In this document: positions 1 through 35,419 of the stretch, piece after piece | Numbering within the stretch: position 1 is the first letter of the stretch | Layout: every line of letters starts with the position of its first letter | Origin: an uncultured Spartobacteria bacterium | GTDB lineage: Bacteria; Verrucomicrobiota; Verrucomicrobiia; Chthoniobacterales; Chthoniobacteraceae | Assembly (NCBI GenBank): GCA_903901425.1 | Contig: CAIURC010000174.1 | Span: 1-35,419, forward strand | Direction of reading: 5' to 3' | Length of the DNA stretch: 35,419 nucleotides | Notes under the pieces: model-generated | Told to the model about the DNA's origin: nothing | Seen by the model: only the letters and a program-made list of their open reading frames with translations | The model's database searches: none | Translations under genes and position numbers: made by a program

Positions 1-1359
1 ATCGTGGACGGAGTTCTGGACGGAAAACCGGAGGCATTGAAGATGACCCGGTACGCTTCGGGGCTGCACGAGCCGCTGGGGGTGTTGCGGGACGGAGACA
101 GCCTCCTGGTGACGCAGCGGACGGAGACAACCCGGCTCCGGGACATGGACGGGGACGGCGTGGCGGATCTGTACGCGAGTGCGGGGCGTGGGTGGGGGGT
201 GTCGGGTTCCTACCACGGGTACGCGTATGGACCGAAGCGGGATGGGGCAGGGCGGAACTGGGTGAGCCTGAACGTGGACATGGGGGATCATTCGGACAAC
301 CGCCGTGGGTGGCGGGGCTGGGCCGGGGTGCTGACGTCGGAGGGGGGATTTGAGCCGATGGCAGCCGGGATGCGTTCTCCGTGCGGGTTGGGGGCGAATT
401 TGGCTGGGGACATGTTCTGTGTGGACCAGCAGGGCACCTGGGTGCCGGCGACGCCGATCTATCATTTGAGGCGCGGGGTATTTTTTCTGAATCCGGAGGG
501 GATAGGATCGCAGGAGTTGGCGGGGTCGCCTCTGCGGCTGTCGGCGAAGGTGCCGGAGAAAATGTTGTATCCGGAAGCGATGAAATTAGTGCCGGAGATG
601 CGTCCGCCTGCGGTCTGGCTTCCGTACAATAAGATGGGGCGCAGTGGCACGGACCTGGCCGTGTGTCCTGGGGGCGGGGACCTTGGTCCATCAGTTCCAT
701 CCAGTCCATCCAGTCCATCCAGTCCATCCAGTCCATCCAGTCCATCAGTTGGCTCGGGTCCATTTGGGCCATTTGGAGGCCAGCTGATGGTGGGGGAGTT
801 TACGGATGCGGGGATCAACCGGGTGTTTTTGGAGCGTGTGGAGGGGGAGTACCAGGGGGCGGCATTTCCATTTTTGAAGGGGCTGGCCTCCGGGGTGGTA
901 CGGCTGTTGTTTGGGGAGGACGGTAGTCTTTTGGTGGGGATGACCAGCCGGGGCTGGTCTTCGCTGGGGACAAAGGCGTACGGGTTGCAGCGGGTGCGTT
1001 GGACGGGGCGGACGCCGTTTGCGATTCAGGAGATGCGAGCCCTGCCGGACGGGTTTGAGCTGCGGTTTACGGCGCCGGTGGATCCGGGGACGGCGGGAGC
1101 GGTTTCCAGTTATGCGATGAGCCGGTTTACGTACTGGTATTCGGGTGCGTACGGGAGCGAGGAGATGGACACGGCGCCGTGCCCTGTGAAGGAGGCGGTG
1201 CTTGGGCCGGATGGAAGGACGGTCCGGCTCCGGGTGGAGGGGTTGCGGGAGCTGTATGTGCACGAGTTGCGTGCCGCCGGGGTGCGTTCAGCGGCGGGCG
1301 CGGCGCTGGAGGCGCCGGACGCGTACTACACGCTGAACCGGATCCCGAAGCCGCGCTGA
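1..1359 (+). CDS. Secreted beta-propeller (NHL/sorbosone-dehydrogenase-like) protein, 3' part
   Basis: The reading frame is open from the first base, so the gene probably begins outside the window; a GTG at 4 is the first possible start but has no visible context. The 451 visible residues resemble the PVC-type propeller proteins related to glucose/sorbosone dehydrogenases: short blades with Asp-rich turns (DMDGDGVADLY near residue 50), GMRSPCGLG, and a C-terminal beta-rich domain ending in YYTLNRIP, an ending I associate with large secreted planctomycete/verrucomicrobial proteins. No heme motif is visible in this part. A Ser/Pro run near residues 230-248 is encoded by a 9-bp tandem repeat and looks like an expanded linker. 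The gene converges on the sulfatase operon. The enzymatic role is unknown; a substrate-binding or dehydrogenase-like role is inference from the fold. Confidence 0.72.
   Translation: MVDGVLDGKPEALKMTRYASGLHEPLGVLRDGDSLLVTQRTETTRLRDMDGDGVADLYASAGRGWGVSGSYHGYAYGPKRDGAGRNWVSLNVDMGDHSDNRRGWRGWAGVLTSEGGFEPMAAGMRSPCGLGANLAGDMFCVDQQGTWVPATPIYHLRRGVFFLNPEGIGSQELAGSPLRLSAKVPEKMLYPEAMKLVPEMRPPAVWLPYNKMGRSGTDLAVCPGGGDLGPSVPSSPSSPSSPSSPSSPSVGSGPFGPFGGQLMVGEFTDAGINRVFLERVEGEYQGAAFPFLKGLASGVVRLLFGEDGSLLVGMTSRGWSSLGTKAYGLQRVRWTGRTPFAIQEMRALPDGFELRFTAPVDPGTAGAVSSYAMSRFTYWYSGAYGSEEMDTAPCPVKEAVLGPDGRTVRLRVEGLRELYVHELRAAGVRSAAGAALEAPDAYYTLNRIPKPR
687..750 (+). repeat. 9-bp tandem repeat inside the propeller gene
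   Basis: The unit CCAGTCCAT occurs five times without change from 701 to 745, with degenerate flanks on both sides (687-700 and 746-750). Nine bases is three codons, so the array keeps frame and encodes a Ser-Ser-Pro run between two propeller segments. Copy-number change would lengthen or shorten the linker without a frameshift. Confidence 0.9.
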
Positions 1360-1519
1360 GCTCTTTGAGCTGGTTGGGCCGTGCTCGTTGGGGCAGGCGC
1401 GTTGGGGCGTGCACGCCAAGCTCCAGGCGGGTTCCCTCCGGGAACAGGGCGGTGGATGCGGCCCCGTGGTCCTCGGGAACCGGTCAATGGTGGAGCGGAT
1501 TCCTTCGGGAGCCTGCGCG

Positions 1520-2938
1520 TTATTCGGGGCCGGGCCCCCCTTTTCTGCCCCTGTCGCGTTTGTCGCCTTTTTTTCCTTTTCCTCCCTTTTGTCCGCCGGC
1601 CTCGCCCGGGAGCCCGCGTTCGAGTTCGGCGAAGCGGGATTCGCCGAGACCTGCGCGGACATGGGAGCGCAGTTCGGCAAGGAGTTCGGCTGTTTGAGCC
1701 GGTTTTTCCCGGGCGAGATCGTGTTGTTCGCCGAGGTCCTTGGCGAGGTTGTAGAGGAAGGTCTGACGGGTGTCCCAATAATAGAGGAGTTTGAGGTCGC
1801 CCTTCCGGAGTGCAGTCTGGGGGTGCTCGATTTCAACGTCATGATGCCAGACCATCCGCGGGATCGGTCGCCGGACGGTTCCTGCGCCTGCGTGGGTGAG
1901 GACGGGTTTCCAACTGCCGCCCTCGATTCCTGAGGGGGGCGTGAACTTCGGGGCCGCGAAGTCGAGGACGGTGGGAAGAAGGTCGTAACTGATGACCGGA
2001 GTCTGGGAGACGGAGGCTGGGCGGATTCCGGGTCCGGCAATGATCAAGGGAACACGGATGCCGCCTTCGTCGCACAGGGTTTTTCCGCCTTTAAGTGCGG
2101 GGCTGCGTCCGCCGTTGTCGGAGGTGTAAATGACAAAGGTGTTTTTGGAGATGCCGAGGGATTCGAGGGTTTGGAGGAGAGAGCCGATGCAGGTGTCGAG
2201 ATCTTCGCTCATTGCGGAGAAGACCGGGCCGCCCTTGCCGTTTTTTCCGTTGGAAGACTGGCTGGACTCATATTTGCGGAGCGTTTCAGCCAGAGCTTGT
2301 GGGCGTTGGTGGACGGCGTAGTAGGAGATTTGGAGAAAGAAGGGATGCCGTTCTTGGGTTTGGCGGGTGATGTATTCCTGGGCCCGGCGGGTGAGGCTGA
2401 AGGAGAGTTTGGGGTCGTTGGGGTCGGCGGCATCGCCGTCCTCGTTCTGGGTGATGCCGTCATGGGCATCGTACCCAAACTGTTCCGGGGATGTGGGCCA
2501 CTGCCATTTGCCGAAGTGCGCGGCGCGGTAGGCGGGTGCGGCTCGTTTGAGGGTGTTGGCGAGGGAATCAGCGGGGGACGCGGACCAGTGGCTGGCGTGT
2601 TTGACCACGGCATTCAGGCTGGTGGTGGAACGGCCCATGAGCAGCGCCGCCCGCGAACACTCGCATTTTGGGTGAGCTGCATAGGCTTGGGAAAAAACCA
2701 TGCCGCGCGTGGCGAGTTGTTCCAGATTGGGCATTTTGAGGTCGTGGGAACGGCTCAGCTCGTTTCCCGGGATCATGGCCACCGGAGTGCCGCTCCAGCT
2801 CTGGTCATCCACAAGGATCACGACAAAGTTTGGGGGTGGGGTGGTCTGGGCTCCGCTCGCGGAGGCTCCCAGAAGGCTCACAAAAAGTGCGAGTGCGGTG
2901 CAGAGGAGTCGGCGGAAAAAATGCGGGGAACGGTGCAT
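1520..2938 (-). CDS. Exported sulfatase (formylglycine family) with variant CxCxR motif
   Basis: A 472-residue type I sulfatase, expected to hydrolyse sulfate esters in the periplasm or outside the cell. The start at 2938 was chosen because it begins a signal peptide (MHRSPHFFRRLLCTALALF) and lies two bases after the stop of the upstream phosphoesterase; the frame is open for another 131 codons upstream, but that stretch is antisense-like and overlaps the neighbour. Metal-site Asp pair at residues 44-45 (ILVDDQ), formylglycine segment at 92-96 reading C-E-C-S-R followed by AALLMGR, and the later SDNGG and EGGIRVP segments are all present. Oddities: the third motif position is Cys where Pro or Ala is usual, and the C-terminus is a Gly/Lys/Arg-rich tail. 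It is the last gene of a sulfatase-phosphoesterase-sulfatase cluster. The substrate cannot be told from sequence. Confidence 0.9.
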   Translation of the reverse strand: MHRSPHFFRRLLCTALALFVSLLGASASGAQTTPPPNFVVILVDDQSWSGTPVAMIPGNELSRSHDLKMPNLEQLATRGMVFSQAYAAHPKCECSRAALLMGRSTTSLNAVVKHASHWSASPADSLANTLKRAAPAYRAAHFGKWQWPTSPEQFGYDAHDGITQNEDGDAADPNDPKLSFSLTRRAQEYITRQTQERHPFFLQISYYAVHQRPQALAETLRKYESSQSSNGKNGKGGPVFSAMSEDLDTCIGSLLQTLESLGISKNTFVIYTSDNGGRSPALKGGKTLCDEGGIRVPLIIAGPGIRPASVSQTPVISYDLLPTVLDFAAPKFTPPSGIEGGSWKPVLTHAGAGTVRRPIPRMVWHHDVEIEHPQTALRKGDLKLLYYWDTRQTFLYNLAKDLGEQHDLAREKPAQTAELLAELRSHVRAGLGESRFAELERGLPGEAGGQKGGKGKKGDKRDRGRKGGPGPE

Positions 2939-2940
2939 GG

Positions 2941-4434
2941 TTAGCGTTGGGCCGGAATGGAGTGGGAATGAGCGACTGCGCGGTTCACATTTTTCGAGGA
3001 TTGCGCGGCGGGTTCGTAGGAACGGACCAATTCGGTTTTTAGGGAATCCGGAGTCACGTGGACCCGCAGGTATCCGGGGCTTCCGAGGAGGGTGCCGGAG
3101 GTGTAGCTGTACTCGGCGGCGTTGCGCGGAGGCGCGCCATCCCCGCGGTTGCCGGGTTGCGGCACACACTGGTACACGACGCCGTCCCGTTCCTGATGAG
3201 CGTAGAGGTGGTCGTGGCCGTGGAACACCATCTGGACGCCGTGCTTGACGAGGAGTTGATGGATGGGAGTTGGCCACCCCGGGCGTTCGGAGTGAAATGC
3301 CTCGGTGCCATCGGCATTTTTTCCGCCCCACTCAAAAAACGGGGCGGCTTCGGCGCCGCCGCGGGCATCTGGGGATGCGCCTCCCACCAGGTGGTGGATG
3401 AACACGAGTTTGTACCTGGCCCTGCTGGATTCGAGAGTGCGCTGGAGCCAGTCGTACTGGTCGCGGCCCAGGGAGCGTGTCCAAAGGTTGCTGTCGTGGC
3501 GTCCATCGCCGCCGGTGAACCAGAAGGGGTCCAGGGTGACAAAAAGCGCATCGCCCCAGTGCCATGCGGCGTAATCCTGGAGCAGGCCCACCTTCGGGTG
3601 CGGAGTTGCGTTGCCCGAGTAAAACGCGTCAGGGACCGGGTTTGGGAAATACTTTTTGCGGGTTTGGTTGGACCAGAGTCCCTCCGCCTCCCGGCGGCTG
3701 CCCGTGCCGCGTTCGCCGTCATGGTTGCCGAGCACGAGGAACACCGCAGCGTTTGAGCCCGGGATGCCCAGGTAATGGCGCTGGGCGAGGTAATGTTTTT
3801 CCGCCAGTTCATAGGCGCCCCGGTATTTGTCGGTCATGAAGGTGTCCCCGAGATCGATCAGGAAATCGGGTTCGTCCGAAACCATGTTGTGGAGGGACTG
3901 GGTGTACCGCGCCGGGATCGTGTTTTCGTCCAGATGCGGATCTGCCTGGACCACGAAAGTGAACGGGCGGCCGGTCGGGCGGGCGGTTTGAAAACGCCCA
4001 GGGAGCAGCGTTTGGGTTCCGTCCGCCTTTCTGAGCCGCAGCTCAAAGTGGTACCGGGTGTCAGGCTTTAGGCCGGTAATCGGGATTTCAACGGGGTGTC
4101 CGGCCCGGAACGCCCATTTCTGCGTGGTTCCGGTGAAGGGCCCGGGATTAACGCCGTATGCGAGTGTTGCCTCGGAGTCTTGGTGGGCGAGGACGCTGGC
4201 GGTGATGGAGGTGCCGGTGGGTCGTCCGAGCACAAGGTCAACAGGATGCTCGGGAACCGCCGTGTCAAAGACGGTGGAGCCGTGGCCGCGGGATGCCCCC
4301 TGCGGTTCACCCCTGTTTTTTCGTCCTTCGCGTCCCTCTCCGCCGCCCGGTTTTGGGTCTGCAGACTCGGGGGTGGGTGCGGCAATGGCCGACAGGGTGC
4401 CCAGCAGGAGGGCGGCGATGGAAGATCGGATCAC
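2941..4434 (-). CDS. Exported purple acid phosphatase-like metallophosphoesterase
   Basis: A 497-residue calcineurin-type phosphoesterase with a signal peptide (MIRSSIAALLLGTLSAIAAP). A low-complexity Gly/Arg/Glu-rich linker (about 29-52) leads to a fibronectin-like domain (about 60-150, ending GLKPDTRYHFELRL), as in purple acid phosphatases. The metal-binding motifs follow in order: D165-x-H167, GDT at 196-198, GNHD at 236-239, HH at 347-348 and GHDH at 406-409. Five dinuclear-metal motifs in the right order make a catalytically complete enzyme likely. It sits between two sulfatases on the same strand, 52 bases after the first and two bases before the second, which suggests joint use on polymers carrying sulfate and phosphate. 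The actual substrate is unknown. Confidence 0.9.
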   Translation of the reverse strand: MIRSSIAALLLGTLSAIAAPTPESADPKPGGGEGREGRKNRGEPQGASRGHGSTVFDTAVPEHPVDLVLGRPTGTSITASVLAHQDSEATLAYGVNPGPFTGTTQKWAFRAGHPVEIPITGLKPDTRYHFELRLRKADGTQTLLPGRFQTARPTGRPFTFVVQADPHLDENTIPARYTQSLHNMVSDEPDFLIDLGDTFMTDKYRGAYELAEKHYLAQRHYLGIPGSNAAVFLVLGNHDGERGTGSRREAEGLWSNQTRKKYFPNPVPDAFYSGNATPHPKVGLLQDYAAWHWGDALFVTLDPFWFTGGDGRHDSNLWTRSLGRDQYDWLQRTLESSRARYKLVFIHHLVGGASPDARGGAEAAPFFEWGGKNADGTEAFHSERPGWPTPIHQLLVKHGVQMVFHGHDHLYAHQERDGVVYQCVPQPGNRGDGAPPRNAAEYSYTSGTLLGSPGYLRVHVTPDSLKTELVRSYEPAAQSSKNVNRAVAHSHSIPAQR

Positions 4435-4486
4435 CCGGCCAGACTGCAGGAGGGAAGCTGAAGAAGCGATGAAGCCGGGCGCTTTC

Positions 4487-6010
4487 TCAGGGAATGCGGG
4501 GTTTGAGTGGGCCGGTTTCGGTGACTGGATACTGGGCGTTTTGAGTTTCCAGGGATTTGGCGAGGGCGAGCATCATCCGGCGCAGGTCTTCCGGACGTTC
4601 GGAAGCAAGGTTGCGCTGTTCGAAGGGATCCGAGGCGAGGTGGAAGAGTTGGTACGGGCTGTTGTCGGACTGCGGCCCCGGAAAGTAGTGGTAAACAACC
4701 TTCCAATCGTTCTCGCGGTAGGCCGTGAAATGGCTGCTCCGATGCGGCGTGTGGGGATAGTGCATCAGGAAGGATTCGCGGCGCGTAGGGTCAGCAGCCC
4801 CGGAAAGAAGTGTCTGGAGCGGGGAACCGTCCAGCGGATGCGTGGCGGGTGCAGGAATGCCGGCGGCTTTGAGGAGGGTCGGGAAGATGTCGTAAACGGC
4901 CGCCTGCTGGCTTTGGATGGTGCCTGCGGGAATAGGAATCTGGCGCTGGAGAGAGTTGCCGGGTTCCGGGCGCGCCCAAGCGGCGATGAATGGGACCCGC
5001 ATGCCGCCCTCGTAGTGGGATCCTTTGCGTCCCCGGAGTGGTTCGGCGCAGGCAACGGCGTGTTCGTGTCCATGCGGGGCATCGGACCCGTTGTCGCCGA
5101 GAAAGAGGACGAGGGTGTTGCCGGCGACCTTCAGGGATTCGAGGTGGTCGATCAGGTCGCCGAGGGATTTGTCCATGCCCTCGATGAGCGTGGCAAAGGC
5201 CTGGGCAGAAGCGGGCCGGCCGGAATCCTTGTAGTGCGGGGCAAAGCGCGGGTCGCTCTGGAAGGGCGAGTGGACCGCGTAGTGGGCAAGGTAAAGGAAG
5301 AAAGGTTTGTGGTTCTCCACAGCCTGGGAGACATGGGCCTTGGCTTCCGCAGTCAGGGCGTCGGTCAGAAATGTGTCCGTGCCATGGTATTTCTCGAGTC
5401 CGGGAACGGCATGGGTGGAAGCCTTTTTGCCGGCGCCATCGAAATTGTCCTTCCCGAAATAACTGGCGGGATGGCCGTTGCCGGATCCGGCGACATTGAC
5501 GTCGAAGCCGAGGTGGACGGGGTTGGAGCCTGGGGTTCCTTCGGGGCCGAAATGGCCTTTGCCCACATGGATCGTGCGGTAGCCCGACTGCTGGAGGAGT
5601 CGCGGGAGGGTGACCGATTCGGAGCCGAGCCCGAGCCAGTTCCAGTCTGGGGGCGAGTTTTTGCCGCCGTTATTCTGGTGGGGGTTGATCCAGTTGGTGG
5701 TGTGGTGGCGCGCGGCGTTCTGTCCGGTGAGCAGGGAGACCCGGGTGGGGGAGCAGACGCTCATGGCGCAGAACTGGTTGAACCGGATGCCTTGAGCCGC
5801 CAGTCGCTCCATCTGGGGAGTCCGGTAGAACTGGTTGAGCGGGTAAGCCCTGGGTTTGCCCTCGGGATCGGTCAGGAACGGCACGGAGGTATCCATGACG
5901 CCCATGTCGTCCACGAGGAAAACCACGAGGTTGGGAGTGGGCTGGGCTGCGAGGAGTGGGAGCGCGGGGAGCGCGCCCATCAGGCCGACGAGAAGTCCGA
6001 GGAGTTTCAC
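4487..6010 (-). CDS. Exported sulfatase (formylglycine family), CSPTR type
   Basis: A 507-residue sulfatase with an N-terminal signal peptide (MKLLGLLVGLMGALPALPLLAAQ). The metal site is FLVDDMG (Asp 34-35), the formylglycine motif is the canonical C86-S-P-T-R90 followed by VSLLTG, and GDNGSD plus GGMRVPFIAAW occur later. The C-terminal part carries the usual small domain with the family's HLASDPFEQRNLA-like segment. It is the first gene of the minus-strand cluster that continues with the phosphoesterase and second sulfatase. Activation requires a formylglycine-generating enzyme or an anSME, neither encoded here. It differs enough from its neighbour to suggest a different sulfate ester as substrate. 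Confidence 0.93.
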   Translation of the reverse strand: MKLLGLLVGLMGALPALPLLAAQPTPNLVVFLVDDMGVMDTSVPFLTDPEGKPRAYPLNQFYRTPQMERLAAQGIRFNQFCAMSVCSPTRVSLLTGQNAARHHTTNWINPHQNNGGKNSPPDWNWLGLGSESVTLPRLLQQSGYRTIHVGKGHFGPEGTPGSNPVHLGFDVNVAGSGNGHPASYFGKDNFDGAGKKASTHAVPGLEKYHGTDTFLTDALTAEAKAHVSQAVENHKPFFLYLAHYAVHSPFQSDPRFAPHYKDSGRPASAQAFATLIEGMDKSLGDLIDHLESLKVAGNTLVLFLGDNGSDAPHGHEHAVACAEPLRGRKGSHYEGGMRVPFIAAWARPEPGNSLQRQIPIPAGTIQSQQAAVYDIFPTLLKAAGIPAPATHPLDGSPLQTLLSGAADPTRRESFLMHYPHTPHRSSHFTAYRENDWKVVYHYFPGPQSDNSPYQLFHLASDPFEQRNLASERPEDLRRMMLALAKSLETQNAQYPVTETGPLKPRIP

Positions 6011-6108
6011 GGGAGGGAACCGGGCATGGGGGTGCCTTTCCAGAGGCTGGAAAAACGGGGGGTGGCGGAAACGTGGGGGAAGCGCTCTGGCGCTTGGACG
6101 GCCGGGTT

Positions 6109-6852
6109 TTAGTCGTCGTCTTCCTGGTCGTCGCGGGCGTCGATTTCGTCGGAGGAAAGTGTGCCCTCGTGGCTTTCGAAGCGGCGCTTCCGTTTGTTGG
6201 CGGGAAGCGGAGCGAGAGTCATGGTGATGTTGCGGCCCATGAGTTTGGGCTCGGTCTCGACATTTGCCATGGTCTGCAGGTCGGCTTTGACGCGGAGCAT
6301 GAGTTGCATGCCGAGTTCCTGGTGGGCCATTTCGCGGCCGCGGAACTGGAGTTGGACGCGCACCTTGTTGCCCTTGTCGAGGAACTCCTCGGCGTGGCGG
6401 AGTTTGGTGAGGTAATCGTGTCCGTCGATGTTCACGCGGAACTTGATTTCCTTGAGCTTGGTGGAGGTGTTGCGCTTGTCTTTTTCGTGCTTGGCAGTTT
6501 CGTACTTGAACTTGCCGAAGTCGACGATGCGACAGACGGGAGGCTGGGCGGTGGGGGCGACTTCCACGAGGTCGAGGCCCAGATTCTGGGCGTGCCTGAG
6601 GGCGTCGGAGAGTTTCATGACTCCCAGCTGCTGGCCGTTGGAGGCCAAAATTACCCGCACTTCGCGCGCGCGAATGCGGCCATTGACTCGGATCTGATTG
6701 AGTTGGATAGGGACTACAGGGTTGGGTGGGGATCCGTGGAGCTGGGGGTCCACCCGGTGCTTCTTTTCCGCCTGAACGCAGCCCCTGGCTTTCTCAAACC
6801 AAAGACTGCGGCTCGCTCTTTTCCTCCCGCGGCGGCGGTTCGCACGGGACAT
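6109..6852 (-). CDS. infC: Translation initiation factor IF-3
   Basis: IF-3 binds the 30S subunit, keeps it from joining 50S early and checks the initiator tRNA. The conserved N-domain start is visible at [15 protein letters not shown] (from about residue 54), followed by the linker, the C-domain segment [14 protein letters not shown] and the end segment [11 protein letters not shown]. Two departures from the usual protein of about 175 residues: an Arg-rich N-terminal extension of about 50 residues if the ATG at 6852 is used, and an acidic tail ([13 protein letters not shown]). The ATG has a GAGAG seven bases upstream. An ATC codon at 6708 lies exactly where a normal-length IF-3 would start, and non-canonical AUU/AUC-type starts are known for infC, but no good ribosome site precedes it. 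The usual partners rpmI and rplT do not follow; a sulfatase cluster does. Confidence 0.95.
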
Positions 6853-7004
6853 TCCTGCACTCTCGCACAGTACCCCATCACCCTAGGAAAATGAGGGCGG
6901 GCAGGCAAGGGGAATATGCCCCGGAGACGGGCTCCGGCTTTCCCCGCTTCGGAACCCTTGTGTCCCCGGGGCCACCGACTTAGAGTGCACAGCACAGTTG
7001 TGCC

Positions 7005-8960
7005 ATGCCTGACCGCCGACGTTTTCCCCGGTTCCCTGAGTTCCACCGATTCGCCCTGCTGGGCGCCTTCTGGGCCTGCCAGCTTGCCGCCCAAGAAGGT
7101 TCCGGAACCAGCCAGCCGTCGGGCGCGGTAGCCGGTACGGGTGGCGCTGGGCCGGAGCTGCCTGCGGCCCCGAGACCCAGCTGGCAAACCCAGAAACAGG
7201 CGCGTACCTATGTGCTGTCCATCCCGGCGCCCCGGGGTCAAATCGTGGATCGGACGGGAGAGCCTTTGGCGCAGACCCGGGTCAGTTACAACTTGGGGAT
7301 TTCGTTTCCAACGCCGCATCAGTTCACGGAGCGCGGGGCGGTGGAATATGTTCGTGCGCAGGCAGCTGCGGCAGGTGCGCTGCTGGGGAGGAGTTTCCCG
7401 GTGTCCGAGGCAGGGGTGGCGCGGCATTACCTGAACCGGCCGGCGCTTCCGTACATTCTGGCGCAGGATTTGAAAGAAGCTGAGGTGGAAAAAGTGGAGG
7501 GGGCGCGTTCGGAGACTCTGGTGCTCAGTCCGGTGTACCAGCGGCATTATCCTCACGGGACTCTGGCAGGGCATGTGATTGGGTACGCGGGACGCAGTTT
7601 GCGGCTTCCGGACGGTCCTCTGGAGAACAACGGGCTTTTGTGGCCCGAGGCGAAGGGCGGGGACGGTCTGGAGCAGTCCTTTGATTCTTGGCTTCAGGGC
7701 AGGCTGGGGCAGTACAATCTGACTTTTGACAACCAGGGGCGCAAAACCTCGGAGCAGGTGTCCATTGCGCCTGAGGCGGGCAACAATGTGGTGACGACGC
7801 TGGATCTCCAGATCCAGCGGCTGGCGGAGGAGTCGTTGAGGAAGGGGTGCAAGCGGGGTGCGCTGGTGTTCGTGGATCCGTATACGGGGGATGTTCTGGC
7901 GCTGGCGTCCTGGCCGCCTCTGGATCCCAATCAGTTTCTGCCCGGGATCTCGAGTGAGGGGTTTGCGGCGCTTGAAAAGGACCCTGATCAGCCTCTGTAT
8001 CCGCGTGCCTTCCGGGCCTCGTATCCGCCGGGGTCGACCTTCAAGGTGGTGGTGGGGCTTGCGGGGTTGCAGACAGGCAAGGTTGCGCCGGACGATGAGA
8101 TGGACTGTCCGCCTGCCATGACGCTCGGGAAGTTGACTTTCCGGAACTGGCAGAAGAAGGAGGGCGGGATGCTCAATTTTGTGGGGGCGCTCACGCAGTC
8201 CTGCAACACGTGGTTTTTCCAGGCGGGCGAGCGGATTGGGGCAAAAGACATTCTGGACTACGCCAGCCAGCTGGGATTGGGGGCAAAAAGCGGGATTCCG
8301 TTGCGGGCGGAGGAGGACGGCCTTGTGCCTTCAGACGAGCAGATGTTCAAGACGCATGGGCGGAAGATTTTGAAGGGCGACTTGTACAATATCTCGATTG
8401 GGCAGGGGGACCTTCTGGTTTCGCCGTTGCAGATGACGCTGGCGATGGCAGCCATTGGAAATGGCGGGTACTTGATGCGGCCGCGCCTTGTGCAACAGAT
8501 CCAAGAGCCTTCCGGAAAGATCGTGCGCGGCTACGATCCCCGCGCCCGGAACCAGATCGAGATCCGCAAAGAGGTGCTCGACCAGATCAAGACGGCCATG
8601 GTTCAAGTGGTCGAAGGCCGGAACGGGACGGCAGGTCGTGCACAGATTGACGGGGTGCAGGTGGCGGGGAAAACGGGCACGGCGCAGTCCGGGGCAAAAC
8701 CCAGAGAGCGGACCGTGGCATGGTTCACCGGGTTTGCGCCTGCGCAGCGTCCGAAGTATGCGTTTACAGCGGTGTATGAGGGGGATGCGAACAACAACGA
8801 CGTGCACGGGGGGAGTTCGGCGGCACCTTTGGTGGCGCATGTGCTCAAGGAGCTGCTGAAGCCGGCTCCGAAGCAGCCCAAGAAGGCGGTTTCACCGCGG
8901 GCAGAGGACGGGGTGCCGGTGCGCAAAGCGGAGCGGATAGACCCTGGCGGCAATCCCTGA
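7005..8960 (+). CDS. mrdA: Penicillin-binding protein 2-type peptidoglycan transpeptidase
   Basis: A class B PBP of 651 residues that cross-links peptidoglycan during elongation (assignment to PBP2 rather than PBP3 is by overall layout). The N-terminal pedestal has the family's IPAPRGQIVDRTG segment (73-85). The transpeptidase motifs are S344-T-F-K347, S399-C-N401 and K556-T-G-T559, so the active site is complete. The membrane anchor is weak: only a short hydrophobic run around residues 16-28 that looks more like a signal peptide than a long transmembrane helix. An in-frame TAG at 6981 rules out a longer N-terminus. No rodA, mreC or mreD is adjacent. No clear ribosome site precedes the ATG; a short inverted repeat (GCACA/TGTGC, 6992-7003) abuts it. 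The gene is divergent from infC. Confidence 0.93.
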   Translation: MPDRRRFPRFPEFHRFALLGAFWACQLAAQEGSGTSQPSGAVAGTGGAGPELPAAPRPSWQTQKQARTYVLSIPAPRGQIVDRTGEPLAQTRVSYNLGISFPTPHQFTERGAVEYVRAQAAAAGALLGRSFPVSEAGVARHYLNRPALPYILAQDLKEAEVEKVEGARSETLVLSPVYQRHYPHGTLAGHVIGYAGRSLRLPDGPLENNGLLWPEAKGGDGLEQSFDSWLQGRLGQYNLTFDNQGRKTSEQVSIAPEAGNNVVTTLDLQIQRLAEESLRKGCKRGALVFVDPYTGDVLALASWPPLDPNQFLPGISSEGFAALEKDPDQPLYPRAFRASYPPGSTFKVVVGLAGLQTGKVAPDDEMDCPPAMTLGKLTFRNWQKKEGGMLNFVGALTQSCNTWFFQAGERIGAKDILDYASQLGLGAKSGIPLRAEEDGLVPSDEQMFKTHGRKILKGDLYNISIGQGDLLVSPLQMTLAMAAIGNGGYLMRPRLVQQIQEPSGKIVRGYDPRARNQIEIRKEVLDQIKTAMVQVVEGRNGTAGRAQIDGVQVAGKTGTAQSGAKPRERTVAWFTGFAPAQRPKYAFTAVYEGDANNNDVHGGSSAAPLVAHVLKELLKPAPKQPKKAVSPRAEDGVPVRKAERIDPGGNP

Positions 8961-8970
8961 GGAAAAGACC

Positions 8971-9669
8971 ATGGACACACTGGATATTTCTCAGGGGCTG
9001 ATTTGGTATTTTGTCTTTCTTTGCAGCACGACTTTCCATGAGGCCGCCCATGCGTGGGCATCATTGCGGCTGGGGGATCGGACGGCGGAGCGTGCGGGGC
9101 AGGTGACGGTGGATCCGATCCCGCACATGGTGCGTGAACCGGTTGGGATGGTGGTGGTGCCGATCCTTTCGTGGTTTCTGAATGGCGGGGGATGAATGAT
9201 GGGGTGGGCGAGTGCCCCCTACGACCCGGACTGGGCGATGCGGCATCCGAAACGCGCAGCCTGCATGGCTGCGGCGGGGCCACTTGCGAATCTGGCGCTT
9301 TTGGGGGTGTGCATCCTGTGCATTCAGATCGGGGTCCGGACCGGACACTTTATGGTTCCCCAGTTTCCCGGCCTTTCCACGGTGGTGTTGGCGGCGGGTG
9401 AAAGCCGGTTTTGGGAGCTCGGGGCGAAGTTGGTCAGTATTGGTTTTTCGCTGCAGGTGGTTTTGGTGGCGTTCAACCTCCTGCCGGTGCCGCCGTTGGA
9501 CGGCAGTACGATGGTGCTCGGAGTGCTGCCGGAGCGGCTGGGTCGCAGGTATCTGGAGATCTTGCACAACCCGACCTTCCAGATGCTGGGAATGCTGGTG
9601 GCGTGGAAACTGAGCCGGTTTGTGGTTGGTCCACTTTTCAGCACAGCGCTCGGGTTGGCCTACCTCTGA
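8971..9669 (+). pseudogene. Site-2 protease family (M50) zinc metallopeptidase interrupted by an in-frame TGA
   Basis: Two open frames in the same phase meet at one stop codon: 8971-9195 (74 residues) and 9196-9669 (157 residues, starting ATGATG directly after the TGA). The first has the zinc motif H23-E-A-A-H27 (TTFHEAAHAWA) and the conserved NPIPH-like DPIPHMVREP. The second has AGPLANLALL and the third zinc-ligand segment NLLPVPPLDGS. Joined, they form one multipass S2P of about 232 residues. The TGA is codon 75 and sits just before MMGWASAPYDP, where relatives I recall read GGWM(M/I)GWASAPYDP, so the stop most likely replaces a Trp TGG by a single base. TGA ends many other genes here, so recoding is unlikely. 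Options are a recent nonsense mutation, an assembly error, or re-initiation at the abutting ATG. The 3' end overlaps the convergent neighbour by 10 bases. Confidence 0.8.
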
Positions 9670-10859
9670 CCCGTTTCCCCGCCCGGTCCTGCCGGAGGCG
9701 CAACGCGGCGCAGAAGCGCTTCAAGGTTGGGTTTGAGCGGTTTGAATCTTCCCGATTCCAGCCATTCCTGAACCACTCCGGAAATCCGCCGGGCTCGCAC
9801 CTCTTTTTCCGCAGCCTCGACGGGACGGGTTAAAAGTGCCGGGGGGCGGGGCGCAGGTTGCCGCCAAAGTTCTTCGATCAAAGTGACTTTTTCGAGCGGC
9901 CCCACGTCTGCGCGGTCGAGGTAGGTTTCTACTGCCATGCGTTGTTCGCTGTGGGAGAAATCGGCTTTTGCAAAAAGGACGGCCCGGATTTTTGGGAGGC
10001 TTTCCAGAAGGGTGGGTTTTCGGTTCAGAAACCGGAGGCAATCGATGGGGCTGCGCTCGCAGAGTCGCTCCATGGCGGTTTCAGCCGGGATGCGGAGAGC
10101 AGGGTTTTGAGCGAGATCCTCCAAGGGAGCCAGACGTCTGGCATCGCCGAGAAATGCGGCCACATCCAATGCGGCCTCGAACCCGCCCGAGGGGTTTTCC
10201 CGCCACCCGGGATGCGAGAGCAGTGCATCCATGCGTTCCGCAAGGTAGCCGCTGGAGTCGGGCTCAATCCATGCGACGTTGCGCAGGCAGACCGCGAATT
10301 CGTCTGCGGAGTCCGGGGTTTGGAGAATTTCCCGGCCCGCGTCTGCGGCCTCTCGGGTACCGGTTTTCCGACAAAGTCGGCCTAGTAGATCGAGAAGAGC
10401 CACGCGGAGAGAGGATGCCCCTGAAAGCCGGTCCTCCTCTGGGGTAAACCGGATTCCGGTAGGAAAATCCTCGCCGGACCCAAGGAATGCGAGGATCTGG
10501 CGGATGGCGGTTTCCGGGGGTTGGGCCAGCAAGGTGCGCTCCATTGCGGCCAGAACGTCGCCTTTGGGAGCGGTGCCGCGGAGTGCCCGGTGGGCGTTTT
10601 GGATGGGCGGTAGGGTCCGCGGGTCGGGTTGGGCAGGGGAGTCTTCCCCGGGTTCCTGGAGTTCAAGTTCCATGGAAGCCATTTTCTGTTTGGCAGCTGC
10701 GGCCGCCGCTTCCCATTTGGGCATGGGCTCGCCGAGTTTGTGGATCTCGGCATGTTCACTGCGCCGTTTACCGGCCTTTTTTTCTTGGCTGTAGATGAGG
10801 AGCAGAATTTCCCCGAGAACCACTGCCACGAGGAAGAAAATGGCAAACCGGGAGTTCAT
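9660..10859 (-). CDS. Membrane-anchored protein of unknown function with alpha-helical repeats
   Basis: I do not recognise a named family. With the start at 10859 (MNSRFAIFFLVAVVLGEILL) the protein has 399 residues; an ATG ten codons upstream (10889) is possible but would place charged residues before the membrane helix. One transmembrane helix at about residues 4-22 is followed by a short charged stretch, a Gln/Glu-rich linker, and about 280 residues of helical pairs that look like degenerate HEAT-type repeats (for example SLRVALLDLLGRL and FEAALDVAAFLGDARRLAPLEDLA). The layout suggests a single-pass protein with an exported scaffold domain. It follows the PP2C gene on the same strand after 75 bases, so a link to that signalling pair is possible but unproven. 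Confidence 0.7.
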   Translation of the reverse strand: MNSRFAIFFLVAVVLGEILLLIYSQEKKAGKRRSEHAEIHKLGEPMPKWEAAAAAAKQKMASMELELQEPGEDSPAQPDPRTLPPIQNAHRALRGTAPKGDVLAAMERTLLAQPPETAIRQILAFLGSGEDFPTGIRFTPEEDRLSGASSLRVALLDLLGRLCRKTGTREAADAGREILQTPDSADEFAVCLRNVAWIEPDSSGYLAERMDALLSHPGWRENPSGGFEAALDVAAFLGDARRLAPLEDLAQNPALRIPAETAMERLCERSPIDCLRFLNRKPTLLESLPKIRAVLFAKADFSHSEQRMAVETYLDRADVGPLEKVTLIEELWRQPAPRPPALLTRPVEAAEKEVRARRISGVVQEWLESGRFKPLKPNLEALLRRVAPPAGPGGETGQR

Positions 10860-10934
10860 GAGGATGCCGCCTGCCCCTTTCTGCTGCAATTCCCATGCCA
10901 GTTGCCCGCGGGTTGCAGGATGCGCCCGTGTGGG

Positions 10935-11804
10935 TTACCGGGCAGTCGGGTCTGGAGACGTGACTTCGATCACCATTGCGGTGGTGTTGTCCCTGCCCGA
11001 ACGGTGAACGGATTCCAGAACCATGCGTTCGGCAGGGTTTGCAGAGGCCGGAGCCGAGGGGCGGTCCGCCGGCGGTTCCCGCAGTTCTGCGAGGAGTTGT
11101 TCGTCAAAAAAGCCGTCGATCAGGCCGTCGGTGCAGAGCAGGAACTTGTCGCCCGGCTCAATGGAGACCGAACCGACCTGGGGGAGCACAAACTGGTGAC
11201 CGGCGCCGAGGGCGCGTTGGAGGAAATGTTTTCTGGGGTGCTGCCGGGCTTCCCTTTCGGTGAGTTTGCCGTTCCTGAAGAGCCAGCCGACATGGGTGTC
11301 GTCCTCGCTCAACTGGCGGATCCCGCCCGTGGCAGGCAGGTAATAAAGCCGGCTGTCTCCGATGTGCGCGAAGTGCATCCAGCCCGGGGTGAACCACGCC
11401 AGGGTCAGCGTGGTGCCCATTTCGGAACATTCCTCGTAACTGGATCCCAGAAAGAGCAGGGCCCGGTGGATTTCGGTGAACAGCTCGCCAAAAACATCGT
11501 CAATTCCGGCGGAGAACCCTTGAGCGGTCCGGTGAAACGCCTTCGGCAGCAGTTTCGTAATTTTTTCCACGGCGATCCGGCTCGCAAACTCCCCCGACTG
11601 TGCCCCGCCGATGCCGTCACTGACGGCAAACAGGAGATCGGTGCTCCCCAGGACCGAGGAGCCGGTTTTTCCGAGGCGATGGATTTCCCGGGAATCAAAC
11701 TGGACTCCGAGGAACGCGTCTTCGTTATTCTGACGTTTGCCCCGGTTGCTGAGTCCGGACCAGCAGATCTGGGTGGGGAAAGGTTTGAGATAGGAGAGGC
11801 TCAT
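10935..11804 (-). CDS. PP2C-family serine/threonine protein phosphatase
   Basis: A 289-residue cytosolic PPM phosphatase, Mn/Mg-dependent, removing phosphate from Ser/Thr. Motifs in order: NRGKRQNNEDAF (metal Asp 29), SDGIGGAQSGE (Asp 63, Gly 64), MGTTLT, HIGDSRLYY, LCTDGLIDG and GRDNTTAM, so all metal ligands appear present. This is the compact bacterial PrpC/PstP-like form without sensor domains or membrane helices, although the C-terminus has a short Pro/Ala-rich insert before the last strand. It overlaps the upstream kinase-like gene by four bases (11801-11804), which predicts coupled translation and a matched kinase/phosphatase pair. Confidence 0.93.
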   Translation of the reverse strand: MSLSYLKPFPTQICWSGLSNRGKRQNNEDAFLGVQFDSREIHRLGKTGSSVLGSTDLLFAVSDGIGGAQSGEFASRIAVEKITKLLPKAFHRTAQGFSAGIDDVFGELFTEIHRALLFLGSSYEECSEMGTTLTLAWFTPGWMHFAHIGDSRLYYLPATGGIRQLSEDDTHVGWLFRNGKLTEREARQHPRKHFLQRALGAGHQFVLPQVGSVSIEPGDKFLLCTDGLIDGFFDEQLLAELREPPADRPSAPASANPAERMVLESVHRSGRDNTTAMVIEVTSPDPTAR

Positions 11805-12184
11805 GGGGAATTGGGCAGGAGGGTGGCGAACTCGAAATCAATCAGACAGAATCGGCCGTCCGACTGGCGGTAGGTGACGTTTCGGAGGTCGGGGTCATCA
11901 TGGCGGACGCCGAAGCGTTCGAGTTCGGAGAACAGGTCTTTGAGTTTTTCGGGGTCCATGTGGGCGACACGAGTGCCGCAGCTATTGGTAACAATCTGGA
12001 GCCTTTCCGGGTCAACTTCGATCAGCTTGGGCACAAAAAGACACTTTTTGGATTCCAAGAAGCGCAGGACCCGGACTTCGTTCTCAAACCTTTCCTGAGC
12101 GTTGGGGCCACGGAAGGTCTTGTAGACGCGGCCATCGTAGCTGAGCCGGACGAGGGAGCGCGCGGTGTCCTTTACTTGCAGCAT
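11801..12184 (-). CDS. Compact RIO/LPS-kinase-like protein kinase
   Basis: Only 127 residues, but it carries the core of a protein-kinase-like fold: a candidate ATP-binding Lys in RVYKTF (about residue 22), a Glu in FENEVRVLRFLES that could be the alpha-C partner, a catalytic loop HDDPDLRN (about 95-102) and a metal-binding LIDFEFA (Asp-Phe-Glu in place of DFG). A glycine-rich loop is not obvious, and the C-lobe ends right after the DFG-like motif. This matches the minimal Bud32/RIO/Kdo-kinase type rather than a Hanks-type kinase. It is the first gene of a minus-strand unit with the PP2C phosphatase. Small-molecule or lipopolysaccharide phosphorylation is an alternative. No transmembrane segment. 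Confidence 0.75.
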   Translation of the reverse strand: MLQVKDTARSLVRLSYDGRVYKTFRGPNAQERFENEVRVLRFLESKKCLFVPKLIEVDPERLQIVTNSCGTRVAHMDPEKLKDLFSELERFGVRHDDPDLRNVTYRQSDGRFCLIDFEFATLLPNSP

Positions 12185-12202
12185 CCTAGAAGGATGGCGG
12201 GT

Positions 12203-12238
12203 TTCCGGCCGGGATGAAAGAGGGAGTTTCGGCCGGAA
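12203..12238. repeat. 9-bp inverted repeat upstream of the kinase gene
   Basis: TTCCGGCCG at 12203-12211 and CGGCCGGAA at 12230-12238 form a perfect inverted repeat with an 18-base spacer, 19 bases upstream of the kinase start. It could be an operator or a leader hairpin. There is no T-run on either side, so it is not a terminator. Confidence 0.5.
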
Positions 12239-12323
12239 TTTCCGGGCCGATGCGGGGGAAGGGGAGGGTTGGTCGGAGCGATTCCGGGCTGTTTATCGAA
12301 AAAAACAGTCTCCTGCTGGTCAA

Positions 12324-12340
12324 TTGGCACTGAGTCTGCT
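12324..12340 (+). promoter_or_regulatory. Sigma-54 (RpoN) type -24/-12 promoter for glnA
   Basis: TTGGCACTGAGTCTGCT fits the sigma-54 consensus TTGGCACG-N4-TTGCW at all fixed positions but two; the invariant GG (12326-12327) and GC (12338-12339) have the exact 12-base spacing. Transcription would start near 12351, giving a leader of about 105 bases before glnA. Nitrogen control of glnA through sigma-54 and NtrC is classic, which supports the assignment. No NtrC site was recognised upstream. Confidence 0.65.
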
Positions 12341-12455
12341 GGAGTGCGGCGTGCCGAGTGTCCGGTGAATCAACCCGGGGCGGCTCAACTGAACCCAATT
12401 CGGCCGATCGGGCGTCCCGGCGCCTGAGTCTGGCCAAAAGAACACCCTAACCATC

Positions 12456-13517
12456 ATGCCAAAGTACAAGTTGGAATACATCTGGTTGGACGGCTATCAG
12501 CCGACGCCCAACCTGCGCAGCAAAACCCTGATCAAGGAGTTTGCCTCCTTCCCGAAGCTGGAGCAGCTCCCGAACTGGGGGTTCGACGGGAGCTCGACGC
12601 GTCAGGCCGAGGGGCACAGCTCGGACTGCGTGCTCAAGCCGGTGGCCGTGTATCCGGATGCCACCCGGACCAACGGCGTGTTGGTCATGAACGAAGTTTT
12701 GCTGCCCGATGGCACCCCGCATCCGACCAACTCGCGGGCAACGATCCTGGACGATCCGGGTGCTTGGTTTGGATTTGAGCAGGAGTACTTCCTGTACCAG
12801 GATGGCGTGCCGCTGGGTTTCCCGAAGGGCGGCGGTTATCCGTACCCGCAGGGCAAATACTACACCGGTGTCGGCTACGACGCGGTGGGTGACATCGCCC
12901 GGCAGATTGTTGAAGAGCATCTCGACCTGTGTCTGGCGGCTGGAATCAACCACGAAGGCATCAATGCCGAAGTGGCCAAGGGCCAGTGGGAGTTCCAGAT
13001 TTTCGGAAAGGGCTCAAAGACCGCAGCCGACCAGATCTGGGTGGCTCGGTACATCATGATGCGCCTGTGCGAACAGTACTGCGTGGACGTGAACTGGCAC
13101 TGCAAACCGCTCGGGATGGACGTGGACTGGAACGGCAGTGGGATGCACTCCAACTTCTCCACGACCTACCTCCGCGAAGTCGGTGGCAAGGAATACTTCG
13201 AGTCCCTGATGGCTGCGTTCGACAAGTACAAGAACGAGCACATCGCCGTTTATGGACCGGACAACCATCTCCGGTTGACCGGCCTGCATGAGACCCAGTC
13301 CATCGACAAGTTCAACTATGGCATCGCCAACCGCGGCGCCTCCATCCGTGTCCCGCACAGCTTCGTGAACAACGGCTACAAGGGCTACTTGGAAGATCGC
13401 CGTCCAAACTCGCAGGGGGATCCTTACCAGATCGCCAGCCGGATTCTGCAGACGATCGCCACCGTTCCGACGCCGGGTGCCAAGAAGGCGCCCGCCAAAA
13501 AGACCGGGAAGAAGTAG
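12456..13517 (+). CDS. glnA: Glutamine synthetase, eukaryote-type (GSII)
   Basis: Makes glutamine from glutamate, ammonia and ATP in the cytosol. Length is 353 residues, typical of GSII and well short of bacterial GSI (about 470). The protein starts with the GSII beta-grasp domain (KYKLEYIWLDGYQPTPNLR, WGFDGSSTRQAEG), followed by the catalytic barrel with WFGFEQEYFL, NAEVAKGQWEFQIF, NGSGMHSNFST, LTGLHET and NRGASIRVP. The GSI adenylylation loop is absent, as expected. The C-terminus is an Ala/Lys-rich tail (GAKKAPAKKTGKK). The gene stands alone between a sigma-54 type promoter and a strong terminator, so it is probably monocistronic and nitrogen-regulated. GSII occurs in several bacterial groups including PVC members. 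Confidence 0.97.
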   Translation: MPKYKLEYIWLDGYQPTPNLRSKTLIKEFASFPKLEQLPNWGFDGSSTRQAEGHSSDCVLKPVAVYPDATRTNGVLVMNEVLLPDGTPHPTNSRATILDDPGAWFGFEQEYFLYQDGVPLGFPKGGGYPYPQGKYYTGVGYDAVGDIARQIVEEHLDLCLAAGINHEGINAEVAKGQWEFQIFGKGSKTAADQIWVARYIMMRLCEQYCVDVNWHCKPLGMDVDWNGSGMHSNFSTTYLREVGGKEYFESLMAAFDKYKNEHIAVYGPDNHLRLTGLHETQSIDKFNYGIANRGASIRVPHSFVNNGYKGYLEDRRPNSQGDPYQIASRILQTIATVPTPGAKKAPAKKTGKK

Positions 13518-13560
13518 TCCGATCCGGACGAGGAAAGACCAAATCTTCCTCTGAACACTC

Positions 13561-13596
13561 ATGCCGCCTCCTGCAAGGGAGGCGGCATTGTTTTTT
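13561..13596 (+). terminator. Rho-independent terminator of glnA
   Basis: A perfect 11-bp stem, ATGCCGCCTCC (13561-13571) with GGAGGCGGCAT (13578-13588), closes a six-base loop and is followed by TG and six T. It lies 44 bases after the glnA stop. On the minus strand no T-run follows, so it acts for the plus strand only. Confidence 0.9.
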
Positions 13597-13728
13597 CACG
13601 AGCCAGAGCGTTTCGGCAGGCGCCCTGAAGTTCTCCGCTGTGGCACCGAGTGGTTGCCGGTGGCGTTCTTTGTGGGAGCAGATCGCCGCTGGTGTCCCGG
13701 GCTTGGGCGAGGGGAGTGAGGGCGCGGA

Positions 13729-15210
13729 TCAGGGGTTGGGCTTGCGGGTGAGTTCCCAAGCCCATTCGGGTTGTTTTTTTGCGTCTGTTCCGGGTGTGGT
13801 TGCATCCTGCTCGTCTCCCGCCTTTGCACCCACGGACCAGAGCCGGTAAGCATTCGGGGAGGTGCGTTGGTAGCGCATGCTCAGCCGATCGATGGGATCC
13901 AGCGCGGCGGAGCCGAGTTTCTCAAGGGGCAGTGAGTCCAAGGACTCCGGGAACGTGCCGTTTTTCTGGAAGGCCTCTTCGAGAGCGATTGCAAGAGCTG
14001 CCTGCCGGGATAGGCAGAGGCTCCGGATGAATGAGACCAAGCACGATTGGTAGCCGGGCGCTGCCATTTCAGACATGAGCCATTTGAGGCGTCTGAGGCC
14101 TTTCTCGGGCGCGGGATCAGGTTTATCCATCCATTCGGAAGGAGGTGGGCCGGAAAATACGGATTCCGCAGACCGGGCGAGTGAGTCGAGTCGTTGATTC
14201 ATCCGGATCTGGCTCTGAATAAACCAGCCCGCTGGATACAGAACCCAGAAAGGAGACGGTTTTCCAGGAAGGTAAGGGCCCATCAGATTTTGGATAGCCC
14301 GATTGTCGGAGGTGTTTAGAAGCCGGTAGCTAATCTGGTTGAAGAGTGCGCGTTCGCCGTTCAGTGCGGTGGCCCAAGCGCGGGTGGTTTCGGACTCTAA
14401 TCCTGTGGAGAACAGGGTTTGAAGCTTCGGGAGCTCGGAGGGCGTCCATTGACCGTTTGTAAGTCCGTGATGGAGAGCGCCGGCGGCCCCTGTCAGCCCG
14501 CTGTTTCGGACCAGGGAGGCAATGAGCGTGGGTTCCCTGCCCATTCTGTTGGCCAGTCCCACGGAATCGAGGAGGCATCCGGCGGCGGTACGAGAGTCGC
14601 CCTTTTCAAGATGGGCCGCTGCGCGCAAATTGCACACGGAGATGGCGGTCATCATTGCGCTCAGATGCGGCATTGGGGTGCGGAAATCCTCCCGCCAGTC
14701 CACGGGAAACCGGGTGTGCGGCCTTTGAAGCGCGGAGTGGAGCGCATCCAATTCGGGGCGGACCGTTTCCAGGGCTGCGAGCACATCGTTTGCTGGATTG
14801 TTGGATGGGGTGGCAAGGACTCCGGTTTCCCCGAAGTAAGAGGCCCATGCCTGAAGCGAGAAGGGTGTTTTCTGGGTGCCGTTCGGAGCATGGGGCCAGG
14901 CGGGCCTGCGCTTGCCGCCGCTGAGTTTGAGTGGGGCGAACCAGACAGCGTCTGAGTTTTCAAAGAGGTCCCGGACCATCGGGATTGCCGCGAAGTTGTC
15001 TTCGTCTTTGGGGTTTGGAGGGAGCACTTCCTCAATGGAAAGGGCGATGCTCCCTTTGCTGTTCACGTAAGCCTGCCAGTCCCTTTGGGCTCTCCATTTT
15101 TGCTGGAGGCAGAAAGCGGCCCAGAGTGCGGCGAGAAGTGCGCCAAAAAAAATCAGGGCTGTGAAGAAGCGGGCGCCGATCCGGTAGACGGAATGGTTAC
15201 GGATGTTCAT
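13729..15210 (-). CDS. Membrane-anchored protein of unknown function in a sigma/anti-sigma operon
   Basis: With the ATG at 15210, which overlaps the upstream stop as ATGA, the product has 493 residues; the longer frame upstream is only antisense of the neighbour. A transmembrane helix at about residues 15-37 (FFTALIFFGALLAALWAAFCL) follows a basic N-terminus. The remainder is a large soluble, mostly helical domain without a motif I know. Its final section (ALAIALEEAFQKNGTFPESLDSL, then DPIDRLSMRYQRT) resembles the C-terminal segment seen in many hypothetical proteins next to PVC ECF sigma operons. It is the last gene of the operon and a candidate effector or sensor for the sigma factor. No enzymatic role can be assigned. 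Confidence 0.8.
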   Translation of the reverse strand: MNIRNHSVYRIGARFFTALIFFGALLAALWAAFCLQQKWRAQRDWQAYVNSKGSIALSIEEVLPPNPKDEDNFAAIPMVRDLFENSDAVWFAPLKLSGGKRRPAWPHAPNGTQKTPFSLQAWASYFGETGVLATPSNNPANDVLAALETVRPELDALHSALQRPHTRFPVDWREDFRTPMPHLSAMMTAISVCNLRAAAHLEKGDSRTAAGCLLDSVGLANRMGREPTLIASLVRNSGLTGAAGALHHGLTNGQWTPSELPKLQTLFSTGLESETTRAWATALNGERALFNQISYRLLNTSDNRAIQNLMGPYLPGKPSPFWVLYPAGWFIQSQIRMNQRLDSLARSAESVFSGPPPSEWMDKPDPAPEKGLRRLKWLMSEMAAPGYQSCLVSFIRSLCLSRQAALAIALEEAFQKNGTFPESLDSLPLEKLGSAALDPIDRLSMRYQRTSPNAYRLWSVGAKAGDEQDATTPGTDAKKQPEWAWELTRKPNP

Positions 15211-15530
15211 GGGCGGAAATGCAGTTGGACTGCGAGCAAGGTGGGGCGTGCGGGCTTTTCGGATGCGCGGGCTTTGGACTGGACCAGGTCCGCCTGCTGT
15301 GGCGGTCGTGGGCCGGGTGCCGACAAAAAGCTGCTGACTGCGGCAATCAAGAGCCAGAGCGCTGCGAGCCCCATCCACGCTGCGGGCGGCGGCCAGATCC
15401 GACTCCACGCGGTTTGAGTACTGTTGTGGGCTGCCGCCAACACTTGCTCCCGGAGCCCTGCGGGCGGACTCTGGAATGGAAGGGAACGCAGGAGGTTTTC
15501 GAGCGGAATTTCAGGGTCTTCGGATTTCAT
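15207..15530 (-). CDS. Small membrane protein, putative anti-sigma factor
   Basis: A 107-residue protein with a short cytosolic N-terminal region (LLRSLPFQSPPAGLREQVLAAA), one transmembrane helix at about 52-69 (GLAALWLLIAAVSSFL) and a short exported tail. It lacks a zinc-binding HxxxCxxC motif. The call rests on position: it overlaps the ECF sigma gene by four bases and the following membrane protein by three or four. The PPAGLREQVL segment is common in short proteins next to PVC ECF sigma factors. Sequestration of the sigma factor at the membrane is inference. Confidence 0.7.
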   Translation of the reverse strand: MKSEDPEIPLENLLRSLPFQSPPAGLREQVLAAAHNSTQTAWSRIWPPPAAWMGLAALWLLIAAVSSFLSAPGPRPPQQADLVQSKARASEKPARPTLLAVQLHFRP

Positions 15531-16024
15531 GGATGGAGAAGAGGGCGGAGATGGGAGCCGAGTTTTTCAATGGCGTAGCGGTACCGGCTGGCCGCGGTGT
15601 TTGCAGGGATGTCGAGCACACGGGCGATTTCGACAAAGGTCAGGTCCTCCCAGATTTTCAGGTGAACAACGGCTCGTTGTTCCTCTGGCAGTTCCTGAAG
15701 CGCTTCAGCCACCCGTTTTCGGAAAAAATCGGCGTCAGGGTCTGTGGAAGGAGCAAAGAGCTCGGTCGGTTCCAATGCAGCACGTTCTGCAGTGCGGGTC
15801 CGGGAGGCGCGGTTGCGGGTTTGATCCACGCTGGCGTGATGAGCCATCCGGAAGAGGAAAGCGCGCAGGTCTCGGACTTCGGTGAGGCAGCCGGGTTTGC
15901 GGGCGATGCGCGCAAAGACTTCCTGAAGCGCGTCCTGGCTGTCCGCCTCATTCCGGGTGAGGTTGAGGAGGAACCCGTACAGGGCTTGGGCATGAGCATC
16001 GTAGATTTCTGAGAGGTCAAGCAC
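15527..16024 (-). CDS. ECF-type RNA polymerase sigma factor
   Basis: A 165-residue ECF sigma factor with only regions 2 and 4. Region 2 runs from YDAHAQALYGFLLNLTRNEADSQDALQEVF to DLRAFLFRMAHHASVDQTRNRASR (-10 recognition). Region 4 contains LQELPEEQRAVVHLKIWEDLTFVEIARVLDIPANTAASRYRYA, the helix-turn-helix for -35 contact. It is the first gene of a three-gene unit with a small membrane protein and a larger one, each joined by a four-base overlap. A signal relieved from the membrane protein presumably frees the sigma factor. No promoter matching an ECF type was recognised upstream, so auto-regulation is untested. Confidence 0.95.
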   Translation of the reverse strand: MLDLSEIYDAHAQALYGFLLNLTRNEADSQDALQEVFARIARKPGCLTEVRDLRAFLFRMAHHASVDQTRNRASRTRTAERAALEPTELFAPSTDPDADFFRKRVAEALQELPEEQRAVVHLKIWEDLTFVEIARVLDIPANTAASRYRYAIEKLGSHLRPLLHP

Positions 16025-16245
16025 GGGAAACTTCTGGGGATGGACGCAAGCCGTCTGAATTTCTGTCTAATCTGGTGGGGTGAGGCAGCCGAGGGGAAAG
16101 CGGGGGTGCGGGCTGTGGAGGGTTGTTCGGGGTGGTAAAAATCCGGCACAGAATATGGACACCTCAGTGGATGTGGCGCGAGTGAACGGGGTGGAGATGC
16201 CTGTAGATCGCCGGGGATTGCGGGGTTTGGGCCTGGGTTTCGGTT

Positions 16246-16262
16246 TTGGCACGGGTGCTGCT
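16246..16262 (+). promoter_or_regulatory. Sigma-54 (RpoN) type -24/-12 promoter upstream of UDP-glucuronate decarboxylase
   Basis: TTGGCACGGGTGCTGCT matches the consensus TTGGCACG-N4-TTGCW at every fixed position except one (C for the first T of the -12 element). GG at 16248-16249 and GC at 16260-16261 are exactly 12 bases apart. The start point would be near 16273, giving a leader of about 219 bases. Sigma-54 is known to control many exopolysaccharide and cell-exterior genes, which suits the downstream enzyme. Confidence 0.7.
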
Positions 16263-16274
16263 ATAGGCCGGGGA

Positions 16275-16378
16275 GTCCGCAACGCGGGCGCTTCATTTCC
16301 AAACAGGGGACGCAGCCCGATCGGAGGGTTCAAGCAACTGGACCGGGGGGAAACCAGATGCGAGGACGATCGGGCTGC
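16275..16378 (+). promoter_or_regulatory. Candidate structured leader RNA
   Basis: Three stems lie directly after the predicted start point. Hairpin 1: GTCCGC/GCGGGC (16275-16289) with a three-base loop. Outer stem: GCAGCCCGATCG (16312-16323) with CGATCGGGCTGC (16367-16378), 12 perfect pairs. Nested inside: GCAACTGG (16334-16341) with CCAGATGC (16354-16361), 7 of 8 paired, with the loop ACCGGGGGGAAA. A further perfect 7-bp hairpin (16427-16433 with 16450-16456) sits 25 bases before the ribosome site. No T-run follows the long stem, so it is not a plain terminator. I could not match it to a known riboswitch class. Confidence 0.55.
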
Positions 16379-16491
16379 AATTGGAATCTGGCCGGAGTCA
16401 TGAAAAACGGCCTTCGAAACTCAATCGGAAGACTGGGAGATGTATTTTGGTCTTCCCCGCGCACAGAGGGCTGCTTAGACAGGAAAGACAC

Positions 16492-17448
16492 ATGTTTACC
16501 CGCTCAGATTCGCGTCCTATCACGGTGGTCACCGGCGGAGCCGGCTTTCTTGGTTCGCATCTGACCGACCGGCTCTTGTCGGAAGGTCATCGTGTGATTG
16601 GTTTGGATAACTTGATCACAGGGAGCGTGGCGAACATTGAGCATCTGGCCGGGAACGAGAACTACAAGTTCATCCGGCAGGATGTTTCCAACTACATCTT
16701 CCTGCCTGACGACGTGGATTTCGTGTTTCATTTCGCGTCACCGGCCAGTCCGATTGATTACTTGGAGCACCCGATTCCAACCTTGAAGGTGGGTGCGTTG
16801 GGAACCCACAACACGCTGGGCTTGGCTAAGGCGAAGAAGGCGACTTTCCTGCTTGCATCTACTTCGGAGTGCTACGGGGACCCGTTGGTGCATCCGCAGC
16901 GCGAGGATTATTGGGGCAACGTGAACCCGATTGGGCCTCGCGGCGTATACGACGAGGCCAAGCGTTTTGCGGAAGCCATGACCATGGCCTACCACCGGTA
17001 CCATCATGTCGACACCAAGATCGTCCGGATTTTCAACACCTACGGTCCCAGAATGCGACTCAAGGACGGCCGGGTCGTGCCGGCCTTCATCGGTCAGGCG
17101 CTCAAAGGCGAGCCCCTCACGATTTTCGGCGATGGCTCCCAGACGCGATCTTTCTGTTACGTGTCAGATCTCATTGATGGGATTTTCCGTCTTGCGATGA
17201 GTGATTTCCATGAACCGGTGAACATCGGAAACCCGAGGGAGATGACCATCAAACAGTTTGCGGAGCAGATCCAGTCCATCACGGGGACGTCCTCGCAAAT
17301 TGAGTACCGCCCGCTGCCTGTGGATGATCCCAAGGTGCGGCAACCTGACATAACCCGGGCCCGAACGGTGCTGGGTTGGGAGCCGAAGGTGGATTTCGAC
17401 ACCGGGATTCGTCAGACCATCGAATATTTCCGGCCGCGCGTCGGGTGA
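16492..17448 (+). CDS. UDP-glucuronic acid decarboxylase (UDP-xylose synthase), SDR family
   Basis: Extended short-chain dehydrogenase of 318 residues that converts UDP-glucuronate to UDP-xylose with bound NAD, in the cytosol. The start at 16492 follows AGGAAAG by four bases; the open frame reaches 37 codons further but carries no conserved residues. NAD-binding [10 protein letters not shown] (14-23), GLDNLITGS, the Ser/Glu loop [10 protein letters not shown] (122-131), the family-specific [19 protein letters not shown] with catalytic Y153 and K157, then [10 protein letters not shown] and [12 protein letters not shown]. The [11 protein letters not shown] segment separates this family from UDP-glucose 4-epimerase and dTDP-glucose dehydratase. 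It likely feeds pentose-containing exopolysaccharide or glycan. It appears monocistronic, under the sigma-54 type promoter and structured leader upstream. Confidence 0.92.
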
Positions 17449-17577
17449 GCCGAGGGAAGAAGTTTCTTGAAATTTCCCATACACGGATAAACCGCACTTT
17501 TTTTTCTTCCCATCAGTGGTCAAATGGTTGAAAAAACAAAGGCTTCGAGGAAAAAACCTCTAAGAAAATCCCCCCCC

Positions 17578-18135
17578 ATGAAATTCTTCTTTTCCGCACT
17601 GGCTGTGCTCTGTCTCTCGGGTTTTGCAGCGAACGCGCAGAGCATGGTTCGCATTGGCGATGTCAAGATCACTAAGGTGAGTCCGTCTGCCCCGAAGACA
17701 CCTGACTTCCAGTTTACTGGAACGCCGAAGCGGTCGAAGTTGGGTCAGTGGCTTGAGGTGGAGGTGGAGTTTGAAACCAAGCCTGAAGACATTGATGAAC
17801 TGACCTTCAAGTACACCATCCTGATCGAGAAAAAGTTGCTGGATGGAGAGGTCACTCATGTGAATATTCCGAAGGGGAGAGAGCATTTTTCAGTCATGTA
17901 CGTGGCGCCGCGGACCTTGGAGAAGTTGACGGACGGCAAGGCGCTGACGGCTTCGAGCATTGAGAATGTGTGGGTGGAGGTATCGAAGCAGGGGCAAGTC
18001 CTGCACAAAGACAGCTTCAAGCCCGGCAACCAGCCGAACCTGCAGCACATCCAAGGGATGGTGCTGAACAAGATGGAGACACCTTTTGCGCCGCTGTACT
18101 TTGACCGCTACGAGGCTGTCAAGCATCAGAAGTAG
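17578..18135 (+). CDS. Exported protein at the Amuc_1102 position of the pilus locus
   Basis: The ATG at 17578 gives a clean signal peptide (MKFFFSALAVLCLSGFAANAQ) and a 185-residue precursor; an ATG at 17524 would add a Lys/Arg-rich stretch of 18 residues and is less likely. The mature part is beta-rich (SMVRIGDVKITKV, WLEVEVEFETKPEDIDELTFKYTILI) and resembles a single immunoglobulin-like sandwich. By position, directly before the PilM-like gene, it corresponds to Amuc_1102 of Akkermansia; the assignment is from gene order and type, not a remembered sequence match. It probably acts in the periplasm or at the surface with the pilus-like machine. Confidence 0.78.
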   Translation: MKFFFSALAVLCLSGFAANAQSMVRIGDVKITKVSPSAPKTPDFQFTGTPKRSKLGQWLEVEVEFETKPEDIDELTFKYTILIEKKLLDGEVTHVNIPKGREHFSVMYVAPRTLEKLTDGKALTASSIENVWVEVSKQGQVLHKDSFKPGNQPNLQHIQGMVLNKMETPFAPLYFDRYEAVKHQK

Positions 18136-18180
18136 GCGGAGTTGGCGGTTTTGTAGCGGTTTTTGTAGGAACACCCATCC

Positions 18181-19911
18181 ATGGCCGGATCCAAGCGCAT
18201 TTACAGCCTCAACCTCGGGACCCAGTCAGTGGTCTTGGCCGAGTTTCTGATGAGCCGGGGTGGCGGTTTGGTGCTGAACCGGTACCGTTCCAGTGGTCTG
18301 CTGGCAGATCCCACGGCGGACCCTACCCGGATGGCTCAGACGCGGATGGCTGTGGCTGAACTGGCGGGTTCGATGAAAGCCGGTGGGGGGGTGGTCAATT
18401 ACGCGGTCTCCGCTCAGTCGGTGTTCACCCGGTTTGTCAAACTTCCCTCTGTGGGGGAGGAGCAGGTGGACCAGATTGTGTCGTTCGAGGCGCAGCAGAA
18501 CGTCCCCTTCCCGATTGAGGAGGTGGTTTGGGGGTACCAACTGGTGGACACGGGCGGACCCGACATGGAAGTGGTGCTGGCGGCGATCAAGTCAGATCTA
18601 CTGGACGAGATCAACGGTGCGGTGGAGCACTCTGGGATGCGGACGGGTGTGGTGGACGTTTCCCCCATCGCGATTTACAACGCGTTCCGGTACAATTACA
18701 GCGATGTGGAGGGTTGTTCGCTTCTGGTGGACATCGGATCGCGGACCACCAACCTGATATTCGTGGATGGTCAGAAGGTTTTCAGCCGAAGCATTCCGAT
18801 CGGCGGATCAAAAATCACCGAGGTCGTAGCCAAGGATTTCAACGAAAACTTCAGCGACGCTGAGGAGCGGAAAAAGAGGGATGCCTTTGTCAGCTTGGGC
18901 GGTGCGTATGCGGATGCGGAGGACCCGAATCTGGCCCGTGTCTCCAAACTGGTGAGGAATTCCATGACCAGGCTCCATGCGGAAATTGCCCGGTCCATCA
19001 GTTTCTACCGGTCGCAGCAGGGCGGAGCGGCACCTGTCCGGGTTTACTTGTGTGGCGGCGGGGCCGGCATGCCGTACATGCGGGAGTTTTTCCACGAAAA
19101 ATTCCAGATGCCGGTGGAGCACTTCAACCCGCTTCGGAATGTTTCAGTGGCAGCAGGGGTGGATTCTGCGCAAGTGGGGGCTGAGGCCCACACCCTTGGA
19201 GAGTTGGTTGGTTTGGCGTTGCGGAGCACATCGAGCTGTCCGATGGAGTTGAACCTCCAGCCTCAGTCGGTGGTGCGCCGGAAACAGGCTTCTGAGGTGA
19301 CGCCGTTCCTGGTGCTTGCCGGGGTGAGTATTCTGGCCGGTCTTGCGGCTGGGTGGACCTACTTTGAACGGGCTTCCTCGATTGCAGCTGAGATGGTCCA
19401 GCGTGTGGAGCAGCAGTCTGCGCCGTTGAAGGAGTACGAGAAAAAAATCAAAACGGCCCGGGAGGATCTGCGCAAGGCCGAGGAGGCCGCGGCACCCTTT
19501 CTGAAGCTCGCGGAGGATCGAGAGCACTGGCCAAAACTTTTGCAGGATATCAATAGCCGGCTCAAAAGTGATCTGGTCTGGGTGGTGTCCTTCAAATCGT
19601 TGGAAGCGTTGGACTCTGCAGAAGCAAAATCCAAGGGGTTGAAAGCGAAGCTCACGGAATCCACGGAAAAGGGAAAAGCCAAGGCCTCTGGCCAGTCGAC
19701 GGTCCGTTCGGGGATCATGATCCAAGGATTGTACCTGAACAATCCGGATGGAGCGAAAGTGGTGGATGATTTCGTCAGGAATCTGGGAGAATCCGAGTTG
19801 TACGATGTGGCGAAGGATGAACTGAAGCGGTCCGTCCCGAATGAAAAGGAATGGGCCTACGAATTTTCAGTTCCACTGGTGTTCAAGACTGCTGGCGTTT
19901 CTGAGAAATGA
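18181..19911 (+). CDS. pilM: Type IV pilus assembly PilM-PilN fusion (Amuc_1101-like)
   Basis: 576 residues in two parts. Residues 1-345 are an actin-like PilM ATPase: phosphate-1 strand YSLNLGTQSVVLAEF, FVKLPSV, PFPIEEVVWGYQ, LLVDIGSRTTNLIFV (phosphate-2 type, 181-195) and YLCGGGAGMP (289-298). From about 355 the sequence becomes PilN-like: PMELNLQP, a transmembrane helix at 375-395, a coiled coil (about 400-450) and a small alpha/beta domain ending in the exported part. In proteobacteria PilM (cytosolic) and PilN (inner membrane) are separate partners; here one chain does both. The stop overlaps the start of the next gene as ATGA. Together with the next gene it would form the inner-membrane alignment complex of the pilus. 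Confidence 0.9.
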   Translation: MAGSKRIYSLNLGTQSVVLAEFLMSRGGGLVLNRYRSSGLLADPTADPTRMAQTRMAVAELAGSMKAGGGVVNYAVSAQSVFTRFVKLPSVGEEQVDQIVSFEAQQNVPFPIEEVVWGYQLVDTGGPDMEVVLAAIKSDLLDEINGAVEHSGMRTGVVDVSPIAIYNAFRYNYSDVEGCSLLVDIGSRTTNLIFVDGQKVFSRSIPIGGSKITEVVAKDFNENFSDAEERKKRDAFVSLGGAYADAEDPNLARVSKLVRNSMTRLHAEIARSISFYRSQQGGAAPVRVYLCGGGAGMPYMREFFHEKFQMPVEHFNPLRNVSVAAGVDSAQVGAEAHTLGELVGLALRSTSSCPMELNLQPQSVVRRKQASEVTPFLVLAGVSILAGLAAGWTYFERASSIAAEMVQRVEQQSAPLKEYEKKIKTAREDLRKAEEAAAPFLKLAEDREHWPKLLQDINSRLKSDLVWVVSFKSLEALDSAEAKSKGLKAKLTESTEKGKAKASGQSTVRSGIMIQGLYLNNPDGAKVVDDFVRNLGESELYDVAKDELKRSVPNEKEWAYEFSVPLVFKTAGVSEK

Positions 19912-20954
19912 ACTGGTTTAAACAGAACAAGGGTCTCAGTGCATACTTCCTGCTGGTACTTGCAGGGAGCGGATTTCTTGGATTCAAACTGGTCGATGCC
20001 CAGAGCCGCTTGGAGGAGTCGATGGATGCTTTTGGGGGTTCAGCCCAGGAACTCAATCGTCTTCGGGCTCTGGCTCCGTACCCTGAAAAACAGAATCTCG
20101 AACGCGTTCAGGCCCAGCAGGGGGAACTGAGCGCAGAGGTGGATCAACTCCGCGCGGGCTTGCGTGCCAACCAACTCTCGCTTGAACCGGTGACAGAGGT
20201 GGAGTTTCAAGACCGCCTCAAGGAGACCGTGGAGCGTATCACGGCCAGTGCAGCCAAGGCCGGGGTGGCGCTTCCGGAAAAGTTTTACATGGGCTTTGAC
20301 CAGTACCAGTCGGAGCCTCCCAAAAAGGAACTTGCCCCGCATCTGGCCCGTCAACTGAAGGCGATCGAATGGGTTATCAGCCAGATGATCGCCAACCGCG
20401 TCAAAGCCGTTGAGCGGCTTTCCCGAGACCCCCTCCCTGAGGAGGCTGAGAAGCAGAAGGGGGCAAAGACCGCCAAAGTTGAAAAGGCTGAACCGGACCG
20501 TGGCCAGGGGCGTTCCGGCAGGTTGGATGCCGCGTCTCAGTCCGGGGACGCGTCCAAGCCTGAAATTGTCAGGCACGGCTTTGAGGTGGGTTTTCGTTCG
20601 GCCCAGACGAGCTTTCAGAAGACTCTGAATGAGGTGGCAGCTTCGAAGGTGCAGTTTTACATTCCGACGCGGCTGGAGGTTCGGAACGAGAAGGAGAAGG
20701 GGCCTGCCAAGGACGAGGTGAAAACTGCCGAGGGTGAACCCGCTGCAGCCGAGGCTGCACCTGATGCATCCGCTCCGTCAGGTGTGGCAGGTGCGGCAGG
20801 TGCCAAATCGGCGGCCACGAAAGAGGCGGGCGAACTGCGGTACATCGTGGGGGAAGAACTGGTGGTTGTGGACCTCAGGTTGGATGTGGTGCACTTCTCC
20901 GAGCCAGAAGAAGGCCGGGAGAAAAAGAAGAAGAGTGGAGGAGGCTCGAAATAG
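19908..20954 (+). CDS. PilO-like inner-membrane protein, Amuc_1100 homologue
   Basis: 348 residues with an N-terminal transmembrane helix (about 9-29), a coiled-coil stretch (30-110) and two ferredoxin-like halves separated by a charged linker. Segments line up with Amuc_1100 as I recall it: GFDQYQSEPP (GFQVYSTQAP there), LKAIEWVISQM (LKAINSLVNKL), GFEVGFRS before LEVRNE, and GEELVVVDLRLDVVHFSEP (GKEQVFVQVSLNLVHFNQP). Amuc_1100 is the Akkermansia protein known for immune signalling in the gut, but its native role is in the pilus-like assembly. This copy has longer, more charged linkers rich in Lys/Glu/Ala. It follows the PilM-PilN fusion with a four-base overlap, matching the pilMNO order. 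Confidence 0.88.
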   Translation: MNWFKQNKGLSAYFLLVLAGSGFLGFKLVDAQSRLEESMDAFGGSAQELNRLRALAPYPEKQNLERVQAQQGELSAEVDQLRAGLRANQLSLEPVTEVEFQDRLKETVERITASAAKAGVALPEKFYMGFDQYQSEPPKKELAPHLARQLKAIEWVISQMIANRVKAVERLSRDPLPEEAEKQKGAKTAKVEKAEPDRGQGRSGRLDAASQSGDASKPEIVRHGFEVGFRSAQTSFQKTLNEVAASKVQFYIPTRLEVRNEKEKGPAKDEVKTAEGEPAAAEAAPDASAPSGVAGAAGAKSAATKEAGELRYIVGEELVVVDLRLDVVHFSEPEEGREKKKKSGGGSK

Positions 20955-20981
20955 CCCCCGTTCTTACGGCGAAAAGCGCGT

Positions 20982-22001
20982 ATGGCATTCACTAAAAAAC
21001 AGGCGGCAGTGGTCCTTGGAGTGGTAGCCCTTGCCGTGCTTGGGGGAAGCGTCAAGGTGGTCTTGGACGCCGGGAGTCTCGCCGAGCGGTTTTCGGCAAT
21101 CTCCAATCCGCCTCCAAAGAGCGACAAACTTCCCGTGCTTGAAAAAAAGCCGGTGGAAGACGCAAGGCAGAGTCTTGCCAAGCCTGCCCAGTGGACGGTG
21201 GGTGACGAGGGGAGCTCGCTGTTTGTTGCGAAGACGCATTTTGTGGATCCTGTGACGAACCGTCCCAGGCGCGCGGAGGACGGCAAGGGCATGGTGCATC
21301 CGCCGGTGCCCGACAAATGGATTTTGGGTAACAAGCTCAACTTGCTCTCGAAAACGTTGCTTCAGGAGGATCCGGACAAGGATGGCTTCACGAATTTAGA
21401 GGAGTATTTTGGCGAGGCTGGCAAAGCGCCTGTGGAGGGCGGTGCGGAGTCTTCCACCGACCCGAACGATGCTGCGAGTCATCCTCCGTACAGGACCAAG
21501 CTGTTTTTGAAGCAATTTGTGACCCGAGCATTCCTCTCGCTGTTCAAGGCGTACAATGGGGATGTCAAGAAGCCCGAGGACCTCGATTTCCAGATCAACA
21601 GTTACGAGAAGGGAGCTCAGAATCAGGCCAAGGTGGGCACCCAGTTTTTGAAGATGGGTGCAGTGGTGGGGAACACCCCATACCGGATTGAGAAATTCGA
21701 TTACAAGACGGTGAAGAATGCGAAGACCGGGGGTGAGGATGATGTGTCCGAGTTGACACTGAGGAATGTGGAGACTCAGGAGCCCGTGATTCTGGTTCTC
21801 AACAAGGTCACGGAGTCGCCGGACTCTTTTGCCGTGCTCACCTTTGAACTGACCAAGCCGGGCAAAGACTTCCGGGCTCAACGGATGAAAGACTTTGCTT
21901 TGCCCGGTACTGATGAAAGTTATAAGCTGATTGACATTTCGAAGGAAAGGGCCCTAATACGCCGGCCCTCCGGCGAGGAGTATGAGATCCGAGCCAAGTA
22001 G
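20982..22001 (+). CDS. Pilus-locus periplasmic protein, Amuc_1099 position
   Basis: 339 residues with an N-terminal transmembrane or uncleaved signal helix (about 8-28) and an exported domain. Near residues 130-142 DPDKDGFTNLEEY has the spacing of an EF-hand or thrombospondin type-3 calcium loop, and STDPNDAASHPP follows, a pair often seen in exported PVC proteins. The C-terminal half is beta-rich without a recognised motif (YRIEKFDYKTVKN, VSELTLRNVETQEPVILVLN). By gene order it is the counterpart of Amuc_1099 and may play the part PilP plays in proteobacteria, bridging the PilO-like protein and the secretin; that is inference. It begins 27 bases after the previous stop. Confidence 0.82.
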   Translation: MAFTKKQAAVVLGVVALAVLGGSVKVVLDAGSLAERFSAISNPPPKSDKLPVLEKKPVEDARQSLAKPAQWTVGDEGSSLFVAKTHFVDPVTNRPRRAEDGKGMVHPPVPDKWILGNKLNLLSKTLLQEDPDKDGFTNLEEYFGEAGKAPVEGGAESSTDPNDAASHPPYRTKLFLKQFVTRAFLSLFKAYNGDVKKPEDLDFQINSYEKGAQNQAKVGTQFLKMGAVVGNTPYRIEKFDYKTVKNAKTGGEDDVSELTLRNVETQEPVILVLNKVTESPDSFAVLTFELTKPGKDFRAQRMKDFALPGTDESYKLIDISKERALIRRPSGEEYEIRAK

Positions 22002-22048
22002 TCGGAACTGTTTCTGCAGCAAACGGAGTTGACACAGAGAATTTTTCC

Positions 22049-24757
22049 ATGACCAGACACCCCATCACTCGCATTGCCGCCATCACGGTTGGAGTTTTCG
22101 CCACGGGAGCCTTGCAGGCTGAAGATAAGCCTCGTGCCGGAACACCGCTGAAGTCTGGCGCAAAGCCGAGCGCAATCGAGGCGGCCGCCGATCGTGAAAA
22201 AGCGCGGCGCGAAGCGGCAGTGGATGCCGCGCTGAAGGGGCCAATGGCCGCAGCCGACTCCGCGCTGGCTGAAAAGGATTACGAGAAGGCTTTTGTCAAC
22301 TACCGGGCGGTTCTGGATTTTCTTCCGTCCTCGCCGCTGAGTGAGAAGCCAAGGGAGCATGCTCTGGACCGCATGTGCACTTCGGGGGTGAAACTGGCTG
22401 AACAGCGGATTGCCGAAGGCCGGTACTCAGATGCGGAGAATGTTCTCCAGACCATTCTCGAGGACCGGTACAATCCGAAGTGCCGGGATGCAGTGATCAT
22501 TCTGGCCCGCTTGGAGACGCCTGGTTACTACAACAAAACGGTGACCCCCAAGTTCCGGGCGAATATTGAGGAGGTCAAGAAGCTGATGCTGGAAGCCGAG
22601 GGTTTCTATCAGACCGCCCGACTCGATCTTGCTTTCAAACGGTGTGAGCAGGTTCTGACCATCGACCGTTACAATGTCGCCGCTCGCAGGATGGAGGAGC
22701 GGATCAACCAGCTCCGGGATAAGTCTGCCGTGGCGGGTTACAACGAGGCCCGGTCCCGAGCCATGTGGAAGGTGGATGATGCGTGGGGAAATCCCGTCCG
22801 GAAATTCGGCTCGGAAAAACAGAGCGTTGTCGTTCAGGAAACAGAGGACGTGGCGGGGACGGCAAGGATCAACAGCAAGTTGAACCGGATCATCATTCCG
22901 AAGATTGAGTTCAAGGATTCCACGATCCGCGAAGCCATCGAGTACCTGAAGGTCCAAAGCGCGAAGCTTGACACTCAGGAGAGCGATCCAGCCCTGAAGG
23001 GCGTCAACATCGTTTTGAAGCTGGACTCGGGCGGCTCAGCGGCCGCCCCGGTTGCTCCGGCTCCAGACGCTGCCGGAATGGCAGCTGCTGCGATTCCTGG
23101 GCTGGAGCTTCCCGCGGCAGCACCCGCAGGGGGCGGTGGCGCGGCGATGGGCGGAGCACCCAGTGGCGACATCCCCATCACCCTCACCCTGGCGAATGTG
23201 CCCTTGGGTGCGGCACTGAAGTATGTCACCAACCTCGCCAACCTGAAATTTAAGGTGGATCAGTACGCAGTCACCGTGGTGCCAATCTCGACTCCCACGG
23301 ATGTCCTGCTGACCAAAAACTTTAGTGTTCGGCCCAACTTCATTGGGAGGAGTCCGGCGGGAGGTGGTCCTGGCGCTCTGGATGCCGGCGGCGGCGGGCC
23401 TGGCGCCGGTGCGGGTGCTATCGCTGGTAAGATTGACGCCAAGGAATTTCTGATTGCGCAGGGTGTAGCCTTCGGACCGGGGGCAACCGCTTCCTACCAA
23501 GCTGCCTCGAGTAAACTGGTTGTCCGGAATACCGCCGAGAACTTGGAGCTGATTGGGGAACTGATTGCAGCCAACGAAACCGGCGGGCAGCCGGCCCAGG
23601 TGGACATCGAGGCGAAGTTCGTGGAGATCACCCAGAACAACATGAAGGAACTCGGGTTCGATTGGCTCCTTGGGAGATTCAATGTGAATCAGGGTGGTGT
23701 TTTTGCCGGCGGAGGCACCCCTGGAACTTCTCCAGCGCTTGTAGGCACTGATTACACCTTTAACCAGCCGTCATATACTGATAAAACCGGCCGGCAGTTT
23801 GCGCAGGGGCCCGTTGGAAACAATCCCGTCACGGCTGGGAACCGGAGCGGAAGCAACGCGATCAGTGCAAACGCCATTGACGCCCTGCTTTTCGGCGCGG
23901 CCGGATCGTCCAGAATGGCACCCGCCATCATGACATTGGCTGGGATTTTCACGGATCCGCAGTTCCAACTGGCGATCCGCGCATTGAACCAAAAGAAGGG
24001 TGTCGACCTGCTTTCGGCGCCGCGCGTCACGACGCGGAGCGGACAGAAGGCGACTATTGAAATCACTCGGAACTTCAGGTACCCCACGGAGTTCGACCCG
24101 CCGCAGATTCCCCAGCAGGTGGGGGCCCAGGGAGGCGGGGGCGTCTCGATTGGTGGGGTGGGTGGTGCGGGTGGTGCTGGCCAGCCCCAGAACTTCCCGG
24201 TGACTCCGACTACGCCGACTTCGTTTGAGACCCAGAAAGTGGGTGTGACGCTCGAGGTGGAGCCGACGATCGGGCCGGATGGTTATACGATCGACATGCA
24301 ACTCACTCCCCAGGTGGTGGAGTTTGAAGGGTTCATCAACTACGGCAGCCCGATTCAGACAACCTCCTTGAATGCGCTGGGTCAGCCCGTGGTGAATATT
24401 GTCACCCCGAACGTGATCAATCAGCCGATCTTCAGTACTCGCACGGTTACCACGAACGTGAGCATCTACGATGGAAGCACGGTGGTTCTTGGCGGACTTA
24501 TCCGTGAGGATGTCCAGAAAGTGGAGGACAAGGTACCGCTTCTGGGAGATCTGCCGATGGTGGGACGCCTTTTCCGATCCAGTGTTGACCAGCACATCAA
24601 GCGGAATCTGATGATCTTTGTTTCCGCGCGTCTGCTGACTCCCTCAGGAGAACTCGTCAGAAACAATGAGGAAACCGAGGAGATTGTGGAGACGGTGGCG
24701 CTTCCGGAGGTGGCAGCTCCCCAGATCAATCCGGACCTGCCTCTGATGCCGAAGTGA
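22049..24757 (+). CDS. Type IV pilus/type II secretion-family secretin (Amuc_1098-like)
   Basis: A 902-residue outer-membrane channel subunit with a signal peptide (MTRHPITRIAAITVGVFATGALQA). Residues about 55-230 are helical and TPR-like (AEKDYEKAFVNYRAVLDFLP). Next come N-domains (about 285-600, beginning IIIPKIEFKDSTIREAIEYL) interrupted by two Gly/Ala/Pro-rich inserts, then the secretin beta-domain: KVGVTLEVEPTIGPDGYTI, STRTVTTNVSIYDGSTVVLG, GLIREDVQKVEDKVPLLGD, LPMVGRLFRSS and LMIFVSARLL. The last motifs are hallmarks of the secretin C-domain. It is the final pilus gene and ends seven bases before coaE. No prepilin or motor ATPase (pilB/pilT) is in the window. Confidence 0.95.
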   Translation: MTRHPITRIAAITVGVFATGALQAEDKPRAGTPLKSGAKPSAIEAAADREKARREAAVDAALKGPMAAADSALAEKDYEKAFVNYRAVLDFLPSSPLSEKPREHALDRMCTSGVKLAEQRIAEGRYSDAENVLQTILEDRYNPKCRDAVIILARLETPGYYNKTVTPKFRANIEEVKKLMLEAEGFYQTARLDLAFKRCEQVLTIDRYNVAARRMEERINQLRDKSAVAGYNEARSRAMWKVDDAWGNPVRKFGSEKQSVVVQETEDVAGTARINSKLNRIIIPKIEFKDSTIREAIEYLKVQSAKLDTQESDPALKGVNIVLKLDSGGSAAAPVAPAPDAAGMAAAAIPGLELPAAAPAGGGGAAMGGAPSGDIPITLTLANVPLGAALKYVTNLANLKFKVDQYAVTVVPISTPTDVLLTKNFSVRPNFIGRSPAGGGPGALDAGGGGPGAGAGAIAGKIDAKEFLIAQGVAFGPGATASYQAASSKLVVRNTAENLELIGELIAANETGGQPAQVDIEAKFVEITQNNMKELGFDWLLGRFNVNQGGVFAGGGTPGTSPALVGTDYTFNQPSYTDKTGRQFAQGPVGNNPVTAGNRSGSNAISANAIDALLFGAAGSSRMAPAIMTLAGIFTDPQFQLAIRALNQKKGVDLLSAPRVTTRSGQKATIEITRNFRYPTEFDPPQIPQQVGAQGGGGVSIGGVGGAGGAGQPQNFPVTPTTPTSFETQKVGVTLEVEPTIGPDGYTIDMQLTPQVVEFEGFINYGSPIQTTSLNALGQPVVNIVTPNVINQPIFSTRTVTTNVSIYDGSTVVLGGLIREDVQKVEDKVPLLGDLPMVGRLFRSSVDQHIKRNLMIFVSARLLTPSGELVRNNEETEEIVETVALPEVAAPQINPDLPLMPK

Positions 24758-24764
24758 GTCGAAG

Positions 24765-25367
24765 ATGCCCGTTCTGGGGATCACCGGCGGGATTGCCACG
24801 GGTAAAAGCCTCGTAGCCTCCACGCTGGCTGGATTGCTGGGTGGTGTTCACGTGGACCTCGATTCCGTGGGTCACCGGATCCTGTCGAGCCAGGAAAGCG
24901 TCCGTGTCCAGCTCGAGCGCGAGTTGGGTCCCGGGGTTTTGGGTGGGGACCCTGTTCAGGAACGCCAAAGGATCCGGGAACTGGTGTTCCGGGATCCGCT
25001 CAAGCTTCGGGTTTTGGAGGCGGTATTGCACCCGGAGATCCGTCGGGATTGGGAGGGATTGGCGGCCGAATTCCGAAAAAAACCGGGCTGGCTTTGTTTG
25101 GAAATCCCGCTACTGTTCGAGGTGGCGGCGGAGGCACAGTTCAATCGGATTGTGGTCGCGGCCTGTTCGCCGGAGGTCCAGCGCAGTCGGCTCCTTGAGA
25201 ATCGGGGTTTGAGTGCGGAAACGGCGGACAAAATCAGAGCGAGCCAGCTGGAATTGGGAGTCAAGATTCAGCGGGGGGACCATGTGATTTGGAACGATTC
25301 GACGAAGACCGCCGTGGATAGGCAGTGCGCACTGCTCGCGGGCTGGCTGAAAGCAGTTTATGGATGA
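24765..25367 (+). CDS. coaE: Dephospho-CoA kinase
   Basis: Phosphorylates the 3' hydroxyl of dephospho-CoA, the last step of coenzyme A synthesis. 200 residues, the usual length. P-loop GITGGIATGKS (5-15), the Asp-containing substrate segment HVDLDSVGHRIL (where most relatives have DAD), LHPEIRRDW, EIPLLFE and the lid-region ENRGLSAETADKI are all present. It begins seven bases after the secretin stop and its end overlaps rho by eight bases, so it is embedded in the same transcription unit. Confidence 0.95.
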   Translation: MPVLGITGGIATGKSLVASTLAGLLGGVHVDLDSVGHRILSSQESVRVQLERELGPGVLGGDPVQERQRIRELVFRDPLKLRVLEAVLHPEIRRDWEGLAAEFRKKPGWLCLEIPLLFEVAAEAQFNRIVVAACSPEVQRSRLLENRGLSAETADKIRASQLELGVKIQRGDHVIWNDSTKTAVDRQCALLAGWLKAVYG

Positions 25368-26745
25368 GATTTTTGTAGAAAAAACAGAGGCCGATCAGAG
25401 TCCGGCTGGCATTGAGGAAGGGGTTCAGGCCGCCCAAAAGAATCAGGATGCCGGTGGAAGCGATTGCGCCGGAACCGCTGCAGTTCCCGAGGCGGTCTGG
25501 ATGGATGAACTGAATCAGGAACCCCTCCCGGTTCTGCTGGAGCGGGCGGACGCTCTCGGGCTCCGGATCAATCCCGACAGAACGCGTCACCAGATTGTTT
25601 TCGAGTTGCTGAGAACCTATGCGGCGCGCGGTGCGACCCTGTACGCTGAAGGGGTGTTTGAACAGAGCGGCCAGGGGGGCGGGTTCTTGAGGTGGCCACG
25701 GTTCAATTTTCGTTCGCTTCCTCAGGATGTGTACGTCTCATCCCACTGGGAGCGGCAGCTGTTCCTTCGCTCTGGAAACAAGGTTGCGGGTCGGATCCGC
25801 CTTCCGAGGGAACGAGAAAAGTTTCTTGCACTCGAGGAGGTGCAGACCATCGACGGAACCCCGGTGGCCGAGTGGGTGGAACCGCTGGAATTTGATCGTT
25901 TGACGGCGATGCACCCCTACGAACGGTTTGTCCTTGAGCGCCCGAATTCCGTGACAACCCGGGCTTTGGACTTGGTGGCGCCGTTGGGACGGGGGCAGCG
26001 TGGGCTGATTGTGGCTCCCCCAAGGACGGGAAAGACAATCCTGATGAAGGAAATTGCCAAGGCAATCCTCGCGAATGCCCCAGACACCTGCTTGATCCTG
26101 CTGCTCGTTGACGAGCGGCCAGAAGAAGTTACGGATTTCAAGAACTCGCTTGAGAACTGTGAGATCTACAGTTCGACATTCGACGAGAGTGCGCAAAGGC
26201 ACACCCAGTTGGCAGAACTGGTGGGCGAACGTGCCAAGCGTCTTGTGGAACAGAGGAAACACGTGGTCATTCTGATGGACTCGATCACCCGGTTGTCCCG
26301 CGGCTACAATAATCTCACCGGGGGGGGGAAGGGACGAACCATGTCGGGAGGCGTGGATTCCAAGGCTTTGGTAAAGCCGAAAAAGTTTTTCAGCGCGGCG
26401 CGGAACACAGAGGAAGGCGGGAGTCTGACGGTTCTGGCCACTGCCTTGGTGGAAACAAACAGTCGGATGGATGACCTCATCTTTGAGGAGTACAAGGGAA
26501 CGGGCAATATGGAGATCCGTTTGGACCGGACTCTGGCTGACAAGCGCGTCTTTCCGGCTCTGAATCTACCAGGCTCGGGCACGCGTCGCGACGATCTGCT
26601 CTACCATGCGCAGGAGTTTGCCAAAGTGAATGTGCTCCGGAAACAACTGGCTTCTCTGCCTGCAATGGAGGCAACCGAAGTCCTGATCCACGCCATCCGG
26701 GCGACCAAATCGAATGCGGAGTTGCTTCTGGTGGGGTTGCGGTGA
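25360..26745 (+). CDS. rho: Transcription termination factor Rho
   Basis: Hexameric RNA-dependent ATPase that ends transcription. 461 residues: an acidic, poorly conserved leader (1-52), a Rho-N-like helical domain (about 55-90), the RNA-binding cold-shock-like domain with [18 protein letters not shown], the connector segment [17 protein letters not shown], Walker A PPRTGKT (220-226), [14 protein letters not shown], Walker [14 protein letters not shown], the Q-loop region [13 protein letters not shown] and the C-terminal [16 protein letters not shown]. It overlaps coaE by eight bases and the rnd start by one to four, so translation of the three is probably coupled. Rho often regulates itself by early termination; no leader is possible here because the start lies inside coaE. 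Confidence 0.97.
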
Positions 26746-27803
26746 TGAGCGATTTTTTCGACAAAGCAGAGCAACTGTCTGCGTGGCTCCCCTCCATCGA
26801 AGGTGAACCCAAGATCGCCATCGATACGGAGGCCGACAGTCTCCACTGTTACTTTGAGAAGCTCTGTTTGATCCAAATCACTGCGGCCGGCCGGGACGTC
26901 CTGATTGATCCATTGGCCGGGTTCTCTCTGGAGCCTTTGTTTGCCGCGTTGACCGGCAAAGAGTTGATCTTTCACGGAGCCGACTACGATCTCCGGCTCC
27001 TCCGGAGGGTGGGCTTTGCGGGACCAACCCGGATTTTTGATACAATGATCGCAGCCCGGCTTTGCGGGGTGACCGAGTTCAGCCTTGCTGCGCTCATCGA
27101 AAGTCATTTTGGTTTGAAGCTCACGAAAGCTTCCCAGAAAGCCAACTGGGCCAAGCGTCCCCTCTCAGGCGAGATGACGGACTATGCGGTGAAAGACACC
27201 CAATATCTCCATCGCTTGGCAGACATTTTTACCGCTCACTTGCAAGGGTTGCAGAGGTGGGAGTGGTTTGAGCAATCCTGTGAAAAGGCCATCCGGGTGA
27301 CCGAGGTCCTCAAAGAGAAGGACAATCCGGATGCATGGCGGATTTCTGGCAGCGGGACCCTACGGGGTCTTTCGGCTGCTGTGCTCCGGGAATTGTGGAA
27401 ATGGCGGGACGACGAAGCCCGTGCTGCTGACCGCCCTGCATTTCACGTTCTTCACAACGAGCAACTCCTGTATGCGGCTGGTCGTCTCGCCCAGGGGCAG
27501 CCTGTCGAGTTCCACCATCTGCGCGGATCGCGTTTACGGCGGTTTCAAGAGGCTGCGCACCGGGCAGTCCATCTTCCAGAAAGCGAATGGCCCGTTTTTG
27601 TCAGAAATCCTAGGCCGCGGCCGACCCGGGAAGACGAGGACCGTGTTGGAGTCTGGAAAAAGAAGCGGGACAAGGTGGCAGCAGATCTTTCAATTGACCC
27701 ATCGCTGATCGCTCCGAGGGCGGTTTTGGAGGCACTGGTGCTGAATCCGGACGAGGGCCGCACCCGGTTGCTGCCCTGGCAGGCAGGCCTGCTCGGCCTC
27801 TGA
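26742..27803 (+). CDS. rnd: Ribonuclease D (3'-5' exoribonuclease)
   Basis: 353 residues, DEDD-family exonuclease that trims tRNA and other stable RNA 3' ends. Exo I is IAIDTEADS (D28, E30), Exo II HGADYDLRLL (D81 or D83), Exo III YAVKDTQYLH (Y148, D152). After it comes an HRDC domain (about 210-290, GTLRGLSAAVLRELWKWRDDEAR) and a C-terminal helical end. Two starts are possible: GTG at 26742, overlapping the rho stop by four bases, or ATG at 26745, overlapping by one; both imply coupling. It is the last gene of the plus-strand run that began with the pilus locus. Confidence 0.94.
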   Translation: MMSDFFDKAEQLSAWLPSIEGEPKIAIDTEADSLHCYFEKLCLIQITAAGRDVLIDPLAGFSLEPLFAALTGKELIFHGADYDLRLLRRVGFAGPTRIFDTMIAARLCGVTEFSLAALIESHFGLKLTKASQKANWAKRPLSGEMTDYAVKDTQYLHRLADIFTAHLQGLQRWEWFEQSCEKAIRVTEVLKEKDNPDAWRISGSGTLRGLSAAVLRELWKWRDDEARAADRPAFHVLHNEQLLYAAGRLAQGQPVEFHHLRGSRLRRFQEAAHRAVHLPESEWPVFVRNPRPRPTREDEDRVGVWKKKRDKVAADLSIDPSLIAPRAVLEALVLNPDEGRTRLLPWQAGLLGL

Positions 27804-27820
27804 AGCCCGACTTCTCCTAC

Positions 27821-27856
27821 CCCAGCCAGCCAAGCCGTGGACGCTCCGTGGCTGGG
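27821..27856. terminator. Weak candidate terminator hairpin between rnd and sigma factor
   Basis: CCCAGCCA (27821-27828) pairs perfectly with TGGCTGGG (27849-27856) across a 20-base loop, between the convergent ends of rnd and the sigma gene. There is no T-run on either strand, so intrinsic termination is doubtful; it could simply protect 3' ends. Confidence 0.3.
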
Positions 27857-27865
27857 AGTCAGTCT

Positions 27866-29071
27866 TCAGCGCCGGTTCCGCAGACCCGGCGGGAACCCGG
27901 CCCTGTCCGGGTTCCGGGCAGGCGCCCGCTGGGCCTTGGGGCGATGGGGATCGGGGTGCTGGGGATTGGGCCTCTGGGATTTGGCCCGCAGGGCGGCGCG
28001 CTTTGAGCGCGGCTTCAGCAGCCCGCCCCGTGGAGGAGTGGCAGGAGCCGTTCCCCGGACGGGCGGTTCCCCAGCCTGTGCGGCAGGCCGCTTCCGGGCT
28101 GGCCGCAGCGGACGCACAGGCCCCCGCTGCGCCGCCAGGACCGGAATGGACGGCAATGGAAGGGATCCCGCCCGCCCTGCGACCAAGGGAACCGGTTGAA
28201 CTGCCAGTGGAACCGCAGGTGGGACCGCAGGTGGAACCGGTTTCTCCCGCTTTTGAAGCGCGCGCCGCAGTTTTCCCAGCGCGGTGTTCTGAAGCTGCCG
28301 GATCCGTTCCCGGGTGACCCCAAACTTGAGCCCGACTTCCTCCAGGGTCCGGGCTTTGCCCCCATCCAGCCCGAACCGGGAAAAAATGATTTTGCGCTCC
28401 CGCTCGTCCAGGATTCCCAGCAGATCCCCCAGTTCCTCCCGGAGATTGTTGTCGCAGAGTTCCTCAAAAGGGTCCCTCGCCTCGGTGTCCCGGACCAGTT
28501 CACCGAACTCGGTGGAATCTTCCTCGCTGAGCGGAGCATCCAGGGAGGCGGGACGCGTGGAGGCGGTTTTCAGCAAGGAAATCTTGCCCGCCGAAAGGCC
28601 GACCTCCTCGGCCAGTTCCTGGTCGGTGGGTTCGCGCCCGAGTTCCTCGCTCATCTGCGCCGCCACCCGGCGCATCTTGGAAATCTTGTCCACCAGATGC
28701 ACGGGGAGCCGGATCGTTTTGCTCTGGTTGGCCAGGGCCCGTTTGATGGACTGCTTGATCCACCAGGCCGCGTAGGTGCTCAGCTTGCCCCCCTTGGACG
28801 GGTCAAATCGTTCCACGGCCTTCATCAAGCCGATGTTCCCCTCCGAGATCAGGTCCGGGAGCGGCATCCCGAGATTCGCGTAATCATGGGCAATCCTGAC
28901 CACCAGCCTCAGGTTGCACCGGATCATGTGGGTCCGGGCCTGGGCGTCTCCCGCCCGGATCCGGCCCGCCAGTTCCACCTCCTCCTCGGGAGTCAGAAGC
29001 GGGATCTGGCCGATCTCCCGAAGGTAGATTTGGAAACCCGATTCAGCGGACTCAGTTTTGGTGGAGTTCAT
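27866..29071 (-). CDS. Primary-type sigma-70 family factor with basic Pro-rich C-terminal tail
   Basis: 401 residues. Residues 1-276 are a complete group 1/2-type sigma factor without region 1.1: region 1.2 (YLREIGQIPLLTPEEEVELA), region 2 (CNLRLVVRIAHDYANLGMPLPDLI, GNIGLMKAVERFDPSKG, STYAAWWIKQSIKRAL), region 3 (SKMRRVAAQMSEELGREPT) and region 4 (LDERERKIIFSRFGL, then RTLEEVGLKFGVTRERIRQLQ). Short N-terminus and overall layout suggest an RpoS/alternative-like factor rather than the housekeeping RpoD, but this is uncertain. The remaining 125 residues are rich in Pro, Ala and Arg, with only three acidic residues, and have no match I know. They may be a functional appendage or read-through after loss of the normal stop near residue 277. 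The upstream region has tandem 14-bp repeats. Confidence 0.93.
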   Translation of the reverse strand: MNSTKTESAESGFQIYLREIGQIPLLTPEEEVELAGRIRAGDAQARTHMIRCNLRLVVRIAHDYANLGMPLPDLISEGNIGLMKAVERFDPSKGGKLSTYAAWWIKQSIKRALANQSKTIRLPVHLVDKISKMRRVAAQMSEELGREPTDQELAEEVGLSAGKISLLKTASTRPASLDAPLSEEDSTEFGELVRDTEARDPFEELCDNNLREELGDLLGILDERERKIIFSRFGLDGGKARTLEEVGLKFGVTRERIRQLQNTALGKLRRALQKREKPVPPAVPPAVPLAVQPVPLVAGRAGSLPLPSIPVLAAQRGPVRPLRPARKRPAAQAGEPPVRGTAPATPPRGGLLKPRSKRAALRAKSQRPNPQHPDPHRPKAQRAPARNPDRAGFPPGLRNRR

Positions 29072-29224
29072 GGCAGGAGATGCGGTTGAGGACGGACGGG
29101 GCCCCGGACAAAACCGGGGAGATCAGGGACGGAACTGTCTTCAGGATTCGGAAAGCGCTGCGGCAGGGCACAAAATGGAAACGTGCTTGCTGGGTTCGTT
29201 TTTTTGTGGTGCTGGAAGTTTGTT

Positions 29225-29290
29225 GAAAGAGGTTCGTTGAGAGAGGTTCGTTGAAAGAGGTTCGTTGAAAGAGGTTCGTTGAAAGAGGTT
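29225..29290. repeat. 14-bp tandem direct repeats upstream of the sigma factor gene
   Basis: The unit GAAAGAGGTTCGTT is repeated head to tail: copies start at 29225, 29239 (one base changed), 29253, 29267 and 29281 (the last is truncated and diverges after ten bases). The array lies about 150 bases upstream of the minus-strand sigma gene. Because 14 is not a multiple of three, a translation would cycle through frames, so a coding role is unlikely. Confidence 0.9.
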
Positions 29291-29580
29291 TGCCGGAAGA
29301 AGTCCACCTCCCCACAGGTGACAACGCACGAGAACGTAGAAATGGATGCTCGGATCCTTCACCTGCCGGCGGGATTCGATGAGTGCCTGTGCTCCGCGCC
29401 AAGGAAACAGGCGGCAACTCCGGACTCCGATGGTTCAGACTGCACTGGAGCAAGGGACGGTGCATCCCGCGTTGTTGTGCAGTTTTCCGGAGGCTGCCAG
29501 CGCCGGAACGTGTAACCTTGGTCATCGGGGGCGTCATTGCGAGTCCCCCCTTTCGACAGGCCCCGGTGGCGCCCGTTCAA

Positions 29581-29609
29581 AGAAAGCCATGCCCGCGCAC
29601 TCGGCGGGC
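29581..29609 (-). terminator. Weak candidate terminator after the DsbD-like gene
   Basis: On the minus strand, seven bases after the stop at 29616, GCCCGC (29609-29604) pairs with GCGGGC (29596-29591) around a seven-base loop, followed by a moderately T-rich stretch (CTTTCT, 29586-29581). The stem is short and the T-run is broken, so confidence is low. Confidence 0.3.
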
Positions 29610-29615
29610 TGCCAG

Positions 29616-30473
29616 TTAGTCCAGATGCACCCGAACCAGAAGGCCCCGCCCGGGGTGTCCAGGGAGCCATCCCGAAGGGGTCACCAGCACTCCCCGAAGT
29701 TCCTTGGGCAGCGGTTGCGGTGCGAACTCCGAAATGGCCAACTCAAGCAGGAGTCCTTCGGCGGTGCGACGGACAGTTTCCGCACGGTTGGGATCGGTCA
29801 GGCCGTCCTCGGTGAAAAACTGGGCGCTCTCCATCCGTGCAAACTGTTTCCTGGCCTCCCCGTCGGTGGGCCGGACCTCGATGAGCACGCTGTTGCCGGA
29901 CTTTCTGGATTCAACTTTCCAGCCTGAGAGCGTTTCGGGCAGGGAAGCCTTGGCCATGGCAAAGGCGCGGCTGTGCTCGGGGTTGGGTTCCGGAGCGGTG
30001 GCTGAAGTTTGGATCTGGAGCTCGAGTTTTTCAAAGCCCGGGTTGCAGTCTCTGCCGCAGCACATCCAGGAAGCCGTGGCCGCGAGGCGGATTGGAGATC
30101 CGGGTTGGAGACTGGCGGGAGGTGTGATTTCGACAGGCAGCAGGGTTTGCCCGTGGAACCCTTGGGCCTTGATTTTGAACATGAACACCCGTTCCGGGGT
30201 GGGCCATTGAATGGGACCGGCTTTCCAGCCCTGGGGCAGGTCCCATTTCAGGCGGGTGGGAACGCCGACAATTCCGGGGAACCGCCAGTAGCTGTGGTAG
30301 GAGCGGGGATGTTGGAGGAGGAGTCCGGCAAGGAAAGGTTTCCCTGGCTGGATGGAACTGTTTTCACAGACCAGCGCGACCTGGAGAGGGTTGGGCGGGG
30401 GAGCCGCAGGCGCGGCGGGCCCCACCGTGCAAAGCGCGGTCAGGAGGGCGAGCAGGCGTGCGGCAACGGTCAT
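29616..30473 (-). CDS. Exported DsbD-alpha-like thiol-disulfide domain protein
   Basis: 285 residues with a signal peptide (MTVAARLLALLTALCTVGPAAPAA). It matches the N-terminal domain of DsbD/ScsB: YHSYWRFPGIVGVPTRLKWDLP, AGPIQWPTPERV and the redox motif WMCCGRDCNPG (C139-x3-C143, with an extra Cys 138). In DsbD this domain receives electrons and passes them to periplasmic partners, including the thiol-reduction side of cytochrome c maturation. The membrane and thioredoxin parts of DsbD are absent, so it stands as a free domain. It overlaps the end of the large cytochrome c protein gene by four bases (ATGA), and a role in keeping that protein's heme cysteines reduced is a reasonable inference. 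The alternative is a general periplasmic reductant. Confidence 0.85.
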   Translation of the reverse strand: MTVAARLLALLTALCTVGPAAPAAPPPNPLQVALVCENSSIQPGKPFLAGLLLQHPRSYHSYWRFPGIVGVPTRLKWDLPQGWKAGPIQWPTPERVFMFKIKAQGFHGQTLLPVEITPPASLQPGSPIRLAATASWMCCGRDCNPGFEKLELQIQTSATAPEPNPEHSRAFAMAKASLPETLSGWKVESRKSGNSVLIEVRPTDGEARKQFARMESAQFFTEDGLTDPNRAETVRRTAEGLLLELAISEFAPQPLPKELRGVLVTPSGWLPGHPGRGLLVRVHLD

Positions 30474-33400
30474 TTCTTTTTCGCCAAACCTTCCAGATAA
30501 TCGAGCAGCGAAGCAAACTCCTGAACGCTAAAACCGGCCATCAGTCCTGGAGGCATGACCGAATTCGGCAGGGATTCGCGGGAGGCGATCTGGTCCTTGG
30601 TCCAGGTGAATTCCTGGGCTGCGGCGTTGCGGAGCGTGATGCGGTCCCCGGACTCGTTGGTGATGAAGCCCATCTGGGCGGAGCCATCCTTGAGCGTGAC
30701 CAATTGGGTGGCAAACCCCTGGGCGATGGTGCGGTTCGGGTCCAGAATGTTGGCTGCAAGGTCGGGACGCTGGTAGGTCTGGGCAATGTTCCCGAGGTAA
30801 GGGCCTTTTTGGATCTGGTCCTGAGAGGTGGTGTGGCAGAGGGTGCAGTTCGCCCGGGCAAACACCTGCTCCCCCGTGGATGCCTCGCCTTTGGCCAAGA
30901 GCACGGCCTTGAGGGCCTCTTCCGGGGAGAGCGAGCCGATCTTCGGGGTCGTGTCGTTGGCGGTCTTGAGCCGGAGAGCGCCGGCTGCCTGTCGGGCGGC
31001 GGTCGCCACGGCTTTGTCGGGGTCTCCAAGTGCTGTAATGATTTTTTGGTCAATCGCGTGGAGTTTTGCCCGACCCGCCGCATGGAGGATTTGGATCCTG
31101 CGTTTGGGATTTTCCCAGCCGGAGTCGAGCGCTTTCCGGGCCATTTCGCGGGCCTCAGGGCTGCCCGTTTGGCGTTTGGAAAGGGCGAGGAGTGCAGCCT
31201 CAGCCCAGACGGCTTCCTCGGACCCGACTTTCTCGGCTTCGGCTTCCATCAACTGGTGGACATTCTCCAGTTTGGGTGAGTTGAGGAAAGCCTCCCGGCC
31301 TGCATCCTGATCCTTGTTGAATCCCTTGGCTTTCTGGAGCAGCGGCAGGGCTGTCAGCGTGGCTTTCCATGCCTCGGCTCGGTCGGTTTTTGCGATGCCT
31401 GAGATGGCTTGGGCGAGACTGGCAGGCTTGGCGTCGGCATCCGTGGCAGCCCGAATCAGGACGGGGATGCCGTTTTCAGGGATGGATTCCGCCTGAGCCA
31501 GTTGGGCAACGGCTTCGGTTGCAAGCGTGGCATCTTTTTCGGCCAAGGCCAGGATCCGGGTGAGCGCATCGTTGGACTGGATCCGGTTCCGGTTCATGAG
31601 GGCCACCATTTGACCGGCTTCGTTCGCAGAGGCTTTCGCGAGGAGGGTTTTGAGCGCTTCAGCGATCCGCGGCGTTTGGGGCCATGGGGCCGGTTCATAG
31701 TAAGGGCCGCGCGTATCGGGCCGGGTACCCCAGGAGTCGCCTTTCCATTCTGCTTCTGTGAAATGGAGCCGGCAGAGTGCCCCGATGAGGCCCAGTCTGG
31801 TGTTGCCTTCTGGAAGGCTGCTGATGCGTTCGATCAGGCCCGTGACCACGCGGTCCTCATGGATCTGCATCAGGGTCTGAAGAGCGCCCTGTTCTTTTGC
31901 CGCATCTTTTCCATCCAGAACGGCAAAGCAGGCGGCATCCGCTTTCAGCAGTGCCAGGGCACGAACGGCGGTATGGGCCACCACGGGATCCGCGTCTCCG
32001 AGCAGCGCTGTCATCTGCGGGGCGAGGGAGTCGAGTCCTTGACGGGCTGCGCCGACGAGGGCTTCCAGCCGGGTACGGGCGTCTCCGCTTCGGAGACCAG
32101 CGGCAAACCAGTCCGCCGGTGCTGTCCCGCGGGTTCCGACTTGCCGGTTCAAAGCGGCATCGCCGGCTGCGCGGAGCAGAAACCGCTGGAGTAGCGGGTC
32201 TGCGGCCAGAGGGGCGAGGGCATTCAACAGCTGCTGGTTTCCAGAGCTGGCAAGTGTGCGCTGGGAAAGCGCGTACAGGGCGGCCACCCGGGCTTCGAGC
32301 GGTTTTGAAGCGTTCCCGGCTGCCTGCAGAAGAGCGGCCTGGGTTTCCGGGCTGAGACTCCTGCGGAGGAGGGTCCGTTGGGCTTCCATGGAACGGACCT
32401 GACTGGGGGATTCCAGAAGCCGGACCAGATCCGCATCTGTCAGGGAATCAAACTGCGGCAGCGGTTCGGGCGTGTACCCGCGCGGGGAAACCCGGACGAT
32501 GTAACCCACATCCGGTCCCTGCCAGTCGAAGGTGGCGCCCTTCCAGCTGGCTTGGAAAACGTGGCTCAACCCATCCACGTCGGCGTCCGTGGGGCGGGTC
32601 ATGGAAACCAGCTTCTCGGGAGGCTTGGTCTCCGTGAACGTCGCGCCCTTGGGTTGTACGGAATGTTTCCAGAGTCCGCCTGTGCCCCAGTCGCAGGTCA
32701 GGGGGGCGCGGTTCCATGCATCGGGGAACCCGGGTTCGTTCAGGTAGGCAGAGCCGCAGCCGGATCCGCCGCCATAGTCGGCCAGCGGTGCCACATGCTC
32801 GGAAGGATGATTTTTATAGAGGCGCGGGTATCCATGGTCTTCGAGGCCCGTGAAATGATGGAACCGGACATCCCAGCCGCCGCCGTCGTTGGTGTTGTCC
32901 CGCGCAAACAGATCCAGCAGGGGGCTGATCGGAGTTCCGAGAATGTTTCTTGTCCCGGTGGCAAACAGTTCAAGGCCGGAGCCGTCGGGGCGGAACCGGA
33001 TCACGCCCCCACCCCGATGCTGGAGCCGTCGCCCGTCCGAGCCCGAGGCGTCCAAGAATCCGAAGTCACCTCCTGCCACGTAGAGCCAGCCGTCGATGCC
33101 GAGGGAAAGGCCGTTGGTGGTGTGGTCTGCTGCACGGTCCTTGAATCCGAATGCGATGCCCTTGACCAAGACTTTTTCCTCCTCCGCCACGCCGTCTCCA
33201 TCGCGGTCGATGTAGGCGCTGACATCTGGCGGGTGCACCAGATAAAGCCGGTCATGGTCCCAAACCAAGCCCCGGGGAGAATCCACAGATTTCACAAATT
33301 CAGTGACCTGATCCGCACGGCCGTCCCCGTTGGTGTCCCGGAGGCGCAGCACCCGGCCGCGTCCGGGTTTTCTGCCGAGGGATCCGTTGCCGTCGCTGGA

Positions 33401-33646
33401 AACATAGAGGTCGCCATTCGGTGCGGCAGACACGTAGACGGGGTAGTTCACTGCGGGCGGCGCGGCAAACAGGGTCAGGTCGAAGCCCTCGGGAGCGGAG
33501 GCATCGGCCAAGATGGCTTTTTCCTGTTCTTGGGAAAGGGGGCGGATGGCAGGCGGCGTATTGCCCTGGGTCTCATACGGGTCGCCCTGCGCGAGCAGGG
33601 AGAGGGGCAGGGCGCAGAGGACGGAAGAAAGTGGCGGGAGCTTCAT
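30470..33646 (-). CDS. PVC-type secreted propeller/HEAT/cytochrome c protein (membrane-bound dehydrogenase family)
   Basis: 1058 residues with a signal peptide (MKLPPLSSVLCALPLSLLAQ). The N-terminal part (about 45-400) is a beta-propeller related to glucose/sorbosone dehydrogenases, with repeated Asp-rich turns (RDTNGDGRADQ, DRDGDGVAEEE) and GGDFGF, GTRNILGTPISP. The middle (about 410-890) is a helical HEAT-like array. The end is a cytochrome c domain with C934-T-L-C937-H938 and a likely axial Met in SVMPPG (Met 1031), followed by EFASLLDYLEGL. This architecture is abundant in Planctomycetes and Verrucomicrobia, where the propeller is thought to oxidise sugars and pass electrons to the heme; the substrate is unknown. 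It is the first gene of a pair with the DsbD-alpha-like protein. Confidence 0.93.
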   Translation of the reverse strand: MKLPPLSSVLCALPLSLLAQGDPYETQGNTPPAIRPLSQEQEKAILADASAPEGFDLTLFAAPPAVNYPVYVSAAPNGDLYVSSDGNGSLGRKPGRGRVLRLRDTNGDGRADQVTEFVKSVDSPRGLVWDHDRLYLVHPPDVSAYIDRDGDGVAEEEKVLVKGIAFGFKDRAADHTTNGLSLGIDGWLYVAGGDFGFLDASGSDGRRLQHRGGGVIRFRPDGSGLELFATGTRNILGTPISPLLDLFARDNTNDGGGWDVRFHHFTGLEDHGYPRLYKNHPSEHVAPLADYGGGSGCGSAYLNEPGFPDAWNRAPLTCDWGTGGLWKHSVQPKGATFTETKPPEKLVSMTRPTDADVDGLSHVFQASWKGATFDWQGPDVGYIVRVSPRGYTPEPLPQFDSLTDADLVRLLESPSQVRSMEAQRTLLRRSLSPETQAALLQAAGNASKPLEARVAALYALSQRTLASSGNQQLLNALAPLAADPLLQRFLLRAAGDAALNRQVGTRGTAPADWFAAGLRSGDARTRLEALVGAARQGLDSLAPQMTALLGDADPVVAHTAVRALALLKADAACFAVLDGKDAAKEQGALQTLMQIHEDRVVTGLIERISSLPEGNTRLGLIGALCRLHFTEAEWKGDSWGTRPDTRGPYYEPAPWPQTPRIAEALKTLLAKASANEAGQMVALMNRNRIQSNDALTRILALAEKDATLATEAVAQLAQAESIPENGIPVLIRAATDADAKPASLAQAISGIAKTDRAEAWKATLTALPLLQKAKGFNKDQDAGREAFLNSPKLENVHQLMEAEAEKVGSEEAVWAEAALLALSKRQTGSPEAREMARKALDSGWENPKRRIQILHAAGRAKLHAIDQKIITALGDPDKAVATAARQAAGALRLKTANDTTPKIGSLSPEEALKAVLLAKGEASTGEQVFARANCTLCHTTSQDQIQKGPYLGNIAQTYQRPDLAANILDPNRTIAQGFATQLVTLKDGSAQMGFITNESGDRITLRNAAAQEFTWTKDQIASRESLPNSVMPPGLMAGFSVQEFASLLDYLEGLAKKK

Positions 33647-34066
33647 GGGATGGATGGGAAAAGTTTGCCGCGTTGCTGGAGGGCTGGGGACGCAGGGAAG
33701 ACCCGGATTCCACGAAAACCTTGGGTTGAAACTGGCCGGCAGTAAACTCTAGGACGCCTTGGATTGGAGGGTTTCGTGGGCGGAACACGAATTTGCGTTG
33801 GATTGGCCCGCGGATTGCTCCTCTCGCCGGGACAATCGAACTCAGAAAGTTAAACTAAAGAATTTATAAAACAGCTGAATGTTTTGTTCCTTTCCAGAGG
33901 AGTGCTTTTCCGGCACTTTGCGTGTACTTTTTCGGGACTTTCCCCTCAAGAAGCGCTGGGTTTTCCCGAATTGAACCAAGACTGACCCCTGTTGAGCCGA
34001 GTTCCGTCGATTCTTTCCCTCTCTAATTCATCCCGTCCCGCTGCCTAACTTCAACCCATCCCTACT
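33647..34066. other. Intergenic region between divergent cytochrome c and octapeptide-repeat genes
   Basis: No gene seen. The stretch 33840-33895 is the most AT-rich of the window (TTAAACTAAAGAATTTATAAAAC) and probably contains promoter elements for one or both divergent genes, but no -10/-35 pair of good spacing could be fixed. A near-perfect direct repeat follows at 33905-33941. No Shine-Dalgarno sequence precedes the ATG at 34067. Confidence 0.6.
33905..33941. repeat. 15-bp direct repeat, two helical turns apart
   Basis: CTTTTCCGGCACTTT (33905-33919) and CTTTTTCGGGACTTT (33927-33941) match at 13 of 15 positions, with starts 22 bases apart. Same-face spacing makes this a candidate tandem operator for a DNA-binding protein upstream of the octapeptide-repeat gene. 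Confidence 0.45.
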
Positions 34067-35419
34067 ATGCCTCTTGATTTCTCCGCTCTGGATACTCAGC
34101 AAGTTCTTGGTCTTAGCTCCAACGCGGTGCGGTTGTTGGTTTCAAGCGAGATTGCGACGATTTCGAGCGATCAGATTGCTTTCTTGAACACGGCTGGGTT
34201 GGCAGCATTTTCGAGCGCCCAAGTCCGGGCTTTTACGACGGATGCGCTGCCTGGGTTGACGAGTGCGCAGGTGGGTCGGTTGAGCACTGCCGGGGTGACG
34301 GGGTTGTCCTCCACACAGGTCGGGGCCTTGGCAACGGGTTCTCTGGCGGGATTGACATCAGGGCAGGTGCGGACGCTGACTTCGACACAGGTGGGCGGAT
34401 TGATTGCGGGTCAGGTGGATGTGTTGAGTTCCACGCAGATTTCAAACTTCACCACGGCGGCTGTCCGTGGATTGACGACCGACGGATTGAATGTTCTGAC
34501 CAGCTCGGACGTTCAGGGGTTCACCAGTGGCCAGATTGCAGTCCTTGGCAGTGCTCAGGTTGCCGCGCTTCTGACGGACGCTTTGGTAACGCTTTCCACA
34601 GGGTTGGTTCGCGCGCTGGGTTCGGCCCAGGTTGCGGGGCTCAGCACGGACAGCGTTTCGGCCCTGACCTCGACTCAGATTGGAGCGCTGACCACGGCTG
34701 CGGTGAGGGGGTTGACTACGGACGGGGTTTCTGTGCTGGATTCGACGGATGTGAAAGGCTTCACCACGGCGCAGTTCGGGGTGCTGGGAACCAGCCAGCT
34801 GAACGCGCTGACGACGGATGCCGTGAAGGGTCTTAGCAGTGGGCAGCTTGCCGCGCTTTCGAGCGGGGTTGTGGCCGGGTTGACGACGGACCAACTCGCG
34901 GTAGTCGCATCGAACCAAGTGACCGGATTGACGACGGGTGTTCTGCAGGCACTGACCTCTGTACAGCTGCAGAACTTGGCAACGGGAGCGGTGACCGGGT
35001 TGACCACGGGTCAGGTGCGGGTGCTGAGTTCGACGCAGTTGGGCGCGCTGACCACGGATGCGGTGGATGTGCTCAGCTCGACCCAGATTGGAGCGCTGAC
35101 CACGGGCGCTCTTGCGGGCCTCACCACGGATGCGGCCAACGTGCTGACGAACACGGATGTGAAGGGCTTCACGACGGCACAGCTCCTGGTGCTGAACTCT
35201 GCGCTGGTGAAGGCGTTGCAGACTGGCGCGGTGACCGGGTTGACTACGGCGCAGGTCCGTGCGCTGAGCTCGACGCAGTTGGGTGCGCTGACCACGGATC
35301 AGGTGGACGTGCTGAGCTCGACGCAGATCGGTGCGCTGTCCACAGCTTCGGTTGCCGGGTTGACGACAGACGCCGTGAACGTGCTCAACAGCACGGATGT
35401 GCAGGGGCTCACGAGTGCC
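34067..35419 (+). CDS. Octapeptide-repeat protein, 5' part (continues beyond window)
   Basis: The frame from ATG 34067 is open to the last base (451 codons) and has no stop. After seven residues (MPLDFSA) the whole sequence is an eight-residue repeat, consensus L-[ST]-[ST]-x-[QA]-[VLI]-x-[AGV], with 55 full copies and no insertion or deletion, for example LTTAQVRA, LSSTQLGA, LTTDQVDV. A higher-order unit of ten octads (80 residues, 240 bp) is visible: 34991 and 35231 begin nearly identical stretches. There is no N-terminal signal peptide, membrane helix or Cys. Regular hydrophobic positions every eight residues predict a solenoid. Proteins with similar LTTxQVxAL runs exist in other bacteria as very large presumed adhesins, but I know no characterised member. 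Type I export with a C-terminal signal beyond the window would fit. Confidence 0.88.
   Translation, partial: MPLDFSALDTQQVLGLSSNAVRLLVSSEIATISSDQIAFLNTAGLAAFSSAQVRAFTTDALPGLTSAQVGRLSTAGVTGLSSTQVGALATGSLAGLTSGQVRTLTSTQVGGLIAGQVDVLSSTQISNFTTAAVRGLTTDGLNVLTSSDVQGFTSGQIAVLGSAQVAALLTDALVTLSTGLVRALGSAQVAGLSTDSVSALTSTQIGALTTAAVRGLTTDGVSVLDSTDVKGFTTAQFGVLGTSQLNALTTDAVKGLSSGQLAALSSGVVAGLTTDQLAVVASNQVTGLTTGVLQALTSVQLQNLATGAVTGLTTGQVRVLSSTQLGALTTDAVDVLSSTQIGALTTGALAGLTTDAANVLTNTDVKGFTTAQLLVLNSALVKALQTGAVTGLTTAQVRALSSTQLGALTTDQVDVLSSTQIGALSTASVAGLTTDAVNVLNSTDVQGLTSA

Follow-up and report, generated by a model that had tools for sequence, protein, structure and literature searches.

Positions 16273 to about 16390 of the window (the whole stretch of 35,419 nucleotides analyzed here) very probably constitute a gene for a small regulatory RNA that depends on sigma-54. 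Comparison among genomes indicates that this RNA belongs to a previously uncatalogued family, distributed across an order of Verrucomicrobia and encoded just after a sigma-54 promoter. A search of the open-access literature on small RNAs in Verrucomicrobia or Chthoniobacter found nothing relevant. The coordinates of the features discussed below are collected in Table 1.

Table 1. Location of the RNA, its promoter and its downstream neighbor in the window
Feature	Position	Strand	Basis or remark
Sigma-54 -24/-12 promoter TGGCACGGGTGCTGCT	16247..16262	+	Sequence; pattern or one-letter variant in 48/48 inspected members of the RNA family
5' hairpin GTCCGC-AAC-GCGGGC, 6 bp	16275..16289	+	About 2 nt past the predicted start
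Conserved RNA core	16298..16386	+	Covariance models R1 and R2
Outer stem P2, 5' strand	16312..16323	+	Perfect 12-bp pairing with 16367-16378
Outer stem P2, 3' strand	16367..16378	+	Pairs with 16312-16323
Inner stem P3 and apical loop	16334..16361	+	Sequence; all 7 P3 pairs doubly changed in the family
UDP-glucuronate decarboxylase-like (UXS) gene	16492..17448	+	Pfam GDP_Man_Dehyd/Epimerase; 106 nt downstream of the RNA core
TAGACA, candidate -10 box of UXS's own promoter	16476..16481	+	TTAGA at 16475-16479

Promoter and structure of the RNA

An earlier note on this DNA had described a near-consensus -24/-12 element with one mismatch, followed by a 6-bp hairpin, a perfect 12-bp stem, an inner stem paired at seven of eight positions and a further 7-bp hairpin, and all of these were found where it had placed them. 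The promoter element has its GG at 16248-16249 and its GC at 16260-16261, departs from TGGCAC-N5-TTGCW by a C for T in the -12 box, and by its position predicts a transcription start at about 16273. The inner stem (P3, 16334-16341/16354-16361) encloses the apical loop ACCGGGGGGAAA at 16342-16353. The separate 7-bp hairpin (16427-16433/16450-16456) lies outside the conserved RNA and has no support as a part of it. The same note had been unable to fit the leader to a riboswitch class and had suggested an undescribed RNA, which agrees with our Rfam 15 scan: nothing reached the gathering score in the window, nothing appeared up to E 5 for 16100-16600, and there was no match over the RNA in 20 relatives.

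Taken alone, neither the promoter nor the fold of the window copy settles the matter. The sigma-54 pattern with at most one mismatch occurs at three sites in the window versus 1.2 expected, and the promoter site taken alone is within chance expectation. The leader (RNA strand, 16273-16500) folds at -83.5 kcal/mol, which is more stable than shuffled sequence (z of -2.5), although 5 of 200 shuffles did as well. We take conservation in relatives, as read from their sequences, to be the decisive evidence beyond chance.

The promoter is conserved together with the RNA. TGGCA-N7-TGC was present no more than 90 nt upstream in 46 of the 48 family members inspected, and with one letter relaxed (TGG(C/T)A-N7-TGC or a one-letter variant) a promoter was found within this distance in every one of the 48; by comparison, 0.4-0.5% of background 90-mers fit the pattern. 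The promoter sequence was left out of both covariance models described below, and its place directly upstream of the RNA in the 48 members is what is expected of a sigma-54-dependent small RNA, whose promoter should stand at a fixed spacing. The sigma factor is likewise available to the host: of the 212 genomes of the order, 195 encode sigma-54, the window's own among them (G000:C164).

The 5' hairpin begins 19-29 nt after the promoter GG in the 24 members examined (24-29 nt in 23 of them), and its stem letters change pairwise among these members (GTTCGT/ACGAAC, GTCCGC/GCGGAC, ATCTGC/GCAGAT). In families f6, f9 and f13 the stem starts about 6-15 nt past the predicted start; in most other families the 5' hairpin is inserted between the two.

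Farther upstream, CTCTGT was seen 38-40 nt before the promoter GG in seven members (upstream regions of L137-L171), and its reverse complement, ACAGAG, 30-31 nt before the GG in four, a nearly fixed distance. This element is a possible activator binding site and is treated here as a lead, since the window copy and many others lack it.

Distribution of the family

A DNA search of relatives gave weak matches to the hairpin part of the query in five genomes (G001, G003, G008, G018 and G026), in each of which the match sits away from the UXS gene. The sequence common to these relatives is TCCAAAYAGGGG-GCAG...GGACCGGGGGGAA, and their stems differ in a paired fashion. Two covariance models of the core were built, R1 from six sequences and R2 from 28 members. 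The window core scores 73.8 bits (E 4.8e-17) against R1, of which it is one of the six seeds, and 62.9 bits (E 2.8e-13) against R2, of which it is one of the 28 training sequences. R1 detected one strong copy each in 12 of 40 genomes of the family, six of them new (E 1e-16 to 1e-8); in the window's genome itself only one copy was convincing, and across the order 31 of 213 genomes had a match. With R2 the count for the order rose to 66 of 212, spread over at least eight families. R2 was almost order-specific, since members of the order made up 31 of the 32 matching genomes in a sample of the class and 5 of 6 in a sample of the phylum; the carrier order is probably Chthoniobacterales. In about two thirds of the genomes of the order the RNA went undetected, whether because it is truly absent or has diverged, because the genomes are incomplete or because the filters were strict. 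Among the groups without any match are f8 and, within the window's own family, genera g2 and g4, though sigma-54 is present in them.

The RNA is usually present in one copy per genome, with more than one in some (G047 and G080). At one locus of G047 (L185:6343-6551), a single sigma-54 promoter is followed by two hairpins in tandem that share the loop TTCGGGGGGA, and another contig of this genome carries one more copy. Some model matches fell on the wrong strand (G071, G095), the stem being palindromic, and their strand was reassigned by hand from promoter and U-run. Weak extra matches in L168 and L170 were rejected as RNA copies; they resemble instead the terminator of a small lipoprotein-like gene.

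Covariation, coding strand and the apical loop

The earlier note had proposed a check for covariation in the 12-bp and inner stems, and relatives carry compensatory double changes in both. In a model-fitted alignment, 22 of 24 pairs showed double changes. The same was true of all 19 pairs tested in a MAFFT alignment of 31 members, which was made from sequence only and is therefore not biased towards structure. In the latter alignment, 98.9% of P2 cells are paired, with double changes in 12 of 12 pairs, and 66.8% of P3 cells, with double changes in all seven. Doubly changed cells numbered 112, versus 40 in shuffles and 21-42 with the partners slid. P2 also holds about 22 G-U cells versus four non-standard cells. 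Since these G-U cells would be A-C mismatches on the opposite strand, the molecule under selection is the RNA of the plus strand.

The apical loop is near-invariant in the 28-31 members compared, reading CCGGGGGGAA in most members of f1, f4 and f12, CTTGGGGGAGGGA in f6 and TCGGGGGGGAA in f13. Because the exposed G-run stays fixed while the stem beneath it varies, the loop is probably where the molecule does its work, and the tandem hairpins of G047, with their shared loop, fit this view.

Partner proteins

No hfq gene was found in any of the 212 genomes of the order, with controls positive, so the protein that a base-pairing RNA of the Qrr type would depend on was not detected. A csrA gene is present in 44 of the 212, the window's genome among them, and its distribution does not track that of the RNA. 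Therefore, both Hfq-dependent pairing and a role as a general sponge for CsrA seem unlikely. A sponge would work through GGA-containing loops that titrate an RNA-binding protein, as CsrB and RsmY do with CsrA, and unpaired G-rich stretches do recur in the members (AGGGGA, GGAGGG, GGGGGGA), and the window's genome encodes CsrA. However, many carriers of the RNA lack CsrA, including f4, f9, f12, f13 and most of f1 (for example G003, G008 and G018). We consider a protein sponge unlikely overall, with a protein other than CsrA as a possible ligand.

Genomic neighborhood and the UXS gene

The earlier note had also proposed that the structure is a cis-regulatory leader tied to UXS and thereby to exopolysaccharide sugar supply. 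Transcription from the sigma-54 promoter would then read through the hairpin, and the structure would control UXS in cis. (The UXS substrate was assigned by homology and earlier naming; no NCBIfam equivalog cut-off was reached.) The UXS start does lie 106 nt downstream on the same strand, the hairpin has no U-run, and a simple scan found no sigma-70 consensus site between the RNA and UXS. However, this part of the note did not hold up in relatives. UXS genes 72-90% identical to that of the window are without the RNA upstream, and neither the sigma-54 promoter nor the hairpin precedes those UXS genes that were inspected within the genus and the family, so the RNA is not conserved before UXS. 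These genes may instead have a promoter of their own: 9 of 28 UXS genes, including all four of the window's genus, have (T/C)TAGA among the 24 nt ahead of the start (background, 0.8% of 24-mers), and the TTAGA box before the window's UXS ATG hints at such a promoter.

Furthermore, the RNA is found at other loci in relatives, and its neighborhood in the window differs from theirs. It adjoins ligA in 13 of 21 loci, has a BadF/SIS-domain sugar gene upstream in seven genomes, and is followed by a convergent CopG-type antitoxin-like gene in at least six loci, with more seen by eye; neighbor genes were called with a simple ORF script, and some orientations are approximate. Where the downstream gene is convergent, as it often is, a leader role is excluded. 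For the family as a whole, the convergent downstream genes and the U-runs of several families mark an independent transcription unit. A UXS leader in the window is thus distinctly unlikely, and the comparison points to an RNA that is independent of UXS and whose position before it is happenstance. The case illustrates how a gene neighbor can mislead: the sugar gene adjacent to the RNA here is not its conserved partner.

Several other features of these neighborhoods were observed. A CopG/BrnT-type toxin-antitoxin-like pair is convergent to the RNA in several genomes (L172-L184, L136), in a neighborhood conserved with ligA. In the window, an ECF-type sigma factor gene (15527-16024, minus strand) is divergent from the RNA, with a 559-aa reading frame (13729-15408) behind it. 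Downstream of UXS, 17578-24757 holds an Akkermansia-like pilus cluster (Amuc_1102-, PilM-, Amuc_1100- and Amuc_1099-like genes and a secretin), then coaE and rho. A GlnII-like glutamine synthetase gene (12456-13517; the assignment is below the equivalog cut-off) is preceded by a perfect sigma-54 site, TGGCACTGAGTCTGCT at 12325-12340, 116 nt from its start. The site is consistent with sigma-54 control of nitrogen metabolism at that gene; as a pointer to nitrogen as the signal that induces the RNA, it is simply a lead.

Transcript end

A T-rich tail or U-run directly follows the long hairpin in 9 of 9 members of f13, 8 of 10 of f6, 3 of 3 of f9 and 5 of 7 of f4, and is rare in f1 (2 of 12). In f13, f6, f9 and f4 the hairpin would therefore double as a terminator and the transcript would be compact. 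The window copy has no U-run after the large hairpin, as the earlier note had observed; its 3' end is thus unmarked, and read-through into UXS is possible.

A hairpin with a U-run right after the promoter could also be an attenuator or riboswitch driven by sigma-54, in which a ligand opens the terminator and lets transcription enter the next gene, and the G-rich loop is conserved as an aptamer might be. However, the next gene is often convergent and the downstream genes vary between families, and we regard this explanation as very unlikely. A further reading, in which the inverted repeat has no RNA function and is simply mobile or repetitive DNA, is scarcely credible, despite its palindromic stem and its different location in the window's genome and in relatives, given the usual single copy per genome, the fixed promoter upstream, the G-U pairs favored on one strand and the syntenic position at ligA that 13 of 21 loci share.

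Proposed mechanism and candidate targets

A small RNA gene of its own remains the reading that we prefer. The comparisons establish its conserved structure and promoter, its strand, its lineage and its independence from UXS; from them we infer that it is transcribed, where the transcript begins and ends, that it acts in trans and what its loop does, as follows. Transcription would begin near 16273, where an enhancer-binding protein would enable sigma-54 RNA polymerase to open the promoter. The transcript would form two hairpins, a short one at the 5' end and a long, covarying one on which the fixed G-rich loop CCGGGGGGAA is displayed, and in several families this long hairpin together with the U-run would serve as the transcription terminator. 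The RNA would then act in trans and without Hfq, its exposed G-run pairing with C-rich sites in mRNA or being presented to a protein. Action in trans through the G-rich loop is the likeliest mode; base pairing in trans, as the specific form of it, is a tentative proposal to which we would give not quite an even chance.

Pairing with C-rich mRNA is possible, but it is unsupported for any target. C6 runs before starts showed no clear enrichment, C6-ATG being no commoner than C6-GAT or C6-TGA in the window's genome (G000), and C6-ATG is frequent also in G011, a genome with no detected RNA. The most attractive candidate was the Amuc_1102-like gene, whose ATG immediately follows a run of eight C residues (17570-17577); many relatives also have a C-rich leader at this gene, among them genera in which no RNA was detected. 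This leader was rejected as a target: in G000, 29 of 222 starts equaled or surpassed its pairing energy, which places it only in the better 13% of starts, and its pairing with the RNA was ordinary in G018 and G026 and poor in some relatives.

A broader and doubtful conjecture is that sigma-54-controlled, Hfq-independent small RNAs occur across the order, each with a terminator hairpin whose fixed G-run loop pairs with C-tracts at mRNA starts, and that they form, as a mirror image of RepG, a main post-transcriptional switch of Chthoniobacterales. In an order apparently without Hfq and mostly without CsrA, this covarying RNA, usually single-copy and accompanied by a sigma-54 promoter across many genera, offers a ready way in to the study of post-transcriptional regulation and of the signals that the sigma-54 activators sense.

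Comparison with known small RNAs

Qrr RNAs act together with Hfq. In the Vibrionaceae these small RNAs depend on sigma-54, and enhancer-binding proteins switch them (PMC10162802). The RNA described here resembles them in its predicted sigma-54 control and in its multiple copies in some genomes (G047, G080), but it shows no sequence or Rfam relationship to them, and Hfq was not found in its order. GlmY and GlmZ also have sigma-54 promoters. These are small RNAs of cell-envelope precursor signaling in Enterobacteria (PMC7073468), and the BadF/SIS-domain gene next to the RNA in seven genomes recalls that sugar context; a neighbor alone proves no link, however, and there is no Rfam relationship.

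RepG of Helicobacter pylori, a small RNA in a bacterium that has no Hfq, recognizes homopolymeric G-repeats in the leader of its target mRNA (PMC8322730). The present family resembles it in its hosts, in which no Hfq was found, and in the homopolymeric run of its hairpin loop, but the polarity would be inverted, with the G-run in the small RNA and the C-run in the putative target, and no homology was found. As candidate counterparts to the RepG target, C-runs do occur before starts; they are not enriched over controls, and the best candidate pairing is unexceptional. As far as Rfam can tell, the RNA is homologous to none of Qrr, GlmY/GlmZ or RepG. NrsZ and other nitrogen-regulated small RNAs that depend on NtrC and sigma-54 likewise carry a sigma-54 promoter on the small RNA. 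The family described here has no Rfam relationship to these either, and nitrogen as its signal is a lead only; it nevertheless shares with them a sigma-54 promoter on the RNA itself, in a window where the GlnII-like gene also has a perfect sigma-54 site.

Follow-up and report, generated by a model that had tools for sequence, protein, structure and literature searches.

The window analysed here, 35,419 nucleotides in length, represents the whole of contig C174 of a draft genome (G000; 5.1 Mb in 224 contigs), and its right-hand end carries the 5′ part of a gene encoding a protein built of eight-residue repeats (Table 1). Following a seven-residue start, the frame comprises 55 octads with zero register breaks and a further four residues, the consensus of the octad being L-T-T-x-Q-V-x-x and the register of the pattern L-[TS]-[TS]-x-Q-[VIL]-x-x running on unbroken through all 55. 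Position 1 is occupied by leucine in 47 of the 55 octads (phenylalanine in 6, isoleucine in 1 and valine in 1), position 3 by threonine or serine in 53, and position 6 by valine, leucine or isoleucine, likewise in 53. Cysteine, tryptophan and tyrosine are absent from the 451 residues of the window protein, 123 of which are serine or threonine, and N-x-S/T sites number just two.

Table 1. Features of the window and of two further octad-encoding contigs of the same genome
Sequence	Position	Strand	Feature	Basis or remark
Window (C174)	686-746		9-base tandem repeat GTCCATCCA, nearly seven copies	
Window (C174)	29218-29290		14-base direct repeat GTTCGTTGAAAGAG, five copies	just past a minus-strand sigma-factor-like frame
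Window (C174)	33647..34066	.	intergenic region of 420 bases separating the octad gene from the divergent PF23500 gene; expected promoter site	gene positions
Window (C174)	34067..35419	+	5′ part of ALTTAQ octad-repeat gene; single stop-free frame of 451 codons, cut by the contig end	PF20080 match; octad table; AlphaFold
Window (C174)	34067..34087	+	seven-residue start MPLDFSA ahead of the first octad	no preceding domain; similarly short starts in the N-termini of relatives
Window (C174)	34523..35410	+	first 37-octad super-repeat unit (296 residues, 888 bases)	followed, on the probable continuation contig C16, by two further copies (its first two units)
Window (C174)	35410..35419	+	in-frame overlap of 10 bases with the start of C16; probable junction	suffix-prefix overlap; 296-residue register kept
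C16 (L008)	2321-4510		HlyB-type ABC transporter, 729 aa, directly after the octad frame	TIGR01846 E 4.4e-185, 616.9 bits, under the curated 725.55
C16 (L008)	4517-5887		HlyD, 456 aa, after HlyB	TIGR01843 260.6 bits, over the cut-off of 208.65
C82 (L009)	3-776	-	second octad gene, starting MSGLSFSVLG, 258 aa, running off the contig	

Over lags of 1 to 199 residues the mean self-identity of the window protein was 0.337 at multiples of eight as against 0.080 at all others, and the strongest lag, that of 80 residues or ten octads, gave an identity of 0.51 as compared to a maximum of 0.19 among 200 shuffles. The unbroken octads, which keep a single register up to the contig end, and the ten-octad superperiod, both described in an earlier note on this DNA, are real and far beyond chance. 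Its statements that no domain precedes the repeat and that no signal peptide is visible also stand, as the octads start at residue 8 and the N-terminus, judged by eye, shows no such signal. A 'repeats only' architecture is common to many relatives of the protein, and a longer super-repeat reaches from the window into the probable continuation of the gene. We give virtually no credence to the reading that the array is not a gene and represents a low-complexity artefact of repetitive DNA: its period of 24 and 240 bases is regular and the contig ends inside it, yet the protein register is kept while the DNA units differ (88% identity between units for protein versus 83% for DNA), the N- and C-termini of relatives can be aligned, and the family spans phyla, so that this reading is already contradicted.

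Further octads are encoded on two other contigs of the genome, C16 and C82, and the left end of C16 specifies 731 residues of octads up to a stop codon. The last 10 bases of C174 are identical to the first 10 of C16 and in frame with them, an overlap that is short and at which repeat units may be collapsed or missing. Residues 153-451 of the window protein are identical to C16 residues 1-299 at 264 of 299 positions, while C16 residues 1-296 are identical to residues 297-592 at 212 of 296 (lag 296). Placed by the overlap, C16 residue 1 becomes residue 449, exactly 296 past residue 153, with the super-repeat in register. As overlap, frame and super-repeat register agree, the octads of C174 and C16 probably belong to a single gene encoding some 1,179 residues or more, with 55 octads counted on the former and 90 on the latter, that is approximately 145 or more together; the register on C16 shifts once, near residue 580. 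The break in the assembly at this point is ascribed to the long near-copies within the repeat. Synteny gives no support, as the PF23500 neighbour is without a counterpart on the piece carrying the N-terminus in the same-family genome G002 (L027), a distant hit being found on L028 alone, and the contig link therefore rests on overlap, frame and register. If the link is right, the stop shortly beyond the window edge that the earlier note had considered does not occur, and the frame continues for at least 728 more residues.

The window protein belongs to Pfam family PF20080 (ALTTAQ repeat), which it matches with 257.3 bits as against a cut-off of 26.4 (E 3.8e-78; 19 stretches passing) and from which it differs in nothing by sequence; the description of the family names no function. 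Relatives occur in other genomes of the bacterial family concerned, and in proteobacteria both in genomes and on plasmids. Among the octad frames encountered the longest has 6,821 residues and is still open where its contig ends; it lies in a same-family relative (G020:C77; L020/L021). The closest solved protein by sequence is the designed protein HeliScrew4 (PDB 9zem), which matches the window octads over 105 residues (phmmer E 4e-9). AlphaFold modelling of the first 247 residues with 22 aligned N-termini resulted in a pLDDT of 95.2 and a pTM of 0.86, and in the predicted model (DSSP) each octad contributes a turn and a single helix some five residues long, the whole describing a continuous screw in which octad positions 2 and 3 are the start of each helix. 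The C-terminal 200 residues encoded on C16 (pLDDT 93.1, pTM 0.81) are likewise predicted to keep a helix-turn per octad to the end, with a slightly longer last helix. Going by the sequence and name of 9zem, the window octads would share its fold; 9zem was absent among the matches listed by Foldseek and VIA-align. The best among the matches listed were mesothelin for Foldseek (E 6.5e-5, TM 0.39, rmsd 8.5) and, for VIA-align, one of Z 7.9 at rmsd 7.3; such matches, which represent a generic superhelix of short helices, were not taken as kinship.

Since PF20080 was already described and 9zem had been solved with the same octad, there is precedent for a period of eight and probably for the fold as well. 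The earlier note had regarded the period as unusual and the structure as undescribed, views overtaken by a catalogued family, a solved design, and a probable fold available through the 9zem match and the AlphaFold model. It had further looked to a database match to a family of known fold and function, and of these a family and a probable fold were found and a tested function was not. Readings of the repeat as RTX, leucine-rich or ice-nucleation repeats were not borne out by any Pfam match of the window protein, and leucine-rich-repeat chains, which scored below 9zem in the solved-chain search, conflict with the predicted fold. The hits to Prok_Ub (PF14454) and other Pfam families were set aside as partial matches to the repeat, Prok_Ub for the C16 protein being barely over its cut-off (26.3 versus 25) with no single stretch passing. 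NCBIfam returned nothing above cut-off for the octad protein, Pfam gave no match to hemolysin-type calcium-binding nonapeptides (RTX) at E ≤ 1 for the window protein or at E ≤ 0.1 for that of C16, and no N-terminal TPS/haemagglutination domain of the HMW1 type was matched in the window protein. Repeat similarity appears to underlie the names 'ICE nucleation protein', 'heme utilization protein' and 'large exoprotein involved in heme utilization or adhesion' under which octad proteins encoded on plasmids are annotated.

The search for neighbouring genes of the hlyB/hlyD type, as suggested in the earlier note, succeeded in relatives and also on C16, the probable continuation contig, where the HlyB frame lies 123 bases from the octad stop codon; OEP/TolC-type proteins are encoded elsewhere in the same genome. 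Among 40 genomes of the bacterial family, PF20080 is present in 13 and HlyB (E ≤ 1e-120) in 6, all of which are within the 13, the other 7 being without such a HlyB. An octad C-terminal piece is located directly upstream of HlyB in five of the six (G000, G002, G006, G012 and G039), each piece ending at a contig edge; for the sixth, G042, no octad gene was found in the 2.4 kb available upstream of HlyB. In a set of 26 loci gathered by octad similarity alone, which is taxonomically clustered (many Oxalobacteraceae and Rhizobiaceae) and includes some short flanks, the order octad gene-HlyB-HlyD was established on intact contigs in three (L035, L042 and L053), and full-length HlyB was missing from the fetched flanks of the other 23. 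Neither a classical RTX signal nor any other known secretion signal was detected in the octad protein, and an alignment of 15 C-termini revealed a similar short C-terminal cap (..LNAL..). Several of the octad frames of the proteobacterial loci L033, L034, L035, L042, L046 and L051 were observed to end in approximately 250-400 non-repeat residues. Weak EF-hand or dockerin-like loops, perhaps calcium-dependent, were detected in five of these six scanned C-termini, and no such domain was seen at the C-terminus encoded on C16.

Secretion of the octad protein by a type I system is well supported, and the HlyB/HlyD transporter encoded beside it would be the exporter. That the protein is instead a cytosolic scaffold or storage protein, with HlyB/HlyD serving other cargo, appears to us quite improbable: such a reading would agree with the lack of a visible Sec signal and with the many loci whose fetched flanks contain no transporter, but in separate lineages HlyB and HlyD come right after the octad gene, the gap to HlyB on C16 is short, and two plasmids carry ABC-HlyD-TolC sets next to octad genes.

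A second gene associated with the octads encodes a glycosyltransferase of family GT41 (OGT-like). A GT41 match was present in the fetched flank of 12 of the 26 loci (L034, L035, L036, L038, L039, L041, L044, L045, L046, L047, L049 and L050), in 11 of these at 0.65 kb or less from the octad frame, as measured from the match to the frame edges, and at 7.7 kb in L035; the fetched flanks of the remaining 14 contained none. A genome search covering 13 of these 14 loci and three flank-positive ones identified a GT41 match (E ≤ 1e-40) in 15 of 15 genomes, at one or two in each genome of 4.4-8.2 Mb, a threshold that alone is not proof of membership of the GT41 clade described below, the weakest genome (G064, 1.4e-57) being unsure. 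The last flank-negative locus, L043, was taken as G020:C77, and G020 has a member of that clade. With one or two GT41 genes per genome of this size, a chance neighbour within approximately 25 kb is therefore expected in an estimated 1% or so of cases.

Phylogenetic analysis established that this association is specific to one GT41 clade. A branch supported at 100/100 sets the linked and candidate domains apart from the others in a tree of 40 GT41 domains. A larger tree of 85 domains, comprising the GT41 matches of the family genomes and 14 linked ones, with a weak partial match in G007 left out, contains a clade of 25 (SH-aLRT 89) made up of all 14 linked domains and 11 from nine ALTTAQ-positive genomes, and none of the 36 GT41 domains from ALTTAQ-negative genomes falls within it. 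The clade is thus found in 9 of 13 PF20080-positive family genomes versus 0 of 27 negative ones (Fisher 2.6e-6, uncorrected for kinship), four of the 13 being without it. Across the phylum (387 genomes; up to 3 candidates per genome scored in one search and up to 19 in the other), PF20080 was found in two genomes, the present one and G208, and the GT41 query (E ≤ 1e-55) in three, namely these two and G402, in which PF20080 was not found at the threshold used. GT41 directly follows the octad gene in G208, its frame edge lies about 14 bases from the octad frame in G011, and in G039 an octad piece, HlyB, HlyD and GT41 occur together on one contig of 6.8 kb.

The genome of the window possesses a single GT41 protein, encoded on contig C220 (1146 aa with TPRs; PF13844 E 5.5e-84), which falls inside the ALTTAQ-linked clade and has no octad gene adjoining it within the stretch read. 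This protein aligns with XcOGT (best chain E 2.2e-78) and with human OGT, the HP..H and YK-x-(N/D)-P motifs, which we take to include catalytic and UDP-binding residues of OGT, being kept, and the best solved matches to the GT41 here are animal OGT and XcOGT. Some GT41 frames of the clade (L044, L046, L093 and L095) are 1,085-1,320 residues long owing to an extra C-terminal part, which in L044 and L046 matches a methyltransferase query.

The fullest cassettes of octad gene, GT41 and type I secretion genes are those on plasmids. Six plasmid regions were opened (L065, L066, L156, L157, L158 and L159) of 58 records with a match, and four of these (L065, L156, L157 and L159; not L066 or L158) carry an octad gene together with GT41, a type I secretion ABC transporter and HlyD, TolC being present as well in L156 and L159. 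The region from a Pseudomonas sp. plasmid (L156) contains the ABC transporter, HlyD, TolC, a GDP-mannose dehydratase, a glycosyltransferase, a methyltransferase, an octad gene of 8 kb and a TPR-GT41, while that of P. asturiensis pCC1524 (L159) harbours three octad frames with GT41, TolC, HlyD and the ABC transporter. On plasmid b of Cereibacter sphaeroides (2.4.1 type) the octad gene adjoins genes for an 'O-linked acetylglucosamine transferase', an ABC transporter, HlyD and a methyltransferase. Caulobacter vibrioides likewise gave matches to both the octad and the GT41 family. An unannotated Niveispirillum plasmid (L157) encodes GT41, HlyD and HlyB near the octad frame, GT41 follows the octad gene in Rhodovastum, and the Rhizobium daejeonense plasmid (L158) has an octad gene and GT41, with no type I secretion genes in the stretch.

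These associations suggest that GT41 acts on the octad protein, the serine and threonine residues of the octads being the acceptors. The presence of 123 such residues versus two N-x-S/T sites favours O-glycosylation over an N-glycosylation of the HMW1C kind. Octad position 3 is rich in serine and threonine and poor in proline (0-4%) in 37 of 37 proteins, i.e. that of the window and 36 locus frames, with or without GT41 in the flank, and because all are alike in this respect the frequency of threonine and serine versus proline at this position says nothing on glycosylation. HeliScrew4 has mostly proline at position 3, where the natural window protein has threonine or serine, which hints that these residues are not needed for the fold.

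A different explanation is that the type I secreted octad fibre is unglycosylated, that its serine and threonine residues are helix caps only, and that the target of the linked GT41 is some other gene product, for instance flagellin, a polysaccharide or another adhesin. Serine and threonine are natural helix caps, and octad positions 2 and 3 open each predicted helix, so that capping can account for these residues at position 2; moreover, the TPR-glycosyltransferase FlmG is reported to modify flagellins (PMC7591256), and a flagellar cluster lies beside an octad gene on the Rhodovastum plasmid (L066 2201-9311; flagellar export and basal-body genes). We nevertheless consider this explanation unlikely, as 11 of the 12 linked loci have GT41 in close proximity to the octad gene, the distribution of its clade among genomes follows that of PF20080, and a fold that 9zem attains with mostly proline at position 3 has no need of the serine or threonine found there in 53 of 55 window octads.

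On balance we favour a giant PF20080 octad rod that is O-glycosylated by GT41 in the cytosol and exported by a type I system as a surface-attached or released fibre. The octads, each a short helix and a turn, would stack as a continuous screw-like rod of approximately 145 octads or more, synthesised without a Sec signal in the cytosol, where a dedicated OGT-like GT41 would O-glycosylate the Ser/Thr-rich octad positions 2 and 3. Export would proceed via the HlyB-type ABC transporter, the HlyD-type adaptor and a TolC-type outer membrane channel, and the resulting fibre may serve in adhesion, aggregation, a matrix or a surface coat, among which we make no choice. More tentatively, the loci may represent a widespread, undescribed 'glyco-type-I-secretion' cassette, plasmid-borne and common to the phylum of the window and the proteobacteria, in which an OGT-like GT41 clade decorates the serine and threonine residues of giant octad screws ahead of their export by HlyB/HlyD/TolC.

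In the open literature searched, with subscription papers and preprints mostly outside its scope, no papers on the function of ALTTAQ/HeliScrew octad proteins and no experiment on any PF20080 member were found, nor did any title or abstract describe a pairing of octad repeats or type I secretion with GT41/OGT. The repeat itself is already catalogued, and an earlier description of the GT41/type I pairing is possible. The association provides the octad proteins with a testable function, in which they would have a dedicated O-glycosyltransferase and a route of export. Should this hold, it would represent a bacterial repeat fibre with one or two sugar sites per octad, in which the enzyme family of animal O-GlcNAc signalling is paired with type I secretion and which offers a natural regular acceptor for studying GT41 site choice, and the current names 'ICE nucleation protein' and 'heme utilization protein' would need correcting.

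The proposed system resembles two known kinds, namely giant repeat proteins secreted by type I systems and adhesins modified by GT41. LapA is a type I secreted giant RTX adhesin. RTX adhesins of the MpAFP type are likewise giant repeat proteins, as is the octad protein encoded beside HlyB/HlyD; they are composed of nonapeptide or Ig-like repeats, whereas the window protein is without these by Pfam and has helical octads instead. The serine-rich repeat proteins of Gram-positive bacteria are exported by accessory Sec and not by type I secretion. They too are Ser-rich repeat adhesins that are O-glycosylated. HMW1/HMW1C combines two-partner secretion with a GT41 N-glycosyltransferase and is similar in that an adhesin is paired with an OGT/HMW1C-like glycosyltransferase of the cytosol, but the export route is another, the GT41 of the octad loci is OGT-like, and the 451 window residues are all but devoid of N-x-S/T sites. 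FlmG of Caulobacter crescentus, which is reported to comprise TPR and glycosyltransferase parts and to O-modify flagellins in the cytosol (PMC7591256), is similar as a TPR-glycosyltransferase acting on exported proteins and differs in that its substrates are flagellins.
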